IMG/VR virus record: IMGVR_UViG_3300023184_000035
Span: 62,001 to 126,000 of that record
Strand: one strand, 5' to 3'
DNA from: a virus
Length of the DNA: 64,000 nt
This document shows positions 1 through 64,000 of the stretch, piece by piece; position 1 is the first letter of the stretch, and each line of letters begins with the position of its first letter. The position numbers were made by a program, and so were the translations under genes. The notes beneath the pieces were generated by a model. The model saw only the letters and a list, made by a program, of their open reading frames with translations. It was not told the DNA's origin and made no database searches.

Positions 1-1
1 C

Positions 2-175
2 GGCAATCAATGCATGGGACGAGTACGCAAGGTAAATCGAGTGAACTCCAAAGTTCAAGTATTGGCGGTCAATGGCTGGATAACTTTGCACTCAGACACA
101 AAAGTGGTAAACAAGGGATTCTTGCGCCGTGCTACCTCCGGCATGGTTGAACTTGCCAATGAGTATGATTTATAA
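2..175 (+). CDS. Partial CDS, C-terminal end of unknown phage protein
   Basis: The frame is open from the window edge to a TAA at 173-175, giving 57 residues ending in MVELANEYDL. The start lies outside the window. The fragment is basic in its first third and has no motif I recognise. It is followed by a 43-base gap holding a strong promoter, so it is likely the last gene of an upstream unit. Reading-frame openness and gene density support it as coding; function unknown. Confidence 0.55.
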   Translation, partial: GNQCMGRVRKVNRVNSKVQVLAVNGWITLHSDTKVVNKGFLRRATSGMVELANEYDL

Positions 176-183
176 TCAAAGGC

Positions 184-212
184 TTGACCAATAATTACCA
201 ATCTGCTATAAT
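184..212 (+). promoter_or_regulatory. Sigma70-type promoter, TTGACC-N17-TATAAT
   Basis: -35 TTGACC at 184-189, 17-base spacer, -10 TATAAT at 207-212 preceded by TGC (extended -10). It ends 6 bases before the ATG at 219, so the message would be almost leaderless or start the next gene at 361. It belongs to a family of near-identical promoters in this window. Confidence 0.85.
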
Positions 213-218
213 TACAAC

Positions 219-368
219 ATGAAAACACTAAGCTTCACTATACAACTGCCCCGACAGCGCCGACGTGCGGTGGAGTTGTATAGCCGTGACACTCCGTTCA
301 AGCCCAAGGTTGAACAGAACAAGACAGTGTACAACCGCAAAGTCAAGCATCGGAGCCGTGATGAATAA
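219..368 (+). CDS. Small basic protein, 49 aa, unknown
   Basis: ATG at 219, TAA at 366-368. The product is rich in Arg and Lys (PRQRRRAVEL near residues 11-20, then FKPKVEQNKTVYNRK). The pattern of a short basic protein with KPKV-x5-T-x-YNRK resembles small conserved phage proteins, but I cannot assign a function. It lies directly behind a strong promoter, has no visible Shine-Dalgarno sequence, and overlaps the next gene by 8 bases. Confidence 0.6.
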   Translation: MKTLSFTIQLPRQRRRAVELYSRDTPFKPKVEQNKTVYNRKVKHRSRDE

Positions 369-609
369 ACTGTTGATTGCTTTACTGGCTGTGGCAGCGA
401 CCGGATGTGTCAGTGTGGTGCAACGTGCCCCACTGGACGCATCTCAGATTCCAAATGACTGTGCAAATAGAAATGCCATAATTGGCTGGCTGGAACAAAA
501 TGCCCGAGTCCCCCAACAAACCACTGAGTCAAAGGAAGACTATGAAAGAAGTCGCGGACAAATTCGCTCGCGTATCTGGAGCATGCGTTATACTTGCCAG
601 CCTGTGTAG
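361..609 (+). CDS. Small lipoprotein, 82 aa
   Basis: Start ATG at 361 is chosen because the product then begins with a textbook lipoprotein signal peptide: MNKLL, a hydrophobic stretch, and the lipobox ATGC with Cys near residue 16. An upstream in-frame ATG at 265 would bury this signal. The mature part is short and contains two more Cys. It is expected to be lipid-anchored in the host envelope. First of four consecutive exported proteins; overlaps the next gene in a different frame. Function unknown; interference with superinfection or envelope remodelling are possibilities only. Confidence 0.75.
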   Translation: MNKLLIALLAVAATGCVSVVQRAPLDASQIPNDCANRNAIIGWLEQNARVPQQTTESKEDYERSRGQIRSRIWSMRYTCQPV

Positions 610-832
610 TGGTTGCGCTTCAGGAACCCCCAGTGCTCGGCCCATGGCGTATGAAGATCTCAACTACTTTCAAGTTGACTGTAGAATTGCAGTGCAACAA
701 CGAGCCATGTTGATGAATATGAGACAGACCCGTGACGAAGTGGCTCTGGATCGACTGACTTTTTGGGACCGTCAAGGCAACATCAACCGACAAATTGATC
801 GCAACTTATTTTTACTGAGGTACTGTTCATGA
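542..832 (+). CDS. Small lipoprotein, 96 aa
   Basis: Start ATG at 542 gives MKEVADKFAR, a hydrophobic core and a lipobox ending LCSGC near residue 25, typical of a signal-peptidase II substrate. The frame is open further upstream, but that would place the signal internally. The mature part has about 70 residues including DLNYFQVDC and ends in RYCS, giving two further Cys. It overlaps the previous lipoprotein by 68 bases and the next gene by ATGA. Function unknown. Confidence 0.72.
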   Translation: MKEVADKFARVSGACVILASLCSGCASGTPSARPMAYEDLNYFQVDCRIAVQQRAMLMNMRQTRDEVALDRLTFWDRQGNINRQIDRNLFLLRYCS

Positions 833-1389
833 AACGACTACTAGTTCTTGCACTGATTCCTGCCACTGTGTGGGCATCCGAATGTGTGTTACAAGATCGC
901 ACGGTGAGTCGCTCAGCGGTGACCATTGCAGAACGTAGCCGAATCACTCGCGAGGTTGTTCCCAGCATCAACAACGGTAAGAAGTGCATGGTCACGTTCC
1001 GTGTACGCATTGGCACAGATTGGCACAGTGCTCATGGTGAATATGAATGGGCTGGAGACCGTCCACGTGAAGAAGCCTGTGCTGTGGCCGTGAGCCGTGC
1101 AGAGGATGAAGTACGTGCCAGAGTAGGCCGCTCACAGACTGTGAGTGAAAAGACCATGATATGTAGTGACCGTCCAGACTTGGATGCATTGCGTAGCACC
1201 AATCCCGGAACTGTGGCAGAACTGCACCAATTCCGACCACATCCAGACTTTCCAAATGAATTTTGGCATAATGGCGCACCCTGCAGATACTTTTTGGACA
1301 GTGCATACGTCCAAAAGGATGTGCGCACCTTTCAAGGAGTGATCTGTCGAGTGCATGACTCACGCTGGGTTGTGGTGGATAAATGGTAG
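829..1389 (+). CDS. Secreted cysteine-containing protein, 186 aa
   Basis: MKRLLVLALIPATVWASEC is a classical Sec signal peptide with likely cleavage after WAS, leaving a soluble periplasmic protein. At least six Cys follow, suggesting disulphides formed in the periplasm. No catalytic motif was recognised. ATG overlaps the preceding stop (ATGA at 829-832), and its TAG is immediately followed by the -35 box of the next promoter. Third member of the exported cluster; role unknown. Confidence 0.78.
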   Translation: MKRLLVLALIPATVWASECVLQDRTVSRSAVTIAERSRITREVVPSINNGKKCMVTFRVRIGTDWHSAHGEYEWAGDRPREEACAVAVSRAEDEVRARVGRSQTVSEKTMICSDRPDLDALRSTNPGTVAELHQFRPHPDFPNEFWHNGAPCRYFLDSAYVQKDVRTFQGVICRVHDSRWVVVDKW

Positions 1390-1418
1390 TTGACCAATTA
1401 TTCACTCTGTGTTAAACT
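1390..1418 (+). promoter_or_regulatory. Sigma70-type promoter, TTGACC-N17-TAAACT
   Basis: -35 TTGACC at 1390-1395 abuts the upstream stop codon; -10 TAAACT at 1413-1418. The same TAAACT -10 with a 17-base spacer recurs at 16000-16028 and 17149-17177. It would drive the lipoprotein gene at 1450. Confidence 0.65.
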
Positions 1419-1449
1419 TGTGTTATCGTAAACTGTTCAAAGGAACATC

Positions 1450-2082
1450 ATGAAAAAAGTATTTGCAATTCTTCCGTTAGTAGCTCTTGTGGCGTGTAGT
1501 GCAACCAAGCCTGCTCCAGTAAGCACGGCTCCTGTATTGCCCACAGAGCAATACGAAAATCGTGTGGCACAAGCACAGGTTGCTCGTGAGGCTCATGTTG
1601 AGCGAGCCATTGTTCAGGCTCCCAAATGGATGACTGACTTGCCTGTGAGTAACAGTGCAGTATATGCCAATGGCTCAGCAGTGAGCTCGGACATGAGCAT
1701 GGCTGACTACAAGGCCAAACTGTTTGCGTTTGGCAAGATCTGTATGGCGGCTGGGGGTAAAGTCAACCAGCAAGCCAAGGTGTACATGCAGGACACCACA
1801 GAAGCCAGCACTGAGATTTCTGAGTTGGCCATCAAGTCAATGTGCCCTGCTGTGGACATCACTGGCGTAGAGATCAAGGAAGTCAAACGCATTTCAGAAG
1901 GCGGCCGATTCCGTACTTACATGCTGGTTGCACTGCCCACAGGCGATGCCAATGCACTGCAAAAGCGCAAAGATCAGCTCCGACTGAAAGATCGTGCAGA
2001 GCAACGTAACACAGAAGTGTTTAAAGAAATGGACAAAAACTCTGAACACATATCGTTGTATCCGGATCCCACTGCACAGTAA
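1450..2082 (+). CDS. LPP20-like lipoprotein, 210 aa
   Basis: Signal peptide MKKVFAILPLVALVAC with lipobox LVAC (Cys16). After a Pro/Ala-rich linker comes PKWMTDLP and YANGSAVSSDM, then an alpha/beta stretch with paired Cys. This resembles the LPP20/LPP-like family of bacterial outer-membrane lipoproteins, whose domain starts with a P-x-W segment followed by a G-x-G/A strand; the family call is by eye. C-terminus is charged. It has its own promoter and a strong terminator after it, so it is an independent unit. Envelope role inferred. Confidence 0.72.
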   Translation: MKKVFAILPLVALVACSATKPAPVSTAPVLPTEQYENRVAQAQVAREAHVERAIVQAPKWMTDLPVSNSAVYANGSAVSSDMSMADYKAKLFAFGKICMAAGGKVNQQAKVYMQDTTEASTEISELAIKSMCPAVDITGVEIKEVKRISEGGRFRTYMLVALPTGDANALQKRKDQLRLKDRAEQRNTEVFKEMDKNSEHISLYPDPTAQ

Positions 2083-2091
2083 TAAACGGCG

Positions 2092-2099
2092 TATAAATA
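2092..2099 (+). promoter_or_regulatory. Candidate T4-type late promoter TATAAATA
   Basis: The octamer TATAAATA is the T4 late-promoter consensus and lies about 34 bases before the ATG at 2133. It overlaps the left edge of the terminator stem. Similar TAAATA elements lie before structural genes in this window. Activity is inferred. Confidence 0.4.
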
Positions 2100-2122
2100 A
2101 AAGCGGCTTCTGAGCCGCTTTT
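2099..2122 (+). terminator. Rho-independent terminator
   Basis: A 10-bp stem AAAAGCGGCT / AGCCGCTTTT closes a TCTG loop; it ends in T residues. It follows the LPP20-like gene by 16 bases and should end that transcript. Confidence 0.88.
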
Positions 2123-2132
2123 CTCACTTTAT

Positions 2133-2702
2133 ATGATCACCGAAAACGAAACAGTTCAAACCCACAGTCAAGCTCTGCAAGAAAATGGCATGTACGTTTT
2201 CATGGGCGAAGTCAATGACGAAAATATCTGTCCCATTGTGGAATGGATCTTGCATGAAAACTTTGTGGTCAAGAAAAAACGCAAAGAACTGCTGTTGATG
2301 ATTTGTTCGGAAGGTGGAGAAATGGGCGCTGCCTTTGCCCTGATAGATGTCATGCGTAGCAGTATCATACCAATCAAAACTGTGGGCCTGGGCATGATAG
2401 CCAGTGCAGGGCTGTTGATCTTCATATCTGGCACTCCCGGTCGCAGGGTGCTCACACCCAATACTTCAATTCTCAGCCATCAATTCAGCTGGAGCAATGA
2501 AGGCAAGGCACATGAACTGTTTGCCACCATGCGAGAATTTGAACTCACACAACAACGCATGTCCTCACACTATCAGTTATGCACAGGACTAAGTGAAGAA
2601 GAGATCAAGAAGCATCTGTTGCCACCACATGACATATGGCTGTCAGCAACAGAAGCCCTGGGTTTAAATGTGTGTGATCACATTTCAGAACTCACACGTT
2701 AA
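2133..2702 (+). CDS. ClpP-like serine protease, 189 aa
   Basis: A ClpP/crotonase-fold protease. Visible features: ICSEGGEMGAAFALID (residues 58-72, the strand and turn that precede the active site), catalytic Ser91 in MIASAG, His116 in LSHQF and Asp167 in HDIWLSATEAL. The triad appears intact. It is more diverged from bacterial ClpP than the second copy at 4352 and lacks the PSGG after the His. In T4-like phages such proteins have been proposed as prohead or host-directed proteases; that is inference. Preceded by a candidate late promoter; its stop overlaps that of the convergent gene. Confidence 0.82.
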   Translation: MITENETVQTHSQALQENGMYVFMGEVNDENICPIVEWILHENFVVKKKRKELLLMICSEGGEMGAAFALIDVMRSSIIPIKTVGLGMIASAGLLIFISGTPGRRVLTPNTSILSHQFSWSNEGKAHELFATMREFELTQQRMSSHYQLCTGLSEEEIKKHLLPPHDIWLSATEALGLNVCDHISELTR

Positions 2703-4300
2703 CGACTGCGGCGTTCCCTACCCAACACATCAGCACTCATTTTGGGTTCACTCTTGGCCTTGGCAGCCTTGGCACCTGGACCAGTTAGACGTTTGTTGGT
2801 AACTTGATCCAATTCATCTGCACCCATGTTGTCTACCATTTCGCCAGCGTCACTGTCTCCAGGTGCATCAGTGGTGGAACTCTTTTCAGTGTTGGCCACA
2901 GCCTTGGGTTCTTTGTTGATGCTGAATACCAACTTGCCACCTGAGCTGGAAGTTGAACTGTAGCTCTTCTGTGCTTCCAGTGTGACGTTGGTAAACAACT
3001 TGCTGGGCCATATGGTATTGAATTCTAGCACAAACTGACCATCTTTGGTTTTCTTGGCTTCGGTATACATTTGCACAAACGCGGAGTTGTTGAGAATGTC
3101 AGCGGCTGCTTCTGAGAAATTGGTCTTGGTGTTGATCTCATTGCACACCTTATATGCAATAGAACTCACCAGGTGATTGAGTGGAACAACTTTGCTGGGA
3201 TCATCTGCTGAGCGGTCTTTGTACAGTGTCTTTAGATTTTTTGATATTTTGACATCATCTATGTTGAATTTTTTAACACCAGCATACTGTGCCAGCGACA
3301 TCACTTGTGGAATTTCTGCTTCAGAAATAATGCCATATTGCACTGCTAGATTCAACGGACCAGAGTCATGATTACCATTGTGAATGGTCTTGAGCACAGC
3401 AATGGGTTCGGCATACTTCTTGGCAAACTGTGTCATGCCAGCTGCTTCTAACTCTTGCACAGCCTTCAACAAGTTCACTGAGCTGGCCATGGCACCTTTG
3501 GCACCCTTGCTGGACAACTTGATCTGTTTGCCTTCGGGGCTGATCAACAACGAATCATATAATTCGCCGCTAACGTGTTCGTTAAAACTCACAACACAGT
3601 CAGAGAATCCATTTCGGCCCATGAACAATGCGGCTGCTTCTCCAGCATTGCCTCGAACTTGGCCGCCATTGATCAGCACAGCAGGCTGCAACATTTCGCA
3701 AAAGTAGTCACGGAACCCAGTGAAGTCCATACTACCACCATCCACAGCCACAGGGAATGTGGGAGAATTTACTATGGTAGTGGCTGCTTGATATTCTGTG
3801 CTTTGGTCGCCAAACTTGGCACCAATCTGTGCCAGTATACTTTCAGGAGTTTGACTCTTGAAATTGGTCAACACATCACTGGGCTTGTATCCGGCTTTTT
3901 CTTTGGATCCACGAGCGTCAGTTTGGCTAAACTCGCCTGGAATGTCTTTGGTCTGAAAAAATGTATTTTGTGTTCTAACTGGTTTGATTTCTTTGGTGAA
4001 CTTGGCCAGATATCTAGTGCCCACAGCAGTGTCAAAGGCTGCAATACCAAATGCTCGCAAGCCTGCATTGGGCTGATTGATCACTTCAATTGGATGCCCG
4101 GCCTGCTTTTCTACCCGTTTAAACGCAGCCATGGTAGCTTCGGGAGTTTCATAACTGCCAACTTTGGGGTAAAAGGTCAGGGACTGGAATTCAATTTTGT
4201 CATCCGCAGTGTCGCCCCGGGAATATACTTCGCCTGGATCGCGGGCACTGAGGCCACGGCTCTCAGTTAAGTTATCGAATAAATTGAGTAAGTCGCGCAT
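2699..4300 (-). CDS. Unknown phage protein, 533 aa
   Basis: A single long minus-strand frame between two ClpP-type genes. Near residues 205-275 it has a conserved-looking block ([21 protein letters not shown], then [19 protein letters not shown]) in which an acidic residue precedes a K-x-S-S-K strand, faintly like PD-(D/E)xK nucleases. That is a guess from pattern only. The last 90 residues are low-complexity and charged, with many Ser, Ala, Lys and Asp, suggesting a disordered tail. It shares its terminal TTAA with the upstream plus gene. No signal peptide or membrane segment. Confidence 0.75.
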
Positions 4301-4328
4301 TGGTGTTTTCCAAGAATTGTGTTATACT
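4300..4328 (+). promoter_or_regulatory. Candidate promoter TTGGTG-N17-TATACT
   Basis: -35-like TTGGTG at 4300-4305 and -10 TATACT at 4323-4328, with the Shine-Dalgarno AAGGAG of clpP at 4341-4346. The position between divergent genes and the good -10 support it; the -35 matches only in part. Confidence 0.5.
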
Positions 4329-4351
4329 TATGCTTTCAACAAGGAGACCCT

Positions 4352-4945
4352 GTGCCAAATTTAGTACCCATAGTTTTAGAACACACTGCCAAAGGTGAAC
4401 GCAGTTATGACATTTACAGTCGCCTGCTCAAAGATCGTGTGATCATGCTGGACACAGAAGTTTCAGAGCACTCAGCCAGTTTGATTGTGGCACAACTGCT
4501 GTTTTTGGAAGCAGACAATCCTGACAAGGACATTTCGCTGTATATCAACTCACCGGGCGGAAGTGTCACAGCAGGCATGGCCATTTACGACACCATGCAG
4601 TTTATCAAGTGCGATGTACATACCATTGTGATGGGGCAGGCCTGTAGCATGGGATCTCTGTTGGCACAAGCAGGTGCACCAGGCAAGCGTTACATGTTGC
4701 CCAATGCCAGACACATGATTCACCAACCGTCAGGCGGCGCACGTGGGCAAGCAACAGACATGTTGATTCAAGTGGAGGAAATTTTGTCCATGAAGAAAAA
4801 TTTAACAGGTATATATGTTAAACACAATTCAGCCAACAAAACCTTTGAACAACTCACAGCAGACATGGAACGTGACAACTTCATGAGTGCAGAACAAGCA
4901 GTTGCATACGGATTAGCTGACAAAGTTATAGAAAACCGTAAATGA
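4352..4945 (+). CDS. clpP: ATP-dependent Clp protease proteolytic subunit
   Basis: A full-length ClpP peptidase (197 residues, close to the usual 190-210). Motifs: [19 protein letters not shown], catalytic Ser99 in GQACSMG, His124 in MIHQPSGG and Asp175 in [11 protein letters not shown] at 4352 is chosen because AAGGAG lies 5 bases before it; the frame is open to an ATG at 4319, but that codon lies over the -10 region. ClpP forms tetradecamers and needs an AAA+ unfoldase (ClpA/ClpX), which the host would supply as none is seen here. Overlaps the next gene by ATGA. A phage-encoded ClpP could redirect host proteolysis or act in head assembly. Confidence 0.95.
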
Positions 4946-6222
4946 CCTTAAAAACTAATTTTTGCTCAAGTCCCTGGATTCACATGAGAATCACAAACTC
5001 GGGCAATTATGAGTTTTGTCGTTGGTCTGATGAGCATACCAATATCAACATACGTGAGCACACCCCACTAGAGTTTTTTCAAACGCACATGGCACCTGTT
5101 CGCAGTGCCATGTTGCAAGGTGAGCAGGTGCCTGCTTGCAAAGACTGCCGCCACATGGAGCAACGCCACAAGGTAAGTGGCCGTCAGCGGCAGTTGTTGA
5201 AAACTGGTATTGCTTTGGACAATTTTGAAAAGTCCATGCGCAGTAGCACATACTGGTCAGCATTTGCACAATCCAACTTTACCTCTGGCACAACTGATCT
5301 CAGTCCTGTGGATTGGCAAATTGATCTAGGCAACCATTGCAACAGTGGGTGCGTGTATTGTGCCCCAGAAAGTAGCAGTAGGCTCTCACAAGAATTTAAA
5401 AAATTAAAAATCTCACAGGCAGAACCAGCACCAAATTGGGCAACTGATCCAGAGTTGATAGATCAATTTGTTGCCTGTTTGACCAATACCAATCGACTGG
5501 CATACCTGCATTTTCTCGGCGGCGAAACCGTAATCACTCCAGCATTCAAGATCATACTAGAAAAACTCATTGCTGCCAAACTCAATCACAAAGTCAGCAT
5601 TGGGTTTACCACCAACTTGACTGTGTGGGACCAGGGCATTGTTGACTTGTTGACACAATTTGATCAAGTGCATCTGGGCATGAGTATTGAATGTTTTCAT
5701 GCTGTAAATGACTACGTGCGCTGGCCCAGCTCGATCAAATCAGTTGAGACCATGTTGTTGCAATGGATTGCATTGGGGCAACAGCACCGCTGGTACATGT
5801 CTTTGAGAACCACACCCACAGCACTGACCATACCTTACTTGATCACAGTGTATGATTTTGCACATCGGTACAATGTTGGGATTGAAAGTTGTAATTTTTT
5901 ACACAATCCAAAATTTCTTAGAATGAGTGTATTGCCCATGCAGTATCGGCAGGTGATTGCTGATCGAATACAAGCCTGGGTTGATCAACAAAATGTTTTT
6001 TCTACCACGCAATTAACCAATTTAAGAGACCCCAATCAACTGCATTTGCAAATCACACAAGATGCCATGAGTTATGTTGATTATTTGCGTACTGCCCCGG
6101 ATGAAACACATCTGCTGCCCGAATTGGTGGCATACTTGAAATTGCTTGAGTCCTCAAGATCCAACAGCATACTTGATTGTGAGCCCGAATATGAACACAT
6201 TCTCAGATCTGCAGGCTACTGA
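4942..6222 (+). CDS. Radical SAM protein, twitch-type, 426 aa
   Basis: The 4Fe-4S/SAM site is C-x3-C-x2-C at Cys133, Cys137 and Cys140 ([10 protein letters not shown]), followed by the SAM-binding FLGGE at 192-195. Four further Cys at 8, 26, 66 and 69 (FCSSPW, EFCRW, CKDCR) lie in the N-terminal part, as in the phage/bacterial 'twitch domain-containing radical SAM' family. Substrate is unknown; related SPASM/twitch enzymes modify peptides or small molecules. Its start overlaps the clpP stop (ATGA), implying translational coupling. One of three radical SAM genes in this window. Confidence 0.9.
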
Positions 6223-6625
6223 GTTTGATTTAGATCTGCGCTTGCAGGTACGGGCAATAGGTCGGCCCAGATTGAGAATTTCAATCAATCAAGATATTGT
6301 GTATCATGACATTTTAACACACACGTTTGATCTCAACCGTCAGTTGCCGTTGTTGCAACCTTTTGCGGTGACAATTGAATTACTGGATAAAGATTACAAC
6401 AGCGCTCAAGAAACAGCGGTAGTGATCGAGCAGTTGTCTATTGATCAATTTGAATTGGTACCAGCCTGGACTCAATTGGCCACGTATACCAATGATCACC
6501 AGTACACTGATCCTACAAATTATCTAGGGTTTGTGGGCACATGGCAGTTGCTGGTTGATTGCCCATTCTATCAATGGGCACACACCATGACCAATCAGGG
6601 CATGTTGTTGCAGATAGGTCAGTAG
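6191..6625 (+). CDS. Unknown protein, 144 aa
   Basis: ATG at 6191 lies 32 bases inside the end of the radical SAM gene; an upstream in-frame start would increase the overlap. The product is acidic and beta-rich by appearance (alternating hydrophobic strands, RPRLRISINQDIVYHD), with aromatic C-terminal segments LGFVGTWQLLVDCPFYQWAH. No family recognised. It may be a partner of the radical SAM enzyme, as it is co-transcribed, but no core-peptide features are obvious. Its end overlaps a small convergent gene. Confidence 0.6.
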   Translation: MNTFSDLQATEFDLDLRLQVRAIGRPRLRISINQDIVYHDILTHTFDLNRQLPLLQPFAVTIELLDKDYNSAQETAVVIEQLSIDQFELVPAWTQLATYTNDHQYTDPTNYLGFVGTWQLLVDCPFYQWAHTMTNQGMLLQIGQ

Positions 6626-6711
6626 TAGTAGCGGTAGCCTTTGCGATATGCATCAGCCTGTTGCTCACGATTGGCAATAACTGCGTCAACCAGCCGTTTT
6701 AAAAATTTCAT
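6619..6711 (-). CDS. Very small basic protein, 30 aa
   Basis: Minus-strand frame MKFLKRLVDAVIANREQQAD followed by AYRKGYRYYY and a stop. The ATG overlaps the stop of the upstream minus gene (shared bases 6708-6711), a typical phage coupling. Short amphipathic proteins with a Tyr-rich basic end of this kind are frequent in proteobacteria and phages, without known function. Confidence 0.55.
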   Translation of the reverse strand: MKFLKRLVDAVIANREQQADAYRKGYRYYY

Positions 6712-6872
6712 ATCACACCTTGACGTTGTTGTTCATATTGATACTGGCGTTGCAAGTGTTCAATGTCCGCGGCATTTTGTGGGTTGCGGTTGGCAATGTA
6801 ATTTTCCATTCTGCTTTGATAGCTGTTGCCGGGGAATATCTCCGCCAGGCGGTGTAGTAGGTTTGCTAACAT
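6708..6872 (-). CDS. Small DUF3563-like protein, 54 aa
   Basis: Minus-strand frame beginning MLANLLHRLAEIFPG, with a GAGG Shine-Dalgarno upstream (about 6880). The core ENYIANRNPQNAADIEHLQR resembles the short DUF3563 family (Y-x-A...D-x-x-x-L-x-R), by eye only. Mostly helical, no membrane segment. Coupled to the 30-residue gene downstream. Function unknown. Confidence 0.6.
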   Translation of the reverse strand: MLANLLHRLAEIFPGNSYQSRMENYIANRNPQNAADIEHLQRQYQYEQQRQGVI

Positions 6873-6950
6873 AATTTTTCCTCTGTGTTTGCATTGATAT
6901 TTATCTCATGGTTTCTACTGAGTACTACTTTAGCACTGGTTTTGGGGTGG

Positions 6951-6979
6951 TTGACCAATAATTCCCCAAGTGTTATAAT
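6951..6979 (+). promoter_or_regulatory. Sigma70-type promoter, TTGACC-N17-TATAAT
   Basis: -35 TTGACC at 6951-6956, -10 TATAAT at 6974-6979. The spacer AATAATTCCCCAAGTGT matches the window-wide promoter family. Serves the gene at 7011, whose Shine-Dalgarno AAAGGAG follows. Confidence 0.9.
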
Positions 6980-7010
6980 TGTCACATACAAACAAACAAA
7001 GGAGTATTGT

Positions 7011-7235
7011 ATGGACATCCGAGTCAAAGCAGCCGCTATTGTAGCAGGTATCACTGTTGGTACTGTGGTGGGCATCAGAGCAATCCACGCCGCTGCCACC
7101 TACATTGGATCAGAAAATACACTGAAAGTATTAGGTTTTGGTGTGTTAGCATTTTTGTTTTACCAACTGTATACTTTGGTACTAGAACACTTGGTGCGTC
7201 AAGAACGTTATAAAGAAATGTCAGATCGCGGTTGA
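7011..7235 (+). CDS. Small membrane protein, 74 aa
   Basis: ATG at 7011 follows AAAGGAG by 6 bases and lies about 25 bases after the predicted transcription start. Two hydrophobic segments are visible: AAAIVAGITVGTVVGI (residues 6-21) and LGFGVLAFLFYQLYTLVLE (about 42-60), then a basic end. It is likely an inner-membrane protein. Its TGA stop (7233-7235) is part of the next promoter's TTGACC. Function unknown. Confidence 0.72.
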   Translation: MDIRVKAAAIVAGITVGTVVGIRAIHAAATYIGSENTLKVLGFGVLAFLFYQLYTLVLEHLVRQERYKEMSDRG

Positions 7236-7260
7236 CCAATAATTGCCCAAATGCTATAAT
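7232..7260 (+). promoter_or_regulatory. Sigma70-type promoter overlapping a stop codon
   Basis: -35 TTGACC at 7232-7237, -10 TATAAT at 7255-7260, spacer 17. The upstream gene's TGA lies within the -35 box. The following leader to 7278 is identical to those at 20851-20875 and 21798-21822. Confidence 0.92.
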
Positions 7261-7290
7261 ATGGACATATTGTAACAAAAGGAGTTGGAA

Positions 7291-7617
7291 ATGATTGCAC
7301 TTGAAAACATTGAATCAATTCACAATACTGCTACTGCTGCCGCACAACGAGCAGAAGCTGACTTCCGTGCCAAACACGGCGAGCCCGGCTATTGTGGCTT
7401 TGCCTGGGTCAAGGTAAGCGAAAAAGCTTCTACCAAACTGGGCCGTGCGCTGAAAACTGTGGGCTTCCGTAAATCTTATAATGGTGGACTGGACTTGTGG
7501 AACCCTGGTGGCAGTGGTACTCAAAGCATGGACATCAAAGAAGCGGGTGCAGAAGCCTATGCTGAAGCCTTGCGTGGCTTTGGCATCAATGCGTATGCAT
7601 GTTCACGTGCCGACTAA
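7291..7617 (+). CDS. Conserved phage protein of unknown function, 108 aa
   Basis: ATG at 7291 is preceded by GGAGTTGGAA. The frame contains YCGFAWVKV, LGRALKTVGF and LWNPGGSGTQSMDIKEAGAEAYA, a layout I recall from conserved small proteins of diverse myoviruses, though no function is known. Soluble, slightly basic, with conserved Gly, Trp and Asn-Pro-Gly turn. First gene behind a strong promoter, so probably early and abundant. Confidence 0.8.
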   Translation: MIALENIESIHNTATAAAQRAEADFRAKHGEPGYCGFAWVKVSEKASTKLGRALKTVGFRKSYNGGLDLWNPGGSGTQSMDIKEAGAEAYAEALRGFGINAYACSRAD

Positions 7618-7626
7618 GGAGTTGAG

Positions 7627-7899
7627 ATGCGTACAAAAACAGTGTTTCATGGATTGAAAAATTCTCAAAAAGTTCGTGTGATTTTCAAAGGTGACGGATC
7701 TGAAAATGATATCGGGATGTATTTGACAGTCAAACAAATTACCGAACAATTTGCAACAGTCAATGCCCGTTCATTGTGCTTTGATGCAATGTACGAATTG
7801 GTTCAAATGCGCTTCCTTGCAGAGACTGGTAAACAGCCGGTCCCAACTGGCCTTGGAACTACAATTCGTGGCAAACAAATTCAAGTTGATTTAATTTAA
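7627..7899 (+). CDS. Unknown small protein, 90 aa
   Basis: ATG at 7627, with AAGGAG 3 bases after the previous stop as its ribosome site. The product is basic at the start (MRTKTVFHGLKNSQKVRVIF) and predicted alpha/beta with no recognised motif. It is the second gene of the 7291-8752 unit. Function unknown. Confidence 0.65.
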   Translation: MRTKTVFHGLKNSQKVRVIFKGDGSENDIGMYLTVKQITEQFATVNARSLCFDAMYELVQMRFLAETGKQPVPTGLGTTIRGKQIQVDLI

Positions 7900-7908
7900 G
7901 GACTAATC

Positions 7909-8064
7909 ATGGAAAATAATTCAATCCGTTGGAACGTGCCTTACACTGCGTGGCAACCCATGTTGAACTATGCTCAAACAAAGGAACAAGCGATTGAGCA
8001 AAAACTGGCAACAGAAGATCTCTCTGAGGCTCGTACAGTGTTAAAACGGATCATGGCATTATGA
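7909..8064 (+). CDS. Very small protein, 51 aa
   Basis: ATG at 7909 follows AAGGACTAATC, 9 bases after the preceding stop. The product MENNSIRWNVPYTAWQPMLN plus a charged helix ends at TGA 8062-8064, overlapping the next ATG (ATGA). The N-terminal aromatic segment and helical tail suggest a small binding protein; nothing more can be said. Confidence 0.6.
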   Translation: MENNSIRWNVPYTAWQPMLNYAQTKEQAIEQKLATEDLSEARTVLKRIMAL

Positions 8065-8411
8065 AATGGTTTGCTGAAACTACAGAATGGCCCGGTGTCA
8101 CTGCACCCAACCATGTGTATCTCTTGGATGACTCAAAGAGCAAGATGTTTGCCTACGTAAAGTTTGGCACAGGACTGCCTGAAAAATTCAGCAAACCCAT
8201 TCGCATTGACATCCGTGGCCGCAAGTTCAAACTCAATCCCGAGCAGTTTGCAATCGACGTTGAGGCCGAAGTGCCAGAAGGTCGTGTGATTGAAGTGCAA
8301 GGCAGCAAGGGCGATGTGTACAAGGTCACAGAACTGCGCGGCCAGTACTCATGCACTTGTTCGGGATTCAAATTCCGTGGTGACTGCCGACACATTCGAG
8401 GTGTGCAATGA
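8061..8411 (+). CDS. SWIM zinc-finger protein, 116 aa
   Basis: The C-terminus holds a SWIM-type zinc motif: C-x-C-x8-C-x-H at Cys98, Cys100, Cys109 and His111 (YSCTCSGFKFRGDCRHIRGV). SWIM fingers bind nucleic acid or protein in bacterial, archaeal and eukaryotic proteins. The N-terminal 85 residues form beta-rich segments including VYLLDDSKSKMFAYVKF. Start overlaps the preceding gene (ATGA) and its stop overlaps the next start. A DNA-binding or host-factor-binding role is inferred. Confidence 0.82.
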   Translation: MKWFAETTEWPGVTAPNHVYLLDDSKSKMFAYVKFGTGLPEKFSKPIRIDIRGRKFKLNPEQFAIDVEAEVPEGRVIEVQGSKGDVYKVTELRGQYSCTCSGFKFRGDCRHIRGVQ

Positions 8412-8752
8412 TTGATTGGCGAACTGATGATCTGCGAAACATGGGCATGGAACTGTCTTTGGAAACGCAACAAAGCATTGAGAGTTATTTGCTCCGTGGT
8501 TGGGCTCCTGGCGGCTACGTGACAGCCATGTTGGCGCACGATTACGAACGTGCATTTGCATGTGCAGACATTGCCAATCGACAAACCATTTGGGTGCTGT
8601 GGCGCTGGATCACAGACTATGCACCTCCACTGTGTCATGGCAGTTACAAAGCCGTTGACATGTGGCGTGATGATGTGGGTGGTTGCAGAAGCAATTATGT
8701 AAAAAAGGTAGAACAAACCGCCATGTGGAAAAAATTAAAAACTGTGGCCTAA
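8408..8752 (+). CDS. Conserved phage protein of unknown function, 114 aa
   Basis: ATG at 8408 overlaps the SWIM gene stop. Mid-protein the segment LLRGWAPGGYVTAMLAHDYERAFACAD-x-x-N and a later CHGS with a W-x-D helix match a pattern common in small phage proteins (G-x-P-P/G-G-x-F/Y-x-x-A-x-L-x-x-D...A-x-x-x-A-D). Function unknown. The last gene of this unit. Confidence 0.7.
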   Translation: MIDWRTDDLRNMGMELSLETQQSIESYLLRGWAPGGYVTAMLAHDYERAFACADIANRQTIWVLWRWITDYAPPLCHGSYKAVDMWRDDVGGCRSNYVKKVEQTAMWKKLKTVA

Positions 8753-8799
8753 AACACCCAAAAAAGCCTGGAAATATCCGGGGTTTGTCGCTTGCTACT

Positions 8800-8835
8800 T
8801 AAATATTTGTCCGCAAACTATGAAGTTTGTTTTTT
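8800..8835 (+). promoter_or_regulatory. Candidate late promoter plus 5' hairpin
   Basis: TAAATAT at 8800-8806 is followed by a 6-bp hairpin CAAACT / AGTTTG (8814-8829) and a T6 run (8830-8835), directly before AAAGGAG of the next gene. It can be read as a late promoter whose transcript starts with a stabilising hairpin, or as a weak terminator of the preceding unit. The rest of the 96-base gap holds nothing else clear. Confidence 0.4.
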
Positions 8836-8848
8836 AAAGGAGTCTTAA

Positions 8849-9079
8849 ATGGACAAAGCGTTTGAAATGGCCTCAGGCCTGTTGGGTCACGTAGTTGATC
8901 TTGGTGTTAAGTTGATTGCAGTTGGTGTTGTGCTCCAAATCTTGTTTGGTGCCGCAGTGCCGTTTTTGGCAATCGATGTTGTGACTAGCATAGTCAAATT
9001 GGTAACTGCACTGGGCAGTCAAGGTTTGGTTGGACTGGTTTCAATTGCAGTGATCTATTGGGCCTTCAACAAGAAATAA
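8849..9079 (+). CDS. Small hydrophobic membrane protein, holin-like, 76 aa
   Basis: ATG at 8849 with AAAGGAG upstream. Nearly the whole protein is hydrophobic: about residues 13-38 and 50-73 form two or three membrane segments, ending in NKK. Size, topology and lack of polar domains are compatible with a holin, but marine-type phages carry similar proteins of unproven role. It is isolated between a candidate late promoter and a strong terminator, suggesting high late expression. Confidence 0.72.
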   Translation: MDKAFEMASGLLGHVVDLGVKLIAVGVVLQILFGAAVPFLAIDVVTSIVKLVTALGSQGLVGLVSIAVIYWAFNKK

Positions 9080-9100
9080 ACTTCTTGCCAGACTCATAAA

Positions 9101-9124
9101 AAAACCACCCTAGGGTGGTTTTTC
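9101..9124. terminator. Bidirectional terminator
   Basis: Perfect stem AAAACCACCC / GGGTGGTTTT with a TA loop, flanked by A-run and T-run, so it can stop transcription from both sides. It separates the plus gene ending at 9079 from the convergent minus gene ending at 9129. Confidence 0.9.
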
Positions 9125-9128
9125 TTTG

Positions 9129-9356
9129 TTACGCAGCGTCTATAAACTTCTTGAGTTCTTCGGCCTTGGCCACAATATCCGTACTGGACGGAAAATCTGG
9201 CATGGTTGGGTACGGAAGGATTCCACGATTGGCATCATTCAGTTTGGAATGATATTCATCGCTGAGTCGACTACGTTGTTCGTAGACTGGCGCTTGGAGG
9301 ATTTCTTTGGCCAGGGTGAGAAGTTCGAGACGTATCTCGTAAGGTGTTTTGCTCAT
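9129..9356 (-). CDS. Conserved phage helical protein, 75 aa
   Basis: The start at 9356 (MSKTPYEIRLELLTLAKEIL) is preferred over an upstream in-frame ATG at 9389 because AAGGAG lies just upstream on the minus strand. The opening SKTPYEIRLELL is common in T4-like phage proteins of unknown function. All-helical with a central linker PYPTMPDFP. On the minus strand with a candidate late promoter at 9413-9419. Confidence 0.75.
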   Translation of the reverse strand: MSKTPYEIRLELLTLAKEILQAPVYEQRSRLSDEYHSKLNDANRGILPYPTMPDFPSSTDIVAKAEELKKFIDAA

Positions 9357-9412
9357 ATTTTTCTCCTTGTGTGTATGTGTGTTTAACACGAGCTGTGACT
9401 TTCATCACGCAA

Positions 9413-9419
9413 ATATTTA
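9413..9419 (-). promoter_or_regulatory. Candidate late promoter TAAATAT (minus)
   Basis: On the minus strand TAAATAT lies about 57 bases upstream of the gene start at 9356 and is followed by a small hairpin with GTGA / TCAC arms near the presumed transcript start, as at 8800-8835. Weak evidence by itself. Confidence 0.3.
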
Positions 9420-9447
9420 GTCTGGCAAAACTCATGCCCAAAATTTC

Positions 9448-9476
9448 TTGCATTACAACACAAACCCATGTATACT
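9448..9476 (+). promoter_or_regulatory. Candidate promoter TTGCAT-N17-TATACT
   Basis: -35-like TTGCAT at 9448-9453 and -10 TATACT at 9471-9476, upstream of the gene at 9525 whose ribosome site is AAAGGAG. Confidence 0.55.
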
Positions 9477-9524
9477 TGTGGAATGCTGTGATGCAACAGC
9501 TAATTTTATTTAAAGGAGTATTTT

Positions 9525-9791
9525 ATGCATTTCAATCCCGAAACCAAAACCTACAAACTGTTCCATGCCTTGTACAATGGCGAAGCAGTGACTGCCAGCC
9601 AAGCACAACACCGCTTTGGCATCAAGAACATCTCGGCTGAAGTTAGCCGTGTTCGCCAAGCTGGTTATGCAGTTTACGCCAACAGCCGCAAAGCTGGTAA
9701 CGGCGTCAAAGTCACTGAGTATGCAATTGGCAAACCCAGCCGCAAGCTGATTGCTGCCGGTTACAAAGCAATGGCACTTGGTTTGGCCTAA
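9525..9791 (+). CDS. Helix-turn-helix-like DNA-binding protein, 88 aa
   Basis: ATG at 9525 behind AAAGGAGTATTTT. The region TASQAQHRFGIKNISAEVSRVRQAGYAVY (about residues 23-51) looks like a winged-helix/HTH: a helix, a turn at FGIKN and a recognition-like helix rich in Arg, followed by a wing. The end GKPSRKLIAAGYKAMALGLA is basic. Similar small proteins are common in phages. Likely a transcriptional regulator or nucleoid binder (inference). Own promoter and terminator. Confidence 0.78.
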   Translation: MHFNPETKTYKLFHALYNGEAVTASQAQHRFGIKNISAEVSRVRQAGYAVYANSRKAGNGVKVTEYAIGKPSRKLIAAGYKAMALGLA

Positions 9792-9830
9792 ACCAACTCG
9801 CTGTCCAATTCACACTGGACACTACGACAA

Positions 9831-9855
9831 AACCCTGCAACCAGCAGGGTTTTTT
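9831..9855 (+). terminator. Rho-independent terminator
   Basis: Stem AACCCTGC / GCAGGGTT with a 5-base loop and T-run, directly joined to the next promoter's TTGACC. An almost identical terminator-promoter joint lies at 20804-20857. Confidence 0.92.
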
Positions 9856-9856
9856 C

Positions 9857-9885
9857 TTGACCGATAATTCTGTATCGTGTATAAT
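9857..9885 (+). promoter_or_regulatory. Sigma70-type promoter, TTGACC-N17-TATAAT
   Basis: -35 TTGACC at 9857-9862, -10 TATAAT at 9880-9885. It starts right after the T-run of the terminator. The ATG of the cupin gene at 9891 is 5 bases after the -10 box, so the message would be leaderless if initiation is 7 bases downstream. Confidence 0.85.
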
Positions 9886-9890
9886 ACACT

Positions 9891-10349
9891 ATGATTAAAG
9901 AACTCTTTCAACGTTGGGATCGGCACCGTGTGATCATGGACCGTGTGAATGGCGAACCTTATTTGGAACGCTACTACGTGTTCCTCAAAGATCGCAAGCG
10001 TTTTCCATTCAACATCTTTGTGCATAAATTTTTGAAGTCTGATCCGGACGATGTGCATGATCATCCCTGGCCCTACTTCACTGTCATATTAAAGGGTGGC
10101 TACTGGGAATGGATTCCAGTGTTCAACACACGTGGCGAGAAAATACATGAATATTGTGTTTGGCGCAGACCTGGCAGTTTTAGATTTTCTGGTGCCAACA
10201 CCTATCACAGAATTGAATTGGATCCAGCAGTAGAATGTTGGACACTATTCATGCCCGGTCGTAAACAACGTGACTGGGGATTCCTGGTCAAGAACAAATG
10301 GGTGCAATGGCAAGATTATTTGGCCTTGCGCAAGAGTCAATCAACTTGA
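9891..10349 (+). CDS. Cupin-fold protein, 152 aa
   Basis: A conserved phage cupin-like protein. HDHPWPYFTVILKGGYWE (about 56-73) provides an H-x-H pair and the first cupin motif; RRPGSFRFSGANTYHRIEL (about 94-112) supplies the second with His109. The end CWTLFMPGRKQRDWGFL is typical of this phage family. Cupins bind a metal and may be enzymes or binding proteins; the substrate is unknown. It may start leaderless given the promoter position. Confidence 0.85.
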   Translation: MIKELFQRWDRHRVIMDRVNGEPYLERYYVFLKDRKRFPFNIFVHKFLKSDPDDVHDHPWPYFTVILKGGYWEWIPVFNTRGEKIHEYCVWRRPGSFRFSGANTYHRIELDPAVECWTLFMPGRKQRDWGFLVKNKWVQWQDYLALRKSQST

Positions 10350-10359
10350 AAGTAAATAT

Positions 10360-10767
10360 ATGACAGACATAGGACAGTTTCTCATGGAATTTGGCGACTT
10401 TTTGATTTATGCTGGCATTGGTTGGTTGCTCACCAGCCTGACACTAATGGTATTGGGAATGTTTGTGCGTTGGTATCTTGAACGCCGAATCGGCCAGGAA
10501 CTAAACTCTGTGGGACAGGCCCTAGACGAAGAAAAGTTAATTGCACTCACAGTGGAGGTTGACCAAAATCAATATTTCTGTTACAATTCACTCACAAGTG
10601 ATTTTGTTTGTCAAGGTTCAGACTTGAAGGAAATACGTGAACGATTTCGTGAGAGATATCCTGACAAAGATGCAGCCATATATGACGGCGACGAGTCCGC
10701 AGTGACCACACTAAAATCGCAACTCAAAGATTTAAAGAAACAAAATGAAAATAGCATTAGCATCTGA
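10360..10767 (+). CDS. Membrane-anchored protein, 135 aa
   Basis: ATG at 10360 chosen because it begins a short polar end, then one strong membrane segment (LIYAGIGWLLTSLTLMVLGMFV, about residues 14-35). The remaining 95 residues are soluble and acidic, ending in a charged helix. No known family. A promoter-like sequence lies within the coding region (10559-10587). The end overlaps the next gene by 23 bases. Confidence 0.7.
   Translation: MTDIGQFLMEFGDFLIYAGIGWLLTSLTLMVLGMFVRWYLERRIGQELNSVGQALDEEKLIALTVEVDQNQYFCYNSLTSDFVCQGSDLKEIRERFRERYPDKDAAIYDGDESAVTTLKSQLKDLKKQNENSISI
10559..10587 (+). promoter_or_regulatory. Candidate promoter inside a gene, TTGACC-N17-TACAAT
   Basis: TTGACC at 10559-10564, -10 TACAAT at 10582-10587, spacing 17, within the membrane-anchored gene. 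It would transcribe the phosphoesterase gene at 10745. Not proven; the spacer resembles the window's promoter family only in part. Confidence 0.4.
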
Positions 10768-11578
10768 CGTACACCTGGAATTTGGTGACCTAGACTTTGA
10801 CAACACAGACAACGCTGACGTGTTGATCTTGGGCGGTGACATCTGTGTGGGCAACGACATCACACAACGTGATCCTTACAACACCATGGGCGAAGAATAT
10901 CGTAGCAATCGTTATCATGATTTCTTTCAACGATGCAGTGCTAGATTCCCGCATGTGATTTTCATTGTGGGCAATCACGAACATTATCATGGTGACTTTG
11001 CCAAGACTGTGCCGCACTTCAAAGATGTCCTGGGTTATTTGACAAACCTGCATGTTCTTGAAAAAGAAACTTTTGTGCTGGATGATGTCACATTCATTGG
11101 CGGCACCTTATGGACCGACATGAACCGGCGTAGCATTCGTACCTTGCATGAGATTTCACGCATGATGAACGATTTTCGTTGTGTAGACAACAGTGCCAAA
11201 AGCAGTGATCAGCGTGGTTGGAATCCTCGCTTCTCCACAACAGACGCCGCAGATGATCATGATGCCATGCTGGAATACATTCGCCTAGTGATCGAAGGCA
11301 AGTTTGATCAGAAGTTTGTGGTGGTGGGACATCATGCGCCCAGCAGACTCAGCACACACCCAAGATATGCCCATGAGTCCATTATGAATGGTGGCTACAG
11401 TTCGGAACTGGATGACTTTATTCTGGATCATCCACAGATCCGGTTGTGGACACATGGTCACACTCACGAGGATTTTGACTACTGCATTGGCAGTACTCGA
11501 ATCCTGTGCAACCCAAGAGGTTACATCAACTATGAAGAAAGGGCAGATCAATGGCGACTGAAAACAGTGGAAGTGTAA
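10745..11578 (+). CDS. Calcineurin-like metallophosphoesterase, 277 aa
   Basis: All metal-binding motifs of the family are present: Asp8 and His10 (SDVH), GGD with Asp32, GNHEH at 76-80, GHH in VVGHHAPS and GHTH near residue 238. Such enzymes hydrolyse phosphodiesters or phosphomonoesters with two metal ions; substrates range from nucleotides and signalling molecules to nucleic acids. Cytoplasmic (no signal). ATG at 10745 overlaps the previous gene. In a phage it could act on nucleotides or host/defence signals; unknown. Confidence 0.92.
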   Translation: MKIALASDVHLEFGDLDFDNTDNADVLILGGDICVGNDITQRDPYNTMGEEYRSNRYHDFFQRCSARFPHVIFIVGNHEHYHGDFAKTVPHFKDVLGYLTNLHVLEKETFVLDDVTFIGGTLWTDMNRRSIRTLHEISRMMNDFRCVDNSAKSSDQRGWNPRFSTTDAADDHDAMLEYIRLVIEGKFDQKFVVVGHHAPSRLSTHPRYAHESIMNGGYSSELDDFILDHPQIRLWTHGHTHEDFDYCIGSTRILCNPRGYINYEERADQWRLKTVEV

Positions 11579-11760
11579 AAAACTGGTTGCGTTATTCGGG
11601 ATTCAGTGTTATACTAATAGGAAATCCTTGTCATTGGAGTTGGCTGCCTTGGGCACGACAGGAAGCCAATGACGGATGGCCCAGCCCTAACGAACGCACA
11701 TACAGCGTGGGTTGGATTTTTTTAACTTTGAGAATATGGATTGATGATGGAAGCTGGTAA
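11551..11760 (+). CDS. Small Trp-rich protein, 69 aa
   Basis: ATG at 11551 overlaps the phosphoesterase end by 28 bases. The product holds about eight Trp (WSWLPWARQE, WIFLTLRIW) and one hydrophobic patch. A candidate promoter at 11587-11615 lies inside it, so the true start may be later or the frame may be non-coding. Function unknown. Confidence 0.45.
   Translation: MATENSGSVKNWLRYSGFSVILIGNPCHWSWLPWARQEANDGWPSPNERTYSVGWIFLTLRIWIDDGSW
11587..11615 (+). promoter_or_regulatory. Candidate promoter TTGCGT-N17-TATACT
   Basis: Lies 9 bases after the phosphoesterase stop, TTGCGT at 11587-11592 and TATACT at 11610-11615. Could drive the cluster from 11744. Moderate match only. Confidence 0.35.
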
Positions 11761-11953
11761 AACAAAAACTCGTTTTGACATGGAACAAGAAATCATGCAG
11801 GCCTGGCAAGTGCTGGATGATATCAAGATGTTGAGTGCTCGTGAGGGCACTGAGAAGGAAGACTGGGACGCAGTGTATCGACTGTATCAAATACGTTTTG
11901 AAACGCTGTTTGAAACATTTGAACAACTGATCAAAGCAGGCACTATACTGTGA
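11744..11953 (+). CDS. Conserved small helical protein, 69 aa
   Basis: ATG at 11744, overlapping the previous frame by 17 bases. MEQEIMQAWQVLDDIKML and RLYQIRFETLFETFEQLIKAG are two amphipathic helices with the pattern of small conserved proteins of T4-like cyanophages (I-M-x-x-W-x-V...Y-x-x-R-F-x-x-L-F-x-x-F). Function unknown. Confidence 0.68.
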   Translation: MMEAGKTKTRFDMEQEIMQAWQVLDDIKMLSAREGTEKEDWDAVYRLYQIRFETLFETFEQLIKAGTIL

Positions 11954-12147
11954 TGCGCAGAATGATCCTGACCCGCCATCAGTGGGAACAGGTAAGTGTG
12001 TGGTTGGCCTTGAATCAACAGGTGAACGAAATAGAGATTGTGGAATCAAAGACCACAGGTATTGGACTGGATCACACTGCCAAGTTCTTTTACAAAGAAC
12101 ATATATTGTTGAGTGAGATGGACATAACTGATACATCAACTTGGTAA
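11953..12147 (+). CDS. Unknown small protein, 64 aa
   Basis: ATG at 11953 shares bases with the upstream TGA (TGATG), and a GTG at 11950 is an alternative. The product (HQWEQVSVWLALNQQVNEIE and IGLDHTAKFFYKEHI) looks alpha/beta. No family recognised. Confidence 0.58.
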   Translation: MRRMILTRHQWEQVSVWLALNQQVNEIEIVESKTTGIGLDHTAKFFYKEHILLSEMDITDTSTW

Positions 12148-12156
12148 GGATCTGAA

Positions 12157-12378
12157 ATGATTAGTGCAGTACTATTTTTAATTGCCTTAGTGGGCTGGGG
12201 GTGGCTGGTGTTTGGAAATCATTTTACATGGGCAGAGCGCCGTAAACAATTATGTAGTATCGGTGAACACTGGTTGACCGGCACGGGAACGATTTGGCAT
12301 AACAAGCACGGCGAGTACTTCACTGGACGGCATTGTTGTGCCTGCGATTATTGGGAAGTCACAAAGGTTGAAGAATGA
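12157..12378 (+). CDS. Small membrane-anchored protein, 73 aa
   Basis: ATG at 12157 behind AAGGATCTGAA. One N-terminal membrane segment (ISAVLFLIALVGWGWLVFG), then a His/Trp/Cys-rich soluble part with CCACDYW. The closely spaced Cys and His could bind a metal. Overlaps the next gene (ATGA). Confidence 0.62.
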   Translation: MISAVLFLIALVGWGWLVFGNHFTWAERRKQLCSIGEHWLTGTGTIWHNKHGEYFTGRHCCACDYWEVTKVEE

Positions 12379-12503
12379 AAATGTATAAACACAGCAATGG
12401 TAAAATACATTTCTATCCTGAGCATATTCCCCAAGGATGGGTGGTGTTCCTGGACCCAAGAACATTTGAATCAGTATGGCGTAGGATTCGAGGTAGACAA
12501 TGA
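12375..12503 (+). CDS. Very small protein, 42 aa
   Basis: ATG at 12375 (ATGA overlap with the stop at 12376-12378) to TGA 12501-12503, which overlaps the next ATG. Product: MKMYKHSNGKIHFYPEHIPQ, then GWVVFLDPRT and a basic Arg-rich end. The coupling on both sides supports it as a gene. Function unknown. Confidence 0.58.
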   Translation: MKMYKHSNGKIHFYPEHIPQGWVVFLDPRTFESVWRRIRGRQ

Positions 12504-12733
12504 CTCCAGAGCAACAGATCAAAGCCGCTGAAGAATGGGCTAGACTCAGAGTAGAAGCTGCCGAAGCTGATCGTGACTATGCACTAGGCTTGGCCAGTGC
12601 CGCACACCTGGAATTGATGCAGGCCATCAAGTATGGATTCAATCCCAAGTCTGCACACAGTACGCTGATCAGCATTGGTAAACTGAGCCCAAGGCTAAAT
12701 CAAATAAGAGAAGCATATGAACGAAAAGTTTAA
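12500..12733 (+). CDS. Small helical protein, 77 aa
   Basis: ATG at 12500 overlaps the prior stop. Highly helical and Ala/Glu-rich at the start (QIKAAEEWARLRVEAAEADRD), possibly a short coiled coil. No family recognised. Overlaps the next gene by 17 bases. Confidence 0.6.
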   Translation: MTPEQQIKAAEEWARLRVEAAEADRDYALGLASAAHLELMQAIKYGFNPKSAHSTLISIGKLSPRLNQIREAYERKV

Positions 12734-12929
12734 GCAACTGGCTCTCGAGGCCAAGATGGCGACTGCTGATTTTGATGCGGGCTCATACTATGTGGCCACA
12801 CCAGACCGCATGCAACTGTTTGCCGAGCTGATTGTGCGAGAATGTGCCCTTGCCGGTTTAGAAACTCACGGTAATTATGATGTTCATGATGACATTTTGA
12901 AACATTTTGGATTTGGAGTTGAAGAATGA
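12717..12929 (+). CDS. Conserved small phage protein, 70 aa
   Basis: MNEKFKQLALEAKM, then FAELIVRECALAGLETHG and DILKHFGFGVEE. The F-A-E-L-I-V-R-E-C core and the C-terminal K-x-H-F-G-V/F-E-E are widespread in small phage proteins of unknown role. Overlaps both neighbours. Confidence 0.72.
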   Translation: MNEKFKQLALEAKMATADFDAGSYYVATPDRMQLFAELIVRECALAGLETHGNYDVHDDILKHFGFGVEE

Positions 12930-13285
12930 GCAATGAAATCACAACAGAAATGCTGGACCGCAAGATTGCATGGTGTGAGCAAAACGCATTTTGGGGTCGA
13001 GGTTCTGCCATACAGCGTATGCAGGATTTCTACTTTGAAAAGACCCGTGACACAGTGAATGAGCCTTGGCCTGAAAGTTTTACCCTGGACGATCTTGCCA
13101 AAGCATTGAATGTGGAACGTGTGAGTTATAGAATCTACTATAGCCGAGATAATCTTACATTGAGACTGTTTGTGTTCCGTGCCCACTGCACCGAGTCTGA
13201 AGAGCAAAAGATGTTGGCCCTGGGATTTGTACATGCCAAAGACGGCGACACTGAAAATATACCTAACAAGGAACTTGTAGAATGA
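12926..13285 (+). CDS. Unknown protein, 119 aa
   Basis: ATG at 12926 (ATGA). Contains TTEMLDRKIAWCEQNAFWG and a central LDDLAKALNVERVSYRIYY that could be a short HTH-like helix pair, but this is only an impression. Stop overlaps the next start. Function unknown. Confidence 0.58.
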   Translation: MSNEITTEMLDRKIAWCEQNAFWGRGSAIQRMQDFYFEKTRDTVNEPWPESFTLDDLAKALNVERVSYRIYYSRDNLTLRLFVFRAHCTESEEQKMLALGFVHAKDGDTENIPNKELVE

Positions 13286-14007
13286 AAATTTACATCAGCG
13301 GATATCGAGATCATTGGATCTCACCTTACACCATGTTGGACTATGTGTTCTTCTGGACTGACTGGTCCAAGTGTTCTCGTTGGACTACGGAACAAGCACT
13401 TGAAGATTATCGCCGAGAAAAATCCCAGTTTGTGGAACGTCCTGACTGGTGTGAAACATGGAGTGACCGTCTTACACCCGTCAGTCAGGCCATCATGTGG
13501 GTGCTGGATCGTGTGCATCCAGCCATCAACTACATCAAGATTGACCGCTACGATACCTGGAGCATGGATTCGACCTTGAGTCCCATTATCCTGCCCATGC
13601 TGAAACAACTGAAAGAAAAAAAGCATGGCGCACCGTTTGTGGATGACGAAGATGTGCCCGAACACCTGCGTAGCACCGCCGCCCCGCCCAAAGAAAACGA
13701 ATATGATACTGATGATCACCACTTTGCACGTTGGGACTGGGTCATGGATGAAATGATCTTTGCATTTGAGTGCAAGGTAGATAACTCATGGGAAGATGCT
13801 TTCCGTGAAGGTGAACATGACCTACTTTGGATACCAGTAGACAAAGACGGCAATGAAGTGCCCAAAGGTGAACACAAGTATTATCAAATGGGCAAAGGTC
13901 CCAAAGACACCTACAAGTGCGATTACGAAGGCATGAAAGTGGTACAAGCACGTATCAGCAATGGTTTCCGACTGTTTGGCAAGTACTACGAAGGCCTGTG
14001 GGACTGA
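13282..14007 (+). CDS. Conserved phage protein of unknown function, 241 aa
   Basis: A well-defined, Trp/His/Asp-rich soluble protein. Segments KIYISGYRDHWISPYTML, IKIDRYDTWSMDSTLSPIIL, PFVDDEDVPEHLRS and RWDWVMDEMIFAFE match a conserved protein I recall from T4-like and other large phages, with no known function. The conserved Asp/His/Trp density suggests an enzyme or nucleotide binder (inference). Starts with an ATGA overlap; the next gene starts at its stop. Confidence 0.8.
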   Translation: MKIYISGYRDHWISPYTMLDYVFFWTDWSKCSRWTTEQALEDYRREKSQFVERPDWCETWSDRLTPVSQAIMWVLDRVHPAINYIKIDRYDTWSMDSTLSPIILPMLKQLKEKKHGAPFVDDEDVPEHLRSTAAPPKENEYDTDDHHFARWDWVMDEMIFAFECKVDNSWEDAFREGEHDLLWIPVDKDGNEVPKGEHKYYQMGKGPKDTYKCDYEGMKVVQARISNGFRLFGKYYEGLWD

Positions 14008-14282
14008 TGTTCGGCACCAACTACAACGATCACAGAGCGGCTGCTGGATTTGCTGAAAAGAGTCAACGGGAAGCTGATGCATTCTTTTATTACAAAGCCG
14101 CCTGGACCCTACAGTTTGCATGGAGGCCACATCGTTGTGAACTTACCAAGAAAATTATTTGGTTGCAGTCGGCCTATCAAGGCTGTGCCAGTTACGGTGA
14201 TCCGAGTGAAGCAGTATATGAATATCGTTGGCATGATCGCCATGAACATTTGATTTGGGTATTAAAAGGACCATATGGGTGA
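14007..14282 (+). CDS. Unknown protein, 91 aa
   Basis: ATG at 14007 within TGATG. Product has NDHRAAAGFAEKSQREADAF and a basic, Trp-rich middle. Ends in YEYRWHDRHEHLIWVLKGPYG. No motif recognised; part of the overlapped run. Confidence 0.58.
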   Translation: MFGTNYNDHRAAAGFAEKSQREADAFFYYKAAWTLQFAWRPHRCELTKKIIWLQSAYQGCASYGDPSEAVYEYRWHDRHEHLIWVLKGPYG

Positions 14283-14529
14283 TACAGCATTTGAAAATAT
14301 GATGTCGGATTTGATGGACAGGGATGCCAGAGTGGAACGACAACACAGTATTTCTGAAACAGATTATCATATGTGGCAGAGAGCATTTACATTTGAAGGT
14401 ATCAAGGGTCAACGATACGGACAGAGTTTTTGCAATCATTTTGACATCACAGACTATGTGCTGTTTTACAAAATAGATTGGGAAAGTGCTGACCAACACA
14501 TAAGGACAGTGTATCTTGACCAGTGCTGA
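14275..14529 (+). CDS. Unknown small protein, 84 aa
   Basis: ATG at 14275 preceded by AAAAGGACCAT. Acidic, with WQRAFTFEGIKGQRYGQSFC and DYVLFYKIDWESADQHI. Possibly distantly related to the neighbouring small proteins with aromatic C-terminal strands. Function unknown. Confidence 0.55.
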   Translation: MGDTAFENMMSDLMDRDARVERQHSISETDYHMWQRAFTFEGIKGQRYGQSFCNHFDITDYVLFYKIDWESADQHIRTVYLDQC

Positions 14530-14743
14530 TCACCCACATGGCCTGACACTAGATTGGGTACCGACAGATATCATAGAACTGTGGAACCAGCGCATGGCCC
14601 GAGTAGTAGAACTGTTTGGCTTGCCTGGTGATAGATATGTCACAGACATCAATGTAAATGAAATGACCTTTTGGTTCCGCGACGCCAACGATGCACTGCT
14701 GTTTAGATTGTGCCATGGAAACAGTAGACTACGTACGGCTTAA
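14516..14743 (+). CDS. Small protein of the F-x-F...F-x-L family, 75 aa, TTG start
   Basis: No ATG or GTG is available before the conserved part, and TTG at 14516 is preceded by AAGGA at 14502-14506, so TTG is the likely start. The C-terminal MTFWFRDANDALLFRLCHG fits the recurrent pattern F-x-F...D-A...F-x-L of several small proteins in this window (see 14715, 15747, 30890-31897). Overlaps both neighbours. Confidence 0.55.
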   Translation: MTSADHPHGLTLDWVPTDIIELWNQRMARVVELFGLPGDRYVTDINVNEMTFWFRDANDALLFRLCHGNSRLRTA

Positions 14744-14942
14744 TTGTGGTTCTCAACAGGCCTTGGCCTACAAGCATCAGTTGGATATTGACGGACTCAT
14801 AGTCAACCAAGACTATACCTGGCGATATCAAAAACCTGTGTACGATGAGTTTGCCTGGACTGATTCGGAAGTCAGCAATGTCACATTCACATTCCGAAAT
14901 CCCATGTTGGCCACATTCTATCAGTTAAAGTGGTGTCGGTAA
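14715..14942 (+). CDS. Small protein of the F-x-F...L-K-W family, 75 aa
   Basis: ATG at 14715 (METVDYVRLNCGSQQALAYK). The end VTFTFRNPMLATFYQLKWCR fits the family signature of a beta strand F-x-F, a short helix and L-x-W at the C-terminus. Overlaps the previous gene by 29 bases. Function unknown. Confidence 0.6.
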   Translation: METVDYVRLNCGSQQALAYKHQLDIDGLIVNQDYTWRYQKPVYDEFAWTDSEVSNVTFTFRNPMLATFYQLKWCR

Positions 14943-14949
14943 ATATCCC

Positions 14950-15741
14950 ATGCGATATTTACTATTGACCCTGCTATTCACAGCAACCACAGCACTAGCA
15001 CGTGAGCCCAGTGTTTACGTATACAACGAAACCTCAGATCAAATTGAATACCAACGCAACTCAACAGAGTATCGGCCCATTGCCAGCATCACCAAGTTGA
15101 TGACAGCCATGGTGGCCCTGGACCACAGCAAAGACCTGTTTCGTCAGCTGCCACTCAACACCACTGTCAAAAGCAACTTGCCACGTGGCACATACACACG
15201 CCAAGAACTGTTTACGGCCATGCTGGTGCGAAGTGACAATGCAGCCGCAGAAACCTTGGCTGGGGACTATCCCGGTGGTAGGAAAGAGTTCGTTTGGCGC
15301 ATGAATCAACAGGCCAAGGAGTGGGGCATCAATGCTGTATTCCGTGACCCCACTGGCTTGGACGCACACAACATGGCCACTGCTGGCGATGTGGGCACCA
15401 TGGCTGGGTATGCCGCGGGCTACTGGGTCATACGTGATGCTAGTGTTAAAAAGACTGTGGCCTTTGAACGCAAATTCAAGAAGCGACTACGCACAATACA
15501 ACTCAACAACACCAATAGACCCATACTAATGGAGTTTGATGAAATCATTGCGTCAAAAACTGGTTTCACCAATCCAGCAGGATACTGTGTTGCCCTGGTG
15601 GTAGAACATCAAAAACAACGGCGAGTAATTGTGGTTCTGGGTGAGCGCAACAAATCACGCAGAATAGACACTGTGCAGGACATCATGTACAATCATGTGC
15701 TGGATCAAAATTTGCAGGATCCAAGTTATATCAATAATTAA
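14950..15741 (+). CDS. Secreted D-alanyl-D-alanine peptidase (S11, PBP7-like)
   Basis: A penicillin-binding-type serine peptidase with all three active-site motifs: SITK (Ser46, Lys49), SDN (Ser95-Asn97) and KTG (203-205). The signal peptide MRYLLLTLLFTATTALA exports it to the periplasm. The 263-residue length fits the core domain of PBP7/PbpG-like endopeptidases, lacking the C-terminal amphipathic anchor of PBP5/6. Such enzymes cut D-Ala-D-Ala or cross-link peptide bonds in peptidoglycan, so it may act in lysis or wall remodelling. Preceded by 7 bases after the previous gene. Confidence 0.93.
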   Translation: MRYLLLTLLFTATTALAREPSVYVYNETSDQIEYQRNSTEYRPIASITKLMTAMVALDHSKDLFRQLPLNTTVKSNLPRGTYTRQELFTAMLVRSDNAAAETLAGDYPGGRKEFVWRMNQQAKEWGINAVFRDPTGLDAHNMATAGDVGTMAGYAAGYWVIRDASVKKTVAFERKFKKRLRTIQLNNTNRPILMEFDEIIASKTGFTNPAGYCVALVVEHQKQRRVIVVLGERNKSRRIDTVQDIMYNHVLDQNLQDPSYINN

Positions 15742-15746
15742 AGTTA

Positions 15747-15980
15747 ATGCAACTGTTAACTCAAGGCACCATACGTCTCAGCGCAAGTTTCACTCACGCA
15801 CAAGAAATTGCCCGACCTTTTGGCCAAATTGATCGAATCATAGAGTGGTGCAAGACCGAACTCATTGGCGACTGGCGCTGGCAAGTGGTCACAACCAGCA
15901 GTGACCGTGCCCCGGGACGCTACATTTTCTACTTTGACTCAGACCGTGACGCTGCCGCGTTTGCACTGTTCTGGTCCTAA
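15747..15980 (+). CDS. Small protein of the F-x-F...F-x-L-x-W family, 77 aa
   Basis: ATG at 15747, 5 bases after the DD-peptidase. The C-terminus RYIFYFDSDRDAAAFALFWS is a clear member of the recurrent family. The N-terminal part has IIEWCKTELIGDWRWQVV, matching the W-C...R-W pattern of other members. Function unknown. Confidence 0.66.
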   Translation: MQLLTQGTIRLSASFTHAQEIARPFGQIDRIIEWCKTELIGDWRWQVVTTSSDRAPGRYIFYFDSDRDAAAFALFWS

Positions 15981-15999
15981 AACCAATACTTTTTACTGC

Positions 16000-16028
16000 T
16001 TGACTGAATATTCCTGATCTGTTAAACT
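16000..16028 (+). promoter_or_regulatory. Sigma70-type promoter, TTGACT-N17-TAAACT
   Basis: -35 TTGACT at 16000-16005, -10 TAAACT at 16023-16028. The -10 matches those at 1413 and 17172. Upstream of the gene at 16054 with AGGAG. Confidence 0.7.
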
Positions 16029-16053
16029 ACAGGCATACGTTAGGAGTTGAAGA

Positions 16054-16323
16054 ATGAAAGTGATCAAACTCAATCGGCGATTCAAAGTACACAAGGCACG
16101 AGGTCATGAAGTGGCTGTGAAGTTTGTCAGCTATTTTGAGGCCAGAGAGTTGGAACTGGTGTGCCGGGCTCGACTGGGCGAAAACTTCATATGGAACCCA
16201 GAAGGCACCTGGTACGGGTGGTATGGAAAGAAACGCTACGGTCACTATGCCCCACCATATTTCATCTCATTTCAGAAACAATCAGACTTGACTTTTGCGT
16301 TGATGTGCTTGACCAATAAATGA
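16054..16323 (+). CDS. Small protein, F-x-F family-like, 89 aa
   Basis: ATG at 16054 behind TTAGGAGTTGAAGA. Basic, with ARELELVCRARLGENFIW and an end of PYFISFQKQSDLTFALMCLTNK that resembles the F-x-F...D...F-x-L family without the final Trp. Its last codons (CTT GAC CAA TAA A) contain the next promoter's TTGACC. Function unknown. Confidence 0.62.
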   Translation: MKVIKLNRRFKVHKARGHEVAVKFVSYFEARELELVCRARLGENFIWNPEGTWYGWYGKKRYGHYAPPYFISFQKQSDLTFALMCLTNK

Positions 16324-16337
16324 ATCTACTGTATAAT
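16309..16337 (+). promoter_or_regulatory. Sigma70-type promoter overlapping a gene end
   Basis: TTGACC at 16309-16314, TATAAT at 16332-16337, spacer 17. The upstream stop TGA is in the spacer region. Drives the gene at 16365. Confidence 0.88.
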
Positions 16338-16364
16338 AGCGGTATTGTATTGCAAAGGATTGAA

Positions 16365-16601
16365 ATGAATGACTGGGACCGTAATAACCTGCATTTTATT
16401 CTGGATAGTGATGAGGCTACCCTAGAGGATTTTTATTCCTGGGCCACAGAAGATGACCTGGCCTATGCCCTGAGTCTTGTGCGTGAAGCCAAAACAGAAC
16501 TGCTGTTGCAAGAAGCCGACATCTTGGATGAAATGTTGATCGCGGCCACAGAGGATGATGTGTCAGAAGCCAGCGCCATGTTAAAGCAATTTCAACTATG
16601 A
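16365..16601 (+). CDS. Conserved small acidic protein, 78 aa
   Basis: ATG at 16365 is preferred to an ATG at 16320 because that one lies within the promoter, and AAGGATTGAA precedes 16365. NLHFILDSDEATLEDFYSWA followed by DDLAYALSLVREAKTELLLQ is a pattern I have seen in conserved small phage proteins. Very acidic and helical, like many protein inhibitors, but no function is known. Confidence 0.7.
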   Translation: MNDWDRNNLHFILDSDEATLEDFYSWATEDDLAYALSLVREAKTELLLQEADILDEMLIAATEDDVSEASAMLKQFQL

Positions 16602-16930
16602 GTCATCAGTTTTTGATCATGTGGTGCAATGAAGGTCTTGAGTGTTGCATAGATGTCACAGAAGACCAACAACAACGCATGTGGGAACGGCTCAAAGGTC
16701 AGCCACTTCGTGAGACTGCTATTCCCAACTACAATCATTTGTTGCTACGTGCTAGAGTCAATAGCCAACGCCACTATGAGGTCTATACTTGTGAGGCCAC
16801 AGATGGCATCACTGCTGAGGATATCAAGGAAATGTTCGAAGCCAGCCCGCAGACTGCGGCTGACACAATTCGACGCCTGGGACACTGTTTGCACAGTGAC
16901 CGGGCCACAAACAAGGTGTTGATCACCTGA
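16598..16930 (+). CDS. Unknown phage protein, 110 aa
   Basis: ATG at 16598 (ATGA). FLIMWCNEGLECCIDVTEDQQQRMWERLKG and YEVYTCEATDGITAEDIKEMF are well-structured alpha/beta segments, of a type seen in other phage small proteins. Function unknown. The reading frame after its stop continues open in another frame to 17106. Confidence 0.68.
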   Translation: MSHQFLIMWCNEGLECCIDVTEDQQQRMWERLKGQPLRETAIPNYNHLLLRARVNSQRHYEVYTCEATDGITAEDIKEMFEASPQTAADTIRRLGHCLHSDRATNKVLIT

Positions 16931-16971
16931 AAGAACGTTCCGCTTGGTTCGCGGATACTGTGACCCGCAGG

Positions 16972-17106
16972 ATGAGAAGTGAGGTGACTCTCAAGGGTGG
17001 TACCACTCCTACCGAAGTGGCGCTGGCAATGCGAGAACGGACCCTGTCGGGAAGCGGGTGGAAGGTGTGTGAGATTTGCGGGGCAACCCAAGAGATGATA
17101 CACTAA
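16972..17106 (+). CDS. Possible small CDS with C-x2-C motif, 44 aa
   Basis: An open frame runs from 16900 to TAA at 17104-17106. ATG at 16972 is the first standard start (GTG at 16960 is another). Product ends GWKVCEICGATQEMIH, a C-x2-C knuckle. Upstream in the same frame SAWFADTVTRR also looks protein-like, so the true gene may start earlier with a rare codon or arise by frameshift from the preceding gene. Uncertain. Confidence 0.4.
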   Translation: MRSEVTLKGGTTPTEVALAMRERTLSGSGWKVCEICGATQEMIH

Positions 17107-17148
17107 ATTACCGCCGGGGGTCGCAGAGCATTTTGAAAAAACATATGG

Positions 17149-17177
17149 TTGACATACAATTAAAAATGTATTAAACT
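17149..17177 (+). promoter_or_regulatory. Sigma70-type promoter, TTGACA-N17-TAAACT
   Basis: Perfect -35 TTGACA at 17149-17154, -10 TAAACT at 17172-17177. Upstream of the gene at 17229 with AAGGAA. Confidence 0.78.
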
Positions 17178-17228
17178 ATAAGCATGTTGGTAACAACATA
17201 CATCAATCTTTTTTTAAGGAAATAAACT

Positions 17229-17441
17229 ATGTCAGATAAAAATTATGTTATTGTTGCACGTATCAAAGGCACACGTCAACACGTAACTTCCTTCTCTAAT
17301 AATGTCAACCAGCGTATCAAACGCCTAAAAGATGACATTCTCAAACAACAGGACGAGCGGTTTAGCATTTTTAAAAATGTTGATAGCAACATGATTGAAT
17401 TTGTGGTTGCACCTGTATCACGTTCTATTGAATGGGCTTAA
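17229..17441 (+). CDS. Small basic protein, 70 aa
   Basis: ATG at 17229 behind TTAAGGAAATAAACT. Lys/Arg-rich start and the helix NNVNQRIKRLKDDILKQQD suggest nucleic-acid binding, then a beta strand MIEFVVAPV. Next gene starts one base after its stop. Function unknown. Confidence 0.65.
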   Translation: MSDKNYVIVARIKGTRQHVTSFSNNVNQRIKRLKDDILKQQDERFSIFKNVDSNMIEFVVAPVSRSIEWA

Positions 17442-17442
17442 C

Positions 17443-18201
17443 ATGACTAAAACAAACCACCGCGCTCTCGATGTTGAGCTTCAGCGACAACGTTACGGCG
17501 AAAACTCCGAACTGCTTAAAGGATTAGGATACAACACTGATGTCATGAACATCAAACGCATGTCCAAGGACCTAGCAACACAAGACACTTGGCGTTACAT
17601 GCAATCCAAGGATCTTGAAGATCTCAAAGACTGCATCACTGACTATGATTTGTATGAGTGGGCAGTCGGCACACAACTCAACAACAGTGGACTTGTTCTT
17701 GAGTTTGGCACTGCTACGGGCCGTACTCTAAATCAGTTTGCGCATTGGTTGCCGCACAACACCATCTATGGTTTTGACAGCTGGCAAGGGTTGCCAGAAA
17801 AGTTTAACGATTTGCCTGCTGGACACTTTGCACAAGAATTGCCCGAGGTGTTGCCAAACTGCAAACTAATACAAGGTTGGTTTGGTGCAAGACCCGCACA
17901 AGATCAATCCAGTATTCCAGAATTTACTGCGCAAACCTTTGCAAATGAACACAAGGAACCCATTGCATTGTTGCACTTGGATGCTGACTTGTATTCCAGT
18001 ACCAAGACAGTGCTGGATGTGTTTGCAAAACAAATTGTGCCAGGAACTGTGATTTTGTTTAACGAGTATTGGAATCATCCAACTTGGCTCAAACATGAAT
18101 ACAAAGCCTGGCAAGAGCATGTAAAAACTTTTGGACGTGATTACGAATATATTGGATATGCTAGTGATCATCAAGAAGTGGCAATTCGAGTAACCAAGTA
18201 G
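17443..18201 (+). CDS. TylF/MycF-like SAM methyltransferase, 252 aa
   Basis: ATG at 17443 is adjacent to the upstream stop. Motif I VLEFGTATGRTLNQFA (about 88-103), YGFDSWQGLPEKF and LLHLDADLYSSTKTVLDVF, then PGTVILFNEYW match the TylF-like class I methyltransferase family; the D-x-D-x-Y-S-S-T metal-binding motif is intact. The family methylates hydroxyls of sugars or other small molecules. A role in glycan or nucleotide-sugar modification is possible. Stop is adjacent to the next promoter. Confidence 0.85.
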   Translation: MTKTNHRALDVELQRQRYGENSELLKGLGYNTDVMNIKRMSKDLATQDTWRYMQSKDLEDLKDCITDYDLYEWAVGTQLNNSGLVLEFGTATGRTLNQFAHWLPHNTIYGFDSWQGLPEKFNDLPAGHFAQELPEVLPNCKLIQGWFGARPAQDQSSIPEFTAQTFANEHKEPIALLHLDADLYSSTKTVLDVFAKQIVPGTVILFNEYWNHPTWLKHEYKAWQEHVKTFGRDYEYIGYASDHQEVAIRVTK

Positions 18202-18230
18202 TCGACCAATAAACACATTTGTCGTATACT
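18202..18230 (+). promoter_or_regulatory. Candidate promoter TCGACC-N17-TATACT
   Basis: TCGACC at 18202-18207 directly after TAG, TATACT at 18225-18230. A variant of the window's promoter family, upstream of a structured leader. Confidence 0.6.
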
Positions 18231-18237
18231 TGTTTCA

Positions 18238-18309
18238 AGCTAGGAAACTAGCTCAACGCTGACAATAAAAATAACGCAGTGACATAGGGTTGCTGTGTTA
18301 TATTTGTCA
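18238..18309 (+). promoter_or_regulatory. Structured 5' leader with two hairpins
   Basis: Hairpin 1: AGCTAG (18238-18243), GAAA loop, CTAGCT (18248-18253). Hairpin 2: outer stem TGACAA (18260-18265) with TTGTCA (18304-18309), an internal loop, and a 9-bp inner stem 18271-18279 with 18293-18301 including one G-U pair. These lie between the promoter and the Shine-Dalgarno of the gene at 18327, as expected of a cis-regulatory RNA. Confidence 0.6.
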
Positions 18310-18326
18310 CCAACAAGGAGTCTCTA

Positions 18327-19532
18327 ATGGCAACAGCCACACCTACCTACGCGGCACTGCGCAACGCAAAATACCGCAACACTTCCAGTCACTTTGTGGA
18401 CCTGGTACAACGTCTAAACGACACCATCAACAACCTTCCCAAGCGAGCTCAAACCAATTGGACTAGCAGTCTCAAGAAAGCCATTCAGTCGTTCAAGAAA
18501 AGTTATCCCAACGTAAAAAACTTCAGCGATCGCAAACTGTTTCGCTTGTGCAAAGCCTACGACATTCCACTCATGGACATCATGGTCGATACCACCATGC
18601 AACGTGAGCCGGACTTGCAGTGGATTTTGAAGATCATCACCAACTTCCGTGCCTATCAAGCACAACCCATGCAGGTGTTTGCCACAGCAGATGGTAAATG
18701 GGGTGCCTGGGATAGCCAGCACACTGCCCTGGCCATGTATTTGATTGCAGAACACGCACTGGGCTTGGACTTGACCACTGTCATGGTTCCAGCTAACATT
18801 TACGATGTCACCAGTCGTGCGGACCTGCGCAACTTGTTCATCAACATGAACACCACTACAGGCAAGAACGCTGGTAAAAAGCCCTTGGACATCATTGACA
18901 TCTATGAGCAAATGATCTATGGTGTTGAGGTAGATGGCGTTACTGAACAAGACTGGGTGGATGCGCACACCAAATGGCAACACCTGGCAGCAGGTGGCAT
19001 GTTTGTCACTGCGGAAAAGTTCAACAACACAGATGAAACCGGGGCAATCAGTCGTCTCAATGAGATCATGGACTCCAGTCCAGAAGTGGTGCGCCAATTT
19101 GCCGTGTACGGCAAATATGTGGTTGAGTCTCAAGACACAGTAAAAAATCCTCGCAGTATCAACAGCAAGGAAATTCCCATTATACTTGAGTTTTTGAATT
19201 TGTGTGAACAAAATCAAATCCGATACAGTGATGCAGTGATTGAAGATCTTGCACGACATTGCATTGACTTGTTTGACGCCAATTTTGACGCCAAAGGACC
19301 TTACTGGATTCAAGTACATGACGCCAACGTCAACGCCTACAACAAGGCTCACAAAGGTATCCCCAAGCACATGTGGCCTGAGGCTCCTCGCAATGCCAAG
19401 AACACACCGCAAGGCACTGCATTCTTTTGGCATCAGCTCATGAAGAGCTGGGTGCCCAATCAAGCTGCCGGCTTTAAGTTTCCCAAACAACCATTCAGTG
19501 TGTATACACCTGACGTCAAGGACCTTTACTAA
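18327..19532 (+). CDS. ParB/DGQHR-like domain protein, 401 aa
   Basis: ATG at 18327 with AAGGAGTCTCTA. Residues about 85-140 (VDTTMQREPDLQWILKIITN, then QPMQVFATADGKWGAWDSQH) follow the layout of the ParB-N/DGQHR fold: a conserved QR, a partner strand and a D-x-Q-H motif. The DGQHR/ParB-like fold occurs in DNA-bound CTPases, DNases and modification systems. The C-terminal half is helical. Its stop overlaps the next ATG. Exact role unknown. Confidence 0.7.
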   Translation: MATATPTYAALRNAKYRNTSSHFVDLVQRLNDTINNLPKRAQTNWTSSLKKAIQSFKKSYPNVKNFSDRKLFRLCKAYDIPLMDIMVDTTMQREPDLQWILKIITNFRAYQAQPMQVFATADGKWGAWDSQHTALAMYLIAEHALGLDLTTVMVPANIYDVTSRADLRNLFINMNTTTGKNAGKKPLDIIDIYEQMIYGVEVDGVTEQDWVDAHTKWQHLAAGGMFVTAEKFNNTDETGAISRLNEIMDSSPEVVRQFAVYGKYVVESQDTVKNPRSINSKEIPIILEFLNLCEQNQIRYSDAVIEDLARHCIDLFDANFDAKGPYWIQVHDANVNAYNKAHKGIPKHMWPEAPRNAKNTPQGTAFFWHQLMKSWVPNQAAGFKFPKQPFSVYTPDVKDLY

Positions 19533-20053
19533 TGAGCCACTTTTTATACATTCACCCCTGCATGGCTGGTACTCCCAATGTATGGAAAGTTGGTGTTACA
19601 AAAACACCTTACTCAGCAGTGCGTGGTCGTCAAAAGTACACCTGGACCAAGTTCGGTCTGACTGATTTGTACTTTGGTGATCCAGTTGACATAGCTAGAT
19701 TGGAACAAAGAGTCAAGAAAGAATTCAAACACTTGTCAGGCAAAGTACTTCAAGGCTATGGTATGGAACTGTTTCAAATTGACAAAAAAATATTGAAACA
19801 ATCAATCGCGTCCCATATTGAACGTGGTAGTTTGCGTGTGAAACAGTTTGCTCTCAAAGAGCCTTACACTGCGTCCAGTAGTGGGCATTGCCCTTTTGGG
19901 ATTCCTGGTGAGAGTGAAGCTGACCAATGGTTGCATGAGAAATTTGTGAAAATGTTTAAATCTCATCCAACTGGTCAAGTCATAAAAAAACGTGTATTTG
20001 CACGAAACATGTTCCCTGAATTATATGAATACAACTCTTTTAGAACGTCGTGA
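19532..20053 (+). CDS. GIY-YIG-like (T5orf172-type) protein, 173 aa
   Basis: ATG at 19532 overlaps the upstream TAA. FLYIHPCMAGTPNVWKVGVT, followed by TPYSAVRGRQ (residues 4-34) matches the T5orf172/MUG113 branch of GIY-YIG-like nuclease folds: the first strand with Y, the V-W-K-V-G-V-T strand and a conserved Arg, and a Glu further on (RLEQRVKKEF). Catalysis is plausible but unproven. The C-terminal part is basic. Overlaps the next gene by 29 bases. Confidence 0.7.
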   Translation: MSHFLYIHPCMAGTPNVWKVGVTKTPYSAVRGRQKYTWTKFGLTDLYFGDPVDIARLEQRVKKEFKHLSGKVLQGYGMELFQIDKKILKQSIASHIERGSLRVKQFALKEPYTASSSGHCPFGIPGESEADQWLHEKFVKMFKSHPTGQVIKKRVFARNMFPELYEYNSFRTS

Positions 20054-20585
20054 AGGCATTGCACAATTTGTGCAGACCAAGTACACCAACGTGGTACGCA
20101 ATGGGCTCAGTTACGACCAAACACGCGAGTGGGCGCACGCCGGTATCACTCGCTGTTTGGCTGAAATCAAGGCACTGCCCGCGCAAGACCAAGCCGCACG
20201 TCTCAAGCGCGATGAGCTGGAAAGCTATTTGCTTCGATACCACATCTACTGCATCAAACAAAACATTGGAGCACATTACCGTGAGGTTGGTGCTGCCAAA
20301 AAAGACTGTGACTTTGAGCATGTGATTCCCAAAGCAGTGGCACGTGAGCTTATGATCTATGATTTGATGACTGTGGATGAAGCATTGAACTTGCCAACTT
20401 GTCTGTTGCGAACAAAGAACCATGTCAAACTCAACAAAAAATCTGCCAGTACCACTCCAGACATTTGGGATTTTTGGGCTCGGTATCGTAACACGCTCAA
20501 GATCAAAATTGAAACACATGATGGCACCCCAGTGGACATGACAACATGGAATCTTGAAACGCATTATGAATATTTCAAAGGATAA
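20025..20585 (+). CDS. HNH-nuclease-like protein, 186 aa
   Basis: ATG at 20025 chosen over an upstream ATG at 19992 to reduce overlap and because sequence before it is not conserved-looking. DFEHVIPKA (96-104) followed by TCLLRTKNHVKLNKK has the spacing of an HNH-type metal site (acidic-His-x-x-P...N-H). An HNH fold is inferred by eye. It is the third gene of the ParB-like/GIY-YIG-like unit. Confidence 0.6.
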   Translation: MNTTLLERREGIAQFVQTKYTNVVRNGLSYDQTREWAHAGITRCLAEIKALPAQDQAARLKRDELESYLLRYHIYCIKQNIGAHYREVGAAKKDCDFEHVIPKAVARELMIYDLMTVDEALNLPTCLLRTKNHVKLNKKSASTTPDIWDFWARYRNTLKIKIETHDGTPVDMTTWNLETHYEYFKG

Positions 20586-20590
20586 CTCCT

Positions 20591-20782
20591 GTGCAAAAAT
20601 CAGACATTGAACAACGCATGACCAAGCTCATGGCTCCTGTGGACCAGCAGATCATGATGTGTGATGACCGAGAAGACCTGCTCATGATGGCCTGTGCTAT
20701 GTTGCAACGTGTGGACGAAATATTCACAAAAGAGCTTGGTGAACGCGGGCGAGAACAAATGTTCCGGGAACAATTAAAGTAA
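20591..20782 (+). CDS. Conserved small phage protein, 63 aa, GTG start
   Basis: GTG at 20591 is preceded by AAAGGATAACTCCT. MCDDREDLLMMACAMLQRVDEIF plus ERGREQMF is a helical pattern shared with small proteins of T4-like cyanophages (C-D-D...D-L-x-M-x-A-C-A-M). Function unknown. Followed by an inverted repeat starting at its stop and by a terminator. Confidence 0.75.
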   Translation: MQKSDIEQRMTKLMAPVDQQIMMCDDREDLLMMACAMLQRVDEIFTKELGERGREQMFREQLK

Positions 20783-20795
20783 TACTCAAGTATTA
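20780..20795. repeat. Inverted repeat AATACT/AGTATT after a stop codon
   Basis: The stop TAA leads straight into AATACT, CA, AGTATT. Related elements follow the stops at 21355 and 29286. Could be an operator or weak terminator. Confidence 0.4.
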
Positions 20796-20803
20796 CCTTT
20801 TGT

Positions 20804-20827
20804 AACCCTGCACTCAGCAGGGTTTTT
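20804..20827 (+). terminator. Rho-independent terminator
   Basis: Stem AACCCTGC / GCAGGGTT, 5-base loop, T-run, directly joined to TTGACC of the next promoter, as at 9831-9862. Confidence 0.92.
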
Positions 20828-20828
20828 C

Positions 20829-20857
20829 TTGACCAAATATTGCCCAAATGCTATAAT
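20829..20857 (+). promoter_or_regulatory. Sigma70-type promoter, TTGACC-N17-TATAAT
   Basis: TTGACC at 20829-20834, TATAAT at 20852-20857. The region from 20851 to 20875 is identical to the leaders at 7254 and 21798. Confidence 0.93.
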
Positions 20858-20888
20858 ATGGACATATTGTAACAACAAGGAGTCAGCA

Positions 20889-21155
20889 ATGAAAGCACTC
20901 GACGCATACATTGACCAGCAAAACAGTTGGAACGCCATTTTTAATGGTGTCAAGTTTGAAATTCACACTAGTGAAGGTCGCAAACGTGTGGCGCAAAATA
21001 TTGATGCCGCACTGAGCCCCGAAAATCTCAGCTGTGACGGTGAACTGCCCCGTGCGCAAGTGCAAGCCCGTTATCGCTCACTCACAGCGGCTGCTCGGGA
21101 CTTGGTGCGCCTGGACCCCAGCGTGGCTCAGTTCATGTACGAATTTGGAGAATAA
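20889..21155 (+). CDS. Unknown small protein, 88 aa
   Basis: ATG at 20889 behind ACAAGGAGTCAGCA. Soluble, helical; KRVAQNIDAALSPENLSCDG and AAARDLVRLDPSVAQFMYEFG. The layout (N-terminal helix plus Arg/Ala-rich helix) occurs in small phage proteins but has no function known. Next gene follows by 1 base. Confidence 0.68.
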   Translation: MKALDAYIDQQNSWNAIFNGVKFEIHTSEGRKRVAQNIDAALSPENLSCDGELPRAQVQARYRSLTAAARDLVRLDPSVAQFMYEFGE

Positions 21156-21156
21156 C

Positions 21157-21357
21157 ATGTGGACCATTGCTGTAATCTTTGCCAGCTCTGTGCAGAACAT
21201 AGGGCAGTTTGCAAATCAAGCCGAGTGCGACCGTGCCTTGGCACAGTTCCAAAAACCTGGCGTGGTAGCGGGTTGCATCAAACAACCTACCCCGGAGCAA
21301 AGCCTAGCACAGGCGCAACGCATGATGAATTCCTTTATCACCAGCATGGAAAAGTAA
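21157..21357 (+). CDS. Small secreted or membrane-proximal protein, 66 aa
   Basis: ATG at 21157 behind GGAGAATAAC. The start WTIAVIFASSVQNIGQFANQ is hydrophobic but short, possibly a beta strand or weak signal. Contains two Cys (AECDRAL, AGCIK). The end AQAQRMMNSFITSMEK is helical. Function unknown. Confidence 0.6.
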   Translation: MWTIAVIFASSVQNIGQFANQAECDRALAQFQKPGVVAGCIKQPTPEQSLAQAQRMMNSFITSMEK

Positions 21358-21371
21358 TACTTTTTTAGTAC
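21355..21371. repeat. Imperfect inverted repeat after a stop codon
   Basis: TAA stop merges into AATACT, T-run, AGTACT; one mismatch from the perfect version at 20780. Third example at 29286. Confidence 0.3.
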
Positions 21372-21381
21372 TACATTTCGG

Positions 21382-21410
21382 TTGACCGAATATTCCCAAA
21401 ATGCTATAAT
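21382..21410 (+). promoter_or_regulatory. Sigma70-type promoter, TTGACC-N17-TATAAT
   Basis: TTGACC at 21382-21387, TATAAT at 21405-21410. Its leader (CATACAAAGCAAAAAGGAG) matches that after the promoter at 22299. Confidence 0.92.
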
Positions 21411-21440
21411 AATGGCATACAAAGCAAAAAGGAGCCTGCA

Positions 21441-21770
21441 ATGATTAAAGAAAAAGAACTCAACTCACGTGCCGCTGGTGTTTATGCATGGGCGGCTGCA
21501 CAAGACGCTCATCGCTACAGTGATGAGTGCCGCATGCGTTACACATCTGCGCAACGTGCCCGGGCTGAGACATTTAAAGATCTTGTAGAGATGGCATACA
21601 CCAATGTTCGTCCCGAGCCCACTTATCGTAAAAAGTTTGTGGTAATCAAAGTTGAGCACGGACAAGTCCGGGACCGTAAAATGGCACAAGAGATTGATGC
21701 TATTGTTGCCGAGCGCAATTATGAAAAAACTGTGACCCCACAAGGGTTTAACTTTCGTATTACTTTTTAA
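21441..21770 (+). CDS. Unknown protein, 109 aa
   Basis: ATG at 21441 behind AAAAAGGAGCCTGCA. Basic and helical at the start (RAAGVYAWAAAQDAHRYSDE), then a beta-rich C-terminus ending FNFRITF. No motif recognised. Monocistronic between two strong promoters. Confidence 0.66.
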   Translation: MIKEKELNSRAAGVYAWAAAQDAHRYSDECRMRYTSAQRARAETFKDLVEMAYTNVRPEPTYRKKFVVIKVEHGQVRDRKMAQEIDAIVAERNYEKTVTPQGFNFRITF

Positions 21771-21775
21771 AACGG

Positions 21776-21804
21776 TTGACAGGTAATAGCCGAAATGCTA
21801 TAAT
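21776..21804 (+). promoter_or_regulatory. Sigma70-type promoter, TTGACA-N17-TATAAT
   Basis: Perfect -35 and -10 (21776-21781 and 21799-21804) with 17-base spacer and extended TGC. Leader identical to that at 7254 and 20851. Confidence 0.94.
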
Positions 21805-21835
21805 ATGGACATATTGTAACAAACAGGAGTTGGAA

Positions 21836-22309
21836 ATGAGCACAAACAGTCGTATCGCAGTCATGCATGGCACAGTTTGCAAAAGCATCTACTGTCATTG
21901 GGACGGTTACTTGCACTTTAATGGACGTATCTTGCAAGAGAGCTACGACAGTTCCAAGGCCAATCACCTTGTGGCACTGGGTGACTTGAGCAGCCTGCGA
22001 GCCACGATTGGCGAGAAGCATGCGTTCAGTCAGTTTGAAGTTCCTACTGAAGAAGTAGAAGCATACAAGACGCTGACAGAAAACATGTGTACCTTTTACG
22101 GTCGCGATCGTGGCGAGAAGCACACTGAGCACAAAGTGGCAGTGAACTTCGAAACTTTCCTGGAACAGTGCAACATGTGCGGTGCCGAGTACTACTACAT
22201 CATGGAAGATGGTCAGTGGTACTATGGTAGCATGCACGAAAGCGATCCTTTCTACAAGCGCCTGGTGTTGTTGAGTGACGCACTGGAATCTGAAACGGTT
22301 GACCAATAA
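21836..22309 (+). CDS. Conserved phage protein of unknown function, 157 aa
   Basis: ATG at 21836 behind ACAGGAGTTGGAA. SRIAVMHGTVCKSIYCHWDG, then YLHFNGRILQESYDSSKANH and LVALGDLSSLRATIG are hallmarks of a conserved phage family (S-x-I-A...Y-C-H-W-D-G-Y), of unknown function. The last codons V-D-Q-stop are read from the next promoter's -35 and spacer. Confidence 0.82.
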   Translation: MSTNSRIAVMHGTVCKSIYCHWDGYLHFNGRILQESYDSSKANHLVALGDLSSLRATIGEKHAFSQFEVPTEEVEAYKTLTENMCTFYGRDRGEKHTEHKVAVNFETFLEQCNMCGAEYYYIMEDGQWYYGSMHESDPFYKRLVLLSDALESETVDQ

Positions 22310-22327
22310 TTCCCAAAGTGCTATAAT
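22299..22327 (+). promoter_or_regulatory. Sigma70-type promoter overlapping a gene end
   Basis: TTGACC at 22299-22304 encodes part of the upstream gene's last codons, and its TAA stop (22307-22309) is in the spacer. TATAAT at 22322-22327. Confidence 0.92.
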
Positions 22328-22357
22328 ACGAACATACAAAGCAAAAAGGAGTTGACA

Positions 22358-22582
22358 ATGCAAGACGCACAAGAGATCTATTACGGCATGTTTACAGATG
22401 CTGGCAATCAAGAAGTTGCCGCTATTGTAAAACACGCCAAGGCAAAACAACTTACGTGGGCACAGACTTACAAACTGTTGTCACAGTTGGCAATGGTTTC
22501 AGATTATGCTGAAGCCCTGGACACCATGGTGCGTGAGATGGTGTATGACGCAATCGGCGCTGATGGCCCTTTTTACATCTAA
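22358..22582 (+). CDS. Unknown small protein, 74 aa
   Basis: ATG at 22358 behind AAAAAGGAGTTGACA. Helical, with AQEIYYGMFTDAGNQEVAAI and LTWAQTYKLLSQLAMVSDYA. Soluble. Directly followed by a small membrane gene with AAGGAG. Function unknown. Confidence 0.68.
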   Translation: MQDAQEIYYGMFTDAGNQEVAAIVKHAKAKQLTWAQTYKLLSQLAMVSDYAEALDTMVREMVYDAIGADGPFYI

Positions 22583-22589
22583 GGAGACG

Positions 22590-22784
22590 ATGATGAAAAT
22601 ACGCAACGAATATTTGTGGCTGGTACTGTTGGTGGCTGTGATTGCAGGTGGTCCGCTGTTGAGCATCTGGGCCTTGAATACACTGTTTCCTGTGTTGGCT
22701 ATTCCTTACACCCTAGAGACCTGGGCCGCAATGGCCTTGGTTGGTGGCGTATTTCAAAGTTTGAAAATTGGTAAGAAAGACTGA
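22590..22784 (+). CDS. Small membrane protein, 64 aa
   Basis: ATG at 22590 (a second ATG follows at 22593) behind AAGGAGACG. Two hydrophobic segments: YLWLVLLVAVIAGGPLLSIW and TWAAMALVGGVFQSLKIG, with polar ends. Similar two-pass phage proteins exist. Role unknown. Confidence 0.7.
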   Translation: MMKIRNEYLWLVLLVAVIAGGPLLSIWALNTLFPVLAIPYTLETWAAMALVGGVFQSLKIGKKD

Positions 22785-22785
22785 T

Positions 22786-23553
22786 ATGTTTGTAGATGTC
22801 TCTAACATGACAGCCCGCGAAATACAACGCCTGGGCCACGAGGACGATGAGGGGCCTGTGCAACGCCGGTGGAAGCCACGTACTACTGCCGGTGGTGGGC
22901 ATCGTGGCTACAGTGTAAGCGATGTGTGGGGTGCCGCATGTCATGCACAATGCATCAACGGTGTGTACGTCAAAGAAGATTTATGGGAATGGCCCTCAGA
23001 GTCAGCAACTGCTATGCAACTCAAACGCAAAAGCAATCGCAACATCATGATGGATGCATTAGAAAATCCTTTCATGATCACAGACGAAGATCGCTCAGCA
23101 GGCGAGCAGTGCATGAAGTTCATTTCTAATGACATGACGTTCCGCGCACTGCAAAACAAACTCACAGACTTTGACCGCAGTGTGATGAAGATCACTGCTG
23201 TGACAGATCGATTCTTTCCGCAGGCGCATAAATTAGAATTGGCCACTGTGGCTTGTTTGCCCAACAGTCATCAACGTGCCCTGACACGCATTGCGGAACA
23301 GGACAGACTCAATCAGACTGCTGGTTATATAGGTGCTGTGGGCGACAAGGTCACCATCAACGTGGACATTGTTCGCTGTGTATTCAGTCAGAAGTGGAAC
23401 ACCTACTACGCAACTGGTATCACCAGCAACAATGAAACAGTGTTCTTTTCCATCCGTGAACCGCTAAACACAGGCACCTTGCTGTCAGTGCAGGGCACTG
23501 TGAAAGCGCACCGGGATGGACAGACTCAACTCAACCGCGTGAAGGTGCTATGA
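22786..23553 (+). CDS. Unknown protein with OB-fold-like C-terminus, 255 aa
   Basis: ATG at 22786 follows the prior stop by one base. N-terminus MFVDVSNMTAREIQRLGHED is followed by a Gly/Arg region, a helical middle and the C-terminus GDKVTINVDIVRCVFSQKWN, then VFFSIREP and LLSVQGTVKAHRDG, which looks like the five-strand barrel of an OB fold. Nucleic-acid binding is inferred. Stop overlaps the start of a small lipoprotein. Confidence 0.65.
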   Translation: MFVDVSNMTAREIQRLGHEDDEGPVQRRWKPRTTAGGGHRGYSVSDVWGAACHAQCINGVYVKEDLWEWPSESATAMQLKRKSNRNIMMDALENPFMITDEDRSAGEQCMKFISNDMTFRALQNKLTDFDRSVMKITAVTDRFFPQAHKLELATVACLPNSHQRALTRIAEQDRLNQTAGYIGAVGDKVTINVDIVRCVFSQKWNTYYATGITSNNETVFFSIREPLNTGTLLSVQGTVKAHRDGQTQLNRVKVL

Positions 23554-23687
23554 GATTGGTGTTGGTTGTGTTTGCGTTGACAGGGTGTAGTGTGTTTCAC
23601 GACGCCCGAGATGAATTCAAGAAAGAAGTAACTGGTGTTCAATCAGAATTTGCTAGACTTTACAACAAGGAGAACTCAAATGAGTAA
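23550..23687 (+). CDS. Very small lipoprotein, 45 aa
   Basis: ATG at 23550 (overlaps the preceding TGA). MRLVLVVFALTGC is a minimal lipoprotein signal with Cys13. The mature part is a short charged helix ending NKENSNE. Overlaps the next ATG by 8 bases. Resembles tiny lipoproteins of phages; possible role in lysis (spanin-like outer component) is speculative. Confidence 0.62.
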   Translation: MRLVLVVFALTGCSVFHDARDEFKKEVTGVQSEFARLYNKENSNE

Positions 23688-23808
23688 GATTTTAATTGGT
23701 TTTGTGTTGGGATTGATTGTGGCTAGTGTGGGCTTCTCGGGCATTGCCCGAATTGCCGACCGAGGTGTCCAAACCATCCAAACACAGAGCAAAGAATTGG
23801 CCCAGTAA
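23680..23808 (+). CDS. Very small membrane protein, 42 aa
   Basis: ATG at 23680 behind AAGGAGAACTCAA. One N-terminal membrane segment (ILIGFVLGLIVASVGFSGIA) and a polar tail VQTIQTQSKELAQ. Paired with the lipoprotein it overlaps; an inner-membrane/outer-membrane pairing is an idea only. Confidence 0.65.
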   Translation: MSKILIGFVLGLIVASVGFSGIARIADRGVQTIQTQSKELAQ

Positions 23809-23844
23809 ATTGGGCAAATCAAATCTAAATTGTGCAAAAAGTGG

Positions 23845-23873
23845 TTGACACAGATACCGTTTTGTTGTATAAT
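23845..23873 (+). promoter_or_regulatory. Consensus sigma70 promoter, TTGACA-N17-TATAAT
   Basis: Full consensus at both boxes (23845-23850, 23868-23873). The presumed transcript begins with a 6-bp hairpin ATGCTG / CAGCAT (23880-23896), which may stabilise the message. Serves the gene at 23938. Confidence 0.95.
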
Positions 23874-23937
23874 TTGGATATGCTGAAGCACAGCATGTTT
23901 CGTAATTTAACTTTAGGCAACTCAGAAAGGCAACAAA

Positions 23938-24294
23938 ATGTCAAATGACAAACTCTTTACCGTAGCAGGCACCGCAACTCACAAAGGCGTGACCAAGGTA
24001 CGCTTTGCAAACGACTTGGTGGCTCGCATCAAGATCCTGGCCAAGGCCGGCGCAACTGATGTCAACTTGGTGGAACTGCCCCAAGCTATGACCAAACTGC
24101 AAGCACTCAAGTACTTGCAAGAACAAGGTATCACTGCTGGTGATGCTGGCTTTGCTGTGGCCAACAAACTGGCTGAGAAAAGCAAAGTGGCCAAGAAAGG
24201 CGAAGTCAAAGTGTCTGCAAGCGGCACCAAGGCCAAGTCTAAAACTGCTCCTGCAACTGTTCGATCAGATGCAGTTGAAAGCACCAACGCCTAA
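23938..24294 (+). CDS. Abundant small basic protein, 118 aa
   Basis: ATG at 23938, preceded by GAAAGGCAACAAA. VAGTATHKGVTKVRFANDLV and a helical TKLQALKYLQEQGI form a small domain; the last 45 residues are Lys/Ala-rich (EKSKVAKKGEVKVSASGTKA), a histone-like tail. With a consensus promoter, 5' hairpin and strong terminator it is probably highly expressed. DNA or RNA binding inferred. Confidence 0.75.
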   Translation: MSNDKLFTVAGTATHKGVTKVRFANDLVARIKILAKAGATDVNLVELPQAMTKLQALKYLQEQGITAGDAGFAVANKLAEKSKVAKKGEVKVSASGTKAKSKTAPATVRSDAVESTNA

Positions 24295-24312
24295 TACAAA
24301 CAGGCTCCCAAC

Positions 24313-24337
24313 AACGCCGTCAATGACGGCGTTTTTT
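24313..24337 (+). terminator. Rho-independent terminator
   Basis: 9-bp stem AACGCCGTC / GACGGCGTT, AAT loop, followed by a T6 run. It ends the gene at 23938-24294. Confidence 0.93.
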
Positions 24338-24338
24338 A

Positions 24339-24366
24339 TTGACTCGTCAATCGAGATAATTACTGT
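24339..24366 (+). promoter_or_regulatory. Weak candidate promoter TTGACT-N16-TACTGT
   Basis: TTGACT at 24339-24344 begins right after the terminator, as at 9857 and 20829, but the -10 (TACTGT) is poor. The ATG at 24367 would be leaderless. Confidence 0.35.
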
Positions 24367-24627
24367 ATGCTGGAATTTGAAGATGACCCCATTTACGAAT
24401 ACGCCAAGACTGTGATGTTTCAAATCATGACAGTGCTGTACATGAACGGACGCACAGAAGCACACGTGGGTGCCATAATGCGGCTGTTGGGTGTGGATGA
24501 AGACCATGCTAGACTGCATGATGATGAACGCATTGAGCTGGACGAAAATTTTGCCCGGATGGCTGCGGAATTAAATATGAATGAGCTTGTGTCTGCTCAA
24601 GTCCCCCAAGGAACCACAATCCATTAA
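24367..24627 (+). CDS. Conserved small phage protein, 86 aa
   Basis: ATG at 24367. MLEFEDDPIYEYAKTVMFQI, then AHVGAIMRLLGVDEDHARLHDDERIELD is a helical acidic pattern seen in small conserved phage proteins. Function unknown. Stop shares a base with the next ATG. Confidence 0.68.
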   Translation: MLEFEDDPIYEYAKTVMFQIMTVLYMNGRTEAHVGAIMRLLGVDEDHARLHDDERIELDENFARMAAELNMNELVSAQVPQGTTIH

Positions 24628-24872
24628 TGTCTATCCCCACATACCGTGCAGTTGAACCACTGTACATTGTGATGTTGCGCAACAACCAAGCTGAGCCCAT
24701 GTTCAAGACTTGGATACGCCGACATCAAATTGAACATGCCAATGTCACTGGCAACCGAATGATGCTTCATCACCAGCAAGCCTTTGATCGATTTCTTGTG
24801 ACATGGACACATGAGTGGACTGCCATCACTGTGTGGGACACTTGGAACCGCAGACACATCTACATGGACTAG
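24627..24872 (+). CDS. Unknown small protein, 81 aa
   Basis: ATG at 24627 overlaps the preceding TAA by one base. Trp/His-rich (FLVTWTHEWTAITVWDTWNR), alpha/beta. No family recognised. Confidence 0.6.
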   Translation: MSIPTYRAVEPLYIVMLRNNQAEPMFKTWIRRHQIEHANVTGNRMMLHHQQAFDRFLVTWTHEWTAITVWDTWNRRHIYMD

Positions 24873-24900
24873 GCAGGAGTGCCAAATTCCTGTGTTTTTC

Positions 24901-24929
24901 TTGACATGCTGTGATAATGCATGTATAAT
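24901..24929 (+). promoter_or_regulatory. Consensus sigma70 promoter, TTGACA-N17-TATAAT
   Basis: Both boxes match consensus (24901-24906, 24924-24929). Upstream of the gene at 24955 with AAAGGAG. Confidence 0.94.
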
Positions 24930-24954
24930 TACTATTCATAACAAAGGAGTCATA

Positions 24955-25146
24955 ATGACCAATCATGAACAAATCGTAGCCGCTTACGACACATACATTG
25001 CGGAAAATGAAAAATTCACAGCCAAGGGTGTGAAAGCCGCGGCTGCCCGTGCTAGAAAAGCCTTGCAAGAAATGACCAAAGGTATCAAAGAGCGCAGAAA
25101 AGAAATCACAGCAGAGAAAGAAGCACTTGCGGCAGCACCCAAGTAA
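24955..25146 (+). CDS. Small basic helical protein, 63 aa
   Basis: ATG at 24955 behind AAAGGAGTCATA. MTNHEQIVAAYDTYIAENEK, then KGVKAAAARARKALQEMTK: an amphipathic, Lys/Ala-rich, probably coiled helix, like conserved small proteins of marine phages. Nucleic-acid binding or scaffold role possible. Confidence 0.72.
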   Translation: MTNHEQIVAAYDTYIAENEKFTAKGVKAAAARARKALQEMTKGIKERRKEITAEKEALAAAPK

Positions 25147-25159
25147 CGCTCAGCCTGAG

Positions 25160-25312
25160 ATGCAGGAGTTACATTCGTGGCCCTTGCATCTCACTGCCGA
25201 CTTGCGGCAGCGACTGTTGGATGATAAAATGCGTCGAGCCCAGCATTACTGGCAGGCGCAGGAAAAAATCCGCAGTGCCAAAAATCCACAAAATCATGGC
25301 AATCACAACTGA
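25160..25312 (+). CDS. Very small protein, 50 aa
   Basis: ATG at 25160. MQELHSWPLHLTADLRQRLL and a basic Gln-rich helix. Overlaps the next gene by 17 bases in another frame. Moderate support only. Confidence 0.5.
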   Translation: MQELHSWPLHLTADLRQRLLDDKMRRAQHYWQAQEKIRSAKNPQNHGNHN

Positions 25313-25784
25313 TCAAATTCCCACCATAACCATAGATGAACTAAGCGATCATCTCGATCATCTAACCAGTGGCGTCAGCACCGACACCATAACCTGGGGC
25401 AACAGCTCAATCTGGAGCACAACCGGAACAGTGGTACCGGGCTATGGTGCTGCTATTGGTGGTCAAAATGCTTACACCTACGCAACCAATACCACTAGCC
25501 CTTGGATTAGCGTTAGCAATGGTGGCACTGGGTCAATCAACCCCAGTGCCAGCATAGAAATCAAAGGCGAAGACGCTGACATCAAGATCAATGGCAAAAG
25601 CATGGTGACCTGGATGGAGGCGGTAGAAGAACGACTTAACATACTCACACCCAATCCTGAACTGGAAAAAGACTGGGATGACTTGCGCAGACTGGGGCAA
25701 CGCTACAGAGCCTTGGAAAAGAAATGCAAGGAAAAAGCACAGATGTGGGCGGCCTTGAAAAAAGTACAACCTCGACAACCATGA
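25296..25784 (+). CDS. Virion-type protein with helical C-terminus, 162 aa
   Basis: ATG at 25296. N-terminus MAITTDQIPTITIDELSDHL is followed by a Gly/Ser/Thr-rich, beta-like region, then EIKGEDADIKINGKSMVTW and a helix EKDWDDLRRLGQRYRALEKK. The last part matches a conserved helix in small virion-associated proteins of T4-like phages. Structural role inferred. Coupled to the radical SAM gene by ATGA. Confidence 0.66.
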   Translation: MAITTDQIPTITIDELSDHLDHLTSGVSTDTITWGNSSIWSTTGTVVPGYGAAIGGQNAYTYATNTTSPWISVSNGGTGSINPSASIEIKGEDADIKINGKSMVTWMEAVEERLNILTPNPELEKDWDDLRRLGQRYRALEKKCKEKAQMWAALKKVQPRQP

Positions 25785-27166
25785 GCACATGGGCAGAGTT
25801 TTACAATCAAATCCGAGATCCTGCATGGCCTGACTGCAAACAAGAACATCAGTTCTCACAACTACCCGAACATATTCAAAAAGAATGCTGTGAAGTATTT
25901 GGGTATGTTCCGGGTGCATTTAAAAAACAATCCAAGCTGCCCAATCGGGTGTTTCCAATCAACACAGCAACAGCTTGTCAGTTAAAATGGAACTGGAGCA
26001 CAATATATCTTACCACAGAAGACACAGCCAGTTGTCATAGAACCACTCATCATAAATTTGACACTGACACGTTTGATTTTCACAACACGCCTAGTAAATT
26101 GCAAGACCGGCGGCACATGTTGGCGGGCAAATGGCCCGAACATGGTTGCGAATACTGTCGTGATATAGAGCAGGCAGGTGGACAAAGCGATCGTATTACC
26201 AATTTGGACTTCCCAGGTATACATGCGCCTCCTGAGCTAGATCAAGATCCTGTGGCGGTTGATGTTACTCCTCGTATACTAGAAGTATATTTCGACAACA
26301 CTTGCAATTTAAAATGCCTGTACTGTGGTCCTCACTTTAGCAGTCTGTGGGACGCTGAAAACATTCGACATGGCGCTGGGGCATTTGCCAAGAGTGCCAA
26401 TATTGAAAGCAACAAACAAAAGATATTTTCTTGGTTGAGGCAACATGGGCACAACCTTACAGTGTTCAATATTTTAGGTGGCGAGCCACTGTATCAAGAC
26501 GAACTTGATCAATGCTTGGATTTATTTGAGCAGCATCCTGCACCCGAACTTAAATTACAAATATTTACAAATCTCAATGCCAAGTTGAGTCGTGTAAAAA
26601 ATTTAGTTGAACGTGTTAAACAATTGATTGATCAGAACAAACTGAGAGAATTTGAAATAACTGCCAGTTTGGATTGCTGGGGTACACCGCAAGAATATGT
26701 GCGATACCCATTGGATCTCTCTGTATGGGAAAAGAACTTTGAATACTTGGTAGACCAACCTTGGATAAATTTAATTATTAACTCCACAGTGACACCACTC
26801 ACTGTAAAAACTCTACCTGATTTACTGCAAAGAATAAATCAGTGGAGTACAACTAGAAAAATATATCACTATCAAAATTCTGTCAACGGCCCCAGTTACA
26901 TGTTTATTGACATATTTGGCGGAATTTTTCAAAATGATTTTGATCAAGCCCTGGCCATCAAGCCAACTAATACTCCAGAAGAACAATCTAGTACTCAGTA
27001 CTTGAAAGGCATTGCACAACAAAGTTTGCATCGTGGCCCCAACGTGCCTGAAATAAAAAAACTTTTTAATTTTTTAAACGAAAATGATCGTCGACGTAAT
27101 ACCAGCTGGTCCACGGTGTTTCCTTGGCTGGTTGAAGAATTTGTCAAATATGATCTAAAAATTTGA
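25781..27166 (+). CDS. Radical SAM protein, twitch-type, 461 aa
   Basis: ATG at 25781 overlaps the previous stop. C-x3-C-x2-C at Cys175, Cys179 and Cys182 (NTCNLKCLYC) binds the radical-generating cluster; NILGGEP follows. Extra Cys at 66, 85, 123 and 126 (HGCEYC) match the N-terminal site of the phage twitch-type family. An N-terminal 50 residues differ from the copy at 4942. Substrate unknown. Confidence 0.9.
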   Translation: MSTWAEFYNQIRDPAWPDCKQEHQFSQLPEHIQKECCEVFGYVPGAFKKQSKLPNRVFPINTATACQLKWNWSTIYLTTEDTASCHRTTHHKFDTDTFDFHNTPSKLQDRRHMLAGKWPEHGCEYCRDIEQAGGQSDRITNLDFPGIHAPPELDQDPVAVDVTPRILEVYFDNTCNLKCLYCGPHFSSLWDAENIRHGAGAFAKSANIESNKQKIFSWLRQHGHNLTVFNILGGEPLYQDELDQCLDLFEQHPAPELKLQIFTNLNAKLSRVKNLVERVKQLIDQNKLREFEITASLDCWGTPQEYVRYPLDLSVWEKNFEYLVDQPWINLIINSTVTPLTVKTLPDLLQRINQWSTTRKIYHYQNSVNGPSYMFIDIFGGIFQNDFDQALAIKPTNTPEEQSSTQYLKGIAQQSLHRGPNVPEIKKLFNFLNENDRRRNTSWSTVFPWLVEEFVKYDLKI

Positions 27167-27191
27167 CACACAATACAAATCATTATATAAT
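27163..27191 (+). promoter_or_regulatory. Sigma70-type promoter, TTGACA-N17-TATAAT
   Basis: TTGACA at 27163-27168 overlaps the stop codon region of the radical SAM gene; TATAAT at 27186-27191. The NAD synthetase ATG at 27198 is 7 bases after it, indicating a leaderless or very short leader. Confidence 0.92.
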
Positions 27192-27197
27192 GCTATT

Positions 27198-28010
27198 ATG
27201 ATACCCAAAACACCTAAACAACGCATCAAACACATCGTCAAGTGGATCCAAGACTATGCTCGCAAAGCAAAGATTAATACCTTGGTGGTGGGTATTTCAG
27301 GCGGCATTGACAGCTCAGTTGTGAGTGCCTTGTGTGCTCGAACTGGCTTGAAAACCATTGTGGTACAAATGCCCATTCGCCAGAATAAGAAACTGGACAA
27401 CTTGAGTTCAGCACACGCAGGCTGGCTGTTGAATCATGTGCCCAGCTTCAGCATCACGCACATGATCATGGATTTGACCCCAGTGTTCACAGCATTTGAG
27501 AAAAAGCTCACACCTTTTGGCGACAGTGAACTGGCATTTGCCAACAGCAGAGCCCGACTGCGCATGATGACCCTGTATCAAATTGCACAGAGTCATGGTG
27601 GCATTGTGGTGGGCACAGGCAACAAAGTGGAAGATTTTGGCGTGGGATTCTTTACCAAGTACGGTGACGGTGGAGTGGATATCTCTCCCATTGGTGACTG
27701 TTTGAAAACTGAAGTCTGGGACATGGGACGAGAACTTGGCTTGCTCCAGGAGATCATCGATGCCCCGCCCACCGACGGACTCTGGGCCGATGACCGTAAC
27801 GACGAAGATCAACTGGGCATGAACTACCCTGAACTGGAACGCATGATGAGCATTGACTTTTTGAAGCGAGCCAAGATCGTGGATTCAGACATGCCTGGCA
27901 GCGCCAAACTCAATGCTGACGATCGAAAAAAATTAAAACGTTATCAAGAACTACGTGCTCAGAACATGCACAAGATGATGTCTATCCCTGTTTGTACAAT
28001 GCCCCGTTAA
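27198..28010 (+). CDS. nadE: NAD+ synthetase (ammonia-dependent)
   Basis: NadE converts nicotinate adenine dinucleotide and ammonia to NAD+ with ATP. The PP-loop SGGIDSS (34-40) binds ATP; RARLRMMTLY, GTGNKVEDFGVGFFTKYGDG and the PTDGLW...DEDQLGM region are family signatures. 270 residues matches the short ammonia-dependent form without a glutaminase domain. Own consensus promoter. It may maintain NAD+ during infection or counter host NADase defences (inference). No other NAD gene is in the window. Confidence 0.95.
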   Translation: MIPKTPKQRIKHIVKWIQDYARKAKINTLVVGISGGIDSSVVSALCARTGLKTIVVQMPIRQNKKLDNLSSAHAGWLLNHVPSFSITHMIMDLTPVFTAFEKKLTPFGDSELAFANSRARLRMMTLYQIAQSHGGIVVGTGNKVEDFGVGFFTKYGDGGVDISPIGDCLKTEVWDMGRELGLLQEIIDAPPTDGLWADDRNDEDQLGMNYPELERMMSIDFLKRAKIVDSDMPGSAKLNADDRKKLKRYQELRAQNMHKMMSIPVCTMPR

Positions 28011-28404
28011 CTACAATGTTAATGGCAAAAACACACCATTTTGACAGTTTTTTGACAGCCTTACAGCTAGATCAAATAAGTAAAAGTGGTGGTAGAACAA
28101 CACATTGCAATCTAATAGGATCTTCTACTGCTGATTGGTATCTTGTCCAATTGAATAAAACAAGTACCCGTGACACCAAAAGAGGTTTGTCCAAGCCAAA
28201 TTGGTGTTCGAAAGAGACTCTCGGAAAGTCTCTTCGTTGACAACTAGAATTGGACAGGCTCATTTCTCAGGACGCGAGCTTGTCCCAAACGAGTATGCCA
28301 AGGAGGCCCGAGGTCTATCTATGCTCATCTCAACTGCACTTTTGTCAACGTGATCTACTCGGGACTCCGCGTATAGCCACGTATTGGCAAGAAAAGGAAA
28401 TCAA
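28011..28404. other. Gene-poor interval with candidate structured RNA
   Basis: 394 bases without a convincing gene. Long-range and local complementarity is unusual: stem A 28144-28152 with 28248-28256 (9 bp); B 28173-28179 with 28201-28207 plus inner 28184-28188 with 28193-28197; C 28209-28219 with 28227-28236; D 28252-28261 with 28276-28285 (10 bp, one G-U); E 28235-28243 with 28342-28350 (9 bp); F 28282-28295 with 28356-28365 (10 bp, one bulge). A and D, and D and F, compete, so alternative folds are possible. See findings. Confidence 0.5.
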
Positions 28405-28980
28405 ATGAAAGTTAATACAAATCGGCCCAATGCATTGGCATCGTGGTCATCTCGAGTTATCAAACTACTGGGACTGTTTTTGGTCATGCTGGTGGTTTGG
28501 AATGTGTGCCAAAGCAGATTGGCCTCACTACGAAGCGACCGGGCAGCCGGCATGGTGGGCTATGTGTCAGCAGAAGACAAATTACGACAATTGGATTGCC
28601 TAACCCGCAACATCTACTGGGAAGCAGCCTCAGAGCCGTTTGAGGGCAAAGTGGCAGTGGCGCAGGTCACGTTAAATAGAGTAGAGAGCGGCAGATTTGC
28701 CAACACTGTGTGCGGTGTGGTCTATCAAAAGAACGTGTTCTATGAAAAGGTAGTTTGCCAATTCTCGTGGTTCTGCGAAGGCAATCACAAGGTCCGAGCA
28801 GTGTATCAGCCCATGTGGCAAGAAAGCGAACTAGTGGCCAAAAAAGTACTATTGGAGAACTTCCGATTGCCCGGCATGAAAAATGCGTTATACTATCATG
28901 CTGACTATGTAAATCCCAACTGGCACAAAGCCCGAATTGACAAAATTGGTCGTCACATCTTTTATGGAGAAAAATCATGA
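28405..28980 (+). CDS. SleB-like cell-wall hydrolase, 191 aa
   Basis: ATG at 28405 behind AAAAGGAAATCAA. A membrane anchor lies at about residues 19-36, then the SleB/hydrolase-2 domain: CLTRNIYWEAASEPFEGKVA with the conserved Glu pair, VAQVTLNRV, and CQFSWFCEG. The family cleaves peptidoglycan (lytic transglycosylase-like). Likely a phage endolysin with a signal-anchor. Next gene overlaps its stop. Confidence 0.88.
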   Translation: MKVNTNRPNALASWSSRVIKLLGLFLVMLVVWNVCQSRLASLRSDRAAGMVGYVSAEDKLRQLDCLTRNIYWEAASEPFEGKVAVAQVTLNRVESGRFANTVCGVVYQKNVFYEKVVCQFSWFCEGNHKVRAVYQPMWQESELVAKKVLLENFRLPGMKNALYYHADYVNPNWHKARIDKIGRHIFYGEKS

Positions 28981-29288
28981 ACGCCTGGCCCTTTAACTTA
29001 CAAATTGTTCGAGACTTTTTGAACAATCACCTGCACAAAATTTCAGCAGACACCCTGGGCTGGTTGGCAGCCATTGTGTTGCACTGTGCCACAATTCCTT
29101 CACTGCTGGCCTTGATGACTGGACTGAGTGATCGAGTGCCCAGCCTGGATGTGGTGGCGTTTCTTTGGGCAGGCCTAGTACTGCTGTTCCTGCGAGCCAT
29201 TGTGCTCAAAGATACCCTGAACATCATCACAATTGGTCTGGGGTTTATAGTGCAAGCCGGGCTCATGGCCCTGATCCTGTTTAGGTAA
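28977..29288 (+). CDS. Membrane protein, candidate holin, 103 aa
   Basis: ATG at 28977 (ATGA). Three hydrophobic stretches: about 26-48 (GWLAAIVLHCATIPSLLALM), 58-75 and 83-101. Size, topology and coupling with the wall hydrolase suggest a holin, though no sequence family was recognised. Followed by a hairpin and promoter. Confidence 0.72.
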   Translation: MNAWPFNLQIVRDFLNNHLHKISADTLGWLAAIVLHCATIPSLLALMTGLSDRVPSLDVVAFLWAGLVLLFLRAIVLKDTLNIITIGLGFIVQAGLMALILFR

Positions 29289-29303
29289 TACTTCAGTAGT
29301 ATT
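29286..29303. repeat. Inverted repeat overlapping a -35 box
   Basis: AATACT (29287-29292), TCAGT, AGTATT (29298-29303), where the last TT are the first bases of the TTGACC box. Similar elements at 20780 and 21355. Confidence 0.4.
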
Positions 29304-29330
29304 GACCAATAATTGCAATCCTGCTATAAT
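29302..29330 (+). promoter_or_regulatory. Sigma70-type promoter, TTGACC-N17-TATAAT
   Basis: TTGACC at 29302-29307, TATAAT at 29325-29330, spacer 17, preceded by a hairpin overlapping the -35 box. Upstream of the gene at 29362. Confidence 0.93.
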
Positions 29331-29361
29331 ACAGCATGATTAGCAACTCTGGAGTACTGCA

Positions 29362-29754
29362 ATGACCATGCATCTTGAAGGCCCATGGCTCAGCATGAGC
29401 GGCAAAAAGCGCGGCAAAGTAAAGTTTCGCAACGCTGAAGAAGCCCGACGTGCTAGAGAACTTGATGAGTCATGGCGAGAACTGCTGAAACGTCAAGGCG
29501 TGGAAGCAGAGCAAAAGCGTCAGACTCGTGCTATGACAGCACCCCCACTAGATTACAAGCTGACCACACCCGTGGGTCGTACCAACACACATCACATTCC
29601 CAGCCGTGACACAGGTGGCAACGCCACACTGGCCGCACCCAAAGTTTACACAGGTACCAAGGTCAAGGGCATTGCTACCATGCACAAGTCAAATGCTGTG
29701 CCGGTGTTCTCGGACGAGGAGGCAGTAGAAATTTCAAGGATGCGCCGTGGCTAA
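29362..29754 (+). CDS. Conserved phage protein, 130 aa
   Basis: ATG at 29362, a second ATG at 29368. MHLEGPWLSMSGKKRGKVKF, EEARRARELDESW, and a C-terminal YTGTKVKGIATMHKSNAVPV are characteristic of a conserved phage family found in many tailed phages, of unknown function. Basic, mainly disordered in the middle. Next gene starts inside it by GTG. Confidence 0.85.
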   Translation: MTMHLEGPWLSMSGKKRGKVKFRNAEEARRARELDESWRELLKRQGVEAEQKRQTRAMTAPPLDYKLTTPVGRTNTHHIPSRDTGGNATLAAPKVYTGTKVKGIATMHKSNAVPVFSDEEAVEISRMRRG

Positions 29755-30055
29755 AATTAATCGTTGCACTTATTATTTTGAACTGCTGAAAAACCGTAGT
29801 GATGGTATCAATTCTTGGAAAGCCGGTGCATACTCAGCCGCAGGTTATGTGGGTGCATATTATGGCGGGCAAAGTAGACTGTCACATAACTGTGACAGGG
29901 TATGGATGCAAGGACCACGCGGTGGTGTCAAGATTATAAAAGATAGAATAAACTGGTACGGCGGTATGTATGGAAGATACATCACAAACAACAAAAAAGC
30001 CATGAAAGAGTTTGCCTGGATCAAACTGTCAGCACGGCCCTTGGAGTTAGGATGA
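29747..30055 (+). CDS. Small basic protein, 102 aa, GTG start
   Basis: GTG at 29747 overlaps the preceding stop. YFELLKNRSDGINSWKAGAY, then VWMQGPRGGVKIIKD and KKAMKEFAWIKLSARPLE. It shares W-x-Q-G-P-R-G-G-V-x-x-I-K and the M-K-x-F-x-W-[IV]-K-L-x-A-R end with the next gene, so the two are tandem paralogs. Function unknown. Confidence 0.68.
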   Translation: MAKINRCTYYFELLKNRSDGINSWKAGAYSAAGYVGAYYGGQSRLSHNCDRVWMQGPRGGVKIIKDRINWYGGMYGRYITNNKKAMKEFAWIKLSARPLELG

Positions 30056-30315
30056 CATATCATTACTACGGTGTCAAAGGTGACTTTGCATGGAAATTGG
30101 CAGTGGACAATAAATTGCGCTCAACCAATATCAACCACGTTCCCCGACTCATGCGTGAAAGCGATCAAGTGTGGTGTCAAGGTCCACGTGGCGGTGTGCA
30201 GTTGATCAAGGGTGCATACTGGAACTACTGGGCCACATACTTGCGCCGGGATTCAGAAAAAATGAAACAGTTTACTTGGGTAAAATTACGAGCAAGGGCA
30301 TTAAAACAATCATGA
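30052..30315 (+). CDS. Small basic protein, 87 aa, paralog of the previous gene
   Basis: ATG at 30052 (ATGA). VWCQGPRGGVQLIKG and KMKQFTWVKLRARALKQ match the preceding protein. The final strand F-x-W-[IV]-K-L is also similar to the F-x-L-R-W family downstream. Function unknown. Confidence 0.7.
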   Translation: MTYHYYGVKGDFAWKLAVDNKLRSTNINHVPRLMRESDQVWCQGPRGGVQLIKGAYWNYWATYLRRDSEKMKQFTWVKLRARALKQS

Positions 30316-30626
30316 ACTTTATAACATGGATTTTTAGACGAATCAAAAACAGTCAATCAGATTGGGTACGGGGTTATCACCGTTTGATCCTAGAGGAAAC
30401 ATTCCTGAGTATAGTGTTTACACTTGTGTGTGGAATTTTTTTGTATATTGTACCTGTGGGATTTCTGTTGATGCCCTACGTTGACCGTGCAGACACAGTC
30501 GTAACGATCATATGGGGTCTTGTAGCATCGGTTGTGATGTTCTATGTGTATCATTGGCTCATGGCCCTGCATGAAGTTTACCTGCTGGAAAGACAGAAAA
30601 CTTGGAACGCATTGTCCAGAAAGTAA
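30312..30626 (+). CDS. Membrane protein, 104 aa
   Basis: ATG at 30312 (ATGA overlap). Two membrane segments: about 30-54 (LSIVFTLVCGIFLYIVPVGF) and 62-84 (VVTIIWGLVASVVMFYVYHW). Short basic loops. No family recognised. Confidence 0.68.
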   Translation: MNFITWIFRRIKNSQSDWVRGYHRLILEETFLSIVFTLVCGIFLYIVPVGFLLMPYVDRADTVVTIIWGLVASVVMFYVYHWLMALHEVYLLERQKTWNALSRK

Positions 30627-30629
30627 AGT

Positions 30630-30893
30630 ATGATCTACTACAAAATTCGCAAGAAGTCAGACCCTACTCAGTTTCGCAAAAGTGATGGCTCTTACAATAG
30701 CTCAGGCAAAGTGTATGACACCCTGGGCAAACTCAGAGCCGTTATTACCCAGCACATGAACGCTCACAATGCGTATTTTCGCGATCAACTACAAGATTGG
30801 GAGTTTGTGGAATACGAAGTAGTCGAGCGTGAAGTCCGGCAACTGGTTGATGTTGTGGACAAGAAAAAGGTCTGGGAGATACTGAAGCGATGA
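30630..30893 (+). CDS. Unknown small protein, 87 aa
   Basis: ATG at 30630. IYYKIRKKSDPTQFRKSDG, YDTLGKLRAVITQHMNAHN and a helical WEFVEYEVVEREVRQLVDVV. It resembles short phage proteins with an I-R-K-K/F-x...G-K-x-Y/W strand order. Basic to acidic gradient. Coupled to the next gene. Confidence 0.65.
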   Translation: MIYYKIRKKSDPTQFRKSDGSYNSSGKVYDTLGKLRAVITQHMNAHNAYFRDQLQDWEFVEYEVVEREVRQLVDVVDKKKVWEILKR

Positions 30894-31177
30894 TCAAACA
30901 AGAATTTCCCAACATTTACAAAATGACATTTCCTGAACATGCCGCTATGGTGATGAGACTTAATCTTCCATACACTGCTTACATTGATGAGCACAAGCAT
31001 ATTGCGGCCGAAACATGGTGCCGACAAACATTTGGCAGCAGATGGAGCATTGCCAGCACCGCTGGTAAGGGTGGCGTTTGGGCATGCAGGCATGGCGGTG
31101 TGGGTCATCACTGGCAATATTTGTTTGGCTTTGCTGAAGAAAAATACAAGACATGGTTTGAATTGAGGTGGTCATGA
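30890..31177 (+). CDS. Small protein of F-x-F...F-x-L-R-W family, 95 aa
   Basis: ATG at 30890 (ATGA). Ends WQYLFGFAEEKYKTWFELRWS: a beta strand, a helix and the invariant L-R-W-S end. Also AETWCRQTFGSRWSI, matching the W-C...F-G pattern of related proteins. No known function. Confidence 0.72.
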   Translation: MIKQEFPNIYKMTFPEHAAMVMRLNLPYTAYIDEHKHIAAETWCRQTFGSRWSIASTAGKGGVWACRHGGVGHHWQYLFGFAEEKYKTWFELRWS

Positions 31178-31410
31178 ACAGCAAGCAAAGACGAAATCTT
31201 ACCCGTAAATTAAAATATCATATTACACTGGGATTTGATCCTGGAAATTATAATATTGAATTTGATGAAAATGTTGATAAAGCAATTGAATGGTGTATGA
31301 AGAAAACTACAGGGGCTTACCATATTGATAGTGACACCTACTTTGAAAAGGTTATTTTTAGATTTGAAAAAGAACGTGATGCGGTATTCTTTACGTTGAG
31401 GTGGGTATGA
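31174..31410 (+). CDS. Small protein of F-x-F...F-x-L-R-W family, 78 aa
   Basis: ATG at 31174 overlaps the stop (ATGA). Ends KVIFRFEKERDAVFFTLRWV, a clear family member; also AIEWCMKKTTGAYHI. AT-richer than its neighbours, perhaps a more recent acquisition. Function unknown. Confidence 0.72.
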   Translation: MNSKQRRNLTRKLKYHITLGFDPGNYNIEFDENVDKAIEWCMKKTTGAYHIDSDTYFEKVIFRFEKERDAVFFTLRWV

Positions 31411-31664
31411 ATACGGAACAAAGACGCAAAGCAATCAAGAAAAATCATGCCACAATGTTTGGACATAGTGTATTGCTTGACAGTGTCAGAAGTGGCTGGG
31501 CAAGGACTTGGTGTGAACAACAGTTTGGAAAACGCTACGAGGCTGTGGACAACGAACAAGGGCGGTGGGCATGTTTCTGGGGCGGCAGAGACCATCCCAG
31601 TCATTACAGATTTCATTTTGCAGATGATCAAGATCGTATGTGGTTTGTGTTGAGGTGGTCGTGA
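31407..31664 (+). CDS. Small protein of F-x-F...F-x-L-R-W family, 85 aa
   Basis: ATG at 31407 (ATGA). ARTWCEQQFGKRYEAVDNEQ and the end YRFHFADDQDRMWFVLRWS. Its W-C-E-x-x-F-G-K-R resembles AETWCRQTFGSRW of the gene at 30890, so these two are close paralogs. Confidence 0.73.
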   Translation: MNTEQRRKAIKKNHATMFGHSVLLDSVRSGWARTWCEQQFGKRYEAVDNEQGRWACFWGGRDHPSHYRFHFADDQDRMWFVLRWS

Positions 31665-31897
31665 TGTTGCTGGGACATGGCACAGTGTATGGCGCACAGT
31701 ATTATACTGTGGCTCCACCCATGGGCGGTACGCCCTGGCGTGATATGGAGGCCTGGTGCCAGGCGACATTTGGCGCCAGCACTGGCAGTATTTGGTCAGC
31801 CTGGCAGAAATCCAGCGAACGTTGGTATGTCAACAACAGCAAGTTTTGGTTCCGTGATGAAGCAGATAGAACCTGGTTCTTGTTGAGGTGGTCGTGA
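31664..31897 (+). CDS. Small protein of F-x-F...F-x-L-R-W family, 77 aa
   Basis: ATG at 31664 within TGATG (GTG at 31661 is an alternative). DMEAWCQATFGASTGSIWSA and the end SKFWFRDEADRTWFLLRWS identify it as the fourth of a tandem set. Function unknown. Confidence 0.71.
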   Translation: MLLGHGTVYGAQYYTVAPPMGGTPWRDMEAWCQATFGASTGSIWSAWQKSSERWYVNNSKFWFRDEADRTWFLLRWS

Positions 31898-32052
31898 AGA
31901 ATTTATTGATAATGTATACTGTGTTGAGTTTGCAGGGCTGTGCTACAGCATTTGCAGTGGCCGATGTGGCTGGTGCCACTGTGGTGTATGCAGGAAAAAC
32001 TGTGGTCAACACAGTTGATGCCATCACCCCAGACATTGTAAACAAGAAATGA
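31894..32052 (+). CDS. Very small lipoprotein, 52 aa, GTG start
   Basis: GTG at 31894 behind GAGGTGGTC gives MKNLLIMYTVLSLQGC with a lipobox ending in Cys16. The mature part is hydrophobic/Ala-rich (AVADVAGATVVYAGKTVVNT), ending DIVNKK. Envelope-anchored; function unknown. Confidence 0.62.
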   Translation: MKNLLIMYTVLSLQGCATAFAVADVAGATVVYAGKTVVNTVDAITPDIVNKK

Positions 32053-32285
32053 AAAAGTACTACGGTGGCATGAACGGCACTCAGAATCCTGATTTCCCAT
32101 ACCAGGTGCGTGTGATCAATTTCACTACTGAAATGTTTGCGTGGTGTGAAGACTATGATGATCAAGGTGACCCGTTGTGTAGATTTCACGTGAACTGGGA
32201 TTTGTATGGTAACGATTATGATCGTGTGACATTTGAGCAGGCGGCGCCGGCCATAATGTTTGCACTGAGATTTGGACGAGCATGA
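32049..32285 (+). CDS. Small F-x-L-R-family-like protein, 78 aa
   Basis: ATG at 32049 (ATGA). NFTTEMFAWCEDYDDQGDPL and the end YDRVTFEQAAPAIMFALRFG resemble the family without the terminal W-S. Function unknown. Confidence 0.65.
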   Translation: MKKYYGGMNGTQNPDFPYQVRVINFTTEMFAWCEDYDDQGDPLCRFHVNWDLYGNDYDRVTFEQAAPAIMFALRFGRA

Positions 32286-32320
32286 GAAAGAAAAGTTTAT
32301 TAACTGCAAGAGGAGATTTT

Positions 32321-32740
32321 ATGGAAAACCCATTACCTTGGGAACAGCAAGAAGTATTTAGATTGTTAAAGGCACAGCCCGGCACCAGCTATCAAGAATC
32401 AGACGAAACAGGTCGACACATTTTTAGAGACTGGGTGCGCAACCTGTTGAATGTGAGCGAAATCACTGTGACGTTTGTCAAAGCAGATGGCAGTATTCGT
32501 GACATGCGATGCACCTTGGATGGTGATCGTATTCCGCCTCAACCCCCAAGAGCAGAAAAGCCGGCCAAAGAAGCACCTGTAGACGGCTTAAGGCAACATG
32601 GCTTCTTGGGAGAGGCTAAAGAAGTCACCAAACCCGAAGAATCGCACACCCAAAAAGTGTTTGACTTGGACGCAGGTGCCTGGCGCAGTTTCCGTTACGA
32701 TCGGCTCAAAAAGGTCACAGCCAGCATGAGTTTTGAATAA
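32321..32740 (+). CDS. DUF2693-like protein, 139 aa
   Basis: ATG at 32321 is preferred over ATG 32282 because AGAGGAGATTTT lies before it; the earlier ATG is coupled (ATGA) and possible. VTFVKADGSIRDMRCTLDGD is the hallmark of DUF2693, a phage family with a beta domain; VFDLDAGAWRSFRYDRL closes the domain. The middle 30 residues form a Pro/Glu-rich linker. Function unknown. Confidence 0.75.
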   Translation: MENPLPWEQQEVFRLLKAQPGTSYQESDETGRHIFRDWVRNLLNVSEITVTFVKADGSIRDMRCTLDGDRIPPQPPRAEKPAKEAPVDGLRQHGFLGEAKEVTKPEESHTQKVFDLDAGAWRSFRYDRLKKVTASMSFE

Positions 32741-32747
32741 GTAACGC

Positions 32748-32966
32748 ATGGCCAAAGAAGAAACAATCAGCATGGAGGGCAAGGTTCAAGAAATCCTGCC
32801 CAACACCATGTTTAGGGTATTGCTGGACGATGTCAACACAGAAGTAATTGCATATCTATCGGGAAAAATGCGCACACACAACATCAAGGTGTTGCTGGGC
32901 GATAGAGTTGCTATGGAGTTCAGTCCCTATGATTTGACTCGTGGCCGTATCACACGCCGTAGATGA
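32748..32966 (+). CDS. infA: Translation initiation factor IF-1
   Basis: 72 residues, exactly the length of bacterial IF-1. [20 protein letters not shown], the S1/OB-fold strand pattern, [20 protein letters not shown] and the diagnostic end [14 protein letters not shown] are all present. IF-1 binds the 30S A site and tunes initiation with IF-2 and IF-3. A phage copy could bias translation towards phage messages. Follows the DUF2693-like gene by 7 bases; overlaps the next gene by ATGA. Confidence 0.95.
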
Positions 32967-33688
32967 TAACAAGCACCACAAATCAAGTTCCGGAGTTGCA
33001 AGGGTTAATTCTCATTGACTGTTGGGAACCAAGCCAGAAAACCCGCCTGGTCATAAATCAATTCTATCAAAACATAATTGACAGCACTGTACAACACAAT
33101 TTTGTTTGTGTCATCAACAGCGGCAATAATATTTTGTTGGATTTAACAGATCACAGTTTTGCAAATTTGTTTTACCATCACTGCAACAACCGGTTGACTT
33201 GGCTGCCGGAACATTTACAACAACGACACAATCGTGTGATTGCCAACAGTTGTAGGTGGGCTGGTCAAAGTCACATCAACAAAGAATCACAAAGCAATTC
33301 TAGCTCTAGACTTTTACACAATCATTTCTTAACCCAGGAACGCGGAATCTACATCATGGATCCGTTGGATCTTGTGTTTCATAACCAATTGGTATTTTCA
33401 GGCCAGGTCAAAAATTGGTTAATTGTTGGCCGTAGTTGGCAAATGTGTGTTCACAGCAATGGCCTAGGGCTCAACAATCTAGCAGAATTATCCAGCAGGT
33501 TTGACTTGAATTTTTATGCCACAGATTACAGTTTTTTAAAAGAAGATAATGAAACCATGGCCACGCATGCGGATTTTGAATCTGATGAACTGGAGTGGGC
33601 AGTTGTGAGCAACTTTGGGTATCAATTGGTACCGTCAACCAAACGCAACCGATACTCTGAAATACTTGCTAAATATCTTTATGCGTGA
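32963..33688 (+). CDS. Unknown protein, 241 aa
   Basis: ATG at 32963 overlaps the IF-1 stop. It opens with [20 protein letters not shown], an alpha/beta strand like that of hydrolase cores, but no catalytic set is evident. Contains many Asn/His/Gln. No family recognised. Ends inside the next gene by 8 bases. Confidence 0.68.
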
Positions 33689-34223
33689 ACACATCAACCT
33701 GGTAGAAGCCAGCACCAGACCGGCAAAATTAGAAACCACTCCCTTGCCCTACGGACCCAAGGACCTGGCACCTGTTATGAGTGCCGAAACCATTGATTAT
33801 CATTTTGAACATTTGGCCAAAGGGTATGCCAAGCGTTACAATGCCGGAGAAGGCAATGCAGATTTCAATCGCGCTGGTAGCTTTTTACACAACAAGTTTT
33901 TCCCGCAACTGCAACCGGTCAAGGGCGCCAACAGACCTCGTGGTGCTGCACTTGCGTTGATTGAAGAGCACTTTAAAACCTACGAAGATTTCAAAGAAGC
34001 AGTTAAAGCGACTGCCATGAAGATACAAGGCTCGGGATGGGTGTACTTGAGCACTGGTGGTGAAATCAAAACCATTGCCAACCATGCTGTGCGCACAGAT
34101 ATATGCGTGTTGATTGACTGGTGGGAACATGCTTGGGCCCTGGACTATCAGTCAGATAAAGAAAAATATCTAGATAACATCTGGAAAATAATAGATTGGG
34201 ACGTCTGTAACCAACGTCTGTAA
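33681..34223 (+). CDS. sodB: Iron/manganese superoxide dismutase
   Basis: Converts superoxide to oxygen and peroxide. Metal ligands: His41 (TIDYHF), His70 (FLHNKFF), Asp146 and His150 (DWWEHAWALDY). These match the four-ligand set of Fe/Mn SODs; GSGWVYLS and the C-terminal WKIIDWDV also fit. 180 residues, slightly shorter than typical 193. No signal peptide, so cytoplasmic. The second His of the usual Y-H-x-x-H-H site is replaced. Probably Fe-type. Confidence 0.93.
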   Translation: MREHINLVEASTRPAKLETTPLPYGPKDLAPVMSAETIDYHFEHLAKGYAKRYNAGEGNADFNRAGSFLHNKFFPQLQPVKGANRPRGAALALIEEHFKTYEDFKEAVKATAMKIQGSGWVYLSTGGEIKTIANHAVRTDICVLIDWWEHAWALDYQSDKEKYLDNIWKIIDWDVCNQRL

Positions 34224-34232
34224 GGAGTCAGC

Positions 34233-34475
34233 ATGTGGAGATATCTGTGGGTATTTGTACCCGTTGTGGCACATGCAGACATGAGCGAATGTATAAACAT
34301 TGCTGATCAGAACAAAAAAAATTACTGCATGGCTTCCTACAGCGGGAGTGCCGCTTTTTGCGATAAGATCAAAAGTTACGAATCAAGAACACAATGCATG
34401 CGAATGGTAATTGCCCGACAACGACAATCCGCATATCAAGTACCTAAACCACCCAAAAAGGAAGAAACAAAATGA
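34233..34475 (+). CDS. Small secreted cysteine protein, 80 aa
   Basis: ATG at 34233 is preceded by TAAGGAGTCAGC. A short signal peptide ([15 protein letters not shown]) is followed by [25 protein letters not shown] and QCMRMV: four Cys spaced for two disulphides. Pro/Lys-rich tail. Periplasmic, function unknown. Confidence 0.68.
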
Positions 34476-34792
34476 ACCTACAACCAGCTGCTATTAGTAA
34501 ACTGCAAGAACTTGTTGCCGAAGAAGGCAATCCCAACTTGATGCTACGTGTGTTTGTGCAAGGTGGAGGATGCTCAGGATTCAGTTATGGATTTACATTT
34601 GATGAAGCACAAAACGAAGATGATTTTGACTTTGTTTACGACTCTGTGAAAGTTGTTGTGGACGCAATGAGCATGCAGTATCTGCAGGATTCGGCCATTG
34701 ATTACAAGGAAGACGCCATGGGTGCCAGCTTTGTGATCAACAATCCACAAGCGGTGTCAACGTGTGGGTGCGGCAGCAGTTTTAGTGTTTGA
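34472..34792 (+). CDS. erpA: A-type iron-sulphur carrier protein (ErpA/IscA family)
   Basis: 106 residues with the three invariant cysteines: Cys34 ([10 protein letters not shown]), Cys98 and Cys100 ([11 protein letters not shown]). Family members receive and deliver 2Fe-2S/4Fe-4S clusters to apo-enzymes. A phage copy may help load the three radical SAM proteins encoded in this window, or maintain host respiration. ATGA overlap with the previous gene; overlaps the convergent minus gene by 36 bases. Confidence 0.92.
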
Positions 34793-34987
34793 ATTTAACC
34801 AGTTATCGTAAGTCTCTGCCAGCGGATCCACTAGTGTTTGTTTTCCTAGAGCATGCACAATCAATGGCAGGCCGGGAACAATTTTTTCTATTAAACCAGC
34901 ATGGTCAGCCACCAAAAGAAATAACTTGTGTGTCTCTGATGGACTCAGTTGTCCAATTGCTTCAGTAATTGTTTGTATATCGTACAT
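34757..34987 (-). CDS. Small protein, 76 aa
   Basis: Start at 34987 ([20 protein letters not shown]) is preferred; an ATG at 35002 is also in frame. Helical, [20 protein letters not shown]. It sits directly after the tail-fibre gene ending at 34989, so could be a fibre chaperone, but no motif supports it. Its 3' end overlaps erpA antisense. Confidence 0.55.
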
Positions 34988-34988
34988 T

Positions 34989-36905
34989 TTATTTCCGTTC
35001 AATTAATCTACCCAGTTCAGCAACAAGTTTAAACATCACAAACACTGGGATCAACATCAAGCCCTTGCCAAATCCTGCTGGCTTTTTGCTGGGGCCAAAC
35101 CATCGTTGCCACACACCCACTGCTTTACATATGGGAATACCAGCTGCCATGATCATGCGTCCGGTCAAACTGCCTTGTTCTTTTCTGCCAACTCTATAGG
35201 CCATTTCTTCTGCCCAAGGTGTAGCAATGTCTTGTGCCCAAGAGGTTGACCATTTGGCAGCAGCAACACTGAATTCTTCATCAGTCATCCAAGGCATCAT
35301 TTTGGGTCCACCACCACTCATCCAGTCTACAACAATCTCGGCCCATGCCCGATATCCATTGTAGATGTCAGGACGCACTTGTACCAGTTCAGCACCAAAT
35401 GCTTGATCAGCTTCGTATATATCTTGTGACATGAGGCCAAGTTCAAATAGTTTAGTACAGATGATCTTGCCACCTCCACCGCCACCTCCACCGCCACCAC
35501 CAATTCCAGCTCTTGGTTCCCAACCAAAATAACCAGCCACAGTGCTGAGTGTTGGTGCATAGTCATCACTGGCACCAATGATGTGAGTCCATGTCCCGTT
35601 GTATTTCACAAACACATTGCGAGATTCTTTCCAAACTCCGTTGACGTTTATATAGGCCTTTTGCACCGGGGTCCATGCATCGTCAAGTTTGACTTGATAA
35701 CTGGTGGGACTGAACTCTAGCACAGCATATCCGCCATTGCCAGAAATGGTGTAAACGCCACCTAATCCGCCTCGCCCATCATACCGAGGTAACCCAGCAC
35801 CGCCAGGTTTGAGCCCATTGGGCAGGTATGTGACGTCGCCTGCTGATCCGCCATACATGCCAGAATATCCGCCAGTATCCCCACCAGGGACAGTGCCACC
35901 ATTCCCAGCATTAACACCACCACCGCCACCACCGCCACCACCGCCATCACCTGTCCTGTTGGTACCATTTTGTCCGGCTGTGGTACCTGATTCTTGTCCT
36001 CGGTCACCAGGCGCATCTTGGCCAGTTGAGGCACCAACATTGCCACCGCCACCGCCACCGCCACCACCGCCGGCCACGGCCAACAACGTGAAATTTTTAA
36101 ACAGCAATGTGGCGCCGCCGCCGGCGCCACCAGCACCTGAACTGCCTGCTGGGCCAGCTGTGCCGCCGTAGCCACCGGAATATGATATATCTAGCACATC
36201 ACTATCAGTAATAGTCACTGCAATAGATGCTGGGCCACCAGTGTTGACTCCGCGTATTCTCACAGAATGATTGCCGGCTGGTATCAACACTTGACTGTTG
36301 TACACAGTGGGCCAATTGGTACCACTCAGTACTTCATTGCCATCCACATACACATTGAAGTAGTTGTCACATGTGCCGGTAAAGGTGTAAACTTTTGTGA
36401 AAGGGAAATTCACAATGGCACTGTGATCAAACACTGGTACATTGTACCAGTATGTGTAGTTACCACCACCCCAATTATAGCTGTATTGCCTTTTTTCTTC
36501 CCATACACCGTATTTGTTTAAAAAAGTAGGGTACACATTGAGTGAATACTTGTAGATTGATTGGTAGGGACCAAGAGATCCCAATAATTCAAGTGTGGTG
36601 AAAATTGTGCCGGTTGTGGTATAGCCAGGACCTGGAATACCTGGACGACTGCCTTGTCCAGCACCAGTGCCACCCGATTGCCCGCCGCCGCCCACGGCAA
36701 CATCTATTATGTCACCAGGTTCTACTGTGAATGTTTTTACCGAACACATGGCCCCGCAGCCATTTCCACCTCGATGACTGTCATTGCCGCCGCCGCCGCC
36801 ACCTCCACCCCAAAGATATGCAGTCACATTGGCTTGGAAGCCTTCTGGCATGACCAGACGTTGCAGGGTATCTGTAAACCCAGTTGCTCTAATTATTTCT
36901 GCCAT
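34989..36905 (-). CDS. Gly-rich tail-fibre protein, 638 aa
   Basis: A long minus-strand gene. N-terminus MAEIIRATGFTDTLQRLVMP precedes extended Gly-rich stretches (runs of six or more Gly at several sites), then a beta-rich part with YTFTGTCDNYFNVYVDG resembling a PA14-like carbohydrate-binding fold. The C-terminal 140 residues carry CTKLFELGLMSQDIYEADQAFG and a hydrophobic segment near GLMLIPVFVMFKLVAELG. Gly-rich fibres of cyanophages are similar. Host-recognition role inferred. Confidence 0.8.
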   Translation of the reverse strand: MAEIIRATGFTDTLQRLVMPEGFQANVTAYLWGGGGGGGGNDSHRGGNGCGAMCSVKTFTVEPGDIIDVAVGGGGQSGGTGAGQGSRPGIPGPGYTTTGTIFTTLELLGSLGPYQSIYKYSLNVYPTFLNKYGVWEEKRQYSYNWGGGNYTYWYNVPVFDHSAIVNFPFTKVYTFTGTCDNYFNVYVDGNEVLSGTNWPTVYNSQVLIPAGNHSVRIRGVNTGGPASIAVTITDSDVLDISYSGGYGGTAGPAGSSGAGGAGGGATLLFKNFTLLAVAGGGGGGGGGGNVGASTGQDAPGDRGQESGTTAGQNGTNRTGDGGGGGGGGGGVNAGNGGTVPGGDTGGYSGMYGGSAGDVTYLPNGLKPGGAGLPRYDGRGGLGGVYTISGNGGYAVLEFSPTSYQVKLDDAWTPVQKAYINVNGVWKESRNVFVKYNGTWTHIIGASDDYAPTLSTVAGYFGWEPRAGIGGGGGGGGGGGKIICTKLFELGLMSQDIYEADQAFGAELVQVRPDIYNGYRAWAEIVVDWMSGGGPKMMPWMTDEEFSVAAAKWSTSWAQDIATPWAEEMAYRVGRKEQGSLTGRMIMAAGIPICKAVGVWQRWFGPSKKPAGFGKGLMLIPVFVMFKLVAELGRLIERK

Positions 36906-38570
36906 TTAAATTTGATACCAAATATCACCGTTATTGCCTCCTGAAGGAGCAAGGGTTGAAATATATCTTGTGCCATATCCATTGGAGTTGGCAGCAATTG
37001 ATATAGTTCTGTCGGCAGCTAATGTGCCTCCACCTGACAATCCTGTGCCAGCTGTAATTGACGTGCTGGTCCAGGCCGCTTGTAAATTTGATCTTGCTTC
37101 GGCAGCAGTAGCACCACCTGTACCACCAGCATTGACCAATATTGGAGTAATGCCTGTGATTGAGCCACCAGTTATCACAACTGAATTGGCATCTTGACTA
37201 CTCATGGTTCCCAGGTTGTCAAACACAGCAGTGATACCAAGATTGTCTCTAGCACCCAATGGAGTTGATGCACCGGTGCCGCCAGCAGTGACCGGGATTG
37301 GTTGATCCAATGAAACAACCTGTCCGCCAGTTATGGTTATTGCCCCTGATAAATTAACGCTGGAACTGCTTTGTGTGGCGATTGATCCAAGTCCAAGATT
37401 GTTTCGCGCCAATGCTGCATTGTTTGCACCGGTGCCACCACTGGCAACGGGTATGGGGTTGAACAGGCCATTGATGTTTCCGCCTGAAATTTCTACTGAG
37501 CTGGCATTTTGTACTGCCATTGTGCCCACAACGGTGACAGCGCCTGTTTGTAGACCAAGACTTGCTCTAGCATCAACTTGTGTGTTGCCGCCTGTTCCGC
37601 CACTGGCTATGGGAATAGGCGCACTTAATCCTTGAACTGTTCCACCAGTGATGTTTACTGCACCTTGATCTTGCTGGGCCATGCTGCCCAGCAAGCCGCC
37701 GGGATAACTCAAGGCATTGACCACAAATCCAGTTGTGGCCAGTTGTGTGTTGGCAGTGCCCAATCCAGGGGTTGGTGCAGTAGGAGCACCAGTAAACTGT
37801 GGACCAACTGTGACAAATTCTGTAGTGGCCAGTTGTGTGTTGGCAGTGCCCAAAGGTGCTGTGGGTGCAGTGGGCACACCAGAAAGTTGCACACTGTTGG
37901 TGACAAATGCTGTGGTGGCAATCTGTGTGGTAGCATCGCCTGACAGTGCTGTGGGTGCTGTGGGAGTTCCTAAAAATGCCGGGCTGGTTTTTTCAGTTTG
38001 TACAAATGCTGTGGTGGCAACTCGCTGAGTGTTATCATTGTAATTTGCTGTGGGTGCAATCACATTGCCTGTGAACACTGGGTTGATCTTGTTGTTCTGC
38101 ACAAAAGCAGTGGTGGCAATCCACGTGCTGTTGGTGGCAGTGGGTGCAGTGGGTGCAGTGGGAACCCCGCTCAGTTGCGGGCTATTTGTAACAAAACCAG
38201 TAGTGGCAATTTGTGTATTTGCTGTGCCCGAAGGTGCTGTGGGTGCTGTGGGCACGCCAGTGAATGTTGGGGATATTTTGGCAGCTTCTACGTAGTTTTG
38301 CGAGGCCAATACAGTCCAGGTATTGGCAGTATTGTACGCACTGATTAAGTCAGTGTTGGCATTATACCAAAGTTGCCCCAAAATAGGTTGTACTGGTGCT
38401 GTTCCATTGGCAAAATTTTCCAGCAAATACACGTAGTTTTCGTTCTGATATTCGCCGTAGTTGGTGACAGCTCGTCCCACTAGGGATAGATCAGTAGCTG
38501 TGGTGTTTACTGTACCGTCTCCCACAACGGCAACAATTTGTCCACGACTGTTATTGATGATGTATGACAT
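36906..38570 (-). CDS. Tail fibre with T-T-Q-I-A-T-T-x-F-V repeats, 554 aa
   Basis: MSYIINNSRGQIVAVVGDGT, then an N-terminal attachment domain with ILGQLWYN. Residues about 100-290 hold at least eight repeats of P-T-A-P...G-x-A-N-T-Q-[IL]-A-T-T-x-F-V, a hallmark of phage long-tail fibres. The C-terminal half has IPVASGGTGA-x-x repeats. Minus strand, ends adjacent to the next fibre gene; divergent from 38643. Confidence 0.88.
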   Translation of the reverse strand: MSYIINNSRGQIVAVVGDGTVNTTATDLSLVGRAVTNYGEYQNENYVYLLENFANGTAPVQPILGQLWYNANTDLISAYNTANTWTVLASQNYVEAAKISPTFTGVPTAPTAPSGTANTQIATTGFVTNSPQLSGVPTAPTAPTATNSTWIATTAFVQNNKINPVFTGNVIAPTANYNDNTQRVATTAFVQTEKTSPAFLGTPTAPTALSGDATTQIATTAFVTNSVQLSGVPTAPTAPLGTANTQLATTEFVTVGPQFTGAPTAPTPGLGTANTQLATTGFVVNALSYPGGLLGSMAQQDQGAVNITGGTVQGLSAPIPIASGGTGGNTQVDARASLGLQTGAVTVVGTMAVQNASSVEISGGNINGLFNPIPVASGGTGANNAALARNNLGLGSIATQSSSSVNLSGAITITGGQVVSLDQPIPVTAGGTGASTPLGARDNLGITAVFDNLGTMSSQDANSVVITGGSITGITPILVNAGGTGGATAAEARSNLQAAWTSTSITAGTGLSGGGTLAADRTISIAANSNGYGTRYISTLAPSGGNNGDIWYQI

Positions 38571-38588
38571 TGATCACTCCAATTCCCA

Positions 38589-38595
38589 GTATTTA
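38589..38595 (-). promoter_or_regulatory. Candidate late promoter TAAATAC (minus)
   Basis: On the minus strand, TAAATAC is placed 19 bases before the fibre start at 38570. It is part of an imperfect inverted repeat with 38615-38628 (CCCAGT...ACTGGG). Confidence 0.45.
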
Positions 38596-38614
38596 GCGGT
38601 GCGCAGAGTTTTGG

Positions 38615-38621
38615 TAAATAC
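38615..38621 (+). promoter_or_regulatory. Candidate late promoter TAAATAC (plus)
   Basis: TAAATAC lies 22 bases before the ATG at 38643. The same heptamer on the opposite strand serves the divergent gene, so the 72-base gap seems a symmetric divergent late promoter. Confidence 0.5.
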
Positions 38622-38642
38622 CATACTGGGACGAATCAAAAC

Positions 38643-41021
38643 ATGGCACAAGAAATCATCAACGTAGGGGTAGTAGCAAACGACGGGCAAGGCGACCCGA
38701 TACGATCTGCATTTACCAAGACCAACAACAATTTTAGTCAATTGTTTGCGGCTGGTGGTGTTAGTGGTATTTCAAACGGCACTAGTAATATCACAATTTT
38801 AGACAGTGGTGCCATCTTGATGAGCCCGCAAGGCACTGCTAACGTGATTACTGTAACCACAACAGGTGCCACTGTGACAGGCACACTGGTTGGTAGTCCC
38901 AATATTTCAGCCACAGGTAACGTACTTGCAGGGCAATTTTTCATTGGAAATGGTAGCCAATTATCAGGGGTAGTATCAACCGCAGCGGCTGCGCTGATCA
39001 CTGGCAGCACACTGAGTTCCAACGTGTTGACCAGCAGTTTGACCACTGTGGGCACCTTGGGCACACTCAGTGTCACGGGCAACATACGCGGAGGAAACAT
39101 CCTTACCCCTAATGATGTGGTTGCCACGGGCAATGTGGCAGGATCTAATTTCAACGCAGGATTGAACATAAATGCATCAGGTAACGTAACAGGTGGTAAT
39201 GTTATTGCCGCCAGCGCACTCAGTGTAGGCGGAGTTATCAGCGGTGCTGGCAATGTTGACATTGGCACACAGTATTTTATTGGTAACGGCAGCCAACTTT
39301 CGGGCATTGCTGTGAGTTCAAATGCAGCATTGTTGACCTATAGTACCTTGAGCAGTAATGTCACAATCAGCAGTTTGCAACAGCTGGGCAATCTCAGTTA
39401 TCTTGTTGTGAGCAATGCACTGGGCAATGGTACCATGGTGGTCAATGGTGGTATCACCACTGGAACTGCCATATCAGCCACTGGTAATATCACTGGTGGC
39501 AACATCAACACTGGTGGTGTGGTCAGTGCCACAGGCAATATCACAACTGGCACAGGCAACATTGGCGGCGGTAATTTGTCAGTTGGTGGCAACGTTATTG
39601 CTGTCAACATTGAAATTGGCACAGAAATAAGATCCCTGGGATATATCACCGCCGTGGGCAACGTGATTGGCAGTAACCTGGTCACTGCAGGATTTGTTAC
39701 CACAACTGGCAACGTGGTTGGGGGCAATTTAACCACTGCAGGTATTGCCAATGTTAACTCGTTACGAGTTCCCACAACTGCCAGTGTCACTGGCAACATC
39801 ACTGGCGGAAATGTATTAACAGGTGGGATAGTCAGCAGTACTGCCAATATCATTGGCGGAAATATCTTGACTGGTGGCATAATATCAGCCACAGGCAATG
39901 TCACAGCACCCAACTTTATTGGCAATGTGGTTGGTAATATTTCAGGTACTTTGTCAGCCCCAGGCGCCAATACACAAGTGGTGTTCAATGACACTGGCGT
40001 AGCCAATGCCACGGCAGGCATGGTGTTCAATAAAACATCAAATGCGTTTGCAATATCAGGCAACATCACTGGTGGTAATTTGATCACAGCTGGTGATGCC
40101 ACAGTGGGCGGTAATGTAGTTGCTGGAGGCACCAATACCTATCTTAACACAACCAACATTTACGCTGTAGATCCTATTGTGAGTTTTGGGCGCAATGCCA
40201 ACAATCAACCCTTGCTCAGCAGTGACAGCAAAGATCGCGGAACACAACTTTACTACTTTGCTACATCAGAAAAGAGTTCATTTATTGGGTATCAGGCCAG
40301 CACAGGCAATTTGATAGCCGCAGTACAGGCCACTGTCACTGGTGAAGTGGTCACAGTCAACAGTTATGGCAATCTTGTAGTGGGGACATTGTTGGGATCG
40401 GTGGTCAGTGCCACAGCCAATGTGATTGGTGGCAACATCAGCACAGGTGGTGTAGTATCAGCAGGCGGCAACATCACTGGTGCTAACTTGCTGGCAGCTG
40501 GATTAAGTTTGAGCAGCAACGTTATCAGTGCGCTCAATGTCACTGCCAATATTGCTGGCGGCAATATTCTAACACCAGGGTTGATTTCAGTTGCTGGCAA
40601 TGTCACTGGTGGTAACATATTAACTGGTGGATTGATCAGTGCCACAGGCAACATTACAGGTGGCAACTTGACTGTCAGTGGCAACACAGCCACAGTCACC
40701 ACCGCCAGTTATCAAATTGGCTACAGAGATTTGCCACAGAACACCAGTTTTGGTACCTTGGCGGCAACTGATGGTGGCAAACATTATTATGGGTCAGGCA
40801 CAATCACCATTCCTGGCAATGGCACGGTGCCATTTAATATAGGAACTGCTGTGCTGGTGATCGCTAGTGCATCAACCACAATCTCTCCAGCAGTTGGTGT
40901 GACATTGGTTCAAGCTGGTACTGGTTCAACAGGCTCAAGAACTTTGGCTGCTGATGGCATGGCCACCTTGGTAAAAGTTTCCACAAACACCTGGTACATC
41001 AACGGTACAGGGATAAGTTAA
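38643..41021 (+). CDS. Repeat-rich tail-fibre protein, 792 aa
   Basis: MAQEIINVGVVANDGQGDPI, R-S-A-F-T-K-T-N-N-N-F-S is a fibre/baseplate attachment domain found in T4-like phages. Most of the protein is a repeat of about 18-22 residues (I-S-A-T-G-N-I-T-G-G-N-L-x-T-x-G) with strand-turn periodicity, suggesting a beta-helix. C-terminal 120 residues are non-repetitive. Overlaps the next ATG by one base. Adhesin role inferred. Confidence 0.85.
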   Translation: MAQEIINVGVVANDGQGDPIRSAFTKTNNNFSQLFAAGGVSGISNGTSNITILDSGAILMSPQGTANVITVTTTGATVTGTLVGSPNISATGNVLAGQFFIGNGSQLSGVVSTAAAALITGSTLSSNVLTSSLTTVGTLGTLSVTGNIRGGNILTPNDVVATGNVAGSNFNAGLNINASGNVTGGNVIAASALSVGGVISGAGNVDIGTQYFIGNGSQLSGIAVSSNAALLTYSTLSSNVTISSLQQLGNLSYLVVSNALGNGTMVVNGGITTGTAISATGNITGGNINTGGVVSATGNITTGTGNIGGGNLSVGGNVIAVNIEIGTEIRSLGYITAVGNVIGSNLVTAGFVTTTGNVVGGNLTTAGIANVNSLRVPTTASVTGNITGGNVLTGGIVSSTANIIGGNILTGGIISATGNVTAPNFIGNVVGNISGTLSAPGANTQVVFNDTGVANATAGMVFNKTSNAFAISGNITGGNLITAGDATVGGNVVAGGTNTYLNTTNIYAVDPIVSFGRNANNQPLLSSDSKDRGTQLYYFATSEKSSFIGYQASTGNLIAAVQATVTGEVVTVNSYGNLVVGTLLGSVVSATANVIGGNISTGGVVSAGGNITGANLLAAGLSLSSNVISALNVTANIAGGNILTPGLISVAGNVTGGNILTGGLISATGNITGGNLTVSGNTATVTTASYQIGYRDLPQNTSFGTLAATDGGKHYYGSGTITIPGNGTVPFNIGTAVLVIASASTTISPAVGVTLVQAGTGSTGSRTLAADGMATLVKVSTNTWYINGTGIS

Positions 41022-41560
41022 TGAGTGGCATAATGACTGCCGTGGCAGGCAGCAGCAGTGATGCCATACTATATACAGCTGGCTTGTACGGGCCGTTTGG
41101 TGCCGATCCATTGCCCATCACTGGCAGTAGCACCAGTGCAGGTGGCAGCACAGTAACCATCAACCGTACCTGGATAGGCTATTTGCGTCCAGCGTCAACT
41201 GGCACCAATACCTTGACCATACAGTCCTTGTGGGATCAATACGTAATATATCTTGGCGGCACGTATGCATTTAATTGGGGAGGCAGTCCCAGCAGTATTT
41301 CCTATATTTGGGTTGGTGCCCTTGCCGAATCAGGTTATACTGTATTCAATGCCAATGCTGCATCAAGCAACAACACTGTTACCTATAGTCCCAGTCTCAC
41401 TGCCGGCAGAAATTATCCTGTGAGGTATCAATGGGCCGCCACGTTGCCATATAGTGCCTTTGCATACGCTGGTGCGTATCCAGGATACACCACAGGCAGT
41501 TGCAGTTTCAGTGCAAGCAACGGAACAGCCTACTACAATGCCTTGACCAATGGCTTCTAA
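41021..41560 (+). CDS. PA14-like virion protein, 179 aa
   Basis: ATG at 41021. WIGYLRPASTGTNTLTIQSL, YVIYLGGTYAFNW and LTAGRNYPVRYQW follow the strand order of PA14-type carbohydrate-binding domains (L-x-A-G-x-x-Y-P-[IV]-R). Gly/Ser/Thr-rich. It may extend the preceding fibre. Family by eye. Confidence 0.65.
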   Translation: MSGIMTAVAGSSSDAILYTAGLYGPFGADPLPITGSSTSAGGSTVTINRTWIGYLRPASTGTNTLTIQSLWDQYVIYLGGTYAFNWGGSPSSISYIWVGALAESGYTVFNANAASSNNTVTYSPSLTAGRNYPVRYQWAATLPYSAFAYAGAYPGYTTGSCSFSASNGTAYYNALTNGF

Positions 41561-41568
41561 CACTACAA

Positions 41569-41575
41569 TAAATAT
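41569..41575 (+). promoter_or_regulatory. Candidate late promoter TAAATAT
   Basis: TAAATAT lies 21 bases before the ATG at 41596, the same spacing as at 38615. Confidence 0.45.
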
Positions 41576-41595
41576 GTCAAAGGCACAATAAACAC

Positions 41596-44500
41596 ATGGC
41601 ACAACCTGTATGGATCACACCAGCTGGCAACTTGGGAATTATTCCTGAGGGCATATTCTATCAACAGACCTTGTCAGCCTACGACCCTGATCCTGCACCA
41701 GGCACAGAGTTGTATTATCAAGTGATTGCAGGTGTATTGCCTGGTGGTGTGCAGTGCAGTTTGTCAGGCTTGATTGCTGGTGTTCCGCAGGCACTGGCCA
41801 GTGTGGAAGGCGTACCATATCCGGTTAATCGCAACGTCACCAGCAAATTTACAGTTCGTGCCTATACGTTTGATGAAGCCACTGGCCGAGTACTACGCAT
41901 TGCTGACCGAACATTCAACCTTACTGTGTCGGGTAACAACACTCCTGAGTTTATTGCGCCAGCTGGCAGCTTTGCCACAAACAATTCAGCCACATTTGTG
42001 GCAGCAATTTCAGGATATGAACTCACTGTAACGTCAGTTTCAGCAGGTGCGCTGTACTTGGGCATGGTCATACGAGGCGCCGGTGTCGCACAGGGCACAA
42101 CAATCACAGCGTTTGGAACAGGTACCAGCGGAGCAGGAACATATACTGTGGACATCAGCCAGACCAATGCTGGTACGGACATGACTGGTTGGATTGGCGT
42201 ATACTATGATGGCGACCATGTAGATTTACAATTTGAATACACCAATGTAGATCCAAATGAAACTGTGACTATTCGTGTTGTAGGAGGACAAATTCCTCCA
42301 GGCTTGACCTTGAGCTCAACAGGATTGCTTAGTGGTTACATTGAGCCAGCTATTAATGTTACTGAACAATCAGGTTATGATTTGACCCCTGCAAGCACTC
42401 TGCCATTTGACTTTGTAGTTTCTGCCATCAGCAAGAATTATCAATTTACACTGGAAGCCAGTGATGGAAAAAGCAGTACATTAAGAACATTCACAATATA
42501 CGTGTATAATCGCAGTGATAATACTGCGGATACCACAACTATCACAGCCGACAACACCTTTGTCACAGCCGATCAAGGCACAGATCGTAACCCATTCTTG
42601 GTCAATGCCTTTCCATCAAATCTTGGCAGCATACGTGCTGACAACTATTTTGCGTATCAATTCCGGGGCAACGATTACGACACAGTGGATCTCACGTATT
42701 CAATCTCAGTAAATGAAGGTATTGGACTACCACCTGGGCTAGTGCTGGATGCCACATCAGGTTGGTACTATGGGTATGTACCCAATCAGGGCTTGACTGA
42801 AATTACCTACAGTTTTAATATACAAGTCAGTCAAACTGACGATCCTACTATTGCCAGTCAGTTATATCCGTTTACTATAACTGTGACAGGTGTGAGTGAT
42901 GATGAGGTCACTTGGCTCACTCCCGCAGATCTTGGCAGCATTGAAAACGGTTCCACAAGTTTGCTCAATATTGAAGCCATTAACAATGGTGGCCGTGAAC
43001 TAAGTTACAGACTGGAAAGTGGTGGATACAACCAATTACCACAAGGGTTGACCTTGTTAGAGACTGGTGAGATTGCTGGCCGATGTACTTTTAACACCTT
43101 TAGCGTTGACTTGGGATTTACAACATTTGACAAGAGTCAGAGTGTGGCGTCGGGCATTCAAGAAACCACGTTTGACAGCACTTTTGTGTTTACGGTAAAT
43201 GCATTTGCCAAAGATCCCAGTCAGTTTTTGTACACAGTGGGCGGTGTAAACATCATCAGTGGTGGTACAGGTTACAGCAGTGTAACACCACCCACAGTTG
43301 AATTCAGCCTGCCTGTTGGTAGTACAGCCGTGCAAGCAGTGGCCGGCACAGTAGAAGTCACTGGTGGAGCCATTACAAATATTCCTCTTGTGACAGGTGG
43401 TGCAAGCTACACTGAACCTGCTACAATAACCATTACTCAAGGATTTGGTGGCACAGGAGCCATACTTGAATCAGAAATGTTTCGCACCGGCAACCGTGAT
43501 GTTATCTCGGTGTTTAAAACATTCACCCTACGAGTTGTAAGAGCCTACAACTATCCCTATCAAAACTTGTTCTGTGTGGCCATGCCGCCTCCTAATGATC
43601 GTGTGATATTAAACGAGCTGTTAGACGATCCAGTAATTTTTGATCCCACATATATCTACAGACCTGATGATCCTAACTTTGGGGTAGCCACACAAGTAGA
43701 ATACGCACATGTTTATGGACTTGCACCAGATACCACAGACACCTACGTGGCCAGTTTGTATCTCAATCACTATTGGAAAAATCTTGTACTGGGATCAATA
43801 AAGACCGCACAGGCCTTGGATGCGGATGGCAACATCATATACGAAGTTGTATACAGTAGTATTATTGACAATTTGGTAAATGCCGCTGGGGCTAGTGTGT
43901 CCAAGATTGTGAATTTGCCATACACCATTATTGACCCACTAGATGGAAGTACACAGATCACTCAGGTATACCCCAACAGTCTTGTGAACATGAGAGATCA
44001 AGTTATTGATGTTGTGGGGCAAATTTCAAGTAAATTACCACTGTGGATGACCTCAAAACAAACCAATGGTAGTGTGTTGGGATTCACACCTGCTTGGGTT
44101 ATTTGTTACGCCAATCCTGGTAGAGGCAAGCAAATTGCCTACTATATACAAGAATATTTTGGTCAGCAGTTAAACTTGATTGATTTCAAGGTTGACCGAT
44201 ATGTCATGGATCGTACACTGAGCAAAAACTGGAACCCAGCGACACAAAGTTGGACTCCCAAGGGCAGCCTCACTACATTTGACTTTTACAACACCACGGG
44301 TTATGTGAATCTTGGCACTGTGGAGTGTGCTACAAACTTGGCCTACGATGATATTAACTATAGAACTATAGATGAAATAAATGCCTTGGGTGGTATTGAT
44401 GGCCTAACTTGGATTGCAGTAAGTGGTCAAGCGCCGCCATCGGGCACCAAGGTTGTGATACGAAATGGTAGTAAGTTGATATTTGTCAATCAAGAAAACT

Positions 44501-45213
44501 ACGGCAACTACAATAGTGTAGATGATGCCTGGCAGCAATATACCACAACATATGACGCAGTGGGATTTAGTCCTGAAGTAGCAGGTGAAAATTTTGACGA
44601 GAGCTACACAATTTCTGGCGGGCAAACAGTACAGTGTACTGTTACCACAGCTGCCACTGATCGAATCACCTGTACCAGCACCACCGGCATGGTAGCAGGA
44701 GATACCATATGGTTTACTAGCACTACATTTGGTGATGTCACTGCCTTCAACAACAACAACCAAATCTACTACATCTACGACGTGCCCAACAGCACTCAGT
44801 TTAGAATTGCAGAAACAGTGGATGCAACATCACCATTGGCTCTCAGTAATGACTCTGGTGACATGACTGCCAACTGGGGCGATTATAGAATGGGCATTTG
44901 GGAAGTCAGCATTGGCGGTGTGGACAACAACATTGTCACACTGTCACTGTTGCAACAAACTGCACCCAATGATTATCTAAGAGTCACTCAAGGTGAAACT
45001 TACAACACTGCCCAGTTGTATAGACCCACCACACCAGGACCTGCACTGACCTTGATCAATTGGCAACCATTGATCACTGCTGTGACAGTAATTGGCAATG
45101 AAACCACATTCGACCAGGCCAGCATGCAGTTTATTGCGCCTGTTGATATGTACGATACCAGCGATGCGCTGGATAAATATCTCGTATTCCCCAAGAGCGA
45201 TATTTTGGTGTAA
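41596..45213 (+). CDS. Large virion protein with Ig-like domains, 1205 aa
   Basis: [20 protein letters not shown]; the first 600 residues have repeated Ig/cadherin-like modules with putative-Ig (He_PIG) signature [18 protein letters not shown] and similar ([32 protein letters not shown]). The C-terminal half is less repetitive and beta-rich. Such proteins in cyanophages are baseplate- or fibre-associated virion components. No protease or lysin motif. An internal TAAATAT at 45174 may serve the next gene. Confidence 0.82.
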
Positions 45214-45225
45214 CAAGGACAACAC

Positions 45226-46725
45226 ATGACCAGCAGTATTAACCCAAACACAATTGACGGCACTTATCCAATTGCCGGACAAGACAACAATTCACAAGGT
45301 TTCCGTGACAACTTCACACAGACCAAAGTTAATTTTACCTATGCGGCCCAAGAAATTGACGACTTGCAAGCCAAAGCAGTGCTCAAAGCAGCTCTGACTG
45401 GTACCGTGCTGGACAACAACATGGCGGACAATTTGATCTATGCTGCCAAGATACAGGATTTTTCAGCTGTCAAAGTTGCTGTTACCCCCACAGGTGGTGT
45501 GCTGACAATGAATTATGCATCAGCACACTATCAAAGTTACAGTACTGCCAGTGCCGGTAGCATCACCCTGGCGTTCTCTAATTTCCCACCTGCAGGTGCA
45601 TATGGGTACATGAAATTGCAAATCACCGTGACCGACATAACTTACACATTGACTTTGCCTTCTTCAGTCAGTTTGGGTATTTCGGGAATTCAAGGTATTA
45701 GCCCAGGCACAGCCGGCGTCACAAATACCATTACATTTGGTGCCACAGGAGTTTATGAATTTGGATTTGGCAGTTATGATGGCGGCAGCACCATTACTAT
45801 ATTTGACTTGAACCGTGCGTTGACAAACTTCACCGGGGCCAATATCGCCACAGTCAACGTTACTGCTTCAGGTTATGTCAGTGCCACAGGCAACGTGCAA
45901 GGTGGTAACATTCGATCAGTAGGCTTGGTCAGCATAACCGGCAACATCAGTGGTGGCAATGTCAACACAGTGATTGTTAGTGCCACAGGCAACGTGCAAG
46001 CCGGTAACCTTCGTACCGGTGGATTGATCAGTGCAACTGGCAACGTCACTGGCGGTAACATCGTTGGATTCTCAAGACCCAGTACAGGTACTGCAACTGT
46101 TCCTGCAATTTTGTTGACATCTGGCACCAATCTGACCACTGCCGCAGCCGGCGCCATGGAATATGATGGTACTGTGATGTATGGTACTCCCAGTGCCAGC
46201 AATCGTGGTGTACTCAACACAGCACATGTTATTGTGTTAGCTTCTAACAATACCATAACTGACAATGCTAGTGCTCAAGCAGTATTCAACGTTGGTACTG
46301 GTGGATTAGGCACCATTACATTACCAGCCAGTACCTCCTACATCATGGAAGCAGTGTATTACCTCACTCGAAGTGTGGGCACAAACAGCCACACATTGAG
46401 CACACTGTTTGCTATTGGGGGTTCATTGACCAGTATTGCTTATGTGGCTGAGACCACCAGTACCACTGGCAACGTTCTGGGTGCAGTCAGTAGAATATAT
46501 GGTACAGCAGCCACAGCTCTTGCTGTGACCGCAGCTAGTAGTTCAGCTACAGAGAACATCACTGTTGTGATTCGCGGCATTGTACGCACCAATGCAGCCG
46601 GAACGTTTACTCCGCAGATCAAATATGATGTTGCACCCGGTGGTGCTCCTATAGTATTGGCCAACAGTTATTTCAAATTGATCCCAATTGGCAATAACTC
46701 CGTGACTTTTGTGGGCAACTGGTAA
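45226..46725 (+). CDS. Tail-fibre protein, 499 aa
   Basis: ATG at 45226, AAGGACAACAC upstream. N-terminal MTSSINPNTIDGTYPIAGQD, GFRDNFTQTKVNF and an attachment domain to about residue 190; then a few S-A-T-G-N-V-Q-G-G-N repeats; C-terminal 200-residue beta domain ends FVGNW. The repeats are shared with 38643 and 56158. Role in host recognition inferred. Confidence 0.83.
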   Translation: MTSSINPNTIDGTYPIAGQDNNSQGFRDNFTQTKVNFTYAAQEIDDLQAKAVLKAALTGTVLDNNMADNLIYAAKIQDFSAVKVAVTPTGGVLTMNYASAHYQSYSTASAGSITLAFSNFPPAGAYGYMKLQITVTDITYTLTLPSSVSLGISGIQGISPGTAGVTNTITFGATGVYEFGFGSYDGGSTITIFDLNRALTNFTGANIATVNVTASGYVSATGNVQGGNIRSVGLVSITGNISGGNVNTVIVSATGNVQAGNLRTGGLISATGNVTGGNIVGFSRPSTGTATVPAILLTSGTNLTTAAAGAMEYDGTVMYGTPSASNRGVLNTAHVIVLASNNTITDNASAQAVFNVGTGGLGTITLPASTSYIMEAVYYLTRSVGTNSHTLSTLFAIGGSLTSIAYVAETTSTTGNVLGAVSRIYGTAATALAVTAASSSATENITVVIRGIVRTNAAGTFTPQIKYDVAPGGAPIVLANSYFKLIPIGNNSVTFVGNW

Positions 46726-46735
46726 TCCAAACTCG

Positions 46736-46765
46736 TTGACTTTGTTCAGCGGATCGCGCTATAAT
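46736..46765 (+). promoter_or_regulatory. Sigma70-type promoter, TTGACT-N18-TATAAT
   Basis: TTGACT at 46736-46741, TATAAT at 46760-46765, spacer 18. Placed right after the fibre gene stop and 5 bases before the ATG at 46771; it restarts early-type transcription for the replication cluster. Confidence 0.82.
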
Positions 46766-46770
46766 ATACT

Positions 46771-47007
46771 ATGGAACATCCGCTGATAGGCTCACTTGAA
46801 GAACAAACGCTAGAAGAACTTGGCGCCAAAATCAATGAACTAGGCAAAAAATTGGGCATTGCTGCCCGCACAGGAAATGGACATTTGTGTAATCAAATAC
46901 GCATGGCCATGGAAAACTATCAAAACATGTATCAAACCCGGTTGCAAGAGAGTTATAAAAAGGCTCAAGGCGACTCAAACTTCGACGACAAGATAAACAT
47001 CCAATGA
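46771..47007 (+). CDS. Conserved T4-like small protein, 78 aa
   Basis: SLEEQTLEELGAKINELGKK and ARTGNGHLCNQIRMAMENYQ match a conserved small protein of T4-like cyanophages (R-T-G-N-G-x-L-C-N-Q-I-R-M). Helical, possibly coiled coil. Function unknown. ATGA overlap with the next gene. Confidence 0.78.
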   Translation: MEHPLIGSLEEQTLEELGAKINELGKKLGIAARTGNGHLCNQIRMAMENYQNMYQTRLQESYKKAQGDSNFDDKINIQ

Positions 47008-47606
47008 ACGTTAGATTACAATATGACATGGATTTCCTTGCAGGAATCTACTACGACGAGCGACTGCAATTAAACAGTTACTCCATCAGCATGAGTTTGT
47101 TGACCAAGACCACAGATGCACTCAACACCAATATTGCCATGGACCGACTCAAAATGTTTATGCATGGCGAATTGGCCAATACTGTGTTCGTCAATCAAGC
47201 ACTGCAAGAACGTGCAGAAATGTTGCAAATCATGGGTGTGAATGTGACAACCCTGCCCGAAGAACCAGTAGACCAAATCGTGGGCATGATGTTATACTAC
47301 AAGCTCAATGCCATCATGGAAGGACGCATGAGTGTGACCCGACTGGATCTCATGAGTGCATTGGGCGACAGTGTTTGGTACCAGCATGATGCTGAGGAAG
47401 ACTCACCGGGCCCATTCAGAGCCGAAGGTTGGTGGCATGAACCCAGTGTGCAGCATGACACTGTGGTTCAGGGAGATGCAGGAGACAATGTGGTCAAAGT
47501 TGTGCCCAACGCTTGGATTGAATACGGACTGACCTGGCCCGAAAACACACCTGAACCCACTGCCAACACTGTGGTGTTTGCCAATTTCACAAAAAATGAA
47601 GACTAA
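47004..47606 (+). CDS. Conserved T4-like protein of unknown function, 200 aa
   Basis: ATG at 47004. FLAGIYYDERLQLNSYSISM, MHGELANTVFVNQ and GMMLYYKLNAIMEGRM are conserved-looking; then acidic C-terminus with ENTPEPTANTVVFANF. Seen in this gene order in T4-like phages next to clamp-loader genes. Overlaps the next gene by 11 bases. Confidence 0.7.
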   Translation: MNVRLQYDMDFLAGIYYDERLQLNSYSISMSLLTKTTDALNTNIAMDRLKMFMHGELANTVFVNQALQERAEMLQIMGVNVTTLPEEPVDQIVGMMLYYKLNAIMEGRMSVTRLDLMSALGDSVWYQHDAEEDSPGPFRAEGWWHEPSVQHDTVVQGDAGDNVVKVVPNAWIEYGLTWPENTPEPTANTVVFANFTKNED

Positions 47607-48108
47607 TCAATACGGCGAAATTATATATGACGAGAGTGATCTTGTGAACATGGTCATGAGCGGTGCCACCATAGAGTGCTTGCAAGGCATGCTGGTTGAG
47701 CCAGGTGTGAATTTAGAAACAGCGTCGGCATACCTAGAACAAGTTCCTGAACTGGTTGAGTATGCATTCACAGACATGACTGTGGAAGAGTTTGATCAAA
47801 TGAAACAAAACTCCTGGCACATGCCTGACGAGTATAAAAATTTAGACATTGCTGAATACATTTTGAGTCTGTGTGATTCAGACGCTCGACTGCAACGATG
47901 CGGTGAAGAACTGTTGCTGTTCCAAGAACGCAACTTGTTTGATCTGTTGCGTTATCTCAAATATCTTGTGGACACATTAAAATCCAACCGCATGATTTGG
48001 GGTGTAGGACGTGGCAGTTCAGTGGCCAGTTACGTGTTGTATCTCTTGGGTGTGCATAGAATTGATTCAATGTTCTATGATTTAGATGCTCGTGAGTTCC
48101 TGCGTTAA
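47596..48108 (+). CDS. DNA polymerase III alpha (DnaE)-like fragment protein, 170 aa
   Basis: The last 36 residues (IWGVGRGSSVASYVLYLLGV, then HRIDSMFYDLDAREFLR) closely follow the DnaE/PolC sequence G-R-G-S-A-A-G-S-x-V-x-Y-L-L-G-I...D-P-L...F-E-R-F-L. The rest is acidic and helical and does not look like the polymerase. It cannot be a polymerase by itself (no catalytic aspartates in a palm). It may be a stand-alone domain or a decoy. ATG at 47596. Confidence 0.7.
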   Translation: MKTNQYGEIIYDESDLVNMVMSGATIECLQGMLVEPGVNLETASAYLEQVPELVEYAFTDMTVEEFDQMKQNSWHMPDEYKNLDIAEYILSLCDSDARLQRCGEELLLFQERNLFDLLRYLKYLVDTLKSNRMIWGVGRGSSVASYVLYLLGVHRIDSMFYDLDAREFLR

Positions 48109-48112
48109 ATAA
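48106..48112 (+). promoter_or_regulatory. Candidate late promoter TAAATAA
   Basis: TAAATAA includes the stop codon of the upstream gene and lies 19 bases before the ATG at 48131. Confidence 0.35.
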
Positions 48113-48130
48113 AATTTTAGGAGTAAGACA

Positions 48131-48358
48131 ATGACCAAAGACGTTTATAAAAGTGCTAGAGGCAAAGCAGTTGACATGGGCGCACTGCGTTTGAAAAACG
48201 AAAAAGAACGTGCAGTGGGCAACATGAAGGTCAACGCTCGCGGCGATGCTGTAGATGACAAAAATGTTCCAGTACACAGCCGACCACAACAGGTGCACAA
48301 ACAATATCAACAACAGGTTCAGGCAAAAACCGCCAGCCACAAATGGGATCTAGATTAA
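48131..48358 (+). CDS. Conserved small T4-like protein, 75 aa
   Basis: ATG at 48131 behind TTAGGAGTAAGACA. MTKDVYKSARGKAVDMGALR, LKNEKERAVGNMKVNARGDA follow a small conserved T4-cyanophage protein, probably virion or assembly associated. Basic and Gln-rich C-terminus. Last base overlaps the next ATG. Confidence 0.75.
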   Translation: MTKDVYKSARGKAVDMGALRLKNEKERAVGNMKVNARGDAVDDKNVPVHSRPQQVHKQYQQQVQAKTASHKWDLD

Positions 48359-48741
48359 TGAAGGCAGCATATTCAGCACACCAAATCACACGTGAAAAAT
48401 TTCACGCACTCAATGATTCAGTCATAGTAGAAGACATGGAATTTGATGTCAGGATCACACAAACTGGTCTTATCTTGCCCAGTGACAACGGCAAGAGTTC
48501 AGGCATTCGTCCACGTTGGGGTCGGGTGTATGCTGTTGGTCCCGAGCAAACAGATGTGCGTGTGGGCGAGTGGGTGTGTGTGGCACATGGACGTTGGACC
48601 CGCGGTATTGACATTGAAGATGGTGATGTCAAACGCACCATCCGCAAAATTGATCCCAAAGACATCTTGATCTCAGCAGATGAACGTCCCAATGACCTCA
48701 CATTTTCAGACGCTATTCATGTGGAAAAGAAAGAATGGTGA
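48358..48741 (+). CDS. GroES/gp31-like co-chaperonin, 127 aa
   Basis: ATG at 48358. ALNDSVIVEDMEFDVRITQT, ILPSDNGKSSGIRPRWGRVY and AVGPEQTDVRVGEWVCVAHG follow the GroES beta-barrel layout: an opening P/D-V-I-V strand, the mobile-loop region and a G-x-V-x-x-V-G strand. Slightly longer than GroES (97) or T4 gp31 (111). Functions with host GroEL to fold phage capsid protein. Overlaps the next gene. Confidence 0.82.
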   Translation: MKAAYSAHQITREKFHALNDSVIVEDMEFDVRITQTGLILPSDNGKSSGIRPRWGRVYAVGPEQTDVRVGEWVCVAHGRWTRGIDIEDGDVKRTIRKIDPKDILISADERPNDLTFSDAIHVEKKEW

Positions 48742-48968
48742 TCCGGACCTGGAACGCAGATACCATTATTGGTCAACTTCAACAATGTTATTTTGCTGTT
48801 AATGATCCCCACCTAGACGGTTTTACCGGATGGCATTGCAAAAAAGACTTGCTTCGTGTAAAATTAGCACTGGACGACATGTTAGAAAAGTCCCCAACCT
48901 TTGCTGGTGAGCAAGAATGGTTACTAGAGCAAGAACAAGACAAGATGTGGAAGGTATTAAAATCATGA
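48735..48968 (+). CDS. Unknown small protein, 77 aa
   Basis: ATG at 48735 overlaps the co-chaperonin end. IRTWNADTIIGQLQQCYFAV and GFTGWHCKKDLLRVKLALDD; helical, with a Trp-Leu-Glu-rich end EWLLEQEQDKMWKVLKS. No family recognised. Confidence 0.6.
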   Translation: MVIRTWNADTIIGQLQQCYFAVNDPHLDGFTGWHCKKDLLRVKLALDDMLEKSPTFAGEQEWLLEQEQDKMWKVLKS

Positions 48969-49135
48969 TAGAAATTCAACCCAAAGACCCAAGTCGTAGA
49001 CATTTCTACGCAAGTATGATCAAGAGCATTGTGAGATTGGGTGCGTGTGCAGCACTGTACACCGGCGACTATGCCACAGCAGCCATCATGCTGTTCACTG
49101 CTGAAATGATTGGTATTGCTGAGGAACTGGTGTGA
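48965..49135 (+). CDS. Small membrane protein, 56 aa
   Basis: ATG at 48965 (ATGA). IEIQPKDPSRRHFYASMIKS is followed by one Ala/Leu-rich hydrophobic helix (LGACAALYTGDYATAAIMLF). Possibly a peripheral membrane or dimer-forming protein. Coupled to next gene by GTGA. Confidence 0.62.
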   Translation: MIEIQPKDPSRRHFYASMIKSIVRLGACAALYTGDYATAAIMLFTAEMIGIAEELV

Positions 49136-49332
49136 ACATCCGTTGTGAAAAGTGTGATGCTGAGTTTGAATGCGGCGCCCACACTGGACACTGCTGGTGC
49201 TTTGGCTTGGATCACATTACTCCTGACAATCGAGGCACAAACTGTTTGTGCCAATCCTGTTTGCAACAACTAATAGACAAAAAAAATGAAAGAACTCTGG
49301 ACCGAAAAGTACCGCCCGACTACACTATCTGA
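49132..49332 (+). CDS. Cys-rich CWC-like protein, 66 aa, GTG start
   Basis: GTG at 49132 overlaps the preceding TGA. CEKCDAEFECGAHTGHCWCF resembles the cysteine-rich CWC family (C-x2-C...G-A...C-W-C), and a second set CLCQSC follows. Binds a metal, probably zinc. Overlaps the clamp-loader gene by 47 bases. Confidence 0.75.
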   Translation: MNIRCEKCDAEFECGAHTGHCWCFGLDHITPDNRGTNCLCQSCLQQLIDKKNERTLDRKVPPDYTI

Positions 49333-50209
49333 TTATGTGTTTCGAGATCAAGCACAGCGAGAGCAAGTAGAAAGTTGGGTCCGGTCGGGTGCTATTCCGC
49401 ACTTGCTTTTTAGCGGATCACCTGGCGTGGGCAAGACCACCTTGGCCAAGATCTTGATCAACGAACTGGGCATTGACCCATTTGATGTGATGGAAATCAA
49501 TGCGTCAAGAGAAAACAACATTGATACCATTCGAGCCAAGATCACAGGCTTTGTTCAAACCATGCCATTCGGCGATTTCAAGATTGTGCTATTAGATGAA
49601 GCTGACTATATTACCCCAAATGGACAAGCGGCTCTACGTGGAGTCATGGAAACTTATGCGTCAACTGCTAGGTTTGTTCTTACTTGTAACTACCCCAATC
49701 GTGTTATCCCTGCTTTGCACAGCCGTTGCCAAGGCTTTCATATCGAGCGTGTGGATGTAACAGAATTCACTGCCAGAATGGCCACCATACTGGTGACAGA
49801 GAGTGTGGATTTTGACTTAGACACACTAGACAGTTATGTCAAGGCCACTTATCCAGATCTGCGAAAATGTATCAACCTGTGCCAAATGAACACCGTGGAA
49901 GGTCGACTCAGTGCGCCACACGGAGACGAAGGTGGTGCAACATCTGACTATTTGTTGGCGGCTGTGGACTTGTTCAAACGTGGCAAACTGCGTGAAGCAC
50001 GTACCTTGCTGTGTCAAAATGTGCGCAGTGAGGACATGGAAGCCTTGTTCCGTTGGATGTACGACAACTTGGACTTGTGGGGCACCACTCCAGAACATCA
50101 AGACCAAGCCATTGTGATCATACGCAACGGGGCTGCCAACAACAGTCTTGTGGCAGATCACGAAATTAACCTGAGTGCCACCATAGTTGAACTCTGTCAA
50201 ATCTCTTGA
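49286..50209 (+). CDS. DNA polymerase clamp-loader subunit (gp44/RFC-small type)
   Basis: AAA+ ATPase. Walker A GSPGVGKT (44-51), Walker B LLDEAD (101-106) and the SRC arginine finger at 145-147 are all intact. It matches T4 gp44, archaeal RFC small subunit and cyanophage clamp loaders; 307 residues is close to T4 gp44 (319). It loads the sliding clamp (gp45) with gp62; neither is in the window. Starts inside the CWC gene. The end overlaps the third radical SAM gene. Confidence 0.95.
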   Translation: MKELWTEKYRPTTLSDYVFRDQAQREQVESWVRSGAIPHLLFSGSPGVGKTTLAKILINELGIDPFDVMEINASRENNIDTIRAKITGFVQTMPFGDFKIVLLDEADYITPNGQAALRGVMETYASTARFVLTCNYPNRVIPALHSRCQGFHIERVDVTEFTARMATILVTESVDFDLDTLDSYVKATYPDLRKCINLCQMNTVEGRLSAPHGDEGGATSDYLLAAVDLFKRGKLREARTLLCQNVRSEDMEALFRWMYDNLDLWGTTPEHQDQAIVIIRNGAANNSLVADHEINLSATIVELCQIS

Positions 50210-51332
50210 GCCAGTAGTAGATCCCAACAACAGAATTAGTTTTTTGTTGGATTGGGAACTCACATTAAAATGCAACTTAGATTGCAGTTATTGTGCTAGT
50301 GGCGTGGATTTTTTTCATGATAATTCAACCAGTCACCCACCACTGGCAGAGTGTTTAAAAACTGTAGATTTTATGTTTGAGTATGCGGACATGTATATGT
50401 CAACTAAACCTAAATCATTGCGTCAGGTTATACTCAATGTGTATGGTGGAGAGAGCCTGCATCATCCAGATATAGTGCCTATATTAGAGCAGGTGCATGC
50501 ACGTTACAAGCAATATCGTGATCGATGGAACCTCACCATTACCACAACAACAAATGCTGTTGTTAGTGACAAAAAATTTGCAAAAATTATTCCGTTGATT
50601 GACGAATTTACCACAAGTTACCATACTCAAGCCACAGACAAACAAAAACAACAATTCAAAAAAAACTTGTTGGCTATCAAGGCTGCAGGACGCAGGTTAA
50701 AATGCATTTTGTTGATGCACCCTGAGCCTGACCTGTTTGCGGATGCAAATTCCATGATGGCCTGGCTAAACACCAATGATATTCGATACCTGCCCAGGGC
50801 GTTGGACCATATTAAAGATCAGGTTGAATTCAACTACAAGACCACACAAGTTGTATGGTTTAAAAATTTATACAAAAATAAAAGTTTTAATTCCGCAAAT
50901 CAATTACCTGAACTAACACAAGACACAGACAACAATACTGACTTGTCTGATTCAGGACGAGCTTGTTGTGGTGGAAGACAACTGCATCAAGATCAAAATT
51001 ACAAAACCAGAGATTTTTTTGTTGCGAACCGATTTCCTGATTGGCATTGTAGTGTAAATCATTTCTTCTTGTATATCAAACAATACACTGGTGATGTTTT
51101 TGTGAACAAAGATTGTAAAATGAATTACAATGGCTCCGTGGGCCCAATTGGAAATTTAAAACAAGCTGATCAATTACTGACTGAAACAAAGAATTACGTT
51201 GATACTGATACCATGCCAGTTATACAGTGTAAAAAATTACAATGTTTTTGTGGACTGTGTGCGCCAAAAGCTGCCAGTAGAAGCGAGTATGACATAATTA
51301 TTAACAAATATTTTACAAAGAAAACATCATGA
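50187..51332 (+). CDS. Radical SAM protein, 381 aa, TTG start
   Basis: C-x3-C-x2-C at Cys29, Cys33 and Cys36 (KCNLDCSYC), VYGGES near residue 90 and extra C-terminal cysteines (ACCGG, NKDCKM, CFCGLC) suggest a second iron-sulphur site, as in SPASM-type enzymes. No ATG lies before the cluster motif; TTG at 50187 is the only plausible early start, so start is uncertain. Different type from the two twitch-like genes. Substrate unknown. Confidence 0.88.
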   Translation: MNSVKSLEPVVDPNNRISFLLDWELTLKCNLDCSYCASGVDFFHDNSTSHPPLAECLKTVDFMFEYADMYMSTKPKSLRQVILNVYGGESLHHPDIVPILEQVHARYKQYRDRWNLTITTTTNAVVSDKKFAKIIPLIDEFTTSYHTQATDKQKQQFKKNLLAIKAAGRRLKCILLMHPEPDLFADANSMMAWLNTNDIRYLPRALDHIKDQVEFNYKTTQVVWFKNLYKNKSFNSANQLPELTQDTDNNTDLSDSGRACCGGRQLHQDQNYKTRDFFVANRFPDWHCSVNHFFLYIKQYTGDVFVNKDCKMNYNGSVGPIGNLKQADQLLTETKNYVDTDTMPVIQCKKLQCFCGLCAPKAASRSEYDIIINKYFTKKTS

Positions 51333-51619
51333 GATACTTATTGCTAACCTACTACACCAAACCTGATGGCAAAATTGACGAAGTCATGGCTGTGGCTAAA
51401 AATTTGAAACAGCGCGACCATCAAACTTGCAATGTTATACTTGACTTTAAAACCCTGAGTGTGTTAAAATGCAGCATGGGCGGAACACAAGTACCAAGAG
51501 ATTTTGATAGAATCACAGCATACTATCATCAACACTATGCCTCAACAATAGAACGATTATTCAAAGAGAACGGATACGAAGTTGAAGTCAACACACAAAA
51601 AGAACCTGATCCTGGTTGA
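51329..51619 (+). CDS. Conserved small phage protein, 96 aa
   Basis: ATG at 51329 overlaps the previous stop. MRYLLLTYYTKPDGKIDEVM, VNTQKEP and FDRITAYYHQHYASTIERLF match a conserved cyanophage protein (Y-L-L-L-T-Y-Y...I-E-R-L-F-K-E-N-G). Not a signal peptide despite the opening, because charges follow directly. Unknown function. Confidence 0.78.
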   Translation: MRYLLLTYYTKPDGKIDEVMAVAKNLKQRDHQTCNVILDFKTLSVLKCSMGGTQVPRDFDRITAYYHQHYASTIERLFKENGYEVEVNTQKEPDPG

Positions 51620-52175
51620 TGCTGATGGCGTACTTTTGGATTGGGAATACGCATTCTCAATCTGGATGGAAGAACACGGATTTGCCAAACGCGACGGACA
51701 CCAATTTGAATACGATATTGGCAACAGATATGGCATAGATCGGGAACAAGGCAAAAAACTGATCAAGATGTTCAACGAATCGGCTGCAATTGGATTCTTG
51801 CCACCGCTACGTGATGCCATGTACTACGTGAAACGCCTGCACGAAGAACACGGCTATGTATTTCACTGCATCACCAGCTTGAGCACTGATGTCAACGCTG
51901 GCCGACTGAGAGAAATGAACTTGCGCAAACTGTTTGGCAAGACTGCGTTTGAAGGAGTGACTTGTTTGGCCACTGGTGCCGACAAAGACTCAGCCTTGGA
52001 ACCTTATGCTGGGTCCTATCTCTACTGGGTTGAGGACAAGCCAGAAAATGCTGACCTAGGCCACCGCATGGGCCTCAGGAGCATACTAATGGAACACGGG
52101 CACAACATGCATCATGAGTGCCCGTATCCGGTGGTTAAAAATTGGCGGGAAATCTACGAAATTATCACCTCCTAA
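51582..52175 (+). CDS. HAD-family phosphatase, 197 aa, TTG start
   Basis: Catalytic DADGVLLD with Asp13 and Asp15 (DxD), ITS for motif II and VEDKPENAD for motif IV place it in the HAD superfamily, in the 5'(3')-deoxyribonucleotidase-like branch. No ATG is available before the catalytic motif, so TTG 51582 within the preceding gene is inferred. May recycle nucleotides for phage DNA synthesis. Convergent with phoH. Confidence 0.82.
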   Translation: MKSTHKKNLILVDADGVLLDWEYAFSIWMEEHGFAKRDGHQFEYDIGNRYGIDREQGKKLIKMFNESAAIGFLPPLRDAMYYVKRLHEEHGYVFHCITSLSTDVNAGRLREMNLRKLFGKTAFEGVTCLATGADKDSALEPYAGSYLYWVEDKPENADLGHRMGLRSILMEHGHNMHHECPYPVVKNWREIYEIITS

Positions 52176-53032
52176 ACTGCGTAGAGTTTCAACACTGACC
52201 CAATGATGCTGTGACGTTGTACATCACGTGTTTGCATTTCGCACACAGCAATTCCTGCGACTGGCGTTTGAGCCAATTTCGCACATAGATCAAACAATCC
52301 GTTGTCTCCTTGAGCACGGTCTGCTTGATCCACATCTCCTGTGATCACTATCTTGGAGTGTTGTCCAATGCGTGTCATCAGCATCTTGACCTGTGCTGGT
52401 GTGGCATTCTGCATTTCGTCTGCGATGATCCACGAATTTTTGAAGGTCCGGCCTCTCATGTATGCCAGAGGAGATATTTCCAGAATCTGATCTTCAATCA
52501 TGGCCAAGATGTCTTGTGGCCTATAGTATTCACGCATGACGTCCAGTAAGGGACGAGTCCAAGGTTCCATTTTGGCAACCAAATTGCCGGGAAGAAAGCC
52601 ATGACTTTCACCCTCCACACCCACTGCGGGTCTTGTCAGCACTATTCGATCGCATACTCCTTCTCTTAGATTTTTAACAGCGGCCAGCATTGCCAGGTAC
52701 GTTTTACCTGTTCCAGCGGGTCCTGCTGTAACGACAATGTGTTGAGCTGGATCTTGCAGGGCCATGACCAAGCGTTCTTGATTTCGTGTTCGAGGGATCA
52801 AGTCAATGCGGCGAGGTTGTGCTCGCGGCGCTGAGTTAAATGCTATGGTGTTTGCTACTTCCAGGTTCATACGTTTTTGTGCTTTTGTTGCTCGTTGTCT
52901 ACTCAAGTGTGATTCTCCTAAGCCCTGTAGGGCCAGGTATTTACGGTCAAAGATTTGACAATAACTGAGTGGTATTTTCAAATAGTTGGTCACTAAATAC
53001 TGACCTGGCTGCATAAAAGTGTCACGACTCAA
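52172..53032 (-). CDS. phoH: PhoH-like ATPase
   Basis: Walker A GPAGTGKT (104-111), Walker B IIADEMQNA and the GDVDQAD segment characterise PhoH-like P-loop ATPases. The N-terminal 70 residues are phage-specific. PhoH is common in marine and freshwater phages; despite the name its role is uncertain, possibly RNA processing. Minus strand, alone in plus-strand genes. 286 residues. Confidence 0.93.
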   Translation of the reverse strand: MSRDTFMQPGQYLVTNYLKIPLSYCQIFDRKYLALQGLGESHLSRQRATKAQKRMNLEVANTIAFNSAPRAQPRRIDLIPRTRNQERLVMALQDPAQHIVVTAGPAGTGKTYLAMLAAVKNLREGVCDRIVLTRPAVGVEGESHGFLPGNLVAKMEPWTRPLLDVMREYYRPQDILAMIEDQILEISPLAYMRGRTFKNSWIIADEMQNATPAQVKMLMTRIGQHSKIVITGDVDQADRAQGDNGLFDLCAKLAQTPVAGIAVCEMQTRDVQRHSIIGSVLKLYAV

Positions 53033-53073
53033 GACTGTTGTGTGCTCTCAACAACTTTGGTAAATAATGCATT

Positions 53074-53685
53074 ATGCAAACCAAAAACATTCACGGCATC
53101 AACGACAAAGAACTGTTTAAAAATCACGAAGATTATTGGCAGGTCGCTGACAACATCCGCGACATATACATGAGTGACGGCAGTTTGACCACACTGTTGG
53201 ACTTTGAACGTGTGTTAGATGACATGGATATCTACGCATTTAAAAACTGGGAAATTGGTGAACTAGTTGCTGGTCCTGAAATTAGCAAGTACACTGTGAC
53301 TGTGACATTCATGTGGCCTGAAAAAATGATGCCCGATCCACGTGGAGCCAAACGTTTATTGCCGTTTGACTGCAAGGTCAATTACAAAAAACAAAAGATC
53401 AAAATACCCATCAAGATCAGTGATCCCAGCGATTACATTCCTGGTACCAAAAAAGCACGAATCATTGAAAAACCTGTGTGGTTGGTGGAAATTACCATGC
53501 CCAAACGACTCATGAGTGAGATCCGCACAGGTGCAGTAGAAATGGAAGATCAAGACATTGACCTTGATGAACTAGACGCAGCCTACGAGCAGGATCTAGA
53601 CAAAGAAGACACACAAAGCGATTCAAAGGCACAAGATGCACAACAAAACCTCGAACAAGACCTTGCCCCAGTCCCAGCTGCTTGA
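53074..53685 (+). CDS. Conserved T4-like virion/assembly protein, 203 aa
   Basis: ATG at 53074, preceded by a TAAATAA element that is too close to be a certain promoter. LTTLLDFERVLDDMDIYAFK, WPEKMMPDPRGAKRLLPFDC and WLVEITMPKRLM are conserved-looking. C-terminal 60 residues are acidic and disordered. Similar proteins occur in T4-like phages near structural genes; function unknown. Overlaps the next gene by 50 bases. Confidence 0.72.
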   Translation: MQTKNIHGINDKELFKNHEDYWQVADNIRDIYMSDGSLTTLLDFERVLDDMDIYAFKNWEIGELVAGPEISKYTVTVTFMWPEKMMPDPRGAKRLLPFDCKVNYKKQKIKIPIKISDPSDYIPGTKKARIIEKPVWLVEITMPKRLMSEIRTGAVEMEDQDIDLDELDAAYEQDLDKEDTQSDSKAQDAQQNLEQDLAPVPAA

Positions 53686-54205
53686 AGGACTACAGTATCG
53701 TGACCTAGAAGGCATGATGAAACCCACTATCCACGTGGACGAATTTTCAGGCAAAATGGGCGATGACGAAGACATCATCGTACTCAGCTTCTTTGTGCGT
53801 GACAAACAAGCAGCCAAAGATCTAGTGGCCTGGTTTGAAAAAGGCTATGACTTCGTGCTGGATGCTGACCGCTCACCAGGCGAAATCAAACCGTCACGCT
53901 TCTTGGTATACGTGGAAATGCGCAGACGCAGTGCCGCACCACAGTATGTGGCAGAACTCATAGATGACTTGGCCACACTTACAGAACATGAACTTGAAGA
54001 CTGGCACATGCGCTACGATGGCCAAACCATGCCGTTTTCAGAAGAAGCATTTGCAAAAACTGTGCCGTTGACTCCAGATGATTACCGTAAAACACATGAG
54101 ACGGATCTAAACGAGTGGCGCACAGCCGCTGGACTTCCAGTTAAAAAGATTCATGATACCAAGCGTGACCTTAAAGAACTACAATCAGCAGCAGGTATAC
54201 TATGA
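53636..54205 (+). CDS. Conserved T4-like protein, 189 aa
   Basis: ATG at 53636 overlaps the acidic end of the previous gene. MMKPTIHVDEFSGKMGDDED, IIVLSFFVRDKQAAKDLVAW and KPSRFLVYVEMRRR form a ferredoxin-like beta-alpha-beta arrangement. Also YVAELIDDLATLTEHELEDW. Virion or assembly role inferred from context. Confidence 0.72.
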   Translation: MHNKTSNKTLPQSQLLEGLQYRDLEGMMKPTIHVDEFSGKMGDDEDIIVLSFFVRDKQAAKDLVAWFEKGYDFVLDADRSPGEIKPSRFLVYVEMRRRSAAPQYVAELIDDLATLTEHELEDWHMRYDGQTMPFSEEAFAKTVPLTPDDYRKTHETDLNEWRTAAGLPVKKIHDTKRDLKELQSAAGIL

Positions 54206-54579
54206 GAATGCGCGACATCATCATGGAAGGTGAAGAGGCCAAGAATGTCACGATAAACATTCCCATCACAATCACCATTCCTGCAGGCGGTGGCATGCCC
54301 ACAATTGGTAGTATAGCAGCGGCAGCAGACCCCAAGGACTTGCCTGATGAAACTATCATGGTTCCGCCCTTGCAACAAGAGCTAGAACTGATGAAACAAC
54401 AAGGCGGCAAAAAGAGCAAGATCATCAATCAAATTGTATCAGACAACGGAGCAGGCGGCCGAATGAGCGAGGCCAGCGAGGCCGAACAAGAATACGCCAA
54501 ACGCAATTACTTTAATCTTGCTGAAGATTTTGACGAACTGGCTGGAGAATTTGATCGCTTAGCCGAAGACCAGGAGTAA
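54202..54579 (+). CDS. Virion-type acidic protein, 125 aa
   Basis: ATG at 54202 (ATGA). TINIPITITIPAGGGMPTIG is a beta segment; then helical, low-complexity acidic region with QEYAKRNYFNLAEDFDELAG and coiled-coil-like heptads. Function unknown; in a structural cluster. Confidence 0.65.
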   Translation: MRMRDIIMEGEEAKNVTINIPITITIPAGGGMPTIGSIAAAADPKDLPDETIMVPPLQQELELMKQQGGKKSKIINQIVSDNGAGGRMSEASEAEQEYAKRNYFNLAEDFDELAGEFDRLAEDQE

Positions 54580-54582
54580 TCC

Positions 54583-55230
54583 TTGTCGTTTATTCAAAAT
54601 CTTTTTACCAGCAGAGACAACAACGCCAACTCAGCCACATATGTTGGACAAGCGGATCGTCTTTGGTGGGATCCAGTAACCAACCAATTTTACTACAGTG
54701 ATGGCAACACCGCTGGGGGATTCCCTGTGGGAGGCGGCAGCGGCAACGCCGAACCAGCTGGCAGCAACACACAAATACAATTCAACAACAACGGCAGTTT
54801 TGGTGCCAGTGCAAATTTAACATTCAACAATGCATCCAATGTGTTGTCCTTGGGTGGTTCAGTAACAGCCACAGGCAATGTCACAGCCAATTACTTTGTG
54901 GGCAACGGTAGTCAATTGACTGGGCTTCCCTCGGGCGGCAGCAATATCACTGTACAAAATCAAGGCAGCATACTGACCACAGCGGTCAATACCATAAATT
55001 TCACCGGTAACGGGGTTGTGGCCAGCAATGTGGGCAATGTTGTAACTGTCAGCGTTTCTGGCGGTGGTGGCACATTGCCCAGCCAGGCTGGCAATGCCGG
55101 GAAGATTTTGAGCACAGATGGGGTCAACCCATTGTGGGAAACCATGCCTGGAGTGTTTGGTCTTGTGATAGACGGAGGCGATGCTGCCTTTGCAAGTTTG
55201 GATTTTATCATTGATGGAGGACCGGCATGA
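54583..55230 (+). CDS. Tail-fibre-like protein, 215 aa, TTG start
   Basis: TTG at 54583 is preceded by CAGGAGTAATCC, and the product starts (M)SFIQNLFTSRDNNANSATYV, typical of the fibre gene family. LWWDPVTNQFYYSDGNTAGG, then repeats A-N-Y-F-V-G-N-G-S-Q-L-T-G-L-P. Ends in LVIDGGDAAFASLDFIIDGG. It overlaps the next ATG (ATGA). Confidence 0.76.
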   Translation: MSFIQNLFTSRDNNANSATYVGQADRLWWDPVTNQFYYSDGNTAGGFPVGGGSGNAEPAGSNTQIQFNNNGSFGASANLTFNNASNVLSLGGSVTATGNVTANYFVGNGSQLTGLPSGGSNITVQNQGSILTTAVNTINFTGNGVVASNVGNVVTVSVSGGGGTLPSQAGNAGKILSTDGVNPLWETMPGVFGLVIDGGDAAFASLDFIIDGGPA

Positions 55231-56138
55231 CCGCAGGTGCAACGATTAAACTACGCAGAGATACTTCTGCAAACTGGGCGACAGCCAACACAGTGTTGGC
55301 CATGGCTGAACCTGGACTAGACACCACAGTCAACTCAATCAAATACGGTGACGGGACCACAGCCTGGAACAATTTACCATATTCTGGTATTGTGCCCACT
55401 GCTACAGGCAATCTAATCCCGGCAATTGGTAATACTTACTCTCTAGGCAATGTAACAAATCCCTGGGCTGGGTTGTACATCAGTGGAAATACCATCTATC
55501 TTGGCAATGTAGTTTTAGAAGCCACGGGCAACGCACTTGTAATAGACGGTAGTGTTGTGACCCCCGACGGCGGCAATGTTGTATACGACCAAATATCTGC
55601 CACGGGCAATATTACAGGTCCAAATATCAGTATCAGTGGCAATGTTACCGGCAACTATTTTTCGGGAAATGGCGCAGGATTAACCAGTATAACAGCCTCA
55701 AATGTTGGTGTATTAACTTCTCTCAGTGTAACGGGCAATATTGACACTGGCAATTTACTCACCGCTGGGCTGGTATCAGCGGCTGGCAATGTCACAGCCA
55801 ACTATTTTGTGGGCAATGGCAGTGCATTGACCAGTGTTATGGCCGATCGTGGAGCAGATCTCAACAACTGGGACAGCATGACCCAAATGGGTGTGTATAC
55901 GGTAAATAGAGCTAGTTGGTCAGGTACAGTGGGAACACCGTTGGACAGTCAGGTTTACGTGGGATTGGTAGAAGTAATGAATAGTACAGGAACTGCGTTG
56001 TCGCAGGTATTTTACCCAGGAACAGTGGAATCAGGTAATGTCAAGATACAGTGGAATCGTACGTACTGGTCAGGAACATGGAGTTCATGGCTCAAAATAG
56101 TCAATGATGATCAAGTGGTGGTGGGTGGTGCGTATTAA
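55227..56138 (+). CDS. Tail-fibre protein with Mtd-N and pyocin-knob-like domains, 303 aa
   Basis: IKLRRDTSANWATANTVLAM, IKYGDGTTAWNNLPY matches the N-terminal intertwined domain of the Bordetella phage major tropism determinant (Mtd). Middle part has G-N-I-T-G-x-N repeats. The C-terminal ALSQVFYPGTVESGNVKIQW, with WSGTWSSWLKIVN, resembles the pyocin-knob domain. Receptor-binding fibre inferred. Confidence 0.83.
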   Translation: MTAGATIKLRRDTSANWATANTVLAMAEPGLDTTVNSIKYGDGTTAWNNLPYSGIVPTATGNLIPAIGNTYSLGNVTNPWAGLYISGNTIYLGNVVLEATGNALVIDGSVVTPDGGNVVYDQISATGNITGPNISISGNVTGNYFSGNGAGLTSITASNVGVLTSLSVTGNIDTGNLLTAGLVSAAGNVTANYFVGNGSALTSVMADRGADLNNWDSMTQMGVYTVNRASWSGTVGTPLDSQVYVGLVEVMNSTGTALSQVFYPGTVESGNVKIQWNRTYWSGTWSSWLKIVNDDQVVVGGAY

Positions 56139-56157
56139 GTTATAGGAAAAAGAAGAA

Positions 56158-58806
56158 ATGTCAAATACAATTTTATTAAAAAAATCAAGTACAGCCAACA
56201 GCGTACCATTAGCAGCTAATCTTGCATTGGGTGAAGTTGCCCTTAACTACACTGATGGTAATTTGTTCTACAAAGACGGCGGCGGCACAGTCAATCTCCT
56301 GGTCAGCAACAAATTTGTATCTGTTACAGGCAACATCACTGGTGGTAATTTGGTCACGTCAGGTGTGGCCAATGTGGGCAGTTTGAGCACTGCTGGCAAC
56401 ATCACAGGTGGCAACGTCAACGGTGGGGCAAATGTTTTTGCTACCACACATACAGGTACCACAGTTTCAGTAACAGGCAACATTACTGGTGGCAATTTAA
56501 TCACATCAGCAGCCATTAGTGCCGCTTCAGTCAGTGCAAGTGCAAATATCACCGGTGGCAACTTGAATGCTGCTGGATTGAGTTTGTCAAGCAACGTGGT
56601 CAGCGCATTAAACTTGAGTTCAAGCCTGACGGCGGCCACTACAATTTCAGCTGTGGGCAACATCACTGGTGGCAATTTGAATGCCGCTGGCCTGAGTTTA
56701 TCAAGCAATGTGATCAGTGCATTGAATGTTACTGCCAACATTGCTGGTGGCAACATCACAACACCTGGATTGATCAGTGCCACTGGTGACATCTCTGGCG
56801 CAAATATTACCACAGCAGGCCCCAATGCCACAATTGGTTCTTCAACAGCCAATGCCACTTACAACATTGGTACAGGTGCAACCACCACAGGTCTGCTGAA
56901 AAACATCAACATTGGCACCGGTGGTCTTGCCAACTCTACCACCACTGTTGCTGTTGGTCCCACACTGGGCAATGCCACTGTAACAACTTCTGCCAACACC
57001 ACAGTGGCCATTGCCAACACTTCTGGTTTGGCACTGAGTGTGGCTGGTAATGTAACTGCCAATTACTTTATCGGTAATGGGTCACAGTTAACCGGACTAA
57101 CGCCCAACAAGATTTTTAACGGTACCAGTGAAGCCAACATTGGAACTTCAAGTGGTAATGCCAATATTTCAATTGGTGGCACAAGCAATGTGGCTGTGTT
57201 TACCACGGCAGGGTTGAATGTCACCGGCATTGTTAGTGCATCGGGTAACATCACTGGCGGTAACCTAAATGCCAGTGGCTTGAGCCTAAGCGGCAATGTG
57301 GTGTCACCACTCAACGCCTCATCAAGTATTGCAGCCGGCACCACTGTTAGTGCTGTGGGTAACATCACTGGTGGCAACATCATTACAGGTGCAGCCGTAA
57401 GTGCTGCCTCAGTCAGCGCCAGTGGCAATGTCACTGGTGGTAATTTGGTCACAGCGGCTGCTGTAAGTGCTGCCTCAGTCAGTGCTTCGGGCAACATCAC
57501 TGGCGGTAACCTAAATGCTGCTGGACTGAGCCTGAGTTCAAACGTAGTATCAGCACTGAATTTAAGTTCAAGTTTGACGGCTGCAACAACCATCAGTGCT
57601 GTGGGCAATATTACTGGTGGTAACTTAAATGCTACCGGATTGAGTCTCAGTGGTAATGTTGTTTCAGCAATCAATTCAACTTCTGCTATCACAACCACTG
57701 CCAACATCACTGGTGGCAACATTGTCACAGGTGCGGCGGTCAGTGCTGCTTCAGTCAGTGCCAGTGGCAACATCACTGGTGGCAATGTCAACACCAATGT
57801 GTTGTCAGGCACCGGGACCACAATCAAATCTTCAGGTGCATTGAATCTCAGTGCTACCGGAAACATTGTGGTCAACAGCCAATACATCAATGGTTTATTA
57901 GATCCTATACAAAATCAAGACGCAGCCACCAAAGGCTATGTTGACAGTGTGGCGCAAGGTCTTGATCCCAAAGCATCAGTGGTATACGCCACAGCCGCAG
58001 CCCTAAGTGCATACACTTACAACAATGGCTCATCAGGTGTTGGCGCAACCATTACAGCCAACAGCAACGGCGCACTCAGCATCGATGGATCAACTCCCAG
58101 TGCCGGCGAACGTGTGTTGGTTAAAAATGAAACATCAACCAACCAACCCTACAACGGTATCTATGTTGTAACACAGGTTGGTAGCGGTAGTTTGCCGTTT
58201 ATATTGACCAGATCAACTGACTTTGATACCGGCACAGAAGTTCCAAGTTCGTTTGTGTTTGTTGAATTTGGCAGTACCCAAGCCGACACTGGTTGGGTGT
58301 GTACCACAAATTCACCAGTCACCATTGGTACTACCAACATTGTATTCACACAGTTCTCTGGTGCAGGTACATATACTGCCAATACCGCAGCTGGCCTGGT
58401 ACTAAACGGTTCGGTATTTTCTGCAAAAACTGACAACACAACCACTGCATTTGACGGTTCAGGCAACATCATTGTCAAAGCCAGTGCGCAGTTGACCACA
58501 CCCAACATTGGTGCCGCTACTGGTACCAGCTTGAGCGTAACAGGCAACATCACCGGTGGTAACCTAAATGCCACTGGATTGAGTTTGAGTGGCAACGTTG
58601 TTAGTCCGATCAACACAACGTCTACAATCATTACCACTGCCAACATCACAGGTGGCAACATAATTTCTGTAGCAGCATTCAGCGGTGTTAGTGTCAGTGC
58701 CAGCGGCAACGTAACTGGCGCCAACATAAACGGTACCACTGGAGTTTATTCAAGTGGTGTACAGGTCTTAACTATCAATGATACTGTAGATGGTGGCACC
58801 TACTAA
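56158..58806 (+). CDS. Repeat-rich tail-fibre protein, 882 aa
   Basis: ILLKKSSTANSVPLAANLAL, GEVALNYTDGNLFYKD is a fibre N-terminal domain shared with 58825. More than 20 repeats of G-N-I-T-G-G-N-[LI] and S-A-A-S-V-S-A-S follow. A segment near 56554-56685 recurs near 57502-57633 with identical amino acids but different codons. The C-terminal 300 residues include VKNETSTNQPYNGIYVVTQV, a fibre domain also in other phages. Beta-helix expected. Confidence 0.88.
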   Translation: MSNTILLKKSSTANSVPLAANLALGEVALNYTDGNLFYKDGGGTVNLLVSNKFVSVTGNITGGNLVTSGVANVGSLSTAGNITGGNVNGGANVFATTHTGTTVSVTGNITGGNLITSAAISAASVSASANITGGNLNAAGLSLSSNVVSALNLSSSLTAATTISAVGNITGGNLNAAGLSLSSNVISALNVTANIAGGNITTPGLISATGDISGANITTAGPNATIGSSTANATYNIGTGATTTGLLKNINIGTGGLANSTTTVAVGPTLGNATVTTSANTTVAIANTSGLALSVAGNVTANYFIGNGSQLTGLTPNKIFNGTSEANIGTSSGNANISIGGTSNVAVFTTAGLNVTGIVSASGNITGGNLNASGLSLSGNVVSPLNASSSIAAGTTVSAVGNITGGNIITGAAVSAASVSASGNVTGGNLVTAAAVSAASVSASGNITGGNLNAAGLSLSSNVVSALNLSSSLTAATTISAVGNITGGNLNATGLSLSGNVVSAINSTSAITTTANITGGNIVTGAAVSAASVSASGNITGGNVNTNVLSGTGTTIKSSGALNLSATGNIVVNSQYINGLLDPIQNQDAATKGYVDSVAQGLDPKASVVYATAAALSAYTYNNGSSGVGATITANSNGALSIDGSTPSAGERVLVKNETSTNQPYNGIYVVTQVGSGSLPFILTRSTDFDTGTEVPSSFVFVEFGSTQADTGWVCTTNSPVTIGTTNIVFTQFSGAGTYTANTAAGLVLNGSVFSAKTDNTTTAFDGSGNIIVKASAQLTTPNIGAATGTSLSVTGNITGGNLNATGLSLSGNVVSPINTTSTIITTANITGGNIISVAAFSGVSVSASGNVTGANINGTTGVYSSGVQVLTINDTVDGGTY

Positions 58807-58824
58807 AATAAGTAGTAGAGCACC

Positions 58825-60687
58825 ATGACAAACACAGTATTAATCAAACGTTCTGGCACAGCCAATTCAGTCCCGCTTGCAGGCAATCTGCAAGCGGGCG
58901 AGCTGGCCATCAACTATGCTGACGGCAATTTGTTCTTCAAGAACAGCGCAAACGTAGTAACTTTGATTGCCAGCACTCAATTTGTTTCAGTAGCTGGCAA
59001 CGTAACCGGCGGCAACATCACCACTGGCGGATTATTAACTGCCACAAATCAAATGGTGATTGTGGCGCCCAGCCCCACATCAGAAGGCGGTCAAATTGTT
59101 CTGGCCTGGGCCAACATATCAGGCATCACTGGACAGGCCAATTCAACTTGGAATTTGGATGTAGATTCCAGCAACAACTTCAGAGTATTCTCTCAAAATG
59201 CCACAGGCGTGGCAAATGTTGTTTTGAGTTTGAATTCTGCAAGTCAGGTGGCCAGTTTTGGGGGTAATGTCAGCGGTTCATATTTCATTGGTAACGGTTC
59301 AGCTCTTACTGGTATCACGGCCACAGCAGGTGCTGCCATCACCAACGGCACATCAAATGTCACAGTGGCCGCCAACAGCAATGTCACAGTAGGTGTAACT
59401 GGCACCACCGTTGCTACGTTTGCATCAACAGGTGAATACGTCACAGGATTGATCAGTGCTACTGGCAACGTGACCGGCAACTACATCTTGGGCAATGGTG
59501 CGTTGTTGACTGGTGTTATCACAAGTGTGGCCAACATCAATTTAGGAACCAGCAACGTCACTGTAGTAAGTTCAGGTGGCAATGTCACAGTAGGGGTGGG
59601 TGGCACTGGCAATGTGGCAGTGTTTGCTACTACTGGTGAATACGTCACAGGATTGATCAGCGCAAGCGGTAATATAACTGGTGGTAATCTAAATGCTGTG
59701 GGTTTGAGCCTAAGTTCAAACGTTGTATCTGCACTAGTGTCAGCAGCCAACATCACCACAACTGCCAATATCTCTGGTGGTTTTATACTGGGCAATGGGT
59801 CACAGTTGACTGGAATTGCCACCGGGAGCAGCACCAAAATATCCAACGGTACCAGCGAAGCCAACATTGGTACCAGTGCCGGCAATGCCAACATCACCAT
59901 TGGCGGTGTGTCAAATGTGGCAGTGTTTACCACCACAGGACTGAACATAACCGGCAACATCAGCGCATCAGGCAACATATCTTCGGGCCTGTTCTTTGGT
60001 GGCGGCAACATGGGCCTGGACACCGAAGCAGTCACACAGACGTTTAACTTTGGCAATCTCACTGCTGGGGTAGACACAATCTATGCCTTGAATGTGGTAA
60101 CTGCGCCAACTGACGCTGTGAACGGTGTCAACATCATTGACTACAGTATTGCCAATACCAAATTGGCCAACAGCATAGTGTTGACCACTCCCAACATTGG
60201 TGCTGCAACCGGCACCGGCCTAACTGTCACTGGCAATGTCAATGCTGCTGGTCTCACAGGCACCACAGCATCAGTCACAGGCACAGTATTTGCTGATAGA
60301 ATCACCACAGTGAGCGTCCCGCAGGTGCTGAATGACATCAGCAATCAATGTGATGGGGCAAAAATGATATTTCCTTTACAGGTTGATCAAAGCAACATCA
60401 CCTCAGCCAACATCACAGACAGCAAAAATCTGCAGGTGGCAGTGAGTGGCTTAGTGCTGTCGCCCTGGGTCAATACCCAAACCTGGCCCTGGTTCCAGAC
60501 TTTTGCTGGATTTCCTTTGCGCAGTCCTGGATATCGTGTGACTGCAGACGCAACTTCAGCAAACGTGACATTTTACCGATCTCCAGCACAAGGATCACAG
60601 GTAGTTCTCACCATCATAAATAATTCATCTACTGCACAATTAAGGAAATATCCATATAGTGCTACCACCATAGCACTGGGAGATTGA
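58825..60687 (+). CDS. Repeat-rich tail-fibre protein, 620 aa
   Basis: ATG at 58825. VLIKRSGTANSVPLAGNLQA, GELAINYADGNLFFKNSAN is paralogous to the start of the preceding fibre. Repeats of V-T-V-G-V-x-G-T and G-N-[IV]-T-G-x-Y follow. C-terminal 150 residues (LNDISNQCDGAKMIFPLQVD) resemble a domain found in T4-like cyanophage fibres. Adhesin role inferred. Confidence 0.87.
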   Translation: MTNTVLIKRSGTANSVPLAGNLQAGELAINYADGNLFFKNSANVVTLIASTQFVSVAGNVTGGNITTGGLLTATNQMVIVAPSPTSEGGQIVLAWANISGITGQANSTWNLDVDSSNNFRVFSQNATGVANVVLSLNSASQVASFGGNVSGSYFIGNGSALTGITATAGAAITNGTSNVTVAANSNVTVGVTGTTVATFASTGEYVTGLISATGNVTGNYILGNGALLTGVITSVANINLGTSNVTVVSSGGNVTVGVGGTGNVAVFATTGEYVTGLISASGNITGGNLNAVGLSLSSNVVSALVSAANITTTANISGGFILGNGSQLTGIATGSSTKISNGTSEANIGTSAGNANITIGGVSNVAVFTTTGLNITGNISASGNISSGLFFGGGNMGLDTEAVTQTFNFGNLTAGVDTIYALNVVTAPTDAVNGVNIIDYSIANTKLANSIVLTTPNIGAATGTGLTVTGNVNAAGLTGTTASVTGTVFADRITTVSVPQVLNDISNQCDGAKMIFPLQVDQSNITSANITDSKNLQVAVSGLVLSPWVNTQTWPWFQTFAGFPLRSPGYRVTADATSANVTFYRSPAQGSQVVLTIINNSSTAQLRKYPYSATTIALGD

Positions 60688-60694
60688 GGAAACT

Positions 60695-63600
60695 ATGTCA
60701 AAACACGTTATTATCGAAAGTTACGGATTAAACCCAGCCACTAAAACGGTCACAGTCACCGGCAAAAACATCCGCAAAGAACAACTGCTGTTGATCACCA
60801 ACGTAACTGCCAATGCCAGTTATCAAGGCACAGTGATCTACAATTTCTCAGATCCCAATCTTGGTGCCACATCATACACCACCAGTGTCAGTACCGACAC
60901 TGGCCTAGAAACCACAACCGTTGTGTTGAGTTACAACACAGCGTCAATGTTGAGCACAGACAAACTGGCCATCATGACCGAGGAAAGTTATCAGGAAATC
61001 ATGCCGGATGAAACCCTGCGCGATCCCGTGGACAAACTGCGTGTGAGCACACCACAGGCCTTGATTGACACTGACTTTGAATACGGTTTACAGCCCACCA
61101 AATGGGAACAGCTGAACCTGTTGAACAATCGTCCCACAGGGTTTTATGATGTTACCTCACCTGCCACAATTTCCAACGTGGCTGCGTCAGGCAACACTGT
61201 CACCGTCACAGGCAGCATTGCTACTTTTACCGCCACCATTGCCACCAACACCCTGACTGTGACTGCTTTGAGCTCAGGCCTAATAGGCAACGGCATGGTC
61301 ATCACCGGTGCAGGTGTCACTGGCAACTCTGTAGTCACCGCTTTAACTGGCAATTCGTCAGGCGGCATTGGCACATACACCTTGAGTCAAAGCAGCACTG
61401 TAATCAGTCCAGTCACAATGACAGCTACACCGGCCACAGGCACACCGGTGTTTGTGCAAGGCACCCTTGACACCAACTACGCAGACGGTTGGTGGACTGT
61501 GCAGACCAGTTCGGGCACTGCATTCACCTATCAAACCTTGGTCAATCCTGCTGCTGCCTTGTATGATTCACAGAAAACTTATGTGTTCCCTGGTGCTTGG
61601 TTCACCGGTGCTGTGTATCCCATGGCTGCTGGCAACATTTCCAACGTGGGCAATGTGCTCACCATTACCACAACTTACAATCATGGTCTACGTGTGGGTG
61701 ACGGCGTGGCCATTGCCAACGTCACTGCATCGGCCAATGCGCCCAACGGACCATTCACTGTGGTGGCAACTCCCACCACAAACACATTCACAGTGAACAC
61801 AGCCAACACTCCTGGCACCAGCATCACTGCCACAGCCAACAACAGCATTTTCCCAAGACCCCTGGGCTACACACAACAACGTGCGTTTGACGGTGGTGTG
61901 CAGTTCACAAACTTGGTGCCATATCATGGTTATCAAGTGATTCGCCAAACTCGACGATACTTCCGTTATCAGTCTGGCAAAGGTATTCAGTTCTCAACAG
62001 GCAGTATTTTAAAACCTGCCTTGTCCCTGACCACAATGACCAGTTCAGGCACCACTGTCACAGTATCTTGCCAACAACCACACGGCTTGTTGCCCGGAGC
62101 AGGTATCAAGGTTGTGGGTGCTGCACAGACCGCCTACAACGGCACAGGCACAGCAGGTGGCAGCACTTACACAGTGGTCACAGTGCCCACACCCAGTAGT
62201 TTCACATACACTGCTGACTCAACTCCTTCGGCCAGTCCAGCCACATCCTCATCAGCAGGCAACACAGGTATTATTGTGAGTCCCACGGCCTGGTATGGCA
62301 GCAGCAACAGACTGGGCATGTTTGACAGCCAAAACGGTTTTTACTTTGAATTTGACGGACAAACCCTGTATGCTGTGAGACGCAGCAGTACCACTCAGTT
62401 GTCAGGCCTGGTCACTGCCACCAATGGTTCAGATTCCATCACTGGCAGCAACACCAAATTCAGCACACAGCTCACTTCGGGTGATTTCGTTGTTATTCGT
62501 GGACAAAGTTACATTGTCAACGCCATCATTAGTGACACATCAATGACTATAAGTCCTGAGTATCGTGGTGCCACCACAGTGGCCAACAGCACTCAGATCA
62601 GCAAGACCATCAACACTAGAACTGCGCAGAGCAGTTTCAACATTGACAAAGTGGATGGCACAGGTGCCAGTTTGTTCAATCTGGACTTGACCAAGATGCA
62701 GATGTTCTACGCTGACTATTCTTGGTACGGTGCTGGTGCCATCAGATACGGATTTAAAAACAACCGCGGTGAAGTCATATACTGCCATCGCATGCCCAAC
62801 AACAACTTGAACACCGAAGCATTCATGCGTTCAGGTAACTTGCCGTCGCGCTATGAGACCAATACCTTGCCAATATACACAGCGTTGACTGCTTCTGTGA
62901 GCAGTGCGCTGACCACAGGTGCCACAATCAGCGTGGCAGATGCCAGCACATTTCCCTTGGCTGGCAACATACGCATAGTTGAAAGCAAAGCCACAGGTGG
63001 CAATGTGGAAATCATCAACTATTCCACACGAAGCAACACTGTGTTGACTATTGGTTCAGCAGGCACAGCAGGACGTGCGGTGACTGGCGGCGCAACAACA
63101 GCACAGACATTCACTTATTCAGCCACATCACCCACAGCGGTAGAATTGTACAGTCCGCAAACTGCCAGCACAATCAGTCACTGGGGATCATCAGTCATCA
63201 TGGACGGACGCTACGACGATGACCGATCATTTGTGTTCTCGGTGGGTTCTTTGGCTCCTGTTGCCAACGTGGCACAGAACGTGCGACAGCCTATCATGAG
63301 TGTTAGATTGGCACCCAGTGTGGACAACGGCCTAACTGGTCTGATTGGTGTGCGTGAGATTTTGAATCGCATGCAGTTGACACCGCGTGGTATTGACTGT
63401 TACACTTCAGGCACTGCTTACCGCATTGACTTGTTGTTGAATGCTAGACTCAGCGGGGGCACCTGGACCAGCGTGGGCGGATCCAGCTTGGCACAGTACA
63501 TATTCCACACTGCTGGACAAACAGCCGCAGCCGGTGAGGTTATCTACTCATTCTTTACCAACACAGGATCAGCCACCAGTCAAGACTTGGCCTTGGTGCG

Positions 63601-63772
63601 TGACATTGGCACCAGTATTTTGAGTGGTGGTAATACCACCACTGCCAGCGTGACTCAGGCCAATTTGTATCCAGATGGACCGGACGTGCTGACTGTTTGC
63701 GCTACCAATATCACTGCAACTGGCACCAATACCATCAACAGTCGTTTGAGTTGGACAGAAGCACAGGCATAA
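60695..63772 (+). CDS. Large virion structural protein, 1025 aa
   Basis: ATG at 60695 behind TTGAGGAAACT. MSKHVIIESYGLNPATKTVT, IMPDETLRDPVDKLRVSTPQ, then FEYGLQPTKWEQLNLLNNRP match a conserved T4-like cyanophage virion protein. Middle contains inserted Thr/Gly/Ser-rich beta modules (VTITGAGV-like, GHGLRVGD...). C-terminal part has FDGQTLYAVRRSS and IRYGFKNNRGEVIYCHRM. Probably a baseplate or fibre-tip component. Confidence 0.83.
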   Translation: MSKHVIIESYGLNPATKTVTVTGKNIRKEQLLLITNVTANASYQGTVIYNFSDPNLGATSYTTSVSTDTGLETTTVVLSYNTASMLSTDKLAIMTEESYQEIMPDETLRDPVDKLRVSTPQALIDTDFEYGLQPTKWEQLNLLNNRPTGFYDVTSPATISNVAASGNTVTVTGSIATFTATIATNTLTVTALSSGLIGNGMVITGAGVTGNSVVTALTGNSSGGIGTYTLSQSSTVISPVTMTATPATGTPVFVQGTLDTNYADGWWTVQTSSGTAFTYQTLVNPAAALYDSQKTYVFPGAWFTGAVYPMAAGNISNVGNVLTITTTYNHGLRVGDGVAIANVTASANAPNGPFTVVATPTTNTFTVNTANTPGTSITATANNSIFPRPLGYTQQRAFDGGVQFTNLVPYHGYQVIRQTRRYFRYQSGKGIQFSTGSILKPALSLTTMTSSGTTVTVSCQQPHGLLPGAGIKVVGAAQTAYNGTGTAGGSTYTVVTVPTPSSFTYTADSTPSASPATSSSAGNTGIIVSPTAWYGSSNRLGMFDSQNGFYFEFDGQTLYAVRRSSTTQLSGLVTATNGSDSITGSNTKFSTQLTSGDFVVIRGQSYIVNAIISDTSMTISPEYRGATTVANSTQISKTINTRTAQSSFNIDKVDGTGASLFNLDLTKMQMFYADYSWYGAGAIRYGFKNNRGEVIYCHRMPNNNLNTEAFMRSGNLPSRYETNTLPIYTALTASVSSALTTGATISVADASTFPLAGNIRIVESKATGGNVEIINYSTRSNTVLTIGSAGTAGRAVTGGATTAQTFTYSATSPTAVELYSPQTASTISHWGSSVIMDGRYDDDRSFVFSVGSLAPVANVAQNVRQPIMSVRLAPSVDNGLTGLIGVREILNRMQLTPRGIDCYTSGTAYRIDLLLNARLSGGTWTSVGGSSLAQYIFHTAGQTAAAGEVIYSFFTNTGSATSQDLALVRDIGTSILSGGNTTTASVTQANLYPDGPDVLTVCATNITATGTNTINSRLSWTEAQA

Positions 63773-63799
63773 CCGGCATAACAAGGATAACAATAAAAA

Positions 63800-64000
63800 A
63801 TGTCAACACAAGTACAATTTAGACGTGGCACCGCAGCAGAAAACAATGCTTTTACCGGAGCATTGGCCGAAGTCACGGTCAACACCACTGACAATACCTT
63901 GCGTGTGCATGATGGCGTCACTGTTGGTGGATTCACCATGGTTGGACTTGCTGCCACACAAACGTTGACCAACAAAACTCTGACCAGTGCTGTGCTGACC
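63800..64000 (+). CDS. Partial CDS, Mtd-N-like tail-fibre start
   Basis: ATG at 63800 preceded by AAGGATAACAATAAAA. VQFRRGTAAENNAFTGALAE, VTVNTTDNTLRVHDGVTVGG is another Mtd-type N-terminal domain, followed by L-T-N-K-T-L-T, a typical fibre repeat. Runs off the window end. Confidence 0.8.
   Translation, partial: MSTQVQFRRGTAAENNAFTGALAEVTVNTTDNTLRVHDGVTVGGFTMVGLAATQTLTNKTLTSAVLT

Follow-up and report, generated by a model that had tools for sequence, protein, structure and literature searches.

A new family of structured RNA, a probable mRNA leader, directly upstream of a phage lysis hydrolase gene

A 394-base gap in a virus genome separates nadE (27198-28010) from a SleB-type cell-wall hydrolase gene (28405-28980), and it raises the question of whether the gap holds a structured RNA and what such an RNA would do for the gene that follows it. 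The stretch of DNA analyzed, hereafter the window, comprises 64,000 nucleotides of a 148,133-base virus record (IMG/VR record IMGVR_UViG_3300023184_000035). An original prediction, made from this sequence without database searches, had placed a structured RNA with competing folds at 28120-28372. No tRNA or tmRNA was found in the gap. The genes that follow it are:

28405..28980, + strand: endolysin gene of the SleB cell-wall hydrolase type, preceded by the RNA (Pfam PF07486, E 1.5e-25; phrog_938 endolysin, 2.5e-20)
28977..29288, + strand: gene for a small membrane-like protein, adjoining the hydrolase gene in most loci

The product of the second gene had no family match in Pfam and PHROG searches and, judging from its hydrophobic stretches, is possibly a holin. 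Radical-SAM-like proteins are encoded at 25724-27163 and 4942-6219 of the window.

We collected relatives of the locus through the hydrolase and nadE, which yielded 160 loci on IMG/VR contigs. The whole gap is 88-94% identical in ten locus entries, and others share only the core, at 72-75% identity. A pattern derived from the core found dozens more homologues, with chance matches removed by requiring a preceding hairpin, and a covariance model recovered the divergent members L052 and L066 (26 bits). The element-bearing set contains 85 locus entries, several of which are the same contig, and represents 54 distinct cores. A SleB-family open reading frame (ORF) lies directly 3' of the element in 85/85 entries and in further members found later wherever the flank is long enough to tell, with a variable gene upstream (nadE, a radical-SAM gene or a homologue of ORF 25221). 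Where SleB genes stand in tandem (L207:5520-6770, with the same spacing in L176), the RNA precedes the first only, and L237 has a distant SleB paralogue as its led gene. Whole-record searches of 24 RNA-bearing phages returned one full match per record, no further copy was found elsewhere in the window's own genome, and the records of relatives without the RNA held no copy above chance.

The element matched no established RNA. Rfam 15 scans of the window and its relatives returned nothing at or above the gathering threshold, with the best chance hits far below it, in agreement with the original prediction that the RNA lies outside known families. A nucleotide search of 50,697 phage records gave no match, GTDB genomes gave only two chance pattern matches, both without the rest of the element, and such a leader is undescribed in the open-access literature searched.

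Comparison of these homologues showed that the predicted interval does contain a real structured RNA but is too short, the element being 28083-28399. We infer its 5' end from a promoter motif and set its 3' end at the Shine-Dalgarno sequence of the hydrolase gene; the RNA itself is predicted from the motif to start at about 28089-28091. Its parts in the window are:

28076..28082, + strand: ATAAGTA, a late-promoter-like -10 element (TAAGTA is enriched before ORFs)
28083..28399, + strand: whole structured leader RNA, ~310 nt (nearest relatives 88-94% identical; homologues; covariation)
28092..28128, + strand: P0 helix, GUAGAA 28092-28097 with UUCUAC 28123-28128 (domain D1 in reduced form)
28134..28164, + strand: PK1 stem, AUUGG 28134-28138 with CCAAU 28147-28151 (pseudoknot equivalent in relatives)
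within 28134..28164, + strand: PK1 loop pairing, CUUGU 28142-28146 with ACAAG 28160-28164
28173..28207, + strand: P2 hairpin, ACACCAA 28173-28179 with UUGGUGU 28201-28207 (in the predicted MFE)
28212..28234, + strand: P1 hairpin, AAGAGAC 28212-28218 with GUCUCUU 28228-28234 (covariation)
28219..28313, + strand: PKa, P1 loop UCUCGG 28219-28224 with CCGAGG 28308-28313 (mostly invariant pairs)
28236..28349, + strand: Pb long-range helix, GUUGACAA 28236-28243 with UUGUCAAC 28342-28349 (covariation)
28252..28285, + strand: Pc hairpin, GGACAGGCUC 28252-28261 with GAGCUUGUCC 28276-28285 (compensatory change in L007)
28289..28319, + strand: GAGUAUGCCAAGGAGGCCCGAGGUCU, a conserved and mostly unpaired segment that includes the PKa 3' side (columns near-invariant in alignment A1)
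28370..28388, + strand: PK2 stem pairing, CGU 28370-28372 with ACG 28379-28381 (pseudoknot equivalent in relatives)
within 28370..28388, + strand: PK2 second pairing, GCC 28376-28378 with GGC 28386-28388
28394..28399, + strand: AAGGAA, Shine-Dalgarno of the hydrolase gene (AGGAG/GGGAG in relatives)

P2 has an inner stem and its loop contains UUUGUCCAA. The conserved unpaired segments of the family are GAUUACAAUCU in D1 and GAGUAUG..GGCCCGAGGUCU in the core domain D2. In the window's own version D1 is degenerate, PK2 is short and a hairpin present in relatives, Pe, is absent.

Compensatory changes exceed both shuffled and slid controls, demonstrating that this is a conserved structured RNA. Across the 54 cores, pairing in P1, PKa, Pb and Pe reaches 92.7% of cells; shuffles give 88.1% and slid controls 33-50%. 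Double-change cells number 81, versus 30.5 in shuffles; these shuffle counts are not probabilities and are inflated by relatedness, which the slid controls retain and nevertheless fail. P1 is paired in 98.9% of cells, two of its pairs showing double changes (21 and 24 cells), and PKa in 94.8%, its covariation support being weak because the pairs are mostly invariant. Pb is 88.7% paired in the same 54 sequences, with an end pair that occurs as A-U in 28, G-C in 15 and G-U in 11. Alignment A1 is unreliable in the Pc region and at the 3' end, and these regions were either counted apart or treated qualitatively; Pc in L007 carries the compensatory change GGACAGGGUC/GACCUUGUCC.

The flanking domains were counted in relatives outside the window's close group, in which D1 and PK2 are shorter. 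The 3' domain has 89 double-change cells versus 29.9 shuffled in 36 relatives, where stem 2 of the PK2 equivalent covaries at 5/5 pairs and stem 1 shows a C-G/G-C swap. D1 together with PK1 has 49 double changes versus 12.6 shuffled, with covariation in P0, the inner hairpin and PK1; the PK1 equivalent is 94.7-100% paired with 4 covarying pairs (25 relatives), and the P0 helix is 98.5% paired with 39 double changes versus 11.5 shuffled in 28 diverse relatives, an alignment outside which the window's own degenerate P0 falls. A CUCC/GGAG pairing is possible in many relatives, shows no double-sided change and is weak in the window.

Every complementarity named in the original prediction is present in the sequence, and 2/4 of its long pairings have evolutionary support. 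The 28235-28243/28342-28350 pairing, our Pb, combines near-invariant pairs with an end pair alternating between G-C and A-U (15 double changes), and 28252-28261/28276-28285, our Pc, is backed qualitatively by the change in L007 and by different pairable arms in other groups. By comparison, 28144-28152/28248-28256 finds no support beyond the nearest relatives, its first arm belonging to PK1, and 28282-28295/28356-28365 involves the conserved, probably unpaired GAGUAUG segment and is partly broken in the near relatives L003 and L092. Since the claim of competing folds depended on these last two pairings, it is not supported. One of the two local hairpins proposed, P1, covaries; the other, at 28173-28207, has altered arms in several relatives that, judged qualitatively, can still pair. 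PK1, PK2 and the loop pairing 28219-28224/28308-28313 had been missed, and the proposal of a pseudoknotted RNA is borne out by covariation in relatives. Folding of 28100-28404 is better than that of shuffled sequences, but only moderately so (z about -2.5, with 2/100 shuffles as good), and the minus strand behaves similarly to the plus strand in this comparison; folding energy alone is thus not decisive.

Conservation of the gap could in principle reflect an unrecognised short protein gene, and a frame does stay open for ~90 codons in a few relatives. One-frame translation of every member revealed stops and frame shifts from one-base indels with the nucleotides unchanged, such that REYGTEARGL in one member corresponds to ESMALRPEVL in the next. 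We rejected a coding explanation, to which we attach next to no credence, given that most relatives conserve the nucleotides yet interrupt or shift the frame, and that the helices covary; the original expectation of no conserved protein frame therefore stands.

The leader lies between a promoter-like motif and the Shine-Dalgarno of the hydrolase gene. In RNA-bearing phages the first helix starts 7-8 nt after the motif and the RNA ends at the Shine-Dalgarno, and in relatives without the RNA the motif (GAGTAAGTA or CTAAGTA) is followed 7-8 nt later by the hydrolase ATG, with no visible Shine-Dalgarno. Of all TAAGTA occurrences, 30% stand 3-15 nt before an ORF ATG (20% once the hydrolase region is masked), at a favoured spacing of 7-8 nt, versus about 5.5% for permuted 6-mers in the same test. 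The promoter assignment rests on this motif, and a clamp-loader protein encoded in the window would fit a T4-type late system. The window also encodes a phage translation initiation factor IF-1 at 32748-32960 (PF01176, E 8.4e-22), with ATAAGTA 4 nt before its ATG, an arrangement repeated in many relatives, and ATAAGTA at 58808-58827, 10 nt before the ATG of a 620-aa ORF at 58825, is another late-promoter candidate, whose leader would be very short. Many RNA-bearing loci additionally have a TTGACA-17-TATAAT promoter (11-12/12 matches), its distance upstream of the motif often being exactly 66 nt (in at least 17 of the RNA-bearing loci listed), and early transcription from it would extend into the lysis gene as well; the window itself is without one. 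In L248, L235 and L240, for example, this promoter is perfect and lies a constant 66 nt upstream of CTAAGTA.

The leader is modular, in that the same gene can be preceded by just the 5' domain or just the core. D1 alone, followed by a Shine-Dalgarno and the SleB gene, occurs on 11 contigs, and the core without D1 in L226, L184, L166 and the L099 group. Scripted sorting of 97 distinct hydrolases by leader gave 43 with the core, 36 in which the motif stands at the ATG, 7 D1-like and 11 other, with the D1 label applied loosely and with the second gene of tandem pairs being the one examined. On a tree of these hydrolases, many branches of which are weak, leader types are clustered (10 changes versus 43.7 shuffled), indicating that the leader is mostly inherited with its gene. 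L014, L017, L038 and L062 carry a different hairpin leader, of the CCCCTGAGAAAA ... TTTTCTGAGGGG type, followed by AGGAG and related SleB genes; this hairpin leader sits ~100 nt upstream of the hydrolase start.

The RNA is by far most likely a cis leader of the lysis gene, given its constant site directly before a single gene family and its extent from the promoter motif up to the Shine-Dalgarno. We hypothesize, with a probability of roughly 0.6, that the lysis-hydrolase mRNA of the phage begins with this RNA as a 5' leader, which acts in cis, has several domains and most likely sets or switches endolysin translation. We infer the transcription start, the control of translation, any signal sensed and the purpose, and envisage that transcription would start ~7-8 nt after the late-type motif ATAAGTA, with the mRNA beginning at P0. 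In the folded leader three parts would follow one another: a 5' domain (P0 in D1, with PK1 next), the core D2 (P1, PKa, Pb and Pc), and PK2 on the 3' side, whose end would lie 5-8 nt short of the Shine-Dalgarno; D1 and/or D2 may bind a small molecule or protein, and binding would alter PK2 and ribosome access, potentially holding back early lysis. A translation-controlling leader bound by a ligand or protein (riboswitch-like or protein-binding) appears most likely. As originally suggested, the RNA may be riboswitch-like: conserved unpaired segments are present, with no known aptamer matched. It is possible, though speculative, that D1 and D2 are two stand-alone sensing domains of a new tandem riboswitch class that times phage lysis by an intracellular signal. 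Nested folding, which ignores pseudoknots, gives no sign of a general masking of the Shine-Dalgarno (mean unpaired probability 0.41 versus 0.38 in shuffled leaders), and in nested folding the window's own Shine-Dalgarno has an unpaired probability of 0.87 and early and late transcripts do not differ there.

A predicted open Shine-Dalgarno in the window and several relatives would also suit a constitutive expression aid that senses nothing and instead insulates the Shine-Dalgarno, guards the 5' end of the late mRNA against RNases or provides a ribosome standby site, and leader-based regulation is not obligatory, since RNA-less relatives have a promoter motif at the ATG from which the gene starts. 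We regard such an aid as unlikely, as the conserved unpaired segments and three pseudoknots seem beyond what insulation needs. The long, ornate core, conserved in sequence and structure, might instead belong to a trans-acting phage small RNA, or a processed piece, sited here only through a shared promoter. This option, raised in the original prediction, is improbable because the RNA always lies directly 5' of a SleB-family hydrolase, spans the motif to the Shine-Dalgarno, and is replaced in relatives by the promoter motif at the ATG. A pseudoknot-rich fold with invariant unpaired bases could likewise suggest catalysis, by self-cleavage or otherwise, that would trim the lysis mRNA, but the ribozyme-like role once proposed found no Rfam ribozyme family match and no positive sign of a cleavage site, and we judge it very improbable.

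None of the T4 and methylophage systems compared here resembles the leader in layout. In T4 gene e (lysozyme), only the longer early transcripts form an inhibitory helix; late promoters inside the 5' strand of the helix give late mRNA without it (PMC3014915). Both cases involve a lysis-enzyme mRNA, a late promoter adjoining the gene and RNA structure near the ribosome-binding site, but they are unrelated in sequence, and in the present case the late mRNA would carry the ~310-nt RNA with its several pseudoknots, which is located downstream of the late motif. An early-transcript hairpin of the gene e type was rejected on this position and on the likeness of early and late folds at the Shine-Dalgarno. 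The T4/RB69 gene 32 leader also places a pseudoknot used in translational control in a phage mRNA leader, with a single pseudoknot bound by gp32 for autoregulation (PMC3014915), whereas the present RNA has three and precedes another gene. Methylophage Melnitz has a glutamine riboswitch next to ssrA, for which a lysis link was speculated (PMC9004378); it is likewise a structured regulatory RNA in an aquatic phage, but it belongs to a recognised riboswitch type, and the RNA described here has no family match and stands immediately before the endolysin gene. Like GOLLD, ROOL and other ornate metagenomic RNAs, which are large, elaborate and came from comparative genomics (PMC2864571, PMC12286853), this RNA was found comparatively, yet it is a different family, has no Rfam match and leads a single gene family.

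The leader is thus a real, new family of structured phage RNA, absent from Rfam and from the phage records searched and tied to a gene that ends infection. It opens a direct way to study how lysis may be timed in uncultured aquatic phages, and the same hydrolase gene with and without its leader offers a natural comparison.
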